Source: Anaeroplasmataceae bacterium
GTDB taxonomy: Bacteria > Bacillota_I > Bacilli_A > Acholeplasmatales > Anaeroplasmataceae
Assembly: GCA_029067355.1 (NCBI GenBank)
Contig: JAIEEQ010000064.1
Span: 1 to 38,822 of the forward strand
Direction of reading: 5' to 3'
Length of the DNA: 38,822 nucleotides
The notes beneath the pieces were generated by a model. It saw only the letters and a program-made list of their open reading frames with translations. It ran no database searches and had not been told where the DNA came from. Shown in pieces: positions 1-38,822 of the stretch. Position numbers and translations under genes: made by a program. Positions within the stretch are counted from its first letter, which is position 1, and each line of letters opens with the position of its first letter.

Positions 1-38
1 TTTAAATATCACAAAAGCATATAAATAAAATGGAAGAG

Positions 39-63
39 GTCAAACATTGGTTTGGCTTTTTTT
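39..63 (+). terminator. Intrinsic terminator of an upstream gene
   Basis: A 7-bp stem (arms 39-45 and 50-56, one G-T pair, four-base loop) is followed by seven T residues. It ends transcription of a gene lying left of the window, so uvrB starts a new unit. Confidence 0.7.
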
Positions 64-99
64 GTATTTTTGAACATTCTTAGAAAAAATATGAATCCT

Positions 100-130
100 T
101 TGTCAAAATAAGAAATATTTATGGTATAAT
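100..130 (+). promoter_or_regulatory. Probable sigma-A promoter of the uvrB operon
   Basis: A perfect TATAAT lies at 125-130 and a TTGTCA at 100-105. The 19-base spacer is longer than the optimum, so the exact -35 box is uncertain. I see no good LexA/DinR box (GAAC-N4-GTTC type) next to it, so SOS control of uvrB is not shown by the sequence. Confidence 0.5.
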
Positions 131-165
131 GAAACAAAATATAGATAGGAAAGGAAGAGCTTATC

Positions 166-2115
166 ATGTTTGAGATTGTTTCACAATATAAACCAACAGG
201 TGATCAGCCTGATGCAATAGACACCATAGTAAATGGCTTTGAAAATGGAGTAGACCGCCAGGTGCTTTTAGGAGCCACAGGAACAGGAAAAACCTTTACG
301 ATGTGTAATGTAATAGCAAGACTGAATAAGCCAACACTAGTTCTTGCTCACAACAAAACTCTTGCAGGACAGCTATATAATGAAATCAAATCTATATTTC
401 CTAAAAACCATGTAGAGTACTTCATTTCATATTATGATTATTATCAACCAGAGGCCTATGTGGTTAGTAGTGATACCTATATTGAAAAGGATTCAAGCAT
501 TAACGAAGAAATAGATGAGATGAGACATAGTGCAACGGCAGCTCTAATGGATTATAAGGATGTTATTGTTGTAGCATCTGTGTCCTGCATTTATGGTATA
601 GGAGATCCAGATGATTATAGGGATTCCATGCTAAATATTCGTGTAGGGGAATCATATAATAAAAAAGAGCTTTTGACTCGATTAGTAGAAATGCAATTTG
701 AAAGAAATGACATTGATTTCAAAAGAGGAAGCTTTAGAGTAAGGGGAGATGTTATTGAGATTATTCCCATTAATGAACATTCCAAAGGGATACGTATTGA
801 GTTCTTTGAAGAAGAGGTTGAACGGATTCGGACCTTTGATGTTACTACGGGTATGAAAATTGCAGATGTTGCCTTTGCTAATATTTTTGCTGCCACACAC
901 TTTGTTACAAACAAGGATAAGCTTGAGGAGGCTCTAAGACGAATTAAAGCTGAGCTTCAAATTACTCATAAAAAATTTATGTTAGAGGGAAAGCCCCTTG
1001 AGGCAGAACGCATTGAGCAGAGAACCAAATATGATTTAGAAATGCTTGAACAGACGGGAACTTGTAGTGGTGTGGAAAACTATTCTAGACATTTATCTCT
1101 AAGAGGAGAGGGGGAAACTCCCGCAACCTTAATTGACTTCCTTGGTGATGATTTTTTGCTGATTGTAGATGAATCTCATGTTACCCTACCTCAGGTTAGA
1201 GGAATGTATAATGGGGATAGATCTCGTAAAGAAACTTTAGTTCAATATGGATTTAGACTTCCATCTGCACTAGATAATAGACCTTTGAAATATGCAGAGT
1301 TTGACCAGAAAATCAAAAGAGCTCTTTTTGTTTCTGCAACTCCAGGAGATTATGAAAAGCAATATCCAATTATAGAACAGATTATAAGACCTACTGGCTT
1401 GCTTGATCCTTTGATTGAGGTCAGAAAAACGGAAGGTCAGGTGGATGATATATATGCAGAAATCAGGCAACGTATGGCTTTAAATGAGCGTGTCTTAGTT
1501 ACTACGCTTACAATTAAAATGAGTGAGGATTTAACTGCTTACCTAAAGAAGCTTGGACTTAAGGTGGCGTATCTTCATTCTGAGGTAAAGGCCTTAGAAC
1601 GTTTAGAGATTTTAAGAGATTTGCGTAGTGGTAAATATGATGTTTTAGTTGGTATCAATCTTTTAAGAGAGGGACTTGATTTGCCAGAGGTATCTTTGGT
1701 ATGTATTTTAGATGCAGATAAGCAAGGATTCTTACGTAGTGCTAGAAGCTTGATTCAAACCATTGGGCGTGCTGCTAGAAATGCTAGTGGTAAGGTAATT
1801 ATGTATGCAGATACTATAAGTGAGGCAATGGAGGAGGCAATTACTGAAACGGCTCGTAGACGTGAGATTCAAACCGAATATAATGAGCGTCATGGAATTG
1901 TGCCTAAGACTATTGTTAAGGCTTTACCAGAACAGGTTAGTATTAAACGCTTAGAGGATAAAAAGGCAAAAACAAAGAAAAAGCTTTCTTTAGAAGAAAA
2001 AATAGATTTGATAAATGAACTAGAAGAAGAAATGCGTGCTTATGCAAAGGATTTGAACTTTGAAATGGCAGCTCAGATAAGAGATGCAATTTTAGAATTA
2101 AAGGCAGGGAAGTAA
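166..2115 (+). CDS. uvrB: Excinuclease ABC subunit B
   Basis: UvrB is the damage-verifying helicase-like subunit of the UvrABC nucleotide-excision repair complex; UvrA loads it on DNA and it recruits UvrC. The 649-aa product has the usual family length. Walker A (GATGTGKT) lies near residues 36-43, the Tyr-rich beta-hairpin near 90-110, the DESH motif near 335, and helicase motifs including QTIGRAARN lie in the C-terminal half. The last 35 residues form the UVR domain that contacts UvrC. An AGGAAAGGAAG ribosome site precedes the ATG. It is first in a unit with the serine dehydratase gene (one base downstream) and rlmCD. No uvrA or uvrC lies in the window. Confidence 0.98.
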
Positions 2116-2116
2116 T

Positions 2117-3313
2117 ATGTATTCACTTAAAGAGCTTTTTAAAATTGGAAATGGTCCATCCAGTTCTCATACCATTGGTCCCTTAGAAGCTTCCAAGGAG
2201 TTTTTAAAGCGCTATGGAAACCAAATAGATAAGGTAAATGTGGTATTATATGGATCTTTGGCTTTGACGGGTCGAGGGCATTTAACAGATTATATCATTG
2301 AAAAAACTTTATTGCCTACGCCTTGTCATATAGAATTTGACTTAGATACAATTGAGGAACATCCAAACACGATGATTTTTTATGGATATCGGCAGAATGA
2401 AATAATTTGTGAGATGAAGGTGATTTCTATTGGAGGTGGAGCAATTCGTATAGCTGGAGAACCAGAAAATAGTTTGAAAAGAATTTATCCATTAACTACC
2501 TTTAAAGAAATTTCAGCCTATTGCAAGGAACATAAAATAAGCTTGCCAACTTACGTGGATCAAATAGAGAAGGATTTAAATCCCTACTTGGAAAATATTT
2601 ATTCTACAATGTTAGACGCTATTGATAGAGGATTAGTACAATCTGGTGTATTGCCTGGAAAGCTTCAGGTAAAAAGAAAGGCTTCCTATATTTATAGACA
2701 AAACAGCAAGGATGAGGGAATTGATCTTTTACGAAAAAAGGTATTTGCTTATGCTTATGCTGTAAGTGAAGAAAATGCAAGTGGGGGCTTAATTGTTACT
2801 GCCCCAACCTGTGGAGCCTCAGGTGTTCTTCCTGCGTGCTTAAAGTATGCTTTAGAGCTTAAAAAATATTCACACCAGCAATGTATAGATGGCTTAAAGG
2901 TCGCTGGCTTAATTGGAAATATTGTCAAAACCAATGGGTCAATTAGTGGTGCTGAGGCTGGGTGTCAGGCTGAGGTTGGAACAGCTTGTGCAATGTCTGC
3001 TGCCTTTTTAGCCTATTTAGATGGAGGAAGCCTAGATACAATTGAACGAGCAAGTGAAATTGCTTTAGAGCACCATCTTGGATTAACCTGTGACCCAGTG
3101 CTTGGCTATGTACAGATTCCATGTATTGAGCGGAATGCTGTTGCTGCCTTACGTGCTATTGATGCAGCCAAGCTGGCTTCCTATTTAAACAGCAACGATT
3201 CTAAAATTTCCTTTGACTCTGTTGTTAAAACAATGCTGAATACAGGACATGATTTAAGAACGGATTATAGAGAAACTGCAGAGGGTGGACTTGCAAAGCT
3301 ATTTGAGGAGTAG
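2117..3313 (+). CDS. sdaA: L-serine dehydratase, iron-sulfur type, single chain (beta plus alpha)
   Basis: It deaminates L-serine to pyruvate and ammonia in the cytoplasm. Residues 1 to about 150 match the beta domain (GNGPSSSHTIGPLEA near the start), and about 160-398 match the alpha domain with cysteines for the oxygen-sensitive 4Fe-4S cluster (APTCGASG, GAEAGCQAEVG, LTCDPVLG, IPCIERNA). At 398 aa it is shorter than the E. coli single-chain enzyme (about 454 aa). Clostridia usually encode the two halves as separate genes, so this is a compact fusion with no visible ACT domain. The ATG follows the uvrB stop after one base, with GGCAGGGAAG as ribosome site. Co-transcription with uvrB implies no shared pathway. 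Confidence 0.92.
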   Translation: MYSLKELFKIGNGPSSSHTIGPLEASKEFLKRYGNQIDKVNVVLYGSLALTGRGHLTDYIIEKTLLPTPCHIEFDLDTIEEHPNTMIFYGYRQNEIICEMKVISIGGGAIRIAGEPENSLKRIYPLTTFKEISAYCKEHKISLPTYVDQIEKDLNPYLENIYSTMLDAIDRGLVQSGVLPGKLQVKRKASYIYRQNSKDEGIDLLRKKVFAYAYAVSEENASGGLIVTAPTCGASGVLPACLKYALELKKYSHQQCIDGLKVAGLIGNIVKTNGSISGAEAGCQAEVGTACAMSAAFLAYLDGGSLDTIERASEIALEHHLGLTCDPVLGYVQIPCIERNAVAALRAIDAAKLASYLNSNDSKISFDSVVKTMLNTGHDLRTDYRETAEGGLAKLFEE

Positions 3314-3325
3314 AGGAGAAGAACA

Positions 3326-4681
3326 ATGGAAGTTGGGAAGGTTATTAAACTAGAAATTGAAGATTATGATATGAACGGCTTAGGAGTATCTCATATAGAT
3401 GGAATAGTCGTGTTTGTTTCAAAGGCGTTAAAGGGGGAAGTTGTTTTAGCAGAACTAACGCATATTCATAAGAAGTATGCTTTTGCTACTGCAACTAAAA
3501 TCTTGACATCCTCAGTAGACCGCATTTTAAGTCCATGTCCTTATGCTGAAGGTTGTGGCGGATGCGATTTACTTCATATGAAATACAATGTGGAGTGCAG
3601 AGTGAAGGAGAATAAGGTGAAAAATGCCTTTCGTCTTTTAAATAAGAACGAAGTCATTCATTTTAATCCAATGATTCAAAATAAAAATATTCTTGGTTAT
3701 CGGAATAAGATTATGCTTCCCTTTGGCTATGATGAGGACGAAAATGTAATTTATGGATTTTATCAAAAATTAACGCATTCTATTATTTCAATAGATCGGT
3801 GTGAAATATCAAATCATTATGTAAATGAGGTTGTTGAATTTATTCGTAGATTTGTAAGTGTGATGCATATTAGAGTTTATGATGAGGAAACTCATTCAGG
3901 AATATTTCGAGGGGTTATGGTAAGAAATAACTATAAAAATGAAATGATGGTTGTTTTAATTACGACCCAATATTATGACTTTTCAAGAATGTTAGAATAC
4001 ATTGAAGAAGATTTTCCTTTAGTGAAATCAATGTTTCTCTGCATAAATCCTAATCGTACTAATGTTGTGATGTCAGGAGAACTTATACATATCTATAAGG
4101 ATAAAACCTTAACTGAAGACATATTAGGATTAAAGTTTGATGTATCTGCATTTTCTTTTATGCAGGTGAACCATGATGTATGTGAACAGATGTATTTAGA
4201 AGCCTTTCGGATGGCTAATTTGACAAAGGATATGAATGTTATAGATGCCTATTGTGGGATGGGAAGCATTACATTAAATATTGCTAAACAGGTAAATCAT
4301 GTGTATGGAATAGAGCTTGTAGAAGATGCAATCCTCAACGCTAATTACAATAAAGAATTAAATCATATTTCAAACGCAACCTTTATTTGTGGACCTTGTG
4401 AGGAAGAAATCAAAAAACTTGTGAACAAGGAAAAAATAGATTGTATCTTTTTTGATCCTCCAAGAAAGGGTTGTGAACAGACATTTTTAGATACTGTAAT
4501 TGAAATGAACATTCCAAAGATTATCTATATTTCCTGTAATATTGCAACAGCTGTGAGAGATATAACCTATTTATCTAAAAATAATTATGAAGTTATAGAA
4601 GTAACTCCTTGTGATCTTTTCTCTAAAACCTCACACGTTGAGAGCATTTGCTCCCTTGCCTTTAAAGCTGAAACAAAATAA
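3326..4681 (+). CDS. rlmCD: 23S rRNA (uracil-C5)-methyltransferase of the RlmCD/RumA family
   Basis: It makes 5-methyluridine in 23S rRNA using S-adenosylmethionine. The N-terminal TRAM domain (about 1-60) binds RNA. It is followed by the iron-sulfur cysteines in CPYAEGCGGC near residue 70 and the C-terminal Rossmann methyltransferase fold. The catalytic motif ISCN and the DPPRKGC motif are intact. In Gram-positive bacteria one enzyme often modifies both U747 and U1939, hence the RlmCD name. Which uridines are targeted, or whether a tRNA is the substrate, cannot be read from sequence. The ribosome site GAGGAGAAG sits 12 bases behind the serine dehydratase stop, so this is the third operon gene. 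Confidence 0.9.
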   Translation: MEVGKVIKLEIEDYDMNGLGVSHIDGIVVFVSKALKGEVVLAELTHIHKKYAFATATKILTSSVDRILSPCPYAEGCGGCDLLHMKYNVECRVKENKVKNAFRLLNKNEVIHFNPMIQNKNILGYRNKIMLPFGYDEDENVIYGFYQKLTHSIISIDRCEISNHYVNEVVEFIRRFVSVMHIRVYDEETHSGIFRGVMVRNNYKNEMMVVLITTQYYDFSRMLEYIEEDFPLVKSMFLCINPNRTNVVMSGELIHIYKDKTLTEDILGLKFDVSAFSFMQVNHDVCEQMYLEAFRMANLTKDMNVIDAYCGMGSITLNIAKQVNHVYGIELVEDAILNANYNKELNHISNATFICGPCEEEIKKLVNKEKIDCIFFDPPRKGCEQTFLDTVIEMNIPKIIYISCNIATAVRDITYLSKNNYEVIEVTPCDLFSKTSHVESICSLAFKAETK

Positions 4682-4698
4682 TTCTACTTTCTAATAGG

Positions 4699-4722
4699 AC
4701 TAACTCATTCCAATGAGTTAGT
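4699..4722 (+). terminator. Hairpin after rlmCD, weak terminator
   Basis: A 10-bp perfect inverted repeat (arms 4699-4708 and 4713-4722, four-base loop) lies 18 bases after the rlmCD stop. It lacks a clean T-run (TAAATTATT follows), so termination may be partial. Confidence 0.4.
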
Positions 4723-4740
4723 AAATTATTATAAATAATA

Positions 4741-4769
4741 TTGCAATTTTCTTGTGATGTAGATATACT
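4741..4769 (+). promoter_or_regulatory. Sigma-A promoter of the NUDIX gene
   Basis: TTGCAA (4741-4746), a 17-base spacer and TATACT (4764-4769) lie 29 bases before the start codon, so the NUDIX gene can be transcribed separately from uvrB-rlmCD. Confidence 0.65.
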
Positions 4770-4798
4770 AATAGAATAATAAAGTTAAGGAGATACCT

Positions 4799-5248
4799 AT
4801 GCATAATCCAGAAAAAATAATTTTAAGTAATATGTGTATGATATATAATGGGGAAGAAATTTTAGTTCAAGATCGTGTGAATCCGAGTTGGCCTGGTTTG
4901 GCTTTTCCAGGAGGACATGTTGAGAAATTTGAATCTATTGTTGATTCAGTAATACGAGAAATTCAAGAAGAAACTGGACTTATAGTAGAAAATTTAAAAC
5001 TATGCGGTATTAAGCAGTGGTTTACTGATAATATTAGACATATTTGCTTTCTTTACAAAACGAATCAATTTAAGGGTAGTTTGATTTCTTCAGAAGAAGG
5101 ACAAAATTTTTGGATTAACAGAAAGGATTTATCTAAATATAAGCTGGCATCCAACTTCATAGATATGATAGAAGTTTTTGAAAATGATGAAATAACTGAA
5201 CAATATAGAGTCTTTGTAGAAGGAAAGAAGATAAGTATATTAAAATAA
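4799..5248 (+). CDS. NUDIX hydrolase (MutT / 8-oxo-dGTP diphosphatase-like)
   Basis: A single NUDIX domain of 149 aa. The NUDIX box begins at GGHVEKFES and ends with REIQEETGL, so the GX5EX7REUXEEXGU metal-binding pattern is complete. The family hydrolyses nucleoside diphosphates linked to another moiety. The LSNMCMIYN start and the GLAFPGGH segment resemble MutT-type 8-oxo-dGTP diphosphatases of Firmicutes, but substrate cannot be assigned from the box alone. AAGGAGAT precedes the ATG. It has its own promoter and ends in a strong terminator shared with the convergent SPFH gene. Confidence 0.88.
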   Translation: MHNPEKIILSNMCMIYNGEEILVQDRVNPSWPGLAFPGGHVEKFESIVDSVIREIQEETGLIVENLKLCGIKQWFTDNIRHICFLYKTNQFKGSLISSEEGQNFWINRKDLSKYKLASNFIDMIEVFENDEITEQYRVFVEGKKISILK

Positions 5249-5249
5249 A

Positions 5250-5278
5250 ATGGTGCGATTTTAGTCGCGCCATTTTTT
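5250..5278 (+). terminator. Bidirectional terminator between NUDIX and SPFH genes
   Basis: A 9-bp stem (5250-5258 with 5265-5273, one G-T pair) has a T-run on the plus strand (5274-5278) and an A-rich stretch on its left side that gives U-rich RNA on the minus strand. It can end both convergent genes. Confidence 0.8.
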
Positions 5279-5279
5279 G

Positions 5280-6272
5280 TTACTTCGTAATTAAACCACC
5301 TATCATTGAACTTAGGGTATCGTTGGTTAAAACTTCAGGAAGTTTGCCATCCCAAGTATCATAGAATATAATGGAAAGAACAATGTCTGTACATTCCTTA
5401 TAGGTCATTGTGTTTTGTGTATTCTCATACAAATTATCTATTAAAGCTTGAACCTTATTGATATAAGCATTTGCAGCCTCACCATTAGCTTCACCCTCAA
5501 TCCGGATAGAATATGCTGCCGCGTCTGCCAATGTTTTTTCAATCTGAGCTTGGTTTTCTGCTGTGATTAGATTTGCAGCAGCCTCCAGTTCAGCAACCTT
5601 AATTTTTTGTTCAGCCTCAGCCTTTTGAGAAAGAATTGCTTCAACCTCAGCACCACCATCAATATCATCAAAGCTTACATTTACTAAGGTGATATAATAG
5701 GTTTCTAATAGAGTTTTTGTCAAATCCTCCTTGAAATCAATACGAGCCGTTTCTAACCCCGTAGATAGTAGTTCAAAGATATCATAATTGATAGTAGAAC
5801 TTTGTAGGCAGGCCTTGACCAGAGTATTCAACGCCTCTGCAGGAATGTCTGTGCTGTTGGTAATACGATAGAATTTGCCAGCATTATCCTTGTCAATTTT
5901 ATAGATGATGGATAAATCAAAGGTTGCATATTGGCCGTCATTGGTTTGCCCTGTTGTTCTTACACTTGCACTACGATTTGCTGTGGAAATTTGAGTGATA
6001 TGCTCAAAGATAGATTTTGTATGTACACCCTCTCCATAGGTGTCATCCTGAACACCGCCCTTCATTTCATCATAGACAATGCCTACTTGGTTTGCTTCTA
6101 CCTTAGTAAACAAACCAAAAACAAGAATTAACATACCTGCAAATCCTAACAAACTCAAGAAGTACAGCTTGTTATTTTTCTTTTTCTTTTTTTGTTGTAG
6201 GAAATAAATTACACCAAAGATTCCTCCTACTAGAATTAAGGATAAAACGATGCTAACAATTAAAATAATCAT
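5280..6272 (-). CDS. SPFH/Band-7 (stomatin-prohibitin-like) membrane protein
   Basis: A 330-aa protein with two hydrophobic N-terminal segments (about residues 1-25 and 37-58). A Band-7/SPFH domain (EANQVGIVYD through about residue 210) follows, then an Ala/Glu-rich coiled-coil region (VEAILSQKAEAEQKIKVAEL onward). SPFH proteins form membrane-associated oligomeric scaffolds; no enzymatic role is implied. AGGAGG lies nine bases before the ATG at 6272. The gene stands alone between two terminators. Its leader carries a yybP-ykoY-type riboswitch, which suggests manganese-dependent expression. That is unusual for this family as far as I know. Confidence 0.85.
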   Translation of the reverse strand: MIILIVSIVLSLILVGGIFGVIYFLQQKKKKKNNKLYFLSLLGFAGMLILVFGLFTKVEANQVGIVYDEMKGGVQDDTYGEGVHTKSIFEHITQISTANRSASVRTTGQTNDGQYATFDLSIIYKIDKDNAGKFYRITNSTDIPAEALNTLVKACLQSSTINYDIFELLSTGLETARIDFKEDLTKTLLETYYITLVNVSFDDIDGGAEVEAILSQKAEAEQKIKVAELEAAANLITAENQAQIEKTLADAAAYSIRIEGEANGEAANAYINKVQALIDNLYENTQNTMTYKECTDIVLSIIFYDTWDGKLPEVLTNDTLSSMIGGLITK

Positions 6273-6297
6273 TCTTTTTACCTCCTATATTTCTGGC

Positions 6298-6327
6298 GAT
6301 AGTCTTTTTGAAAAAGAAAAGACTATC
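6298..6327 (-). promoter_or_regulatory. Antiterminator-type hairpin of the SPFH leader
   Basis: A perfect 11-bp inverted repeat (arms 6317-6327 and 6298-6308, eight-base loop) lies between the riboswitch and the ribosome site. Its first arm contains the AGUCUU that also forms the 3' arm of the upstream terminator, so the two hairpins exclude each other. Confidence 0.6.
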
Positions 6328-6352
6328 ACGCTTTTGTTAGCGCAACAGTCTT
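6310..6352 (-). terminator. Riboswitch-controlled terminator in the SPFH leader
   Basis: Read on the minus strand, AAGACT (6352-6347) pairs with AGTCTT (6324-6319), with an inner CGCT/AGCG helix. The hairpin is followed by TTCTTTTT. The 5' arm overlaps the 3' strand of aptamer helix P1 (6348-6344), so ligand-stabilised P1 would prevent the terminator from forming. That is an ON-switch design. Confidence 0.65.
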
Positions 6353-6441
6353 GAAAAATCATATTAGATTGTTAAAACCGGAAAAAAATTCGTCTTGTCG
6401 ATTTTAACTATATCCTGGTAGATATCTTTCTACTCCCTGTT
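6344..6441 (-). ncRNA. yybP-ykoY (manganese) riboswitch aptamer, candidate
   Basis: The minus-strand leader starts with AACAG-GGAGTAG and closes with CAAGA-CTGTT. P1 pairs 6441-6437 with 6348-6344. GGAGUAG on the 5' side and CAAGAC on the 3' side are the hallmark conserved blocks of the yybP-ykoY class. Inside are three short stems: P2 (6425-6421 with 6414-6410), P3 (6408-6402 with 6377-6371; its loop holds GACAAGACGA and CCGG) and P4 (6370-6367 with 6360-6357). This matches the multi-helix junction of the class. The class binds Mn2+ and normally turns on exporters (MntP, TerC-type proteins, P-type ATPases). The call was made by eye without a covariance model. Confidence 0.7.
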
Positions 6442-6449
6442 ACACTTAT

Positions 6450-6478
6450 AGTATATCATATGTTGTACTTTATTTCAA
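6450..6478 (-). promoter_or_regulatory. Sigma-A promoter of the riboswitch-SPFH transcript
   Basis: On the minus strand TTGAAA (6478-6473), 17 bases, then TATACT (6455-6450). The expected RNA start falls just before the aptamer P1 strand at 6441. Confidence 0.75.
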
Positions 6479-6508
6479 GATGTATCAAATGAAATTCGTT
6501 TAGAATTA

Positions 6509-6537
6509 TAGACGTATCTAGCTTTTTCTTGTATAAT
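6509..6537 (+). promoter_or_regulatory. Promoter of the six-gene HAD-GNAT to MurC-like operon
   Basis: A perfect TATAAT (6532-6537) with a TAGACG -35 box (6509-6514, 4 of 6 matches) and a 17-base spacer lies 43 bases before the first start codon. It diverges from the SPFH promoter. Confidence 0.55.
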
Positions 6538-6580
6538 AGAATTTAAGAAATGTGTAGAGAATTGTAGAAAGGATAAGGCT

Positions 6581-8023
6581 ATGATAAATAAAATTGTATT
6601 TGATTTAGATGGAACACTATGGAAAACAGAAGAGTCTTATCTTTATGCCTATAAAAGGGTAAAGGAAGAGTTTGGACTGGAGGGTTTACCTGAGGAAGAG
6701 ATTCTTTCTGTGGTGGGAATTGAACTTTCCTATGTCCGTGATTATATATTTGGCAAATATGAAAATGCTGATGAATTAACATGGCGTGCAGTAGAGTATT
6801 CTACGGAGTATGTATGGAAATATCCTTGCTTTTGCTCTTTAAATTTAAAGAGAATTTTTAAAGAGTTAGAAGAAAAATATGAGCTTTATATTATATCTGG
6901 CTGTCCTCGTATTTATATGGAGGCATTTTTAGATTGTTCAGGTGTAAAAGAATATGTTAAGAAGTCCTATACTTTAGAGGATGGAAATAAAAAAGATATT
7001 TTAAAGGAACTTTCAAAAGAAAATAAAATAGTTTTTGTTGGAGATTCCTCTCAGGATTATTCATCTATTTCTGACCATACGAAGGTATTTTTTTGCTATG
7101 CTAAATATGGTTATTTCTCATTAGATACATACGATTATGCAATTTCCTCTTTAGATGAAATTTTAGATTTGATGAAGAAGATAGAAATTAAGGAGAGAAT
7201 GCTTTTGAATCAATCCTATGAGGTTGTAGGATATAAGGATTCTAGCTTAACCTTAATTTATAAAAATTCAAAATCAGCCTATTTTGGTTTTTTATCCTTA
7301 GGAGAATTATCCAATGTTAAGGAAATTTTAAAAAGAGTAAAAGAAAGAAAAATAAATATTTATGGTCCCTTTGATGGAAATACGTGGTATTCTTATCGCC
7401 TGGCTATTGACTCCTTTGATTTTGCTTTATATCCAGATTGTGCAGGCAGTAAAGAAATTCTAAACTTGTTTTTAAATGAGGGCTTTTGTATATATTGCAC
7501 GTATAGCTCTACATTAGCTCCAATAAATAAGCGCGTTTGGGAGCATTGTAGGAAAAACAAGCTTCCAAAAGGATTACAAATTGCTGTTTATCAAAATGAG
7601 GAATGCTATAATCATATAGAAGAGTTATATAAAATATCTAGTATAGCCTTTCAAAAAGCAGACTTTTATGAGCCAATTTCTTTTGAGGATTTTAAAGATA
7701 TTTATTTGAAAAATATTCAACTTGCACATCCAGATATTCTTATGATTTATGATAAAGAGAAGGCCATCGCGTTTAATTTTTGTTATGAGGATTTAGAAAA
7801 AAGATTTTATGTATGTAAAACAATTGCAATTCTTCCAGAATATCAAAATAAAAGTATTTTAAAGCTTCTTATTAACTATTCTTATCAGATAATGGAAGAA
7901 AAAGGCTATAAAGAGGTATTATATCATTTTCAAAATGACAGAACTAAGGTTTTGGATGGGATTTTTAAAAATAACTTTATTCGTCAAAAAAAATATGGAG
8001 TATTATGCTATGAGAATCAATAA
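6581..8023 (+). CDS. HAD-family phosphatase fused to a GNAT acyltransferase-like domain
   Basis: Residues 1 to about 205 form a HAD phosphatase of the phosphoglycolate-phosphatase type: FDLDGTLW at 7-14 gives the nucleophile and acid Asp pair, IISGCP the second motif, and FVGDSSQDY the metal-binding motif. Residues about 210-480 are not HAD. The end (AILPEYQNKSILKLLINYSY near 420, then YHFQNDRTK) resembles the acetyl-CoA-binding part of a GNAT domain, possibly a tandem GNAT. It is a phosphatase and acyltransferase in one chain, reminiscent of FkbH proteins, although the motifs are not FkbH-like. First gene of the operon; its end overlaps the next gene by 14 bases. Substrates are unknown. Confidence 0.75.
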   Translation: MINKIVFDLDGTLWKTEESYLYAYKRVKEEFGLEGLPEEEILSVVGIELSYVRDYIFGKYENADELTWRAVEYSTEYVWKYPCFCSLNLKRIFKELEEKYELYIISGCPRIYMEAFLDCSGVKEYVKKSYTLEDGNKKDILKELSKENKIVFVGDSSQDYSSISDHTKVFFCYAKYGYFSLDTYDYAISSLDEILDLMKKIEIKERMLLNQSYEVVGYKDSSLTLIYKNSKSAYFGFLSLGELSNVKEILKRVKERKINIYGPFDGNTWYSYRLAIDSFDFALYPDCAGSKEILNLFLNEGFCIYCTYSSTLAPINKRVWEHCRKNKLPKGLQIAVYQNEECYNHIEELYKISSIAFQKADFYEPISFEDFKDIYLKNIQLAHPDILMIYDKEKAIAFNFCYEDLEKRFYVCKTIAILPEYQNKSILKLLINYSYQIMEEKGYKEVLYHFQNDRTKVLDGIFKNNFIRQKKYGVLCYENQ

Positions 8024-9080
8024 TCAAACCTGCAAACGGTGCATAAATGATAAAACAGTTAAGCATATAGCTTTTGATAAAAATGGAGTTTGTAATTTTT
8101 GTAATTCCTATGATAGAATTGCAGATAAGCTAGAGAATAGACAATATTTAGAAAGACTTTTTTTGAGCAAACTAAAGAATCATACCCACACCTATGATGT
8201 GGCTCTTGGCTTTAGTGGTGGAAAGGATTCTACCTATGTATTATACCAACTGGTTCATGATTATAAATTAAAGGTGATAGCCTATACCTTAGATAATGGC
8301 TTTTTATCAGAAGAGGCAAAAACTAAAATTAACCAACTTGTAAAAGAGCTTGGCGTAGAGCATGAATATGTAACCTGTGATATGGAGATATTAAAGGAAA
8401 TGTATAAGGTTATGGTTCAAAAATATTTATCTCCTTGTATTGCCTGTTCTTTTTTAGGATATGCTGTTATGCTGAATTATGCAACCAAGGTAGATGCTGC
8501 CATAGGAATTCATGGAAGAAGTAGAGCACAGATGTTTCGCAATTATGCAGAAGATGTTGATGATGTTTTTAAGCCATTTATTTTGGAGGGCTTAAAGGAA
8601 GAGCCACGATCAATGAATGAGCTTGTTCATGATGTCATCCTTAAAATAAAAGGACTTGTTGATGCTAGACTAGCTGAACGAATTGAAAAAAATTTATTAA
8701 ATGATGGACTTCAGTATGGGTTTCGTGAATTTGTTTCTTACTTTTTATATCATCCTTATGATAAGGAAGAAATCATTAAAACATTAGTAACAAATACCTC
8801 ATGGAGAGTTGAAAGTGAGGAAGAGCATTTTGATTGCTTAATTCATCATGGGGCTTTATACCTAAAGGATCAAATCGCAAGAAGAAGTCATCTTTTGCCT
8901 GAATATAGTTTTTTAATTCGTAGTGGACAAATTACACGTGAGGAAGCTATAAGGGCTATAAGCTATACACATCCAAAGAAGCAGGCAAAGCTAGAATTAA
9001 GGAAGCTTTGTCATTATGCTAATATATCTTATAGACGAGTTATGTTGAAAGCGGGTATTTATAAAAGGAGATGGTGGTAA
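8010..9080 (+). CDS. PP-loop ATPase, N-acetyl-sugar amidotransferase-like (WbpG/PseA type)
   Basis: About 356 aa. Two CxxC pairs near residues 8-11 and 28-31 (CKRC, CNFC) form a zinc knuckle. It is followed by the adenylating PP-loop SGGKDS at 69-74 and a further SPCIACSF segment. This layout matches WbpG/PseA-type enzymes, which adenylate an amide oxygen and replace it with nitrogen, for example in acetamidino sugars. No HisH/HisF-type ammonia partners lie nearby, so the nitrogen or sulfur donor is unknown. I place the start at ATG 8010, nine bases after GGAG at 7997-8000. An in-frame opening from 7935 lacks a ribosome site and lies inside the previous gene. The gene overlaps both neighbours. 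Confidence 0.72.
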   Translation: MRINNQTCKRCINDKTVKHIAFDKNGVCNFCNSYDRIADKLENRQYLERLFLSKLKNHTHTYDVALGFSGGKDSTYVLYQLVHDYKLKVIAYTLDNGFLSEEAKTKINQLVKELGVEHEYVTCDMEILKEMYKVMVQKYLSPCIACSFLGYAVMLNYATKVDAAIGIHGRSRAQMFRNYAEDVDDVFKPFILEGLKEEPRSMNELVHDVILKIKGLVDARLAERIEKNLLNDGLQYGFREFVSYFLYHPYDKEEIIKTLVTNTSWRVESEEEHFDCLIHHGALYLKDQIARRSHLLPEYSFLIRSGQITREEAIRAISYTHPKKQAKLELRKLCHYANISYRRVMLKAGIYKRRWW

Positions 9081-11884
9081 TGGTCTTTTTTAAGCGATAT
9101 ATCCTCTTGTTTTTTGAAATTATTCTTTTATATTTTGTATGCGTATCAAGTACGCTTTATACAACTCCGTTCTTTACAAGTACTCTTTGTGTATTTTTAC
9201 CTTTCTTTTATTTGGTGAGAGTTATAGATGACCTTGTGGATTATGATGAGGATTTTAAAAATAATAAGGCTCCTGTTAGTAAGAATATTTTAATCATTTT
9301 ATGTGCTGTTTTCCTTATACTGACCATCTTTTTAATTTGCTATTTTAAGCTTTGGCTTGTATTTGTTTTATTCACTCTTCTTCTTTTATTTGTTTTCTTG
9401 AAAAGAGGGGCTGTCTTTGCAAAGATGCTTTTACTTCCTGTGGCTTATTGTATTTTTATTTTCTATTCCTCCTCCTTTAAAAGTTGGAATATTGTGATTG
9501 CTGTTCTATTTTTTATTCTTTCTCTTTTATATGCTGTTTATAAGTCAATGCTTCAGGTTGAATTTTATGATGATTATAAGGAGATTAGAAGTATTGGAGG
9601 AAAGGGATATCACTTAGGCAATGCAAGTATTAAAAATACGCCAGCCTATTTTACGATTCCTTATGAATTTTTTAAAGCCTTTCAGAAGGATGAAAAAGAA
9701 AAAGAGCGTTTAAAGGCAAAGATACATTCCTTTTGCAGGAAGAATCAGCTGTATGCTGTTCGATCCTCTGCTATTGATGAGGACTCCTTAAAGCATAGCT
9801 TTGCAGGAATCCATGCCACAAAGCTCAATGTTAGGAAGGAAATGGTTTTTGATGCAATTTTTGAGGTGTATCAAAGTGCTTTTTCTGATTTGGCAATCAA
9901 ATATAGAAAAGCCAATCAGCTCTCTACGGAACAAATAAAAATGGCTGTTATTGTTCAAAAAATGGTACAAAATCCAGAGTATTCAGGGGTTATCTATACA
10001 ATGAATCCCCAAACGAATGACCCAGATGAGATGATGATTAGTATTGTGGAGGGACTAGGAGAAGAGCTTGTCAGTGGGAGAAAGGATTCAAAGGACTATT
10101 TCTTATCCGCTAATCATATAAAAGGAGATACCTCCTTTCTTTCTATAAAGATTTTAAAAAGGCTAGAAAATCTTGCCAATCAGCTTCAAAAGAAGTATGA
10201 TGCCTTTTTAGATATTGAATTTGCAGTTCAAAGGAATAGGGTATATTTTCTTCAGGCTCGTCCAATTGTACCCTATGCTGATCTTCATCCAAGTGAAAGA
10301 TTACTTTTGATTGACAATTCAAATTTGATTGAATCCTATTATGGAACAACCTCTTATTTAACTCGTAGCTTTGCAAAAAGTATTTATCAAGGTGTCTATA
10401 CAAAAACCCTTGAGGCAGGGCATGTTCGGAGGAAAATTATTGACTCTTTGGAGGATTCCTTAAAGAATATGCTTTTTGAATATGAGGGGAAACTTTATTA
10501 TAATTTAAATAGCTGGTATCATTTAACAAGCATTTTCCCAATGAAATCCTCTACTGCCTATATGGAACAGATGATGGGGGTGTCTAGTGGCACAACACAG
10601 CATAAAAGAGTAAAATTAAATTGGCTTGATATGGTAAAGCTTGGGATTTGTTTTATTCATCGATTGCGAAAAATGGAACAATATTCAGTTCTTTTCATAA
10701 AAAAATTTAATGAAGTTGTTTTTCCCTATTATGGTCATGCCCTAGAAGGAACAACAGAAGAATTGATGGAGCTTTACCATAGAATCGAACAGGAGATTTT
10801 ATCTGATTTTGCTACACCAATTCTAAATGATTGTGCAGTTATGTTTTATAATGGCAGGCTGAGCAAAAAAATTAAGAAAAAGTATGAGAATTATTATGCA
10901 GAAATTTTATCAGCGTGTATATCCTTTAGTGGAACTATGGAAAGTGCCCTTGTTTGTGAAGAATTTAATCATATAGTAAATTTAATAAAATCAGATGCTT
11001 CCTTGTTTTCTGATTTTTCTTGTCTTTCTCCTTTAGAGCTTTATAAAAAGTATCATACCTCAAATACTGAAATTAGCCAGTTGATTCAAAGCTATCTTTT
11101 GCATTTTGGTTCTAGAGTAATGAATGAGCTTAAACTGGAAACAATCACTATGATAGAAGATCCTACCCTTCTTTATAAACAAATTAAAGAGGGATTGGCT
11201 GCCCCTTTAAAAAAAGAACCCTCTAAACCAGATGGGGTAATTCCTAAAGAACTTAGAAGGCTTGCTGAAAAAACCAGGTATTATGTTGTGAACAGAGAAC
11301 GTCTGCGATTAAAAAGAACCTATATTTTCTCCTTAGTACGTAATATTTTCTTGGCAATTGGTAGAAACTGGGAAAAAGAAGACAAGATAGATGAAATTAC
11401 AGATATATTTTATTTGACAAAGGAAGAAATATTTGAATCTGTCCCTAATTTAAAGGAATTAATATTTAAGCGCAAGAAAGAAATGCGTGAATTTGAAGCA
11501 AAACCCTATTATTACAGAATTAGTTTCTATCCACAGCGTGTTGTTCCAGTAGAACGAAGGAGCATCTCAAATGAACTAAAGGGATTAAGCACTGGAAAAA
11601 CGATTGTTCGCGGAAGAGTATCCATTATGAATGAGGCGACAGACCCATTTACACCAGGAGATATTATTGTCACCTCTAGGACAGATCCAGGCTGGATTTC
11701 TTTGTTTCCACTTGCGAAAGGGTTGATTGTTGAGCATGGAAGTATGCTTTCTCATAGCTTTGTTGTTGCAAGAGAAATGGGATTGCCTGCCATTGTGGGA
11801 ATTCCAGAGATAACCTCTCTTTTGCATAACGGAGATATTATAACCTTAGATAGTGTTTCGGGGGTGGTTCATATTGAAAAATAA
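9080..11884 (+). CDS. Membrane domain fused to a PEP-synthase / rifampin-phosphotransferase-like dikinase
   Basis: About 934 aa. Residues 1-155 hold about five hydrophobic segments. Between them RVIDDLVDYDED resembles the first aspartate motif of UbiA prenyltransferases, but the second motif is not visible. Next comes a PPDK_N ATP-grasp domain (about 165-400: VRSSAIDEDS, SFAG, VQKMVQNPEYSG, QARPI) and a helical middle region (about 400-835). Last is a swivelling phospho-His domain with GSMLSHSFVVARE, putative catalytic His near 892. The ATP-grasp/middle/His order is that of rifampin phosphotransferase and lacks a PEP-binding barrel, so it probably phosphorylates a small molecule or lipid. ATG 9080 overlaps the previous TAA (TAATG); AGGAG lies at 9066-9070. 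Confidence 0.75.
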   Translation: MVFFKRYILLFFEIILLYFVCVSSTLYTTPFFTSTLCVFLPFFYLVRVIDDLVDYDEDFKNNKAPVSKNILIILCAVFLILTIFLICYFKLWLVFVLFTLLLLFVFLKRGAVFAKMLLLPVAYCIFIFYSSSFKSWNIVIAVLFFILSLLYAVYKSMLQVEFYDDYKEIRSIGGKGYHLGNASIKNTPAYFTIPYEFFKAFQKDEKEKERLKAKIHSFCRKNQLYAVRSSAIDEDSLKHSFAGIHATKLNVRKEMVFDAIFEVYQSAFSDLAIKYRKANQLSTEQIKMAVIVQKMVQNPEYSGVIYTMNPQTNDPDEMMISIVEGLGEELVSGRKDSKDYFLSANHIKGDTSFLSIKILKRLENLANQLQKKYDAFLDIEFAVQRNRVYFLQARPIVPYADLHPSERLLLIDNSNLIESYYGTTSYLTRSFAKSIYQGVYTKTLEAGHVRRKIIDSLEDSLKNMLFEYEGKLYYNLNSWYHLTSIFPMKSSTAYMEQMMGVSSGTTQHKRVKLNWLDMVKLGICFIHRLRKMEQYSVLFIKKFNEVVFPYYGHALEGTTEELMELYHRIEQEILSDFATPILNDCAVMFYNGRLSKKIKKKYENYYAEILSACISFSGTMESALVCEEFNHIVNLIKSDASLFSDFSCLSPLELYKKYHTSNTEISQLIQSYLLHFGSRVMNELKLETITMIEDPTLLYKQIKEGLAAPLKKEPSKPDGVIPKELRRLAEKTRYYVVNRERLRLKRTYIFSLVRNIFLAIGRNWEKEDKIDEITDIFYLTKEEIFESVPNLKELIFKRKKEMREFEAKPYYYRISFYPQRVVPVERRSISNELKGLSTGKTIVRGRVSIMNEATDPFTPGDIIVTSRTDPGWISLFPLAKGLIVEHGSMLSHSFVVAREMGLPAIVGIPEITSLLHNGDIITLDSVSGVVHIEK

Positions 11885-12923
11885 CTATTTTAAAGAGAAG
11901 AACTACATTCATTACAGCAATTGCCATGAGGATTTTTTGTTGCTGAAGAGGTATATTCCAGCTCATGCTAAGAAGATTCTTTCCATCGCAAGTGCCTTAG
12001 ATAATTCCTTAGCCTTTTTAGAAAATGATGAAGTAGAGGTTCTTGCTGTTGATTCTAATCTGAGTCAGGTTTATCTTTCTAATTTAAAAATAACAGCGAT
12101 TCGGCTTCTATCCTATAAAGAATTTTTAATCTTTCTTGGATTCCAAGCAGGAGATTCTGTAAAGCTTTATGGCACCATAAAGGATCATTTGGATCCTCAT
12201 ACTAGAGAATATTTTGATAGTCGTCCTTTCCTTATAAAAAACAAATTGATTCATGCTGGTCGTTTTGAGCATTATTTTCATTTGTTTAAAAGAAGAATAT
12301 TACCTCTTGTCGCTTCAAAAAAAAGAATTCAACAATTTATGTCGTGTACTTCCTTAGAAGAACAGGTAAAACAATATAAAAAATATATCAATAATTTTCG
12401 TTTTAAGATATTGTTTCATGTCTTTTTTTCAAAAAAAGTTATGTCAAAGCTGGGAAGAGATAAAAGTTTCTTCACATATTCTAAGGGAGCCTTAGCCAAT
12501 CAGCTCAAGGAAAGAGTTGAATTAGGATTGATGTCTAATCTAAATTGCACAAATCCTTATCTTCAGTATGCAATGCTCAATCAGTATAAGGAGCTTCCCT
12601 ATTATGCAAAGGAAGATGTATTTTATAAAATCAAAAGAAATATCTCTCACATCACAGTAGCTCATCAGTCCTTTGAGGAAGCTTTGCTGGAGCATAAGGA
12701 ATTTGACTTTATGAATCTATCAGACATATTTGAATATATGCCAGAGGATATTTCGGGTTATGAAGAACTTATAAAGAAAGCTTGTAATCCGTATGCAAAA
12801 ATTTGTTTTTGGAATATGATGAATTTAAGAGAATTTAAAGGAATGAAACGAATCAATACAAAAGAGGATTTAAAAAGAGATAAAGCAATGTATTATCAGG
12901 ATTTTCTTGTCTATGAGGTGTAA
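11874..12923 (+). CDS. BtaA-like (DUF3419) S-adenosylmethionine 3-amino-3-carboxypropyl transferase
   Basis: About 349 aa. BtaA moves the aminocarboxypropyl group of S-adenosylmethionine to diacylglycerol, giving diacylglyceryl-homoserine, the precursor of betaine lipids. Recognisable blocks are ILSIASALDNSLAFL (SAM-binding), VDSNLSQVYLSNLK, AGRFEHYFHLFKRRILPLV, GRDKSFFTYSKG, NPYLQYAMLNQY and FMNLSDIFEYM, in BtaA order. There is no BtaB N-methyltransferase in the window, so the product is probably not the trimethylated betaine lipid; the acceptor may differ. I prefer TTG 11874, six to seven bases after GGGGTGG, over GTG 11853. The gene overlaps the stop of the dikinase gene, which indicates translational coupling. 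Confidence 0.75.
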   Translation: MKNNYFKEKNYIHYSNCHEDFLLLKRYIPAHAKKILSIASALDNSLAFLENDEVEVLAVDSNLSQVYLSNLKITAIRLLSYKEFLIFLGFQAGDSVKLYGTIKDHLDPHTREYFDSRPFLIKNKLIHAGRFEHYFHLFKRRILPLVASKKRIQQFMSCTSLEEQVKQYKKYINNFRFKILFHVFFSKKVMSKLGRDKSFFTYSKGALANQLKERVELGLMSNLNCTNPYLQYAMLNQYKELPYYAKEDVFYKIKRNISHITVAHQSFEEALLEHKEFDFMNLSDIFEYMPEDISGYEELIKKACNPYAKICFWNMMNLREFKGMKRINTKEDLKRDKAMYYQDFLVYEV

Positions 12924-12924
12924 T

Positions 12925-14205
12925 ATGATAGAGCATTTTTTAACAGTAGATCGCCTGGCCGTTCAATATATAAAAAATCATAAGGTTTTTAAAAAAAGCT
13001 TTAAGGAGCTATATCATGATATATATAGGATGATTGGTCTTTTTAAAAAGAAAAATTTAAAGCCAAAGGATAAGGTGGCTATTTTTATACCGCCTTATCA
13101 GTATATCTTTTATGTTACCCTATTTGCGGGAATGCTTTATCAGCTGAATTTAGTGGTTTTTGATTCTTATGAGAAAAAGCATTTAAAAGAATTGGTTCAA
13201 ATAGAAAAGCTTTCCTACTGCTTTGTGGACAATAAGACAAGATTTCTTTCTATGGTCTTGCTGCCAAAATGTAAAAAAATATGTGTGAGTTCATTTTCAA
13301 AATATAGGGAAAAAGAAGCTCCTGCTTTTCATGAAGACTCCATTCTGCTCACAACCTTTACCTCAGGAACAACGGGAACACCCAAGCCAATCTACAGAAC
13401 CATAAGCTTTTTACTCAAACAGGTAGAACAAATCAAATATGAAATTAACTTGAATTTGTTTTCTGTTGTTTTTGGTGGATTGCCAATATATAATATTTTA
13501 TCTATTTATTCTCTTAAAACGACCTGCATTGCTAGGAAATTAAAAACCATTGCAATCTTTAAACCGGACTGTGTTTTAACTACTATTCAAAAAATATTGA
13601 CAGAAAAAAGAAGCTATCCTGAAGTTAAGAATGTTATGCTTGGAGGTGCAATTCTTTATTCGTGGGAAGCAAAAAAGAGTAAGGAAGTCTTTCCTAAAGC
13701 TCAAATTACATATGTTTATGGAGCAAGTGAAGGAGCAATCATCTATAAAACAAATTTAGATTCTTATATAAAAAATCCATTTATTTTTGATATTCCTGCA
13801 AAGGATATTAATGTAACGATAGAACAAAAAAACTTCTCTGGTGTTGGAGAGATTGTTATTTATGGAGATAAGGTGAACACCTTAAATCATATGCATTATA
13901 CAGGAGATTTAGGAAGGCTAGAGAATGGCAAGCTTATCCTAGTTGGAAGAAAAAAATATTCTTCCTTAGAATTAGGAATTTATAATTACTGCTTAGATGA
14001 GGAACTTAGAATGGAAAATGAAACAAACATTTTTACATTTTATTATGATCAAAAGATTTATGTGGTTTCTGAAAAAAAACTAAAACATAAAAGAGAAGGA
14101 TTCTATTATATTACTATGAAGCAACTCCCTATGGATTTAAAGCATAAAACAAAGCTAAACTATCAGGAATGCATTAAGCAAATAAATAAGCAAAAGAATA
14201 AATAA
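12925..14205 (+). CDS. ANL-superfamily acyl/aminoacyl-adenylate ligase, short
   Basis: AMP-forming ligase of about 426 aa, shorter than usual acyl-CoA synthetases (500-560 aa). The P-loop is TTFTSGTTGTPKP near residue 150; the A5-type motif is VYGASEGA; the A7/A8 region is YTGDLGRLENG with GRKKYSS. The small C-terminal domain is reduced (about 80 aa) but ends in a Lys-rich segment (KHKTKLNYQE) that may carry the adenylation lysine. It would activate a carboxylic acid as an adenylate for transfer to CoA, a carrier or an amine. ATG 12925 follows GAGGTG. Two in-frame upstream starts (12907, 12913) sit inside the BtaA-like gene. Confidence 0.78.
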   Translation: MIEHFLTVDRLAVQYIKNHKVFKKSFKELYHDIYRMIGLFKKKNLKPKDKVAIFIPPYQYIFYVTLFAGMLYQLNLVVFDSYEKKHLKELVQIEKLSYCFVDNKTRFLSMVLLPKCKKICVSSFSKYREKEAPAFHEDSILLTTFTSGTTGTPKPIYRTISFLLKQVEQIKYEINLNLFSVVFGGLPIYNILSIYSLKTTCIARKLKTIAIFKPDCVLTTIQKILTEKRSYPEVKNVMLGGAILYSWEAKKSKEVFPKAQITYVYGASEGAIIYKTNLDSYIKNPFIFDIPAKDINVTIEQKNFSGVGEIVIYGDKVNTLNHMHYTGDLGRLENGKLILVGRKKYSSLELGIYNYCLDEELRMENETNIFTFYYDQKIYVVSEKKLKHKREGFYYITMKQLPMDLKHKTKLNYQECIKQINKQKNK

Positions 14206-14239
14206 AAAATATAAAGCATAGGATTAATGGGTGATGACT

Positions 14240-15472
14240 ATGCTTTTTTATCTTATTGGAATTAAAGGCTCAGCCTTGAGTGCATTAGGTAAAATTCTTT
14301 CTAAAATGGGACATATAGTGCGTGGAGTGGATGTTGAGGAGGAATTTTATACGCTTAAGCAACCATTGAATATTAAAGTGGAAAGTTTTTCTAATATGAA
14401 ATTAAAGAAATGCTATTTTTATATTATTGGAAATGCATTTGTAAAGCATAGTGTTTCTAAGTTTTTACAAAATATGAATTACAGATATATGCTATACCCT
14501 GAATTTTTAAGCTATTTTTTCAAAGATAAAAAATGGATTTGTGTAAGTGGTACCTCAGGTAAAACAACAACAACCAAGATGCTTGCGACAATATTTCCTA
14601 AGACAACCAGTCTGATTGGAGATGGGTCCTATCAGGTGGGGAAAGATGGGCATTTTATTTTAGAGGCTTGTGAGTATCGGAATACCTTTTTACATTATCG
14701 TCCTTATATATCTTTAATTTTAAATGTGAATTATGATCATATTGATTTTTTCAAAACTAAGGAAGCCTATGAAGCCTCCTTTATTAAGTTTGCAAGCCAA
14801 AGCAAAATATGTGTTGTTAATGGAGATGAGTTTTCCTATCGAGATAAAACTATCATTACCTATGGCAGAAAGGAAAGCAATGATGTCGTTTTTACTTATG
14901 ACAGGGGAAAGGTTACTATTTTAAGAAAGACCTTTACCTTGCCTGTTCATGGATTAAAATATGCTTATGATTTTGTTGGAGCCTATCTGGTTGCAAAGCT
15001 TTTAAATCAGTATGACCATATCATTCAGTCAAGAATGATACAGTTTAAAATGCCTAAGCGCAGGTTTGAAAAAACGATATGGAAGGATCAAGTCCTTATT
15101 TCTGATTATGCTCATCATCCAAATGAAATAGAGGCTATCTTGGAATCCATAAAGGAACAATATCCTGCAAAGCGAAAGATTTGTATTTTTGAGCCTCACA
15201 CCATTTCTAGACTTCAATGCTTTGTTGAGGAGTATAAAAAAATTCTAAGTCAGTTTGATGAATGCTATCTTTATCCTTTGTTTAGTAGTGCAAGAGAGGC
15301 TCACAACCTTATTCTTGAAAAAAATCTTTATAAACAGCTTTCCTTTCAGAATTATGATTTTCATACTAAACAGCAATTCTTTAATGAAAGGGATGTCGTG
15401 ATTGCTTTTTTAGGGGCTGGTGTGATTGATCGAGCATACGAAGCGTATAAAAAGGAAGCAGAAGAGAGATAA
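14240..15472 (+). CDS. MurC-family ligase (UDP-N-acetylmuramate-L-alanine ligase-like)
   Basis: Mur ligases join an amino acid to a carboxylate through an acyl phosphate. At 410 aa this is short for MurC (430-470). The N domain begins FYLIGIKGSALSALGKIL, the P-loop is GTSGKTTTT near residue 103 (MurC usually has GTHGKTTT), and LEACEYRNTF, SDYAHHPNEI and FEPHTISRLQ are MurC-specific blocks. It may be the only MurC of the organism, or a paralogue adapted to this operon. The altered P-loop residue, short length and company of a BtaA-like enzyme make the second plausible. ATG 14240 follows GGGTGATG. The gene ends in a terminator, closing the operon. Confidence 0.75.
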   Translation: MLFYLIGIKGSALSALGKILSKMGHIVRGVDVEEEFYTLKQPLNIKVESFSNMKLKKCYFYIIGNAFVKHSVSKFLQNMNYRYMLYPEFLSYFFKDKKWICVSGTSGKTTTTKMLATIFPKTTSLIGDGSYQVGKDGHFILEACEYRNTFLHYRPYISLILNVNYDHIDFFKTKEAYEASFIKFASQSKICVVNGDEFSYRDKTIITYGRKESNDVVFTYDRGKVTILRKTFTLPVHGLKYAYDFVGAYLVAKLLNQYDHIIQSRMIQFKMPKRRFEKTIWKDQVLISDYAHHPNEIEAILESIKEQYPAKRKICIFEPHTISRLQCFVEEYKKILSQFDECYLYPLFSSAREAHNLILEKNLYKQLSFQNYDFHTKQQFFNERDVVIAFLGAGVIDRAYEAYKKEAEER

Positions 15473-15488
15473 TTATGCTCTCTTTTTT
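15462..15488 (+). terminator. Terminator closing the six-gene operon
   Basis: Stem AAGAGAG/CTCTCTT (15462-15468 with 15478-15484) contains the stop codon of the MurC-like gene in its loop and is followed by a T-run. Confidence 0.7.
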
Positions 15489-15555
15489 CATTTTAAAAAT
15501 CATATGGTAAAGCAAAATCAAAACCAGAGTTTGCATTTTGTCGAATGGTAAAATG

Positions 15556-15569
15556 TTGAAACGTTTTCA
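15556..15569 (+). promoter_or_regulatory. Possible cre-like operator upstream of ccpA
   Basis: TTGAAACGTTTTCA lies 10 bases before the ccpA -35 box. The right half CGTTTTCA fits the CcpA operator; the left half is one base short of the ideal. It could mediate autoregulation, but this is inferred from resemblance only. Confidence 0.35.
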
Positions 15570-15578
15570 TGAAAATTA

Positions 15579-15607
15579 TTGAAAATTGTTTTTCTGTATG
15601 ATATAAT
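15579..15607 (+). promoter_or_regulatory. Sigma-A promoter of ccpA
   Basis: TTGAAA (15579-15584), 17 bases, TATAAT (15602-15607), 28 bases before the start codon. Confidence 0.8.
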
Positions 15608-15634
15608 CATACTGAATTGTGAGGTGATTTTTCC

Positions 15635-16633
15635 ATGGCAAACACTACAATATATGATGTTGCTGGAGCAGCTAAGGTTTCATTAGCTACTGTCAGTAGA
15701 GTAATGAATAACCCTGAAAAGGTAAATCCTGAAACAAGAGAAAAGGTATTACGCGTTATTAAAGAGTTAGGATATCGTCCTAATGCTATTGCACGTGGTC
15801 TTGCAAGTAGAAAAACCACGACAATTGGAATTGTAATGGCGGATGTATCTAGATCCTCTACTGCACAATTATTAGGAGGAATACAGGACATTGCAAAGAA
15901 ATATGAATATTCCATTAAAATTTTCTCAATCAGTGCAGATGAGGATATTACGGATGCTATGAGAACGGTTATAGCTGAACAGGTGGATGGAATTTTGTTC
16001 TTAAATGATGAATTGGAAAAAGAGCAAATGAAAATTGCAATGGATGCAATCAAGGATGCTATGATTCCAGTGGTTTTATCCAATGTTTTCTATGAGGATG
16101 AGGATATTCCAGGTGTTGCCATTAATTATGAAATGGCAACCTATGAAATCACAAAGAGAATGCTAAACTATGGCAGAAAAAATGTTTATCTTTTTTCAAC
16201 AGTTCGGAAGTATTCTGTTAACACTCAAAAAGAGGCAGGCTATATTGATGCTATGAAGGAAGCAGGATTGGAGCCTAAAATCTTTAGAACAAGTGGGGAT
16301 GTTTCTATCAACGCACTTCATTTTAAGGAGTTTTTTAAGGATATCAAAATTGATGGGGTAATTGCTGTAAGAGATAGCATTGCGATAAGCTTTATGAATG
16401 TTGCTCAGGAATATGGAGTTAAGATTCCAGATGACATTTCTGTTGTGGGATTACAAAATACAAAATATGCAATTTTATCTCGACCAAATTTGACCTGTGT
16501 TGATACTCCAGTATATGATATAGGAGCTGTATCTATGAGACTTCTTACAAAATTTATGAAGCAAGAAGAGGTTGGAAATCGAAAGGTATTATTGCCATAT
16601 CGTTTTATTAAACGAAAATCAACAAATTTATAG
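15635..16633 (+). CDS. ccpA: Catabolite control protein A (LacI family)
   Basis: CcpA is the global carbon-catabolite regulator of Firmicutes; with Ser-phosphorylated HPr it binds cre operators. The 332-aa protein has the LacI helix-turn-helix at about 5-25 (TIYDVAGAAKVSLATVSRVM), the hinge helix (YRPNAIARGLASRKT) and a periplasmic-binding-type core from about 62. The HTH and hinge sequence and the length match CcpA closely. GAGGTGAT precedes the ATG. It has its own promoter and a possible degenerate cre, and tyrS lies downstream, an order also known in Bacillus relatives. Other LacI regulators cannot be excluded formally, but the fit is good. Confidence 0.88.
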   Translation: MANTTIYDVAGAAKVSLATVSRVMNNPEKVNPETREKVLRVIKELGYRPNAIARGLASRKTTTIGIVMADVSRSSTAQLLGGIQDIAKKYEYSIKIFSISADEDITDAMRTVIAEQVDGILFLNDELEKEQMKIAMDAIKDAMIPVVLSNVFYEDEDIPGVAINYEMATYEITKRMLNYGRKNVYLFSTVRKYSVNTQKEAGYIDAMKEAGLEPKIFRTSGDVSINALHFKEFFKDIKIDGVIAVRDSIAISFMNVAQEYGVKIPDDISVVGLQNTKYAILSRPNLTCVDTPVYDIGAVSMRLLTKFMKQEEVGNRKVLLPYRFIKRKSTNL

Positions 16634-16639
16634 TTTTGA

Positions 16640-16826
16640 TGAAAAGATTTTAGTAGAATGAATTTTCTTTGTTTTAGAGAATCTGTATTTGGTGAAAACA
16701 GATCAAAGGCTTCATTTGAATTACACTCTTGGAGAAGCAATCAGTTTAAGTGTCATAGAGTTTCTATGGAACTAAGGTGGTACCGCGAAAGTTTATTTCG
16801 TCCTTAGATTTTTCTAGGGACTTTTT
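16640..16826 (+). ncRNA. T-box riboswitch (tyrosine) leader of tyrS
   Basis: The hallmark T-box AAGGTGGTACCGCG lies at 16774-16787. CTAAGG (16772-16777) can pair with CCTTAG (16802-16807) as antiterminator. Stem I is visible: AATGAA and CTTTG near 16658-16672 pair with CAAAG and TTCATT near 16704-16716. It carries a distal hairpin (ATCTGT/ACAGAT) and the GGTGAAAA apical motif. The specifier loop reads TGAATTACAC, giving codon TAC (16722-16724), which matches tRNA-Tyr. Uncharged tRNA-Tyr would stabilise the antiterminator and let tyrS be transcribed. The exact 5' end is uncertain. Confidence 0.9.
16800..16826 (+). terminator. T-box-controlled terminator
   Basis: Nine-bp stem (16800-16808 with 16813-16821) followed by TTTTT. 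Its 5' arm is the strand used by the antiterminator, so the two structures are mutually exclusive. Confidence 0.85.
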
Positions 16827-16851
16827 ATTTTAAAGAAAGAGAGATTAGAAT

Positions 16852-18072
16852 ATGGGTATTTATGAAGAATTAGAATGGAGAGGACTGATTAAGGATGTAT
16901 CAGATCCTTCGATTAAAGAGAAATTGAATGCTGGAGGTATGACGTTTTATATTGGTACTGATCCAACAGGAGACAGCTTGCATATTGGACACTTTTCAAG
17001 CTTTTTAATTTGTAAACGATTAAAGGATGCAGGTCATCATCCAATTGTTTTGGTTGGTGGTGCAACAGGACTTATTGGTGATCCTAAGCCAGATAGTGAG
17101 CGTCCTATGATAACGAGAGAAACAGTAGACCACAACTTCCACTGTCTAAAGGAGCAGCTGACAAAGCTTTTTGGATGTGAGGTTGTAAATAATTATGACT
17201 GGAGTAAGGATATTAATTTTATTGACTTCTTAAGAGATTTTGGAAAATTTTTCAATATCAATTATATGCTGAATAAGGATATTGTATCTAGAAGACTTGA
17301 TGCAGGAATTACCTATACGGAATTTTCCTATATGATTATGCAGGCACTGGACTTTTGGTGGCTATATAAAAATAAAAATGTTACTATGCAGGTTGCAGGT
17401 CAGGATCAGTGGGGGAATATTACGGCGGGTATAGAGCTCATCCGTAAGAAGGAACAAAAGGAGGCCTATGCCTTTACTATGCCACTTTTAACGAAGAGTG
17501 ATGGCACAAAATTTGGTAAAACCAATGGGCAGTCTGTGTGGTTAGACCCTAATAAGACCTCACCTTATGAAATGTATCAATTTTTCATTAACTCAGAGGA
17601 TTCTAAGGTTATTGATTATTTGAAGTTTTTAACCTTCCTATCTAAAGAGGAAATTGAAGAATTGGAAAAAAAGAATATGGAGGCTCCACATTTAAGAGAA
17701 GCCCATAATGCTCTTGCAAGAGAGGTGATTACCTTCTTACATGGACAGGAAGCCTATGAAGAGGCATTAAGGATTTCTAAAGCTTTATTTAGTGGGAATG
17801 TTAAAGAATTAACCGCGAAGGAAATTGAAATGGGCTTTAATGACCTTCCCACTTTAGAGGGAAGAGATATTTCATTAGTTGATGCGTTAATTGAACTAAA
17901 GCTTGCATCCTCTAAAAGAGAAGCAAGAGAGTTTATACGAAACGGTGCAGTAAGTATAAATGGAGATAAGCAAATAGATGAAGCCTTTGTTCTTTCTAAG
18001 AAGATTGCTATTGAGGGAAAATTTATTGTTTTAAGAAGAGGAAAGAAGCTATACGCTTTGCTTCGGTATTAG
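16852..18072 (+). CDS. tyrS: Tyrosyl-tRNA synthetase
   Basis: It charges tRNA-Tyr with tyrosine. The 406-aa class I enzyme has the HIGH motif at 44-47 (DSLHIGHF), the tyrosine pocket GTDPTGDS before it, QVAGQDQWGN, and the KMSKS equivalent KFGKT near residue 230. An S4 RNA-binding domain lies at the C-terminus (about 340-400). The ATG follows AAGAGAGA. Expression is controlled by the tyrosine-specific T-box directly upstream and stops at a strong terminator 13 bases after the stop codon. Confidence 0.97.
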   Translation: MGIYEELEWRGLIKDVSDPSIKEKLNAGGMTFYIGTDPTGDSLHIGHFSSFLICKRLKDAGHHPIVLVGGATGLIGDPKPDSERPMITRETVDHNFHCLKEQLTKLFGCEVVNNYDWSKDINFIDFLRDFGKFFNINYMLNKDIVSRRLDAGITYTEFSYMIMQALDFWWLYKNKNVTMQVAGQDQWGNITAGIELIRKKEQKEAYAFTMPLLTKSDGTKFGKTNGQSVWLDPNKTSPYEMYQFFINSEDSKVIDYLKFLTFLSKEEIEELEKKNMEAPHLREAHNALAREVITFLHGQEAYEEALRISKALFSGNVKELTAKEIEMGFNDLPTLEGRDISLVDALIELKLASSKREAREFIRNGAVSINGDKQIDEAFVLSKKIAIEGKFIVLRRGKKLYALLRY

Positions 18073-18076
18073 AATA

Positions 18077-18156
18077 TAAAAAGAGAAAAAGGAACTAAAA
18101 GCAGTTCCTTTTTCCTTTTTGGGAGAGATTATTTGAAAAGTTATTATTTATCACAC
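18077..18156 (-). ncRNA. Candidate small RNA between tyrS and the next gene
   Basis: A strong minus-strand promoter (18191-18163) points into an 80-base stretch with no reading frame that ends at the tyrS terminator used in reverse. The predicted RNA has an AU-rich unpaired 5' half, then the C/U block TCTCTCCC (18128-18121), complementary to Shine-Dalgarno sequences, then a Rho-independent hairpin. That layout is typical of trans-acting Firmicute small RNAs. No matching known family is recognised. Confidence 0.45.
18085..18119 (+). terminator. Bidirectional terminator after tyrS
   Basis: A perfect 12-bp stem (18085-18096 with 18103-18114) ends tyrS on the plus strand with CTTTTT. On the minus strand it is followed by TCTTTTT, so it also terminates the candidate small RNA coming from the right. 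Confidence 0.85.
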
Positions 18157-18162
18157 AACAAT

Positions 18163-18191
18163 ATAATACCACTTATGAAAGCGCTTGTCAA
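18163..18191 (-). promoter_or_regulatory. Strong minus-strand promoter with cre-like palindrome
   Basis: On the minus strand TTGACA (18191-18186), 17 bases, TATTAT (18168-18163). The -35 box overlaps TGAAAGCGCTTGTCA (18176-18190), which equals a CcpA cre site with one base inserted. It may be repressed by CcpA or a relative. Confidence 0.6.
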
Positions 18192-18232
18192 ATCTTTTTT
18201 GCGAATTTATGTTTTTTATTTCTTTTAAAAAA

Positions 18233-18261
18233 TTGTAAAAACCATACTTTAATGTTATAAT
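18233..18261 (+). promoter_or_regulatory. Sigma-A promoter of the 18283 operon
   Basis: TTGTAA (18233-18238), 17 bases, TATAAT (18256-18261), followed after 22 bases by the start codon of the first gene. Confidence 0.7.
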
Positions 18262-18282
18262 GAAAAAGAGGTGATACGCAAA

Positions 18283-18690
18283 ATGAATCGTAAGCAAATA
18301 GTTATGGAGTATCGGACGAGTGGAATGCTTAAGGGACATCGGCCTTGTGTAGTCTATTTAAAACAAAATAATGGAAATATCTACACAAAGGGAACAGCTG
18401 ATTTCATTATGAGTATAGGAAAAGAATATTTATATTTCCAGCGTCTTTCTATGTTTACAAAGCGTTTGCTTCCAAATAAGGATTTTGCAGTACACTTACC
18501 TAGAATTAAATCCTATCATATAAGAATTCAAAATCCCGTAGTTCAATGTCTTACATTATATACCTTTGAGAAATTTTATATAGAAATCTATTACTATATT
18601 AAAACATCAGATACATACGAAACAGAAACCAATATTGCCTATATCCTTAAAATGCTTGAGGAACGTGGAGTAAAGGAGCTATCCCTATGA
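18283..18690 (+). CDS. Conserved-looking protein of unknown function, 135 aa
   Basis: I do not recognise this family. The sequence is basic and rich in beta-type residues, with no signal peptide or membrane segment (HRPCVVYLKQNNGNIYTKGT, LYFQRLSMFTKRLLPNKDF). It looks like a small cytoplasmic alpha/beta protein. ATG 18283 is chosen because AGAGGTGAT lies directly before it; a GTG at 18271 is part of that ribosome site. Its stop overlaps the next small gene (ATGA), and that gene overlaps cvfB, so the three are probably co-translated. Confidence 0.7.
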   Translation: MNRKQIVMEYRTSGMLKGHRPCVVYLKQNNGNIYTKGTADFIMSIGKEYLYFQRLSMFTKRLLPNKDFAVHLPRIKSYHIRIQNPVVQCLTLYTFEKFYIEIYYYIKTSDTYETETNIAYILKMLEERGVKELSL

Positions 18691-18824
18691 AGCCATTGAC
18701 GACTAAGGAAAAAGAACTAATCAAAAAAATAGAAAAACAACAAAAAAAACAAAGCTTTCAGGATAAGAAGGAAATGTATTTAAAACAGACAGATAGAAAT
18801 TATAAGGATGGGGATAGAAATTGA
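18687..18824 (+). CDS. Small lysine-rich protein, 45 aa
   Basis: A short gene placed exactly between two overlapping partners: ATG 18687 overlaps the previous stop (ATGA), AAGGAG lies at 18673-18678, and the TGA overlaps the TTG start of cvfB. The 45-aa product is very rich in Lys, Gln and Glu (MKPLTTKEKELIKKIEKQQK at the start) and is predicted helical. Tight coupling and a good ribosome site support it as real. No function can be assigned. Confidence 0.6.
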   Translation: MKPLTTKEKELIKKIEKQQKKQSFQDKKEMYLKQTDRNYKDGDRN

Positions 18825-19666
18825 TTATAATAGGAGAAATGAATCATTTGAAAGTGCTGCGTAAGAGTGACTTAGGGTATATGCTGACAGATGGAGGAGA
18901 AGAAATTCTTTTGCATTATAAGGAAGCAACCTCTGAGCTTTCACCAGAACAAATGATAGATGTTTATGTATATACAGATAAGGAAAATCGAAAAACAGGA
19001 ACAATGGCACAGCCTAATCTAAGAATGGGAAAGCCTAATTTTGTTCAGGTTGTTAATCGTATAGATGGAGTAGGGGTCTTTGTAGACAATCATACTCCTA
19101 AGGATCTACTGATTTCTAAGGATTATTTACCTTATGAGCTTAGCCAGTGGCCAGTAGTAGGAGATATGGTTTTCTGTGAAATAAAGCTTAAGAAAAATAG
19201 TCTGGTTGCTAAACCAGTCAATCGCTTTGATGTTCTTGCTCTTCATAGTGAAACGGCATATCAAGAAACAGAGCTTGTATCTGCCTATGTTCTTCGAGTT
19301 GCTGAAAAAGGACTTGGCCTTATTACAAACGATCTTGTTTATGTCTTTGTTCCCAATGCTCAGTTTAGAGGAACGTATCGTTTGGGGGAGGCAGTATTAG
19401 TAACCATTACCAAAATGCTTGATGGTGAAGCCTATGGAAGTCTTAACGAGCATAAGGAAAGACTGATGGATACAGATAAGGAAACGATTCTTTCTTATTT
19501 AAAGGAGCATAATGGAAAGCTTCCTCTTACTGCAAAGTCTAGTAGTGAAGAGGTTGAACGGTTTTTCCAGATGTCTAGAAAAGCATTTAAAAGGGCTTAT
19601 GGAGCCTTATATAAAGAACATTTGATTGATTTTGATGAAAATAATACGTATTTAAAAAAGCTATAG
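18821..19666 (+). CDS. cvfB: CvfB/YitL-type S1 RNA-binding protein
   Basis: About 281 aa, in the CvfB family: three S1-like OB-fold domains and a C-terminal winged-helix domain (VERFFQMSRKAFKRAYGALY near 245-265) characteristic of YitL/CvfB. In Staphylococcus aureus CvfB binds RNA and affects virulence gene expression; the wider role is probably RNA binding in post-transcriptional control. The start is TTG 18821, which gives the expected family N-terminus (IIIGEMNHLKVLRKSDLGYM) and uses GGATGGGGAT as ribosome site. The internal ATG at 18839 has its GGAG only two bases away. A terminator overlaps the stop codon. Confidence 0.82.
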   Translation: MIIIGEMNHLKVLRKSDLGYMLTDGGEEILLHYKEATSELSPEQMIDVYVYTDKENRKTGTMAQPNLRMGKPNFVQVVNRIDGVGVFVDNHTPKDLLISKDYLPYELSQWPVVGDMVFCEIKLKKNSLVAKPVNRFDVLALHSETAYQETELVSAYVLRVAEKGLGLITNDLVYVFVPNAQFRGTYRLGEAVLVTITKMLDGEAYGSLNEHKERLMDTDKETILSYLKEHNGKLPLTAKSSSEEVERFFQMSRKAFKRAYGALYKEHLIDFDENNTYLKKL

Positions 19667-19681
19667 GAATATAGCTTTTTT
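19655..19681 (+). terminator. Terminator of cvfB
   Basis: Eleven-bp stem (19655-19665 with 19670-19680), loop GGAA, ending in a T-run. It includes the cvfB stop codon in the first arm and loop. Confidence 0.75.
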
Positions 19682-19740
19682 CCAAAATATACATATATAA
19701 TGTTTATTTGAAAGATATAGTTAAAGTGGGTGGTGATGCT

Positions 19741-22080
19741 ATGGAGCTAAAGGAAGGATTTATCATATGTTCAGATTCTTTTAAGGAAAAGATTTTAAGA
19801 GAAACTCATTCAATCCAAAATTATATATTTTTAACACCTTCAGAGTTTAAAAAGCGAATTACCTTTCGTTTGAAAAAGTCAGCTGTATTTAAGCTGATGA
19901 AGCATTATGGCTTTTCATATTCCATAAGTCAAGAATATGAAAAAGCATTAGAAAGAATTGAAGATAAAACCTATAATCATCCTAAGTTAGATAGTATTGT
20001 TTCAGTTTATCGCTATTTAAAACAAGAGAATTTAGTTGAAGAGGATCCTTTATTTTTAATTCGATTAAGGCAGTTTCCAGTTACGTTTATAGACCCAGAG
20101 CATTCCAAAGAATATGAGGCTCTTCATAGGCTTACAGCTTCTTATACAGAGGTATATGAGGTTGAACCTGTGAAGTCATCTTATGTGCCTGTGGTTTATG
20201 AATTTAAGACGGCTTTGGAGGAATGCCTTTATGTTATGAATCAGGTGAAGGAGCTTTTAAGATTAGGAATCTCCTTAAATCATATTTATCTTGCTAATTG
20301 TGATGAGGATTATATTTTTTTGTTTCGGCGTTTGGGAAAAGCCTTTGGTATTCCCATTCAGTTTGATGCCTACAAAAATATTTCCTCGGCAGAAATTGTT
20401 CAGCAGTTTTTGAAAATGTGTGAAATAGAGGATAGCTTTTCTAAGATTATTCAAGGATTAGATTCTAATAATGCCTTGTTTTCTGTTTTGATAGATATTC
20501 TTAATGAATATGAATTGGAGAAGGAAAGCCCTAAGGAATGTCTTGATTTTTTAAAGGCAATTCTAAAGAAAAGAAGGTTTCCACAAAAAAAATATGAGCA
20601 GGCAGTCTGTTTGGTTAAGGATACTATGCTGTTTTCAGAAGAAGACTATGTATTTTATGTTGGCTGTAACTTAGGCAGTACACCAAGAACGTTTAAAGAG
20701 GATGGCTTTTTAAATGATAAGGATTTGGCTTTATTAGGCCAGACGACATCCCTTGAACAAAATGAGCTTGCATATCAAAGAGTGAAGAAGTGGTTTTTAA
20801 GTACACCTCATTTGACCATAACCTATAAGCTTTTTAATCATAAGGAAATGGTTTTGCCTGCCCCTCTTTTAGAGGATTTGGGAATGAAACCACTAATGGA
20901 TGTAGCAATTTCCTATGGATATGCACAACAGGAGGACGAGCTTAGACTAGTGGGACTTTATGACCTATATTTAAAATATGGGCAGTGGCATAAGGATTTA
21001 GAGGCCTATGGCATAGGAACTGCCTCTTATAAGAGCTTCAACCATAGCTATAAACCAATAGAGGCATCCATTTTAAAGGATCATTTTGATAAAAAGCCTC
21101 TTCGACTGGCTTATTCTAATGTTAAGCTTTATTTTGCTTGTCCTTTTTCCTACTATGCAGATCGTATTTTAGGATTAAATGAATTTAAACCTCAGATGGC
21201 AGCTAGAATGGGTACATTTGCTCATGCAGTGCTAGAGGATAGCTATGCCCCTGATTTTAATTTTGACACTTCCGCTTCAAAACATCAAAAGGAAAATGCC
21301 CTTGATGGTAAGGATGCTTTCTTTTTTCAGCAAATGGTGAAGGTTTTACGTAATTTGATTGAATTTAATCAAGAGCATGAAAGGAATAGTCAGCTCAATC
21401 AATTTCAGCAGGAAACGCATATAGAGGTCACAAAGGAGGATTACACCTTTGAAGGATATATTGATAAGCTAATGTATACTATTGAAAATGGTGAGGTATA
21501 TGCAGCAATTGTAGATTATAAAACAGGTGCTGATATTGTAAGTCTGGATAATATAGAGGATGGCTTTCACCTACAACTGCCTTCCTATATGTATTTGCTA
21601 TCAAAATATGAAGCCTTTAAAGGATTAAAGCTTCATATTATAGGTATCTATTTGCAGAAGGTCAATATTGTCATTTTTGATACAAAGTCTGATATTGAAG
21701 TACAAATGTCTAAGAAATTTATGCTGGAAGGGTATAGTGTGGCAAATCCTACTCTTCTTAAGAAGCTGGATCCAACGTATGAAAAAAGTACGTATATTAA
21801 ATCCTTAGGAATGGGAAAAGATGGATTTTTAAGATATTCCAAGATTTTTTTAGAACATCAGCAGGATGAAATTATATCTATGGTGGATCAGTTGCTAGAT
21901 CAAGCCTCTGATCACATTCATAAGGGAGAGTTTAAAATTGCTCCTAAAAAAATAAATGAGAAGAATGTTTCCTGTATGTTCTGTAAATATAAGGATCTTT
22001 GCTTCTATGAATATGAGGATTTAGTTGAGCTAACCTATAAACCCTTTGGAAAGGCTGGTGAGCAGAATGGCATGGACTGA
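19741..22080 (+). CDS. addB: AddB-like subunit of the AddAB helicase-nuclease (short)
   Basis: It works with AddA in resection of double-strand breaks for RecA loading. The C-terminal nuclease domain has GYIDKLMY and DYKTG, the PD-(D/E)XK core. Cysteines of the iron-sulfur latch are present: one in CPFSYY and three in CMFCKYKDLC. At 779 aa it is much shorter than Bacillus AddB (about 1160 aa). The N-terminus lacks a Walker A motif, so the helicase-like half is degenerate. ATG 19741 has GGTGGTGAT four bases upstream; a TTG at 19708 is not supported. The next gene overlaps by 14 bases and is addA. Confidence 0.85.
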   Translation: MELKEGFIICSDSFKEKILRETHSIQNYIFLTPSEFKKRITFRLKKSAVFKLMKHYGFSYSISQEYEKALERIEDKTYNHPKLDSIVSVYRYLKQENLVEEDPLFLIRLRQFPVTFIDPEHSKEYEALHRLTASYTEVYEVEPVKSSYVPVVYEFKTALEECLYVMNQVKELLRLGISLNHIYLANCDEDYIFLFRRLGKAFGIPIQFDAYKNISSAEIVQQFLKMCEIEDSFSKIIQGLDSNNALFSVLIDILNEYELEKESPKECLDFLKAILKKRRFPQKKYEQAVCLVKDTMLFSEEDYVFYVGCNLGSTPRTFKEDGFLNDKDLALLGQTTSLEQNELAYQRVKKWFLSTPHLTITYKLFNHKEMVLPAPLLEDLGMKPLMDVAISYGYAQQEDELRLVGLYDLYLKYGQWHKDLEAYGIGTASYKSFNHSYKPIEASILKDHFDKKPLRLAYSNVKLYFACPFSYYADRILGLNEFKPQMAARMGTFAHAVLEDSYAPDFNFDTSASKHQKENALDGKDAFFFQQMVKVLRNLIEFNQEHERNSQLNQFQQETHIEVTKEDYTFEGYIDKLMYTIENGEVYAAIVDYKTGADIVSLDNIEDGFHLQLPSYMYLLSKYEAFKGLKLHIIGIYLQKVNIVIFDTKSDIEVQMSKKFMLEGYSVANPTLLKKLDPTYEKSTYIKSLGMGKDGFLRYSKIFLEHQQDEIISMVDQLLDQASDHIHKGEFKIAPKKINEKNVSCMFCKYKDLCFYEYEDLVELTYKPFGKAGEQNGMD

Positions 22081-25000
22081 GATGCAAAAGCAGGCTATCT
22101 ATAAGCGTGGTACGAATTGTATTGTTTCCGCAGGGGCAGGGTCGGGGAAAACGGCAGTACTTTCTGAACGTATTTTACAGTACTGCTTAGATGGTAAGGA
22201 TATTTGCAGTTTTTTAGTTCTTACCTTTACTAACGCTGCTGCGGCAGAAATGAAGGAGCGTATCCGAAAGAAATTAATTGCAAATCAACTTCAAAAACAG
22301 GCATCTCGTATTGATAGTGCCTATATAACAACCTTTGATGCCTTCAGCTTGTCGTTGGTAAAAAAGTATTATTTTTATTTAGGTGTTGATAAAGACATCA
22401 CCGTTATGGATCAGTCTTTGCTGGAGGTCAAGAAAAAAGAACTTCTTGATCAAATGTTTGAAGAGGGCTACCAAAAAGAAGATTCCAGGTTTTATAGCTT
22501 ATTAACAAAATATACAAAGCAAAATGATGAAAATATCAAAAAAATGGTTTTAACTATTTTATCTAAGCTAGAGCTTATTGTTGATGAAAAGAATTTTTGT
22601 AAGACATATGAAGAAAAATATTATTCAGCAGATTTTATGAATCATTTGCTTAATCATTATGAACAGCTTTGTTTAGATTATGTAAATAGCTTTTTTCAGG
22701 AAGTAAAGAAGCTTTTAAGGCTTACAGAAACAGATCCTGCAAGTAAGAAGCTTTATGATGAACTATTACATATTATAGAAGGCTATAAAGCCAAAAGCTA
22801 TGATGAGGCTGCATTGTGGTTAGCACAGCTTACCCTACCTAGAATCCAGCCTAAGGCTTTAGAAGAGGTTAAATTACAAAAAACAAGATGCTCAGAGGTG
22901 CTAAAGGAGCTAAGATTAAAATATTTTTCAAAATATATCTTCTTAAATGACGCTAAGGAAGAGATTTATGCCATTAAGGATGACGTTTTATATCTTTTAG
23001 AGCTTGCAATGGAGCTGAAACAGCGTCTGGACTCCTACAAAAAGGAGCTTATGGCCTTTGATTATATGGATATTGCAAAAATGGCAATTCACTTAGTTAA
23101 AGAAAATGAAAATGTCCTATTAGAGCTTAAATCTAGCTTTACAGAGATATTAATTGATGAGTATCAGGATACCTCTGATGTACAGGAAACTTTCATTTCT
23201 TATATTTCAAATCAGAATTGCTATATGGTTGGGGATATTAAGCAGTCTATATACCGATTTAGAAATGCAAATCCTTATATTTTTAAAGATAAATATAGTG
23301 CCTACTCCAATCAGGATGGGGGGATTAAAATTGATTTAACTCATAATTTCAGATCTCGTAAGGAGGTTATAGAGGATATCAATTTGATTTTCTCAAATCT
23401 AATGACGCTTTCCTGTGGAGATGCAAATTATGCTTTAGAGCATCTTATGCGTTATGGACAGATTGAATATGATAAGACCTTAGAGTCTAAGGATTATCAT
23501 ATGGAGATTCTGACCTATGGAGAGCAGGAGGCATTTTCTGCTGAGGAGGTAGAGGCTTTTATTTGTGCAAGGCAAATTAAAAAACTAATGCAGGAACAAC
23601 CTCTTTGCTTGAAGGGAGGAATCTTTAAACCAGTAGAATATCAGGATATAGCCATTCTTATTGATAAGACAAAAAGCTTTGTTACGTTTAAACGGGTATT
23701 TGAATTTATGGGTATTCCTTTAGCAATAGAAGCTGATATGGATTTAAAGGATTCTATATTGCCAAAGCTATTTTCTAATATTTTTGTTTTGCTTGTGAAA
23801 ACCTTAAAGTCAGAGCTAGACAAGTCCTATGAGCATGCCTTAGCTAGTGTTGGTAGAAGCTTTTTATTTGAATTTAGTGATACTGAAATTTATCTTATGC
23901 TTAAAGCTCATCAGGAGAATATACTCACCCAAAGGATAAGGATTCTTGTGAATGAAATAAAGGACATATCCTTAGAAGAGCTTTATTTCAAAATTATAGA
24001 AGAATTCTCCTTTTATGAGCGTCTTTCTCTCATTGGGGAAGTGAATGCCTCCTGTATTGTTTTAGAATATATCCATTCCTTATTTATAACAATGGCCAAT
24101 GCTGGAATGGAGCTGAGTGAGGCTTGTAGCTACTTTGCTAGTATCTTTGAAAATGACATTTCTTTGAAATATAAGCTGAATGAGGCATCCTCTAATTGTG
24201 TTCATTTGATGACAATTCATAAGTCTAAGGGATTGGAATTTCCCTATTGTTTTTTTCCAATGCTTGGAAGTAAGTTTAATCAAGCTGAGCTTAAAGAAAC
24301 CTATGGACTATCCTCTCAGTATGGACTTTATATTCCATTTTCTGATGAAGCCAATAGTAATACAATCATCAAAACCCTTGTTGAGGAAGAAATCCGCAAA
24401 GCAGATTTATCAGAAAAAATTAGATTATTTTATGTAGCTTTAACCCGTGCTAGAGAAAAGATATTCTTAATATCTAAGGTAATAGATAAGGAAGAACCTA
24501 TTTCCATAGATAAGGTTTCCTCTTTCAATCAGCTCTTATATACACAATTCTTTTTTAAGGAATACTTTCGACCCGTAGATATCTCTGAGCTGGGTTTGAG
24601 TAAAGGGTATTTACAGCTAAAGCATACTATAAAAAAGCTTGAGGGAAAGAAGATTTCTTATCAGGATGACCAATACATTGGAAGCTATCTAAACAAGCAA
24701 AACATTTCTAAAGAGCTTATGGAGCTTACAGATTCTCATCTAAAGCAAGCCTTAGAGCTTGGAAATAAATTCCATGCTTGTCTAGAGGTTCTTGACTTTA
24801 AGAGGGACAATATTGACGAATTGCCAGTAGATTCCTTTATGAAGCATACTCTTCATAAAGTGCTATCAACCTCAGTTTTTGAACAGATTTGCTTTGCAAA
24901 AACATATCATGAGCATGAATTTTATTATGAGGCTTATCATGGAATCATTGACCTTCTATGTATTTATGATGACCATATTGATATTATTGATTACAAGCTT

Positions 25001-25132
25001 TCAAACACAAGCAGTGAGGAATATCTAAGGCAGCTAAGCATATATAAGGCATATGTAGAACAGCATAGTAGTCTACCCGTTTCCTGTTATTTATTATCTA
25101 TCCTAAAACAAGAAGTAAAGAAGGTTTTATAA
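22067..25132 (+). CDS. addA: ATP-dependent helicase/nuclease AddA
   Basis: UvrD-type helicase plus nuclease subunit of AddAB, 1021 aa. Walker A (AGAGSGKTA) is at about 22-30, motif II LIDEYQDTSD near 360, motif III QSIYRFRNANP, motif V IHKSKGLEFP near 710, motif VI FYVALTRARE, and the C-terminal nuclease core is GIIDLLC with IIDYKLS. The start ATG 22067 gives MAWTEMQKQA, the normal AddA N-terminus, with GGTGAG upstream. It is about 200 aa shorter than the Bacillus protein, in parallel with its short AddB partner. Translationally coupled with addB. Confidence 0.93.
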   Translation: MAWTEMQKQAIYKRGTNCIVSAGAGSGKTAVLSERILQYCLDGKDICSFLVLTFTNAAAAEMKERIRKKLIANQLQKQASRIDSAYITTFDAFSLSLVKKYYFYLGVDKDITVMDQSLLEVKKKELLDQMFEEGYQKEDSRFYSLLTKYTKQNDENIKKMVLTILSKLELIVDEKNFCKTYEEKYYSADFMNHLLNHYEQLCLDYVNSFFQEVKKLLRLTETDPASKKLYDELLHIIEGYKAKSYDEAALWLAQLTLPRIQPKALEEVKLQKTRCSEVLKELRLKYFSKYIFLNDAKEEIYAIKDDVLYLLELAMELKQRLDSYKKELMAFDYMDIAKMAIHLVKENENVLLELKSSFTEILIDEYQDTSDVQETFISYISNQNCYMVGDIKQSIYRFRNANPYIFKDKYSAYSNQDGGIKIDLTHNFRSRKEVIEDINLIFSNLMTLSCGDANYALEHLMRYGQIEYDKTLESKDYHMEILTYGEQEAFSAEEVEAFICARQIKKLMQEQPLCLKGGIFKPVEYQDIAILIDKTKSFVTFKRVFEFMGIPLAIEADMDLKDSILPKLFSNIFVLLVKTLKSELDKSYEHALASVGRSFLFEFSDTEIYLMLKAHQENILTQRIRILVNEIKDISLEELYFKIIEEFSFYERLSLIGEVNASCIVLEYIHSLFITMANAGMELSEACSYFASIFENDISLKYKLNEASSNCVHLMTIHKSKGLEFPYCFFPMLGSKFNQAELKETYGLSSQYGLYIPFSDEANSNTIIKTLVEEEIRKADLSEKIRLFYVALTRAREKIFLISKVIDKEEPISIDKVSSFNQLLYTQFFFKEYFRPVDISELGLSKGYLQLKHTIKKLEGKKISYQDDQYIGSYLNKQNISKELMELTDSHLKQALELGNKFHACLEVLDFKRDNIDELPVDSFMKHTLHKVLSTSVFEQICFAKTYHEHEFYYEAYHGIIDLLCIYDDHIDIIDYKLSNTSSEEYLRQLSIYKAYVEQHSSLPVSCYLLSILKQEVKKVL

Positions 25133-25630
25133 TTGAAAAAAATTCATCCCTTTCAGCCTGTTTTTAATGAAAATTCAGAAATTTTAATCTTGGGGTCCAT
25201 GCCATCCGTAGTTTCGGTGGAACGAGGCTTTTATTATATGCATCCACAAAATCGGTTTTGGAAAATGCTATCTAAAGTGTATAAAGAAGATGTCTATCAA
25301 CTGAATATAGATGGAAAAATAGACTTTCTTCATAGAAATCATATTGCTTTATATGATATTGTTTTATCGTGTCTAATTGACCAGTCTAAGGATGCGAGTA
25401 TTGAGCAGGTAGTCTGTACAGATATACTAAGCCTAGTTCAAAGACTTCCAATTCGTAAAATTCTTTTAAATGGTAGGAAAGCATATTCTATTTTTTGCAA
25501 CGCTTACCCAAGGCTTCAAAGTCTTGCAGTATGCATGCCTTCTACTAGCTCTGCAAATGCCAGAATGTCTTTAGATTCGCTATGTAAGGTTTGGGAAGAG
25601 GCTTTACTAGACACGACTTATTTGATATAA
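25133..25630 (+). CDS. DNA-deoxyinosine (hypoxanthine-DNA) glycosylase, UDG superfamily
   Basis: A 165-aa single-domain enzyme. LILGSMPS near residue 20, FYYMHPQNRFWKML, ALYDIVLSC, ILLNGRKA and MPSTSSANA match the hypoxanthine-DNA glycosylase family (UDG family 6), related to Mug. These remove deaminated adenine from DNA as the first step of base excision repair. The start is TTG directly after the addA stop (TAATTG), with AGAAGG 8-13 bases upstream, so it is translated in the same operon. A uracil or mismatch substrate cannot be excluded from sequence. Confidence 0.85.
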   Translation: MKKIHPFQPVFNENSEILILGSMPSVVSVERGFYYMHPQNRFWKMLSKVYKEDVYQLNIDGKIDFLHRNHIALYDIVLSCLIDQSKDASIEQVVCTDILSLVQRLPIRKILLNGRKAYSIFCNAYPRLQSLAVCMPSTSSANARMSLDSLCKVWEEALLDTTYLI

Positions 25631-25631
25631 T
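25603..25631 (+). promoter_or_regulatory. Promoter of rimM-trmD
   Basis: TTTACT (25603-25608), 17 bases, extended -10 TGATATAAT (TATAAT at 25626-25631). It lies over the end of the glycosylase gene. Confidence 0.6.
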
Positions 25632-25657
25632 ACGAATGAATTTAGGAGGTAGACTTT

Positions 25658-26155
25658 ATGGAATATTATCGCTGTGGAACAATTATGACAACTCACGGAA
25701 TAAAAGGAGAGGTAAAGATTAAGGTAACCTCTGATTTTGATCGTTTTTTTAAGGGGAGTAAACTCTATATTTTGCATAATGATGAATATGTTCCTGTTGT
25801 TGTTCATAAGACAACTCCCTTTGGTAAATATATTCTGGTAAGCTTTGAAAATCTGCTAGATATTAATCTGGTTGAAAAATTTCACTTAAATGATATTTAT
25901 GTAAGTGAAGAAGATAGAGAGGAACTAGAGGAAAATGAATTCTATTATAGTGATTTAATTGGCTGTGAGGTTTATAATCAGAATCATCAATTTCGAGGGA
26001 TTGTTGAGGAGATCAAGGAGATGCCTCAATGCGATTATTTATATGTTGCCTACAATCAAAGACATTACTATGTTCCTTTTATTAATGAATTTGTAGTAGA
26101 GGTAACAGATAAAATTTATATTCAGGAAATTGAGGGCTTGATTCGTGAAAATTAA
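25658..26155 (+). CDS. rimM: Ribosome maturation factor RimM
   Basis: RimM binds ribosomal protein S19 and helps 30S head maturation. The 165-aa product has the RimM barrel (CGTIMTTHGIKGEVKIKVTS at the start) and the C-terminal PRC-barrel (FYYSDLIGCEVYNQ near 95, YVPFINEFVVEVT near 140). TTTAGGAGGT precedes the ATG. trmD overlaps its end by 11 bases. The usual neighbours rpsP and rplS are absent. Confidence 0.95.
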   Translation: MEYYRCGTIMTTHGIKGEVKIKVTSDFDRFFKGSKLYILHNDEYVPVVVHKTTPFGKYILVSFENLLDINLVEKFHLNDIYVSEEDREELEENEFYYSDLIGCEVYNQNHQFRGIVEEIKEMPQCDYLYVAYNQRHYYVPFINEFVVEVTDKIYIQEIEGLIREN

Positions 26156-26876
26156 AATCTTAACTTTATTTCCCAATATGCTTGAAGGGGTATTCAAGGA
26201 ATCTATTTTGAAACGGGCAATTGAACAAAAGATATGTAGTGTGGAATTGATTGATATGCGGACCTATTCTTTGGATAAGCACCATCATGTAGATGATACA
26301 CCCTATGGAGGTGGAGCAGGTATGGTGTTAGCCTGTGATGTTGTGGATCGTGCCATTGAGGCAAATTCTACAAAGGAATCCTACAAAGTATTATTAACCC
26401 CGCAGGGGAGGACCTATAAGCAAGCCATAGCAAGAGAATTATCTAGTAAGAGTGAGCTTATTCTTGTTTGTGGTCATTATGAGGGCTTTGATGAACGCAT
26501 TCGCTCCTTTGTAGATGATGAAATCTCAATTGGGGATTATGTACTCACTGGGGGAGAGTTAGCCGCCGTAGTATTATGCGATAGTATTATCCGTTTGCTA
26601 GAACATACCATTCGTAAGGAAAGTAGTGAGGACGATTCTTTTTCTGATGGATTACTGGAGTATCCACAATACACTAGACCTGTTGAGTACAAAGGGAGTA
26701 GAGTTCCAGAGGTTTTAGTCAATGGAAATCATAAACTGATTCGAGAATATCGCTTAAAGGAATCCTTGAGAAAAACTTATGTGAGAAGACCAGATTTATT
26801 AGTAAAGAAGGAACTGACTAAGGAAGAAGAAAGGCTTCTTGCAGAAATTAGGGAAGAACAAAAATCAAATGGCTGA
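26145..26876 (+). CDS. trmD: tRNA (guanine-N1)-methyltransferase TrmD
   Basis: SPOUT methyltransferase that makes m1G37 next to the anticodon. The 243-aa product has the trefoil-knot SAM pocket LVCGHYEGFDERI, IGDYVLTGGELAA and the start KIKILTLFPNML. It begins with GTG 26145 inside rimM, the common arrangement. A terminator hairpin includes the stop codon. Confidence 0.97.
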   Translation: MKIKILTLFPNMLEGVFKESILKRAIEQKICSVELIDMRTYSLDKHHHVDDTPYGGGAGMVLACDVVDRAIEANSTKESYKVLLTPQGRTYKQAIARELSSKSELILVCGHYEGFDERIRSFVDDEISIGDYVLTGGELAAVVLCDSIIRLLEHTIRKESSEDDSFSDGLLEYPQYTRPVEYKGSRVPEVLVNGNHKLIREYRLKESLRKTYVRRPDLLVKKELTKEEERLLAEIREEQKSNG

Positions 26877-26898
26877 TACGTTTTGTATCAGCTTTTTT
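26872..26898 (+). terminator. Terminator of rimM-trmD
   Basis: Perfect 8-bp stem GCTGATAC/GTATCAGC with a five-base loop and a TTTTTT run. Confidence 0.9.
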
Positions 26899-26942
26899 CA
26901 TAACTCGATTCTTTTTTTCTCATACTATGAAGGGTGAAGAAA

Positions 26943-27713
26943 ATGATCCAAAAGCTCTATCATTTTATAGTAGATAAAAAAATACCAACTCTAGCTAGTG
27001 CTATTGCGTTTACCTTTATTATGAATGGTGGGTCATTTCTTTTTCTTTTTGTGATTCTTTCAGGCTTTTTCTCTAATTCCTTTCAGGAGCTTATTTTAAA
27101 TACAATAGAGGATAGTAAGCTAAAGGACTTGATTGCTTATTTTTTTAATTATCAAAACAATATTTCCTATTCCATTCTCCTTGTCATAACCAGTATATAT
27201 TCTGCTTCATCACTTTATTATCACTTGATAGGAATTGTTGAATTCATTACAGAGCAAACCTACAAAATCAGTGTTTCTAAGCGAATCTTAGCCATAGGAA
27301 TTACCATTGGGTATTTAATTGGCTTAAATATCATTACTCTTTTAGCAAGTGAGATTATTCTACGCTTGGGCTATTTGTATCTTTTTGTTTCTTTGCTATT
27401 ACTATTGATTATTTTTATTCTAACTGTATATGTTGTCCATGTAATTAGCTTTAAAACCTATCGTTTAAAATCAATATATAGGGGGATTGTTTTTACAACT
27501 CTATATTTTATTTTTTTCACGATTGGCTTTGTTATTTATTTAAGATTGTTTTCAAATTTTAAAATTGTATACGGTATTCTTTCCTTTTTTATCATTCTGT
27601 TTTTTTACATATATATGCTTTGTATTGGATTGTTATTAGGCATTAATCTAAATCACTTAGACATAAATTTTTGGTTTTTGTCGAAAAATAAAGAAGAGGA
27701 GGTGAAGGAATGA
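26943..27713 (+). CDS. YihY/BrkB-family inner-membrane protein
   Basis: About 256 aa with six predicted membrane segments. It opens with the family signature PTLASAIAFTFIMNGGSFL (residues about 14-32), then SIYSASSLYYHL, both typical of YihY/virulence factor BrkB (formerly ribonuclease BN-like) proteins. Function of the family is not settled; it is not a nuclease. ATG 26943 follows AAGGGTG; a GTG at 26934 is part of that site. pdaA overlaps its end by four bases, which suggests a joint role at the cell envelope. Confidence 0.8.
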   Translation: MIQKLYHFIVDKKIPTLASAIAFTFIMNGGSFLFLFVILSGFFSNSFQELILNTIEDSKLKDLIAYFFNYQNNISYSILLVITSIYSASSLYYHLIGIVEFITEQTYKISVSKRILAIGITIGYLIGLNIITLLASEIILRLGYLYLFVSLLLLLIIFILTVYVVHVISFKTYRLKSIYRGIVFTTLYFIFFTIGFVIYLRLFSNFKIVYGILSFFIILFFYIYMLCIGLLLGINLNHLDINFWFLSKNKEEEVKE

Positions 27714-28444
27714 AAAAAATTGTCTTCCTAGTTCTTTTTGGACTTTGTCTATGCTTGGGTATCCAGGGAAGTGCTTATGGATTTGGATTGGTAAATAAAG
27801 GTAATGCCAGACCAAATGTAGGAAAATATGAAACTATTCTAAAGGAAAATCAAGGCGTTTATATTGGACCAGATACAAAGGAAATTTATTTAACCTTTGA
27901 CTGTGGATATGAAAATGGACATACAAAGAAAATACTAGAGGCTTTACGAAATACAGATACAAAAGCAATCTTTTTTATTACAGGTCATTATTTAAATTCC
28001 GCTACGGAGCTTGTACAGGAAATGCTTGAAGATGGACATATCATTGGAAATCATACATTTTCTCATAAGGACTTTACAAAATCCTCTAATGAAGAAATAA
28101 TGAGTGATATTCATAAATTAGAAGTAGCCTTTGAAGAAAAAATGGGTGTGAAAATGTCAAAATATGTTCGACCTCCAAGAGGAGAGTTTGACGAAAGAAG
28201 CTTAAAGCTTTTAAAGGATAATGGATATGCTTCTGTATTTTGGTCACTTGCCTATGTAGATTGGCATCAGAATATATTCCATGGAGATCAATATAGCTAT
28301 AAGCAAGTTATGAAAAGAATTCATAATGGTGCAATTCTTCTTATGCATACAGTATCTAAGGATAATGCAGAAGATTTAGAAAGTATCATAGTTAAATTAA
28401 AAAATGATGGTTATGTTTTCAAATCCATTCAAAATGTGATATAA
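27710..28444 (+). CDS. pdaA: Polysaccharide (peptidoglycan) deacetylase, PdaA type
   Basis: NodB-domain enzyme. PdaA removes N-acetyl from muramic acid for muramic delta-lactam in the spore cortex. It has a signal peptide (about 1-25), the metal/catalytic motif LTFDCGYENG near 62 that in PdaA replaces the usual TFDDG, GNHTFSHKDFT as the histidine motif, RPPRGEFDE and WSLAYVDW, all PdaA-like. The 244-aa length fits. GAGGAGGTGAAGG precedes the ATG. With gpr it supports a spore-forming host. Confidence 0.88.
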   Translation: MKKIVFLVLFGLCLCLGIQGSAYGFGLVNKGNARPNVGKYETILKENQGVYIGPDTKEIYLTFDCGYENGHTKKILEALRNTDTKAIFFITGHYLNSATELVQEMLEDGHIIGNHTFSHKDFTKSSNEEIMSDIHKLEVAFEEKMGVKMSKYVRPPRGEFDERSLKLLKDNGYASVFWSLAYVDWHQNIFHGDQYSYKQVMKRIHNGAILLMHTVSKDNAEDLESIIVKLKNDGYVFKSIQNVI

Positions 28445-28474
28445 TAGCTTTATAAAGGCTAGGTGAAAAGTTCT

Positions 28475-29407
28475 ATGGCAGCAAATTTTATCATACTTGC
28501 GGATGATTCTTTGGCAGTTCAGCAGAAAATTGAAGAAATACAAAATGGGTTTGAACTTGAGGTTGAACCAATTGTGTATAATGCATTAGAAGAAGGAACC
28601 TATGCTATCGTTGATGAATTAACAACGGTTTCCTTGTTTGACGAAACAAAGCTAGTTATTGTGAAAGGAGCAGAGGCTCTTCTTGCGAGAAGTGATAAGG
28701 CGTTTTTAGAACTTCTTAAAGCTATGAATGACCAAAGTAGCTCCAATGTTTTGATTCTGATATTTATGAATTCCATAGAAAGCTCTAATGAGCAGTATCA
28801 AAAGCTAAAAAGATTTTCCTCAGTATTTGAGGCTAAGACAAAGAATATTAATTTAGAGGAGTATGCTACAAAAAGATTTCAAGAAGAGGGCTATCAGGTA
28901 GATTTAGATACCATTAAGCTACTTGTAAGCTTTTCGGATAGCTTTTCTAAGCTAAGAGGCTATATGGATCAGCTAGAATGCTATAAGGAACAGGAAAGAA
29001 GGATAACCAACCAAGATGTTACCCTTTTGATTCCTGAGCCATTAGAGGATAATGTCTATGCTTTGATTGATGCTGTTTTATCTAATGATAAACGATTAAT
29101 GCTAAAAGGGTATCAGGATATGAAGCTTAGAAGTATGCAGGCCTCCAACTTGATTAGTCTTCTTATAAACAAGTTTCAGGAGCTGTATAATGTAAATATT
29201 TTAATTAAATCTGGTATGAATCAGGCTTCTTTAGCGGAATTGTTTCATATATCATCTGGGCGTGCGTATTATATGATAAAGAACGCAAAGGAACACTCAT
29301 TAGACACGATTCAAGCTCATTTAAATCGGCTGAATTTACTGGATTATCAAATTAAAACAGGTAAAATTGATCAAAATATTGGTTTGGAATTATATTTTTT
29401 AAGATAA
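28475..29407 (+). CDS. holA: DNA polymerase III subunit delta
   Basis: The clamp-loader delta subunit opens the sliding clamp. The 310-aa product shows the AAA-like layout without a functional ATP site: NFIILADDSLAVQQKIEEI at the start, a middle domain near 60-170, and the C-terminal collar domain with LLINKFQELYNV and LDYQIKTGKIDQNIGLELY at the end. ATG 28475 has AGGTGA eight bases upstream; GTG 28463 is part of that site. A possible promoter with an extended -10 (TGATATAAT, 28437-28445) overlaps the pdaA end. It lies near rpsT and gpr as in Bacillus. Confidence 0.88.
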   Translation: MAANFIILADDSLAVQQKIEEIQNGFELEVEPIVYNALEEGTYAIVDELTTVSLFDETKLVIVKGAEALLARSDKAFLELLKAMNDQSSSNVLILIFMNSIESSNEQYQKLKRFSSVFEAKTKNINLEEYATKRFQEEGYQVDLDTIKLLVSFSDSFSKLRGYMDQLECYKEQERRITNQDVTLLIPEPLEDNVYALIDAVLSNDKRLMLKGYQDMKLRSMQASNLISLLINKFQELYNVNILIKSGMNQASLAELFHISSGRAYYMIKNAKEHSLDTIQAHLNRLNLLDYQIKTGKIDQNIGLELYFLR

Positions 29408-29430
29408 GGGAAACTTTTTGTTTCCTTTTT
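29406..29430 (+). terminator. Terminator of holA
   Basis: Nine-bp stem (29406-29414 with 29420-29428, one G-T pair) ending in T residues, immediately after the holA stop. Confidence 0.7.
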
Positions 29431-29433
29431 CTA

Positions 29434-29462
29434 TTGACAAAGATACAAAACGATTGTACTAT
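29434..29462 (+). promoter_or_regulatory. Promoter and likely operator of the GntR-ABC operon
   Basis: Perfect TTGACA (29434-29439), 17 bases, TACTAT (29457-29462). Inside the spacer is the inverted repeat TACAA-AACGA-TTGTA (29444-29458), which also covers the first bases of the -10 box. A repressor there would block RNA polymerase; the first gene encodes a GntR-type regulator, so autorepression is likely. Confidence 0.7.
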
Positions 29463-29487
29463 AAAGGTAGAACAAGGAGGCGATATC

Positions 29488-29838
29488 GTGGAATGGCGAA
29501 ATGATAAAGCCATTTATTTACAGGTGATAGAGCTGTTTAAAAGAGACATTATTTTAGGGAAATATAAGCCAAAGGATAAAATTTTGTCTGTACGAGATTA
29601 TGCTTTCAAATTAGGGGTAAATCCCAATACGATTGTTAAAGTGTATGACCTTTTAGCACAGGAGGGATTTATTGAAGCTCAAAGTACGAACGGTTATTAT
29701 ATCACAGAAAAAAAAGAGATTTTAGAACGTTTGAAACCAGAGTTTGCAACAACCTATTGTCAGGAGTTCCTTGCGCAGATGGCAAGTATAGGATATTCCA
29801 AAAAAGACGCAATAGAGTTGCTAAAGGAGGATGAGTGA
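29488..29838 (+). CDS. GntR-family (YtrA subfamily) transcriptional regulator
   Basis: About 116 aa, one winged-helix domain (IYLQVIELFKRDIILGKYKP, LSVRDYAFKLGVNPNTIVKV) followed by a short helical dimerisation tail, the layout of YtrA-type regulators that control neighbouring ABC transporters induced by cell-envelope stress. The start is GTG 29488, with GGAGG eight bases upstream; an earlier in-frame TTG at 29434 is in fact the -35 box. It overlaps no gene; the ATPase begins one base after its stop. Confidence 0.85.
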   Translation: MEWRNDKAIYLQVIELFKRDIILGKYKPKDKILSVRDYAFKLGVNPNTIVKVYDLLAQEGFIEAQSTNGYYITEKKEILERLKPEFATTYCQEFLAQMASIGYSKKDAIELLKEDE

Positions 29839-29839
29839 G

Positions 29840-30535
29840 ATGGTTTTAGTTTGTGAAAATGTAGTCAAAAATTATGGTTCTAAGGAAGCATTAAAAGGAG
29901 TGTCCTTAGAATTGGAAGCTGGTAAGATAGTTGGATTATTAGGGCCAAACGGAAGTGGAAAGACAACTCTAATCAAGATTATCAATGGTCTATTAACAAA
30001 AAATTCAGGGAATATAACTGTATGTGGTTATCCAATTGGTGTAGAATCAAAGAAGCATGTTTCCTATTTACCTGAGCGTACCTATTTGAATCTAGACATG
30101 CGTGTAAAGGAATGTATACAAATGTTTCAGGATTTTTATGAGGATTTTGATTCTGCTAAGGCATATCGTCTTGTAGAACAGTTGAACATTAAGCCTGAGG
30201 AAAAAATGAAGCATCTTTCTAAGGGGACAAAGGAAAAGGTTCAGCTTGTTTTAGTGATGAGTAGGAATACAGATTTATATGTTTTAGATGAGCCTATTGC
30301 AGGAGTTGATCCAGCAGCAAGAGATTTAATTTTAAACTTAATAGTGTCTAATTTAAATCCAAATGCAACACTTTTAATTTGTACGCATCTAATTCATGAT
30401 ATTGAATCTATATTAGATGATGTAGTTTTTATTAATGAGGGAAAAATAATTTTGCATAGAAATGCGGATGAGCTAAGGGCTGAAAATAATGGAAGCATTA
30501 ATGATGCATTTAGGGAGGCGTTCAAATGTTTTTAA
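29840..30535 (+). CDS. ABC transporter ATP-binding protein (YtrB-like)
   Basis: ATPase subunit of about 231 aa. Walker A GPNGSGKTT near 36-44, the signature LSKGTKEKVQL near 130 (the LSKG form is usual in the YtrB/BcrA branch), Walker B LYVLDEPIAGVDP and the H-loop THLIHDIE are intact. ATG 29840 lies ten bases behind AAGGAGG and just after the regulator stop; an ATG at 29831 is too close to the ribosome site. Partner of the membrane protein that overlaps its end. Confidence 0.9.
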   Translation: MVLVCENVVKNYGSKEALKGVSLELEAGKIVGLLGPNGSGKTTLIKIINGLLTKNSGNITVCGYPIGVESKKHVSYLPERTYLNLDMRVKECIQMFQDFYEDFDSAKAYRLVEQLNIKPEEKMKHLSKGTKEKVQLVLVMSRNTDLYVLDEPIAGVDPAARDLILNLIVSNLNPNATLLICTHLIHDIESILDDVVFINEGKIILHRNADELRAENNGSINDAFREAFKCF

Positions 30536-31320
30536 AAGTATTTAAGTATGATTTTAAAGCAATCTTTTTTAAGTTTATTCCTGTTTTGGCAGTATTGCCT
30601 GTCCTAGCAATCTTAGTCCGTATTGTAAATTTGCTAGATGCAACCAATGTATTTGCAGGAATGGTAATTGTATTATTTAATGGATTATTTGCATTGAGCT
30701 GCTGTTTACTTACCATTTATACTATTGTGATTTGTATTATGCGGTATGTTAAATCTCTATTTAGGGATCAAGGATATTTGACGCATACTCTGCCTGTTTC
30801 AAAGCACCATCTGTTATTATCACAGCTACTGGCAGATTTCCTGATGGAGCTCATATCCATAGCGTTAATCTTTATTTGCTTGTTTATTGCCTATTTTACT
30901 CCAGAGATATTCTCTCTTATTGCTCAAGTTTTGTCTGAAATGTTTGAGATTGTAATTTCTTCAGAAGATTTAGGATCCTTTGCTGGAACCCTTATTTTAC
31001 TGGTATTTGCAATATTTTTTCAAGCCATACAAAGTATATTTATCATTTATACAGGAGTAGCACTGGGGCATTCTTTCCCTAAAAATAAAGGAATCCTGTC
31101 TGTGGTTTTCTGTATAGCTATTAACTATGGAATTAATATTATTAATTTTATTCTTATGATTATGGTTTCAATTTTAGATTTTGCAGTGATTAATGTTGAA
31201 CAAGTATTCTCCTATGTCAATATTACGCTCATCATCACCATAGTAGAAAGTTTTGCGTTATCTGTTGTAGCATATTTCTTAGATATTTATTTGATGAAGA
31301 ATAAGCTTTGCTTAGAATAG
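30526..31320 (+). CDS. ABC transporter permease subunit
   Basis: 264-aa protein with about six transmembrane segments, starting inside the end of the ATPase gene with AGGGAGG upstream. The first segment (AIFFKFIPVLAVLPVLAILV) and a long loop near 75-95 (LFRDQGYLTHTLPVSKHHLL) resemble ABC-2 type permeases in YtrA-controlled operons. Substrate unknown; peptide antibiotics or lipid-targeting compounds are typical for the group. Confidence 0.8.
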   Translation: MFLKVFKYDFKAIFFKFIPVLAVLPVLAILVRIVNLLDATNVFAGMVIVLFNGLFALSCCLLTIYTIVICIMRYVKSLFRDQGYLTHTLPVSKHHLLLSQLLADFLMELISIALIFICLFIAYFTPEIFSLIAQVLSEMFEIVISSEDLGSFAGTLILLVFAIFFQAIQSIFIIYTGVALGHSFPKNKGILSVVFCIAINYGINIINFILMIMVSILDFAVINVEQVFSYVNITLIITIVESFALSVVAYFLDIYLMKNKLCLE

Positions 31321-31336
31321 AATGTGAGAAGTAATT

Positions 31337-31906
31337 ATGAAAAAGTTATTTCTATTAGGGAGTGTAGCCTTACCTTTGATTCTTGCAATCTCCTGTACGC
31401 AGAATAGGTTTAAGGAAAGCAATCTAGATGTATCTTTTTCAGAGGATGCTTTACAGGCTTGCCATCTGTCAGGTCTTCCAGAAATTCCATTTACTAGCTC
31501 CTATTTAGCAGAAGCTGATAAGCTTTATTTTAATTGTAAGGAAATTAAGTCATGGAATATAGATGTACTTGAATGGTTAGAGGAAAAAGAAGATATTGTT
31601 TTTTGGGGACAATTTGCACCTGCACAATTCTTGCTTTTTAGTGTTACAGTTGATAAATATGAAACATTAGAGAACTATATTCTTTCAGACCATTCTTTAT
31701 TTATCGCTTTTACAACGATGGAATTTTTGGATAATCAATTTCAAAGTTTTCAAAATTGCTTTATTATTGAAATAAGACATTTAGATGAAAGCAAAAAAAT
31801 TAAATCTAAAGAAAAAAATTACTATTTTTGGTATGAGATGAGAATTTATGAGCATCATAGAGCTTCTATGTTTCATCCCTCTTATGAATATAGAGTAGAA
31901 GAGTAG
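31337..31906 (+). CDS. Putative lipoprotein of unknown function
   Basis: 189 aa. The N-terminus has Lys-Lys, a hydrophobic stretch and a lipobox-like LAISC with cysteine at residue 20, so the protein is probably lipid-anchored outside the cell. The rest is acidic and has no domain I recognise. It lies 16 bases after the permease, with only a weak ribosome site (GTGAGAAG), and may be part of the GntR-ABC operon as an accessory component. Confidence 0.6.
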   Translation: MKKLFLLGSVALPLILAISCTQNRFKESNLDVSFSEDALQACHLSGLPEIPFTSSYLAEADKLYFNCKEIKSWNIDVLEWLEEKEDIVFWGQFAPAQFLLFSVTVDKYETLENYILSDHSLFIAFTTMEFLDNQFQSFQNCFIIEIRHLDESKKIKSKEKNYYFWYEMRIYEHHRASMFHPSYEYRVEE

Positions 31907-31907
31907 T

Positions 31908-31942
31908 AACAAAAAAAGCACCTTTGATGGTGCTTTTTTGTT
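31908..31942 (+). terminator. Bidirectional terminator between lipoprotein gene and rpsT
   Basis: GCACC/GGTGC with flanking A-run and T-run (31908-31922 against 31929-31942). It serves both converging genes. Confidence 0.85.
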
Positions 31943-31956
31943 ATTTAGAAAATTTA

Positions 31957-32220
31957 TTACTTTAATGTATTTACTGCAGTAGCTAATTCAGACTTATGTC
32001 TAGCAACATAGTTCTTATGAACAATATGCTTAGCTTGAGCCTTATCTAATTTTTTATAAGCATAGGCTAATGCAGTTGTAGCCTTTTCTAAATCTTTAGC
32101 TTGAACAGCAGCTAGTACAGATTTCATAGCAGTTTTTAAAGATGATTTGAAAGCCATATTTGCTTGTCTAGCTTTTTCATTTGTTTTAACACGTTTGATT
32201 TGTTGTTTAATGTTTGCCAT
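31957..32220 (-). CDS. rpsT: 30S ribosomal protein S20
   Basis: 87 aa, highly basic, three-helix S20 (MANIKQQIKRVKTNEKARQA at the start; AQAKHIVHKNYVARHKSEL near the end). S20 binds 16S rRNA early in 30S assembly. The ATG at 32220 has GGAGGTGA eight bases upstream, which rules out the nine-residue-longer reading. Divergent from gpr as in many spore-forming Firmicutes. Confidence 0.97.
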   Translation of the reverse strand: MANIKQQIKRVKTNEKARQANMAFKSSLKTAMKSVLAAVQAKDLEKATTALAYAYKKLDKAQAKHIVHKNYVARHKSELATAVNTLK

Positions 32221-32252
32221 TCTTTCACCTCCGACAACCAAATGCATATAAC

Positions 32253-32281
32253 ATTATACCATTTCAATTGTTTGATTGCAA
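32253..32281 (-). promoter_or_regulatory. Sigma-A promoter of rpsT
   Basis: On the minus strand TTGCAA (32281-32276), 17 bases, TATAAT (32258-32253). Confidence 0.8.
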
Positions 32282-32298
32282 GAAAAAAATAAAAATAT

Positions 32299-32327
32299 GC
32301 ATAGTTAATATAAAAAAATAGATAATA
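32299..32327 (+). promoter_or_regulatory. Possible sigma-G/sigma-F type promoter of gpr
   Basis: GCATA (32299-32303), 17 bases, GATAATA (32321-32327) resembles forespore promoters (GHATR / CATNHTA). The leader would be only about ten bases, which is tight for the ribosome site, so confidence is low. Confidence 0.3.
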
Positions 32328-32342
32328 AATATAGGTGAAAGC

Positions 32343-33101
32343 ATGAAAAACAGAACAGATATGGCCGTTGAGCAAATGAATCCAGATTTCAAATATGATG
32401 TGGATCGAATTATTGAGGGTATGCATTTTAAAAAAATTAAAGTGGATAGTGAGCTTTCTAAGCGGATTAACAAGAAAACTGGAATTTATTACACAATTGA
32501 CCATCTTGATTATCGAAATAAAGCAAAATCAATCATCAAACTATTAGAAACGACGATTTATGATTATTTAATTCAACTTGATTTGAAAGAAAAAAGTGAT
32601 ATTTTAGTTGTTGGCTTGGGAAATGATTTTGTAACTCCTGATGCATTAGGACCATTAGTTATCAATAAAATTGAAGTTAACCGCCATTTGGAGGAGCATC
32701 CTGATAAGTATAATGTTAGTGCAATGTGTCCTTCTGTAATGGGAAAAACTGGCATGGAAAGTAAGGATGTCATTCAAGCCATTGTGGATGATTTTCATCC
32801 TGATTTAGTAATTGTGATTGATGCATTAGCATGTAGGGATGCAAAACGAATGTGTAATAGTATTCAGCTATCAACCGCTGGAATTAATCCAGGTTCAGGA
32901 ATTTATAATTTTAGAAGAGAAATATCAAAGGATTCTTTAGGGGTTGATGTGTTAGCAATTGGAATTCCCACAGTAAGTGATATTGATTCCTTCATTGATA
33001 TGGAGGATAATTACTTTGTTACCCCCAAGGATATTGATTTGGCTATGGATATCTTATCTGGAATTCTCGCAGAAGGTATTAATAAAGCTCTAAGAAAATA
33101 G
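32343..33101 (+). CDS. gpr: Spore germination protease GPR (short form)
   Basis: GPR degrades the small acid-soluble DNA-binding spore proteins at germination. The 252-aa product has the family blocks VVGLGNDFVTPDALGP near 90, CPSVMGKTGMES, VIDALACRDAKRMCNSIQLS and GINPGSGIYNF, then VLAIGIPTVSDID. It is about 110 aa shorter than Bacillus GPR (about 370), lacking mostly C-terminal sequence, and its propeptide before RTDMAVEQ is only a few residues. AGGTGAAAG precedes the ATG. It diverges from rpsT, as in Bacillus. Confidence 0.92.
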   Translation: MKNRTDMAVEQMNPDFKYDVDRIIEGMHFKKIKVDSELSKRINKKTGIYYTIDHLDYRNKAKSIIKLLETTIYDYLIQLDLKEKSDILVVGLGNDFVTPDALGPLVINKIEVNRHLEEHPDKYNVSAMCPSVMGKTGMESKDVIQAIVDDFHPDLVIVIDALACRDAKRMCNSIQLSTAGINPGSGIYNFRREISKDSLGVDVLAIGIPTVSDIDSFIDMEDNYFVTPKDIDLAMDILSGILAEGINKALRK

Positions 33102-33235
33102 TTCTTTTCGACAAATTTCCCAATTCTTATAAAAAAAATTGGATATAATGAAATTAAATATAAAACTATATGGAAAACAAAAGCTAAATATGGTAAAATA
33201 TTTCCGATATCGAATCAATTCAATTGGGAGGTAGA

Positions 33236-33640
33236 ATGATGAGAGATAAGATGCAATGTCCTTTATGTGGAAGCGTTCATTTGAAAAAGAGCAATGAGTT
33301 CCATAATGAACAATATTTCTTGTTTCATTTGGAGGAAAAATTCATTTGTGAAAATTGTGGATGCTTTTTTTTAGATAATAAAGGAGAAAAAACAAAATTA
33401 AATGCAACAAAAATATCAAAGAAAAAATTTTTCAAAATTATATTTGAAGCAATAATAAATATAAACGGAAAGGAATTTTTGACAAAGGAGAAAAAAAAGC
33501 AATTGATAGAACTATATAAGAATAATCTACAATCCTATTATCAAGAGGTTGCAGATATGCAAGCCAATATGCTTTATGAAACAGATTGTAATAATAAGGA
33601 GCAATTTTTATTTCAAGAGCTTAGCAAACATAGAATTTAA
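33236..33640 (+). CDS. Zinc-ribbon protein of unknown function
   Basis: About 134 aa. CPLC near the start and CENC about 25-30 residues later form a zinc ribbon; the rest is Lys-rich and helical. No known family is recognised. GGGAGG (33226-33231) precedes two adjacent ATG codons (33236, 33239), so either can be the start. A TATAAT at 33144-33149 is a possible -10 box. Confidence 0.6.
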   Translation: MMRDKMQCPLCGSVHLKKSNEFHNEQYFLFHLEEKFICENCGCFFLDNKGEKTKLNATKISKKKFFKIIFEAIININGKEFLTKEKKKQLIELYKNNLQSYYQEVADMQANMLYETDCNNKEQFLFQELSKHRI

Positions 33641-33709
33641 TTTTTAAATGATTTACATAGACTACATTTTTTTGACATACTTTTAGGATATAATAGAAGT
33701 GGTGATTCT

Positions 33710-33958
33710 ATGAAAAGAAAAAGAGTTTTTCTATTCCTAGCTGTTGGATTATTAGCTATTATTATATTGGGGAGCTCCTTTGCTCAGGATTCGACAGAGG
33801 TCAGCGGTGGAGATGAATATGATACAGCGTTTTATGTTGATGGGAGTAAAAATCTATTTATTATGACTGCAAAAATGTTAGATAAGTGCTGTTATTATGT
33901 TGTGGATGTTGTCGTTTCTGGTATTGGGAGTATTTTTAATTCAATTTTGAGATCATAG
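33710..33958 (+). CDS. Small secreted or membrane-anchored protein, 82 aa
   Basis: Basic start MKRKR, a hydrophobic segment (about 6-24) that can act as a signal peptide or anchor (ILGSSFAQ could be a cleavage region), an acidic middle, a Cys-Cys pair near residue 60, and a mildly hydrophobic end (VVDVVVSGIGSIFNSILRS). GTGGTGAT precedes the ATG. Not recognised. The upstream TTGACA (33672-33677) and TATAAT (33689-33694) are only 11 bases apart, which is not a normal sigma-A spacing. Confidence 0.6.
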   Translation: MKRKRVFLFLAVGLLAIIILGSSFAQDSTEVSGGDEYDTAFYVDGSKNLFIMTAKMLDKCCYYVVDVVVSGIGSIFNSILRS

Positions 33959-33999
33959 ATTTTAGAAAAAAAGGTATTATTATTTAATTAGAGTTGAAT

Positions 34000-34025
34000 A
34001 GAAAGCGGAAATAAAAGCTTTTTTC
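34000..34025 (+). terminator. Possible terminator before pgsA
   Basis: Short stem GAAAGC/GCTTTT with a ten-base loop and a T-rich tail. It probably ends the small secreted-protein gene; weak. Confidence 0.35.
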
Positions 34026-34109
34026 TTGATTTTAAAAAAAATAATACTTTTTTTATTTTGTTTTAAAAGTTTAATGTTTTATGTTATAATATGTATTAGA
34101 GGTGTTAAA

Positions 34110-34712
34110 ATGAATTTGCCGAATAAATTAACATTAGGAAGAATTATTGCCATCCCAGTTATGATAATTATTGCTTATATTCCATATTTGGGAAATCCTA
34201 TATTTCAAGGAACAAGCCTAAGCTATGCTAATTTTATTAATTTTATCATATTTGCTATCGCATCATTTACTGATTTTTTAGATGGATATCTTGCAAGAAA
34301 AAATAATTTAGTCACAACCTTTGGCAAGTTCGCTGATCCTCTTGCAGACAAAATATTAGTAATGGTCGCATTTTTAATAATATTTATGCAGGGACAGATA
34401 GTTAAATTTGGAAGTGTTGAATTAGAACTTGTTCCTATGTGGGGACTTGGAATTATCATATTTAGAGAATTTGCTGTATCAGGAGTAAGACTAGTTGCGG
34501 CCCAGCATGGAGATGTTATTGCAGCAGGATGGTCAGGAAAGGTCAAGACCTTTGAAACAATGATTGCTATTGGATTTTTGTTTTTTGCAGAGTTGCATGA
34601 GGTTATTAAAATTTTAGGTTTTGTTTTGATGTATATTTCTATAATATTAACCTTGTATTCAGGTGTTGAATACATTTGGAAGAACAGGAAAATTATTTTT
34701 GAATCAATTTAG
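34110..34712 (+). CDS. pgsA: CDP-diacylglycerol-glycerol-3-phosphate 3-phosphatidyltransferase
   Basis: It makes phosphatidylglycerol phosphate in the membrane. The CDP-alcohol phosphatidyltransferase motif is present ([12 protein letters not shown], then [11 protein letters not shown]), with several transmembrane segments in 200 aa. ATG 34110, preceded by GAGGTG, gives the usual start [10 protein letters not shown]; a longer reading from 34026 has no ribosome site. A TATAAT at 34085-34090 is its likely -10. recA follows eight bases later, the same order as in Bacillus and relatives. Confidence 0.95.
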
Positions 34713-34720
34713 GAGGAATT

Positions 34721-35704
34721 ATGGCAGAGGTAAATCGTGAACAAGCTTTAGAGGAAGCTTTAAAAAGAATAGAAAAAGAATTTGGCAAAGGGTCTATTAT
34801 GCGGTTAGGAGATGAAATAGATCGCAAAATAGAGGTGATTCCAAGTGGCTCTATTGCGTTAGATAAAGCTCTTGGAGTAGGAGGATATCCAAAAGGAAGA
34901 ATCATCGAAATCTATGGACCTGAATCTTCAGGAAAGACGACTTTTGCATTACATGCTATTGCAAATGCACAAAAAAATGGCGGCTTTGCTGCATTCATAG
35001 ATGCTGAACATGCTCTTGATCCTGTTTATGCAAAAGCACTAGGGGTGGATATTGAAAATTTAATTTTATCTCAGCCAGATAATGGAGAGCAGGCTCTGGA
35101 TATTGCAGAAGCACTTATTAAATCTGGAAGTGTTGATATTTTGGTTGTAGATTCAGTTGCAGCGTTAGTTCCAGAAGCTGAGCTTAATGGTGATATGGGA
35201 GATTCTCATGTTGGCTTGCATGCAAGATTGATGTCTCAGGCGATGCGTAAGCTTGCTGGAATTATTAATAAAACAAATTGTGTTGCAATTTTTATCAACC
35301 AAATTCGTGAAAAGGTAGGGGTGATGTTTGGAAACCCAGAAACGACAACTGGTGGAAGAGCTTTGAAATTTTATGCATCTGTTCGTTTAGATATTCGTAG
35401 AGGTGAAGCAATTAAAGATGGGACTATCATTTTAGGAAACCGTACAAATGTAAAAGTTGTTAAAAACAAGGTTGCTCCTCCATTTAAGGTGGCAGAAGTG
35501 GAAATTATATATGGTCAAGGAATTTCTCGGTTAGGTGAAATTGTGGATTTGGCTGTAAAATATGAAATTATAAACAAGTCTGGTGCATGGTTTTCATACA
35601 ACGGAACTAAGATAGGTCAGGGAAGAGAAAATACAAAAGAGTATCTGAAAAATAACCCAGAGCTATTAAAGGAAATTGAAGAAAAGGTTATTGCAATAGA
35701 TTAA
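34721..35704 (+). CDS. recA: Recombinase RecA
   Basis: RecA forms the filament for homologous pairing and SOS induction. The 327-aa product has Walker [10 protein letters not shown] at 66-74, VDSVAALVP as Walker B, and DNA-binding loops near 155-165 and 195-210. It is slightly shorter than the usual 345-350 because the acidic C-terminal tail is reduced. TTAGGAGGAATT precedes the ATG. It can be read through from pgsA; no clear LexA box is seen in the short gap. Confidence 0.98.
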
Positions 35705-35715
35705 GCAAAAATAAA

Positions 35716-35744
35716 TTGACAAGCGTTTCATTTTACGTTATAAT
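35716..35744 (+). promoter_or_regulatory. Consensus promoter of tRNA-Ser
   Basis: Perfect TTGACA (35716-35721), 17-base spacer, perfect TATAAT (35739-35744). The -35 box continues into AAGCGTTTCA, the same TTGACAAGCG element as in the small-RNA promoter at 18191. Confidence 0.9.
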
Positions 35745-35763
35745 GTAAAAGCGCTTGGTAGTT

Positions 35764-35854
35764 GGAGTAGTACTCAAGAGGCTCAAGAGGCTTCCCTGCT
35801 AAGGAAGTAGACCGGGTAACTGGTGCAAGGGTTCGAATCCCTTCTGCTCCGCCA
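35764..35854 (+). tRNA. tRNA-Ser (anticodon GCU), class II, CCA encoded
   Basis: A 7-bp acceptor stem (GGAGTAG with CTGCTCC), anticodon loop CTGCTAA with GCT at 35798-35800, a long variable arm (TAGACCGGGTAACTGG region), T-loop GGTTCGAATCC and encoded GCCA. It decodes AGU and AGC codons. It has its own perfect promoter. Confidence 0.96.
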
Positions 35855-35881
35855 TTTAGACCCTTATACGCACCCTCTAAA

Positions 35882-35935
35882 TTAGGGAGCGTTAAAATGA
35901 TATCAATTGACTCATTGTTGATTGATATTTTTTTT
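35882..35935 (+). repeat. Direct repeat, left copy (terminator duplication)
   Basis: Imperfect copy of 38337-38388; identical core GATATCAATTGA at 35899-35910 and similar flanks on both sides. It marks the left edge of the accessory patch. Confidence 0.55.
35899..35935 (+). terminator. Terminator of tRNA-Ser; left copy of a duplicated sequence
   Basis: ATATCAAT (35900-35907) pairs with ATTGATAT (35921-35928) and a T-run follows. The stretch from about 35882 to 35935 matches 38337-38388 at most positions, with an identical core GATATCAATTGA. Confidence 0.7.
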
Positions 35936-36050
35936 ATAAAAATTGATCAGCTTAATGAAGTGTATAACAAAATTGTTGATATTAGAAATTATTTAATAAA
36001 ACAATAATATGCTCCCATTTACTCCTTAAAGAAGATTAGAGGTAATCAAA

Positions 36051-36365
36051 ATGTCAAAGTACAATACTATTGAAGTTTGGAATAAACTAATTGGAAAGGA
36101 CACAGAAGTTTATGACTATGCTGATAGATTAATAAAGAAATCTGCCTGTGGCAACCCACATAGTCAATTCTTTCCAACAATTGATCATATTCGTCCACTT
36201 TCTCAAGGTGGTAGTGATATTCTAGAGAATCTTATAATTTGCCATCGTGACACCAATGAAGAGAAAGGTGATTCGTTTCCTCATTGGTATGCTAATGGAA
36301 CTAGATACAAAGTTATCCAAGTAAGAGGAACACGAAATGAATATGATATATATGAAGATGAATAG
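36051..36365 (+). CDS. HNH endonuclease-like protein, 104 aa
   Basis: The HNH core is TIDHIRPLSQGGSDILENLI followed by CHRDTNEEKGD, giving His, Asn and His/Asn residues of a beta-beta-alpha metal site. One extra Cys pair is incomplete (SACGNP). The protein is short and stands alone, with an AGAGGTAATC ribosome site, in a patch with a broken RhuM gene, and is typical of mobile or phage-derived genes. It may be a free HNH nuclease or a remnant. Confidence 0.65.
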   Translation: MSKYNTIEVWNKLIGKDTEVYDYADRLIKKSACGNPHSQFFPTIDHIRPLSQGGSDILENLIICHRDTNEEKGDSFPHWYANGTRYKVIQVRGTRNEYDIYEDE

Positions 36366-36367
36366 TT

Positions 36368-36832
36368 TTTCTTTCTATTGTTTTACGAACAAAAGTTCGT
36401 AGATATGAGAATGAAAATATTTGGTTGACTCAAAAAATGCTTGCTGTAATTTTTGATGTAACAGTGCCTACTATTAATGAACATATCAAAAAAATAATAA
36501 AAGATTCAGAATTAGATGAGAATTCAGTTATTAGGAAATTCTGAATAACTGCCAATGATGGTAAAACTTATGATACAAAGCACTATAATCTTCAAATGAT
36601 TATCGCTATTGGATTGAAGCTGAATTTGGAAAGAGCAGTTCAATTTCGTAAATTGATAAATCAAATTGCATCTGAATATACCATTAAAGGTTGGGCAATG
36701 GATGATGAAAGACTTATTAGAGGAACGTATCTTACTGATAAATATTTTGAAGAACAATTAGAGCGTGTTCATGAAATACGTGTATCTGAAAGAAAGTTTT
36801 ATCAGATGAGAATATGTACTCTATTAAAGTAG
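36368..36832 (+). pseudogene. Broken RhuM-family virulence protein gene
   Basis: Reading one frame from about 36386 gives a RhuM-like sequence: IWLTQKMLAVIFDVTVPTIN, then a TGA at 36542-36544 in the middle, then ITANDGKTYDTKHYNLQMII, YTIKGWAMDDERLIRG and RVSERKFYQ. Both sides of the stop fit the family in the same frame, so it is a nonsense mutation. There is no start codon before it (5' loss). The usual C-terminal part is missing after FYQ (stop at 36830), possibly by frameshift. RhuM genes often sit in phage or island cargo; its product is presumably not made. Confidence 0.7.
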
Positions 36833-37026
36833 CAGTATTTAAAGGAAAAGATAAGTCTACTTTTCTTTTTAATTTTTATAGTATAATAGCAATGAAGGAA
36901 CTTTTATAATAGAAACTATGCACAAGATATCTAATTTTTAAAATTAAGAATTGATGTTGAATGCAATTTGATAGAGTGAGTTTATTTTAGTGTGTGTGAG
37001 TTCTTTAATAAAGGAAGTGTTAATAA

Positions 37027-37635
37027 ATGGATTTATCTGTAAAAACTTATTTGAATAATCCTTGTGGAACCCTATCTATTCCGTATTGGAAGGCAAAAAA
37101 TCTTGTTATACCTGATTCAATAGTTATACTTCATCATACTCAATTTCAGAATCAGTTTAATGAATATCAAAGCTTTTTTCGATTGCTACATCCTTTAAAT
37201 GAAGCTTTTTTCCCATCTTGTGAAATAAAAACAATAAGTGCTTTAGAAGATGTACTTCCACTTTTAAATGTATGTTTTGAAAAAGAAGATATAAATTTAT
37301 CCATTAGCGATTTAATTAAGATGCAAGAACATCCTGTTTATAATAGGAATTTATGGGTTGGCATAGAAGAAAATGGAAACCTGATTGCTTGTGGAATTGC
37401 AGAGTTTGATGTAGAAATTAATGAGGGAATCATTGAATGGTTATGTGTACTCCCAAATTATCAAAGGAAAGGTATTGGCAGAAAAATAGTAAACGAGTTA
37501 TGTTATCGGCTTAAGGAATTTGGGGCCACTTTCGTAACAGTATCGGGGAGAATAGGAAATACATCAAATCCTGAATCTTTCTATCGTTCTTGCGGATTTC
37601 TTGGTTCTGATGTGTGGTATATTTGTGAAAAATAA
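37027..37635 (+). CDS. GNAT-family N-acetyltransferase
   Basis: 202 aa. The GNAT fold is in the C-terminal half: GIIEWLCVLPNYQRKGIGRK (acetyl-CoA loop RKGIGR near 150) and SFYRSCGF near the end. The first 70 residues do not match the core domain and may be an N-terminal lobe. AAAGGAAGTG precedes the ATG. Substrate unknown; located in the accessory patch next to tRNA-Ser. Confidence 0.75.
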   Translation: MDLSVKTYLNNPCGTLSIPYWKAKNLVIPDSIVILHHTQFQNQFNEYQSFFRLLHPLNEAFFPSCEIKTISALEDVLPLLNVCFEKEDINLSISDLIKMQEHPVYNRNLWVGIEENGNLIACGIAEFDVEINEGIIEWLCVLPNYQRKGIGRKIVNELCYRLKEFGATFVTVSGRIGNTSNPESFYRSCGFLGSDVWYICEK

Positions 37636-37764
37636 GCTGCCATTTTTCTAGAAATATTTTGAAACGAATTTTAATATATAAACAGCATTAGGAGATATAG
37701 AGGATATTCATGGTAGAGCTATTATCGTCTTATGTATCTACGCAGCCTCAAAATATTTTTTTAG

Positions 37765-37793
37765 TTGCTCTTATAAGATAAGTATGCTATAAA
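37765..37793 (+). promoter_or_regulatory. Possible promoter of the 37827 gene
   Basis: TTGCTC (37765-37770), 17 bases, TATAAA (37788-37793), 33 bases before the start codon. The rest of 37636-37826 shows no gene. Confidence 0.4.
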
Positions 37794-37826
37794 TATATTA
37801 TAGAATAAACATAATGAGGTAAAGCT

Positions 37827-38294
37827 ATGAACTATAATCAATTAAATGAAGTATATGAGAAACTAGATAAAAAAGCACATGAGTTTTGTGAGATATTTCA
37901 TTGCACATTTGGATATTACAATGGTCATTATCGAAAGAATCAAGATGGTGATTATAAGATAGAATATTTTCCAATACCTGTCCTAAGCATAAAAGGCTTA
38001 TGTGATATTGAAATTGGTTTAGATCAAATTTCTATTACTACTAAATTATCAAGGGATAAAGCAATATCTTACGATTATAATAAGATTAAAGAGTATCCTT
38101 TTGAAGTCTACGGCGTAGAAAACTATTTAGATGATTTTTACCTTTCAGGAGATACAATAGAGAGTATGAAAGACAAGATACTGAAAAGCAAGGAACAAGC
38201 CATTTTCTTTTCTTTTTCCTTTCCTTCTGATGTCAAAACTATTACTATTTGTGAATTTATAAATGCTATTGTTAAAGAAAGCTTTTTCTATTAA
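37827..38294 (+). CDS. Protein of unknown function, 155 aa
   Basis: Acidic, cytoplasmic-looking protein with no signal or membrane segment. Tyr- and Phe-rich beta segments (FCEIFHCTFGYYNGHYRK, FPIPVLSIKGLCDIEIGL) precede a helical end. I do not recognise a family. AATGAGGTAAAG precedes the ATG. It lies just inside the right terminator copy of the accessory patch. Confidence 0.6.
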   Translation: MNYNQLNEVYEKLDKKAHEFCEIFHCTFGYYNGHYRKNQDGDYKIEYFPIPVLSIKGLCDIEIGLDQISITTKLSRDKAISYDYNKIKEYPFEVYGVENYLDDFYLSGDTIESMKDKILKSKEQAIFFSFSFPSDVKTITICEFINAIVKESFFY

Positions 38295-38336
38295 ATAGAT
38301 GTATTAAAATTTTATCACTTAATATGTGCCTTAATT

Positions 38337-38388
38337 TTAGAGTGTTTAAAAGATATCAATTGATTGCATTGTCAATTGGTATTTTTTT
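38337..38388 (+). repeat. Direct repeat, right copy (terminator duplication)
   Basis: Copy of the tRNA-Ser terminator region; core GATATCAATTGA at 38352-38363 identical to 35899-35910. It marks the right edge of the patch. Confidence 0.55.
38353..38388 (+). terminator. Terminator after the 37827 gene
   Basis: 11-bp stem (38353-38363 with 38372-38382, one G-T pair), eight-base loop, then TTTTTT. Confidence 0.75.
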
Positions 38389-38401
38389 ATTCTATTGTAG
38401 A

Positions 38402-38431
38402 CGAAAGAAAAGAGGTAGTTTAAGCTACCTC
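38402..38431 (-). terminator. Terminator of the metal regulator gene
   Basis: On the minus strand GAGGTAG (38431-38425) pairs with CTACCTC (38418-38412), followed by TTTTCTTT. It overlaps the stop codon. Confidence 0.75.
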
Positions 38432-38798
38432 AATCTAGTTTTTTATTTAGTTCAATTAACGCATTAAAGGTTTCATCTGTTAAATCATGCTCAATTTTAC
38501 ATGCATCCTCTTCAGCAGTAGTTGGATTGACTCCTATTTTTATAAATAGTTCTGTTAAAATTGTATGACGGTTTAGTATTTTTTCTGCGACAGATCTACC
38601 TTGTATAGTTAAAAATATGTGGCTATTTGAATCAATTGTTAGATAACCATCCTCTTTTAATTTTTTTAGCATAATAGATACAGAAGGTTTAGAAAAGCCT
38701 AAATGATTTACAATATCAATTGCATGAACGTCCTTTTGCGTCTTTGAAAGCATTAAAATTGTTTCTAAATAATTTTCTCCAGATTCTAATAGAGACAT
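38430..38798 (-). CDS. DtxR/MntR-family metal-dependent transcriptional regulator
   Basis: 122 aa: a winged helix (VHAIDIVNHLGFSKPSVSIM) plus the metal-binding dimerisation domain, no SH3 domain, as in MntR-size members. Metal ligands: N-terminal ESGENYLE has Asn where MntR has Asp-8; NRHTIL supplies a His; DACKIEH has Cys at the position of MntR Glu-99, like DtxR Cys-102, then Glu-His. The mixed ligand set leaves Mn versus Fe open. ATG 38798 follows GGTGGTGAT; a GTG at 38810 lies in that site. The promoter and any operator lie at or beyond the window edge. Confidence 0.85.
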   Translation of the reverse strand: MSLLESGENYLETILMLSKTQKDVHAIDIVNHLGFSKPSVSIMLKKLKEDGYLTIDSNSHIFLTIQGRSVAEKILNRHTILTELFIKIGVNPTTAEEDACKIEHDLTDETFNALIELNKKLD

Positions 38799-38822
38799 TG
38801 AAATCACCACCAGTATATCTAT

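Follow-up and report, generated by a model that had tools for sequence, protein, structure and literature searches.

This locus raises the question of what a row of co-directional genes built around a BtaA-like enzyme makes, and how many of its members take part. The window, by which we mean the whole stretch of DNA analysed, comprises 38,822 nucleotides from an Anaeroplasmataceae bacterium (contig JAIEEQ010000064.1), and an earlier note had read positions 6581-15472 as a single six-gene operon. The six same-strand ORFs in this interval are real, and the domain calls of that first reading hold:

6581..8023, + strand: gene A, an HAD-family phosphatase domain fused to a tandem-GNAT acyltransferase domain (Pfam HAD_2 8e-15, Acetyltransf_1 5e-5)
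8010..9080, + strand: gene B, a PP-loop ATP pyrophosphatase of the NASAT/WbuX type (TIGR03573, 144.9 bits, sub-threshold)
9080..11884, + strand: gene C, an N-terminal half-UbiA-like membrane domain fused to a PEP-synthase/rifampin-phosphotransferase-like dikinase (PPDK_N 1.7e-45, PEP-utilizers 9e-22)
11874..12923, + strand: gene D, a DUF3419/BtaA-like SAM 3-amino-3-carboxypropyl transferase (PF11899 2.7e-44)
12925..14205, + strand: gene E, a compact ANL adenylate-forming ligase (PF00501 1.5e-16, AMP-binding 60.7)
14237..15472, + strand: gene F, murC, a housekeeping UDP-MurNAc L-alanine ligase adjoining the cassette (TIGR01082 4.5e-64)

Gene starts were corrected from relatives and from the junctions, to ~8010 for B (not 7935), ~9080 for C, ~11874 for D (a TTG), ~12925 for E and ~14237 for F. 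The first five genes are tightly packed: A/B, B/C and C/D overlap and D is separated from E by 1 nt, with GAGGTG preceding E. F begins ~31 nt after E without translational coupling to it. The terminator, formed by a stem of 8 bp across the F stop codon and a following U6, is weak (-10.3 kcal/mol, z = -1.5) and was not detected by a consensus scan. A sigma-70-like site lies 5′ of A at 6509-6537; such sites occur at chance frequency in this sequence.

Genes A-E (HAD-GNAT, PP-loop, TM-dikinase, DUF3419/BtaA-like and ANL) keep the same order and strand in all 14 complete blocks, a collinearity far beyond chance, and four further blocks are incomplete solely through contig ends. By label, the carriers are Anaeroplasmataceae, other Bacilli, Clostridia, Treponema and one Fibrobacter MAG. 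The pairwise identity matrices of the five genes correlate (r 0.81-0.92), indicating that the block evolves as a unit; its GC content (0.23-0.48) follows that of the host. The flanks differ between loci, and no recurring transporter, carrier protein or regulator was found across them; variable flanks and the lack of a recurring transporter suit a membrane or intracellular product. No recurring glycosyltransferase was seen in the flanks either, two Treponema loci have a galE that overlaps gene A, and no homologue of the cassette was confirmed on viral contigs. A-E form an old, intact cassette present in unrelated animal-gut bacteria, which we read as self-contained, biosynthetic and horizontally distributed. 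These findings support part of the proposal of the earlier note, a conserved and undescribed gene set with a membrane part around a BtaA/DUF3419-type transferase; no published description of the set was found in the open-access PMC literature, which is weak evidence of absence. The same note had held that finding the genes apart would speak against it, and here the two parts of the locus diverge, since A-E stay together as a block whereas F is found without the cassette.

Gene F is an ordinary cell-wall gene next door, outside the pathway. It is the only MurC among the six Mur-ligase-like proteins of the genome and carries the AHHPNE motif; its 217 bits fall below the TIGR01082 equivalog cut-off of 335 bits, but this is still its best model by far. 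F sits in a murC-ccpA-tyrS context, and murC is present in congeners that lack the cassette. It adjoins the cassette in the same direction here and in two relatives; it is on another contig in one carrier genome (G010), 3.6 kb from the cassette in another (G006) and not beside it in other taxa. The locus is therefore a five-gene cassette with an adjoining housekeeping gene, not a six-gene pathway.

Within the cassette, D is a clear member of DUF3419 (152 bits against a Pfam gathering cut-off of 28.2 for PF11899) and is the only copy in the genome. BtaA is a member of this family; in the BtaA/BtaB pathway to the betaine lipid DGTS it moves the aminocarboxypropyl group from SAM onto diacylglycerol (PMC3972451; the reaction is also covered in PMC10491745). 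The cassette differs from that pathway in that four other enzymes are constant companions, in that D appears to form a divergent subfamily and in that, as the earlier note had observed, BtaB is missing: neither A-E nor the genes directly flanking them in the blocks include a BtaB-like methyltransferase gene. A structure search found no solved DUF3419 structure. The ligase E is short, yet its TSGTTGTPK, YGASEG, TGD and KHKTK motifs are intact; the adenylation motifs and an A10-type Lys are kept.

The membrane domain of C (~170 aa) contains RxxDDxxDxxxD at residues 47-58, which corresponds to the first Asp-rich motif of the UbiA superfamily and is invariant in 12 loci. It lacks the second Asp motif, RPxRP and the full 8-9 TM length of UbiA, and hhalign matched it to full UbiA at 82% (E 1e-5) over only 30 columns. 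It is probably a half-UbiA that has retained RxxDDxxDxxxD. The remainder of C has the same arrangement of ATP-grasp, substrate and swivelling-His domains as rifampin phosphotransferase and the PigC/RedH dikinases: its best PDB matches are Rph (5fbs/5hv1, 3e-68), it also matches PigC/RedH ligases, and a catalytic-type His lies in MLSHS (residue 892). Unlike these enzymes, C is fused to a half-UbiA-like membrane domain and has other partner genes. In two loci (L014 and L035) the TM domain and the dikinase are separate ORFs.

Gene A carries DLDGT at residue 8 and GDSxxDY at residue 154. The PDB matches of its AlphaFold2 model (pLDDT 88.9) in Foldseek include the glucosamine N-acetyltransferase 5kgh, tandem GNATs, MprF-type domains and HAD phosphatases, the best fold for the C-terminal half being a glucosamine N-acetyltransferase. 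The GNAT matches span sugar and aminoacyl transferases, not lipid N-acyltransferases alone. One carrier (L035) has lost the HAD DxD, and one carrier has a truncated HAD domain.

Gene B shares its PP-loop fold and Zn tetracysteine ribbon with the N-acetyl sugar amidotransferases WbuX and LpNASAT (PMC10607449); the SGGxDS loop and the tetracysteine are invariant in the alignment, and the best PDB fold for its predicted model (pLDDT 88.6) is LpNASAT (8wex, TM 0.65), followed by TtuA sulfurtransferases. It differs from them in scoring below the NCBIfam cut-off for TIGR03573 (144.9 against 203.2 bits) and in its neighbours: HisH adjoins three NASATs examined, and several bona fide NASAT loci have HisH/HisF, whereas both are absent from the cassette blocks. 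It differs also in its extra cysteines. In addition to the Zn-ribbon CxxC..CxxC, B has a CxxC (143/146) and Cys276, all seven cysteines being invariant in 15 aligned sequences, and the extra three resemble the [4Fe-4S] cysteines of NcsA/TtuA. By sequence, C143, C146 and C276 are comparable to Cys142/145/233 of MmNcsA (PMC10067955). We dropped them as proof of a sulfurtransferase because a HisH/HisF-linked NASAT (L131) has a similar CxxC. The nearest non-cassette relative of B interrupts an NRPS adenylation domain, and its nearest outside relatives lie in or beside NRPS proteins; the former ties this PP-loop type to ANL chemistry. The NASAT, HAD and glucosamine-acetyltransferase-like parts of the cassette are also compatible with amino-sugar chemistry.

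A second layout, on the Roseinatronobacter sp. S2 plasmid NZ_CP121116 and in a Bacilli MAG (G166), consists of full UbiA, dikinase, DUF3419, a kinase-like membrane protein, GNAT and ANL. Homologues of both halves of C (1e-99), of D (1e-45, ~29% identity), of the GNAT of A (7e-15) and of E (3e-12) are brought together in one collinear operon, and it is this layout, with its full UbiA, that shows the membrane domain of C to be probably a half-UbiA. Compared with A-E, it has a full-length UbiA and the extra membrane protein, and lacks the HAD domain and the PP-loop gene. The membrane protein is a putative kinase-like protein, to judge by KSxEG and RKxxH-like motifs noted by eye; it had no Pfam, NCBIfam or convincing PDB match. 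No description of the operon was found in the open-access PMC literature, and no second carrier among eight genomes of the order around G166. In a third context, on Rhizobiaceae plasmids, DUF3419 comes after an F390-synthetase-related adenylate-forming enzyme, and a 369-aa neighbour appears GNAT-like by eye, with no library match confirming GNAT. DUF3419 is accompanied by ANL in three gene contexts and by GNAT in at least two, a recurrence consistent with a homoserine-type group that undergoes subsequent N-acylation.

What is directly observed for A-E is which genes are present and in what order, their domains and intact catalytic motifs, their co-evolution and their homology to the second layout; from these we infer the chemistry. 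The cassette probably builds a homoserine-type, likely membrane-bound molecule. The half-UbiA domain of C, whose Asp motif may bind a lipid or polyprenyl (di)phosphate, would hold an acceptor at the membrane for the dikinase half to phosphorylate, and so activate; D would transfer the aminocarboxypropyl group from SAM to this membrane-associated acceptor. E would adenylate a carboxylic acid, which the GNAT domain of A would place on the new alpha-amine. B, using ATP through its PP-loop, would amidate a carbonyl or, with its CxxC...Cys set, thiolate it, perhaps that of the homoserine carboxyl or of the acyl amide, and the HAD domain would take the phosphate off. Rather than a betaine lipid, the likely product is a membrane molecule that bears homoserine in N-acylated, amidated or thiolated form. 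The earlier suggestion of a homoserine-type headgroup extended or amidated rather than methylated thereby keeps its DUF3419 core, its lack of a BtaB-like gene and, through the ANL/GNAT recurrence, an N-acylation step, and loses its Mur-ligase step. In proposing that an acyltransferase N-acylates the amino-acid head of a lipid, this scheme resembles ornithine-lipid synthesis by OlsB/OlsA, in which OlsB uses acyl-ACP on free ornithine (PMC3972451); the cassette instead combines a DUF3419 enzyme with a GNAT and an ANL ligase. Taken whole, as a horizontally distributed cassette with MurC a mere neighbour, the proposed pathway has, on the strength of these sequences, somewhat less than an even chance of being right. 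We hold more tentatively, and as a doubtful extension, that these five enzymes give gut bacteria membrane molecules of a new class, lipids headed by homoserine that are N-acylated and amidated or thiolated, with the lipid substrate presented to the fused phosphotransferase by a half-size UbiA, possibly a dimer rebuilding the two-Asp-motif site.

The likeliest alternative, which we nevertheless consider improbable, is a soluble specialised metabolite, in which D would add aminocarboxypropyl to a small molecule (compare the nicotianamine-like metallophores and isonocardicin), E and B would form an NRPS-like adenylation unit with PP-loop tailoring, and the product would be a secreted signal, metallophore or antibiotic. 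The NRPS-associated relatives of B, the frequency of aminocarboxypropyl transfer in small-molecule pathways (PMC10491745) and the closeness of the dikinase to rifampin phosphotransferase, with its PigC/RedH matches, are consistent with such a product. The lack of any recurring carrier protein, transporter or regulator near the cassette argues against it, as do the membrane domain with a lipid-pyrophosphate-type motif in all carriers and the addition of full UbiA and a kinase-like membrane protein in the second layout. Less probable again is the decoration of an amino sugar or glycolipid, with B as an N-acetyl sugar amidotransferase, the GNAT acetylating the amino sugar, the HAD and dikinase handling a sugar phosphate, and D capping the glycolipid with homoserine. 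The best folds of B (8wex) and of the C-terminal half of A, and the overlap of galE with A in two Treponema loci, point that way; the missing HisH/HisF, the sub-threshold score of B, the absence of a glycosyltransferase recurring in the flanks and the second layout, which does without B and HAD while the rest is kept, point away from it. That D is a clear DUF3419 member would also fit a classical BtaA merely making diacylglyceryl-homoserine among loosely associated housekeeping genes, but this is quite unlikely, being already disfavoured by the strict synteny: five genes stay ordered across distant hosts, their divergence co-varies, and the block has no BtaB-like gene. The six-gene pathway of the earlier note, with the MurC-family enzyme as its dedicated amide ligase, can be set aside despite the adjoining, co-directional position of F here and in two relatives, as F is the genome's sole MurC, keeps its murC-ccpA-tyrS context, occurs in congeners without the cassette and lies apart from it elsewhere.

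A-E is small enough for a one-step expression test. If the proposed homoserine-type pathway is correct, herbivores and other animals would have in common, in their gut microbiomes, an undescribed pathway based on DUF3419 that is separate from betaine lipids and spread across phyla. Aminocarboxypropyl transfer would reach a new product class, and functions would be gained for several orphan families, namely DUF3419 outside BtaA, the UbiA-linked dikinases and the PP-loop enzymes without glutaminase partners.

The region at 6581-15472 carries six ORFs, all in the same direction; the starts of genes B to F were reset by comparison with relatives, and several moved.

Gene A, start at 6581: HAD and GNAT domains by family search
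Gene B, start at ~8010: PP-loop protein; best full-length model TIGR03573 (WbuX), score under the cut-off
Gene C, start at ~9080: PPDK_N and PEP-utilizers domains behind a hydrophobic segment
Gene D, TTG start at ~11874: DUF3419, far over the cut-off
Gene E, start at ~12925: AMP-binding
Gene F, start at ~14237: MurC

The junctions from A to E are overlaps or a 1-nt gap, and these genes are coupled; F starts ~31 nt downstream of E. The earlier note had proposed a single six-gene operon closed by one terminator. The ORFs and their families were borne out and a closing hairpin is present, although weak, but the single unit was not upheld, as F belongs to a separate murC-ccpA-tyrS neighbourhood. 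The assembly holding the window (contig C61; 1.79 Mb, 97% complete) encodes six Mur-ligase-like proteins, among which F alone is MurC-like; by sequence, the others are two MurE-like (L017 and L018, on contigs C50 and C76), one MurF-like, one MurD-like and one FolC-like, the last adjoining valyl-tRNA synthetase. Four congeners without DUF3419 (G001, G004, G005 and G008) each have one close F homologue, genome G010 carries the cassette (A-E) and F on different contigs, C4 and C10 respectively, and G006 has E and F separated by sugar-metabolism genes that look rhamnose-type by eye. Wherever the contig reaches, F stays with ccpA and tyrS in congeners whether the cassette is present or absent, which argues that F is a housekeeping gene of this conserved neighbourhood, the cassette being a separate unit, and the Mur ligase was dropped from the pathway. 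A T-box leader (RF00230, 98 bits) lies upstream of tyrS at 16630-16808. Next to the cassette, this genus has a hot spot for insertions of variable content: rhamnose-type genes occupy the E-murC interval of L012, and sugar-binding lipoprotein, glycosidase-like and MFS genes the murC-ccpA interval of L010 and L011.

A D-profile scan of 84,980 species genomes gave 16 loci, which were pooled with relatives of the window. The suggested co-occurrence of DUF3419 with the other families held for A, B, C and E, found in 14 complete blocks, the window's included, and failed for F. All 14 have the order A-B-C-D-E on one strand, and four further blocks are interrupted by contig ends only. Going by record title, carriers fall in Clostridia, Treponema and Bacilli lineages, plus a single Fibrobacter; wherever a title states the source, it is a gut sample (rumen, colon or horse faeces). 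The binning may be wrong, for the cassette of the Fibrobacter record shares 61-70% identity with those of Treponema. The distribution is patchy, with 6 of 11 genomes in the window's genus (its own counted) and few of 395 members of the class. The pairwise identity values of the five proteins rise and fall together (correlations of 0.81-0.92), distant carriers share a mean identity of ~0.43-0.52, and cassette GC tracks host GC (0.23 to 0.48); the cassette therefore appears old, coherent and host-adapted. Distant carriers have no flanking genes in common, and no recurring transporter or regulator was found in the flanks; galE overlaps A in two Treponema loci.

A related operon, UbiA-dikinase-DUF3419-membrane protein-GNAT-ANL, occurs in the MAG G166 and on the Roseinatronobacter sp. 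S2 plasmid NZ_CP121116. In both, Pfam confirmed UbiA and ANL; it also confirmed the dikinase and DUF3419 of the plasmid copy and, clearly, the GNAT of G166. Homology between window and G166 reaches 1e-99 (C), 1e-45 (D), 7e-15 (GNAT part of A) and 3e-12 (E). The membrane protein had no library match; its KSxEG and RKxxH-like motifs presumably resemble those of CTP-dependent polyprenol/phytol kinases. UbiA holds the position of the hydrophobic front of C, which would account for that front, and both have an RxxDDxxDxxxD block (hhalign 82%). Across 12 loci the Asp residues of this block never vary, in a domain of C just 25-57% identical to the window's; we call it a half-UbiA because the second Asp motif is missing. 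In L014 and L035 half-UbiA and dikinase are separate ORFs. In a Streptomyces clavuligerus megaplasmid (L099 10963-13806), a C-related PEP/pyruvate-binding dikinase adjoins AfsA-like, ICMT-like and oxidoreductase genes, apparently another membrane-protein-dikinase pairing.

On Rhizobiaceae plasmids, a third context, DUF3419 accompanies an F390-synthetase-related adenylate-forming enzyme (over its cut-off) and another protein. These clusters (L097 1808-8146; L101 1754-6146) comprise an MBL-fold protein, the ligase, DUF3419 and that other protein, of 369 aa, in L097 also KASIII and an epimerase-type enzyme, and are possibly a further aminocarboxypropyl-transfer pathway. Three tandem DUF3419-like proteins of ~280-290 aa lie in L085 (4340-6981; G315:C2), with similar loci in L070, L072 and L088, all from one Bacilli family (f14).

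The predicted structure of A is confident: a phosphoglycolate-phosphatase-like HAD half precedes a tandem GNAT half, best matched by glucosamine N-acetyltransferase, mycobacterial tandem GNAT, MprF-type aminoacyl transferases and mycothiol synthase. In L035 (4962-6137; G028) the HAD domain is truncated, without DxD, and the remaining cassette is intact. B, also confidently predicted, best fits the N-acetyl sugar amidotransferase (NASAT) LpNASAT, then TtuA; seven cysteines are invariant, and three of them, the CxxC pair and Cys276, are reminiscent of the [4Fe-4S] ligands in NcsA (PMC10067955). Among four NASATs compared (L128-L131), three have a neighbouring HisH, and CxxC is present in L131 and absent in L128-L130. 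The closest non-cassette relative of B is a complete PP-loop ATPase domain of Roseovarius pelagicus (L127 6415-14463, NZ_CP106737.1) that has gene B's Cys pattern and splits an NRPS adenylation domain between hinge and NGKLD motif, possibly an interrupted adenylation domain that forms a thioamide or amidine; a Streptomyces relative sits within a condensation-domain protein. The solved structures nearest C are deposited as PEP synthase, and we take them to be rifampin-phosphotransferase-type proteins. The motifs of E are intact.

These enzyme families are all known. In the searchable open literature we found no description of the five-gene combination or cassette, in agreement with the earlier note.

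BtaA transfers the aminocarboxypropyl of SAM to diacylglycerol (PMC3972451; PMC10491745), and, as a member of that family, D most likely moves this group too. A soluble product is unlikely, and a role in amino-sugar chemistry more doubtful still. We tentatively favour, at somewhat under even chances, membrane-associated aminocarboxypropyl transfer and N-acylation, with a putative acceptor and step order. Since three contexts pair DUF3419 with ANL and two or more pair it with GNAT, the simplest common step would be activation of an acid followed by N-acylation of the new amine. The dikinase, joined with a UbiA-type domain, suggests phosphorylation chemistry at the membrane, and HAD and B, found in the gut layout only, would add dephosphorylation and amidation or thiolation.
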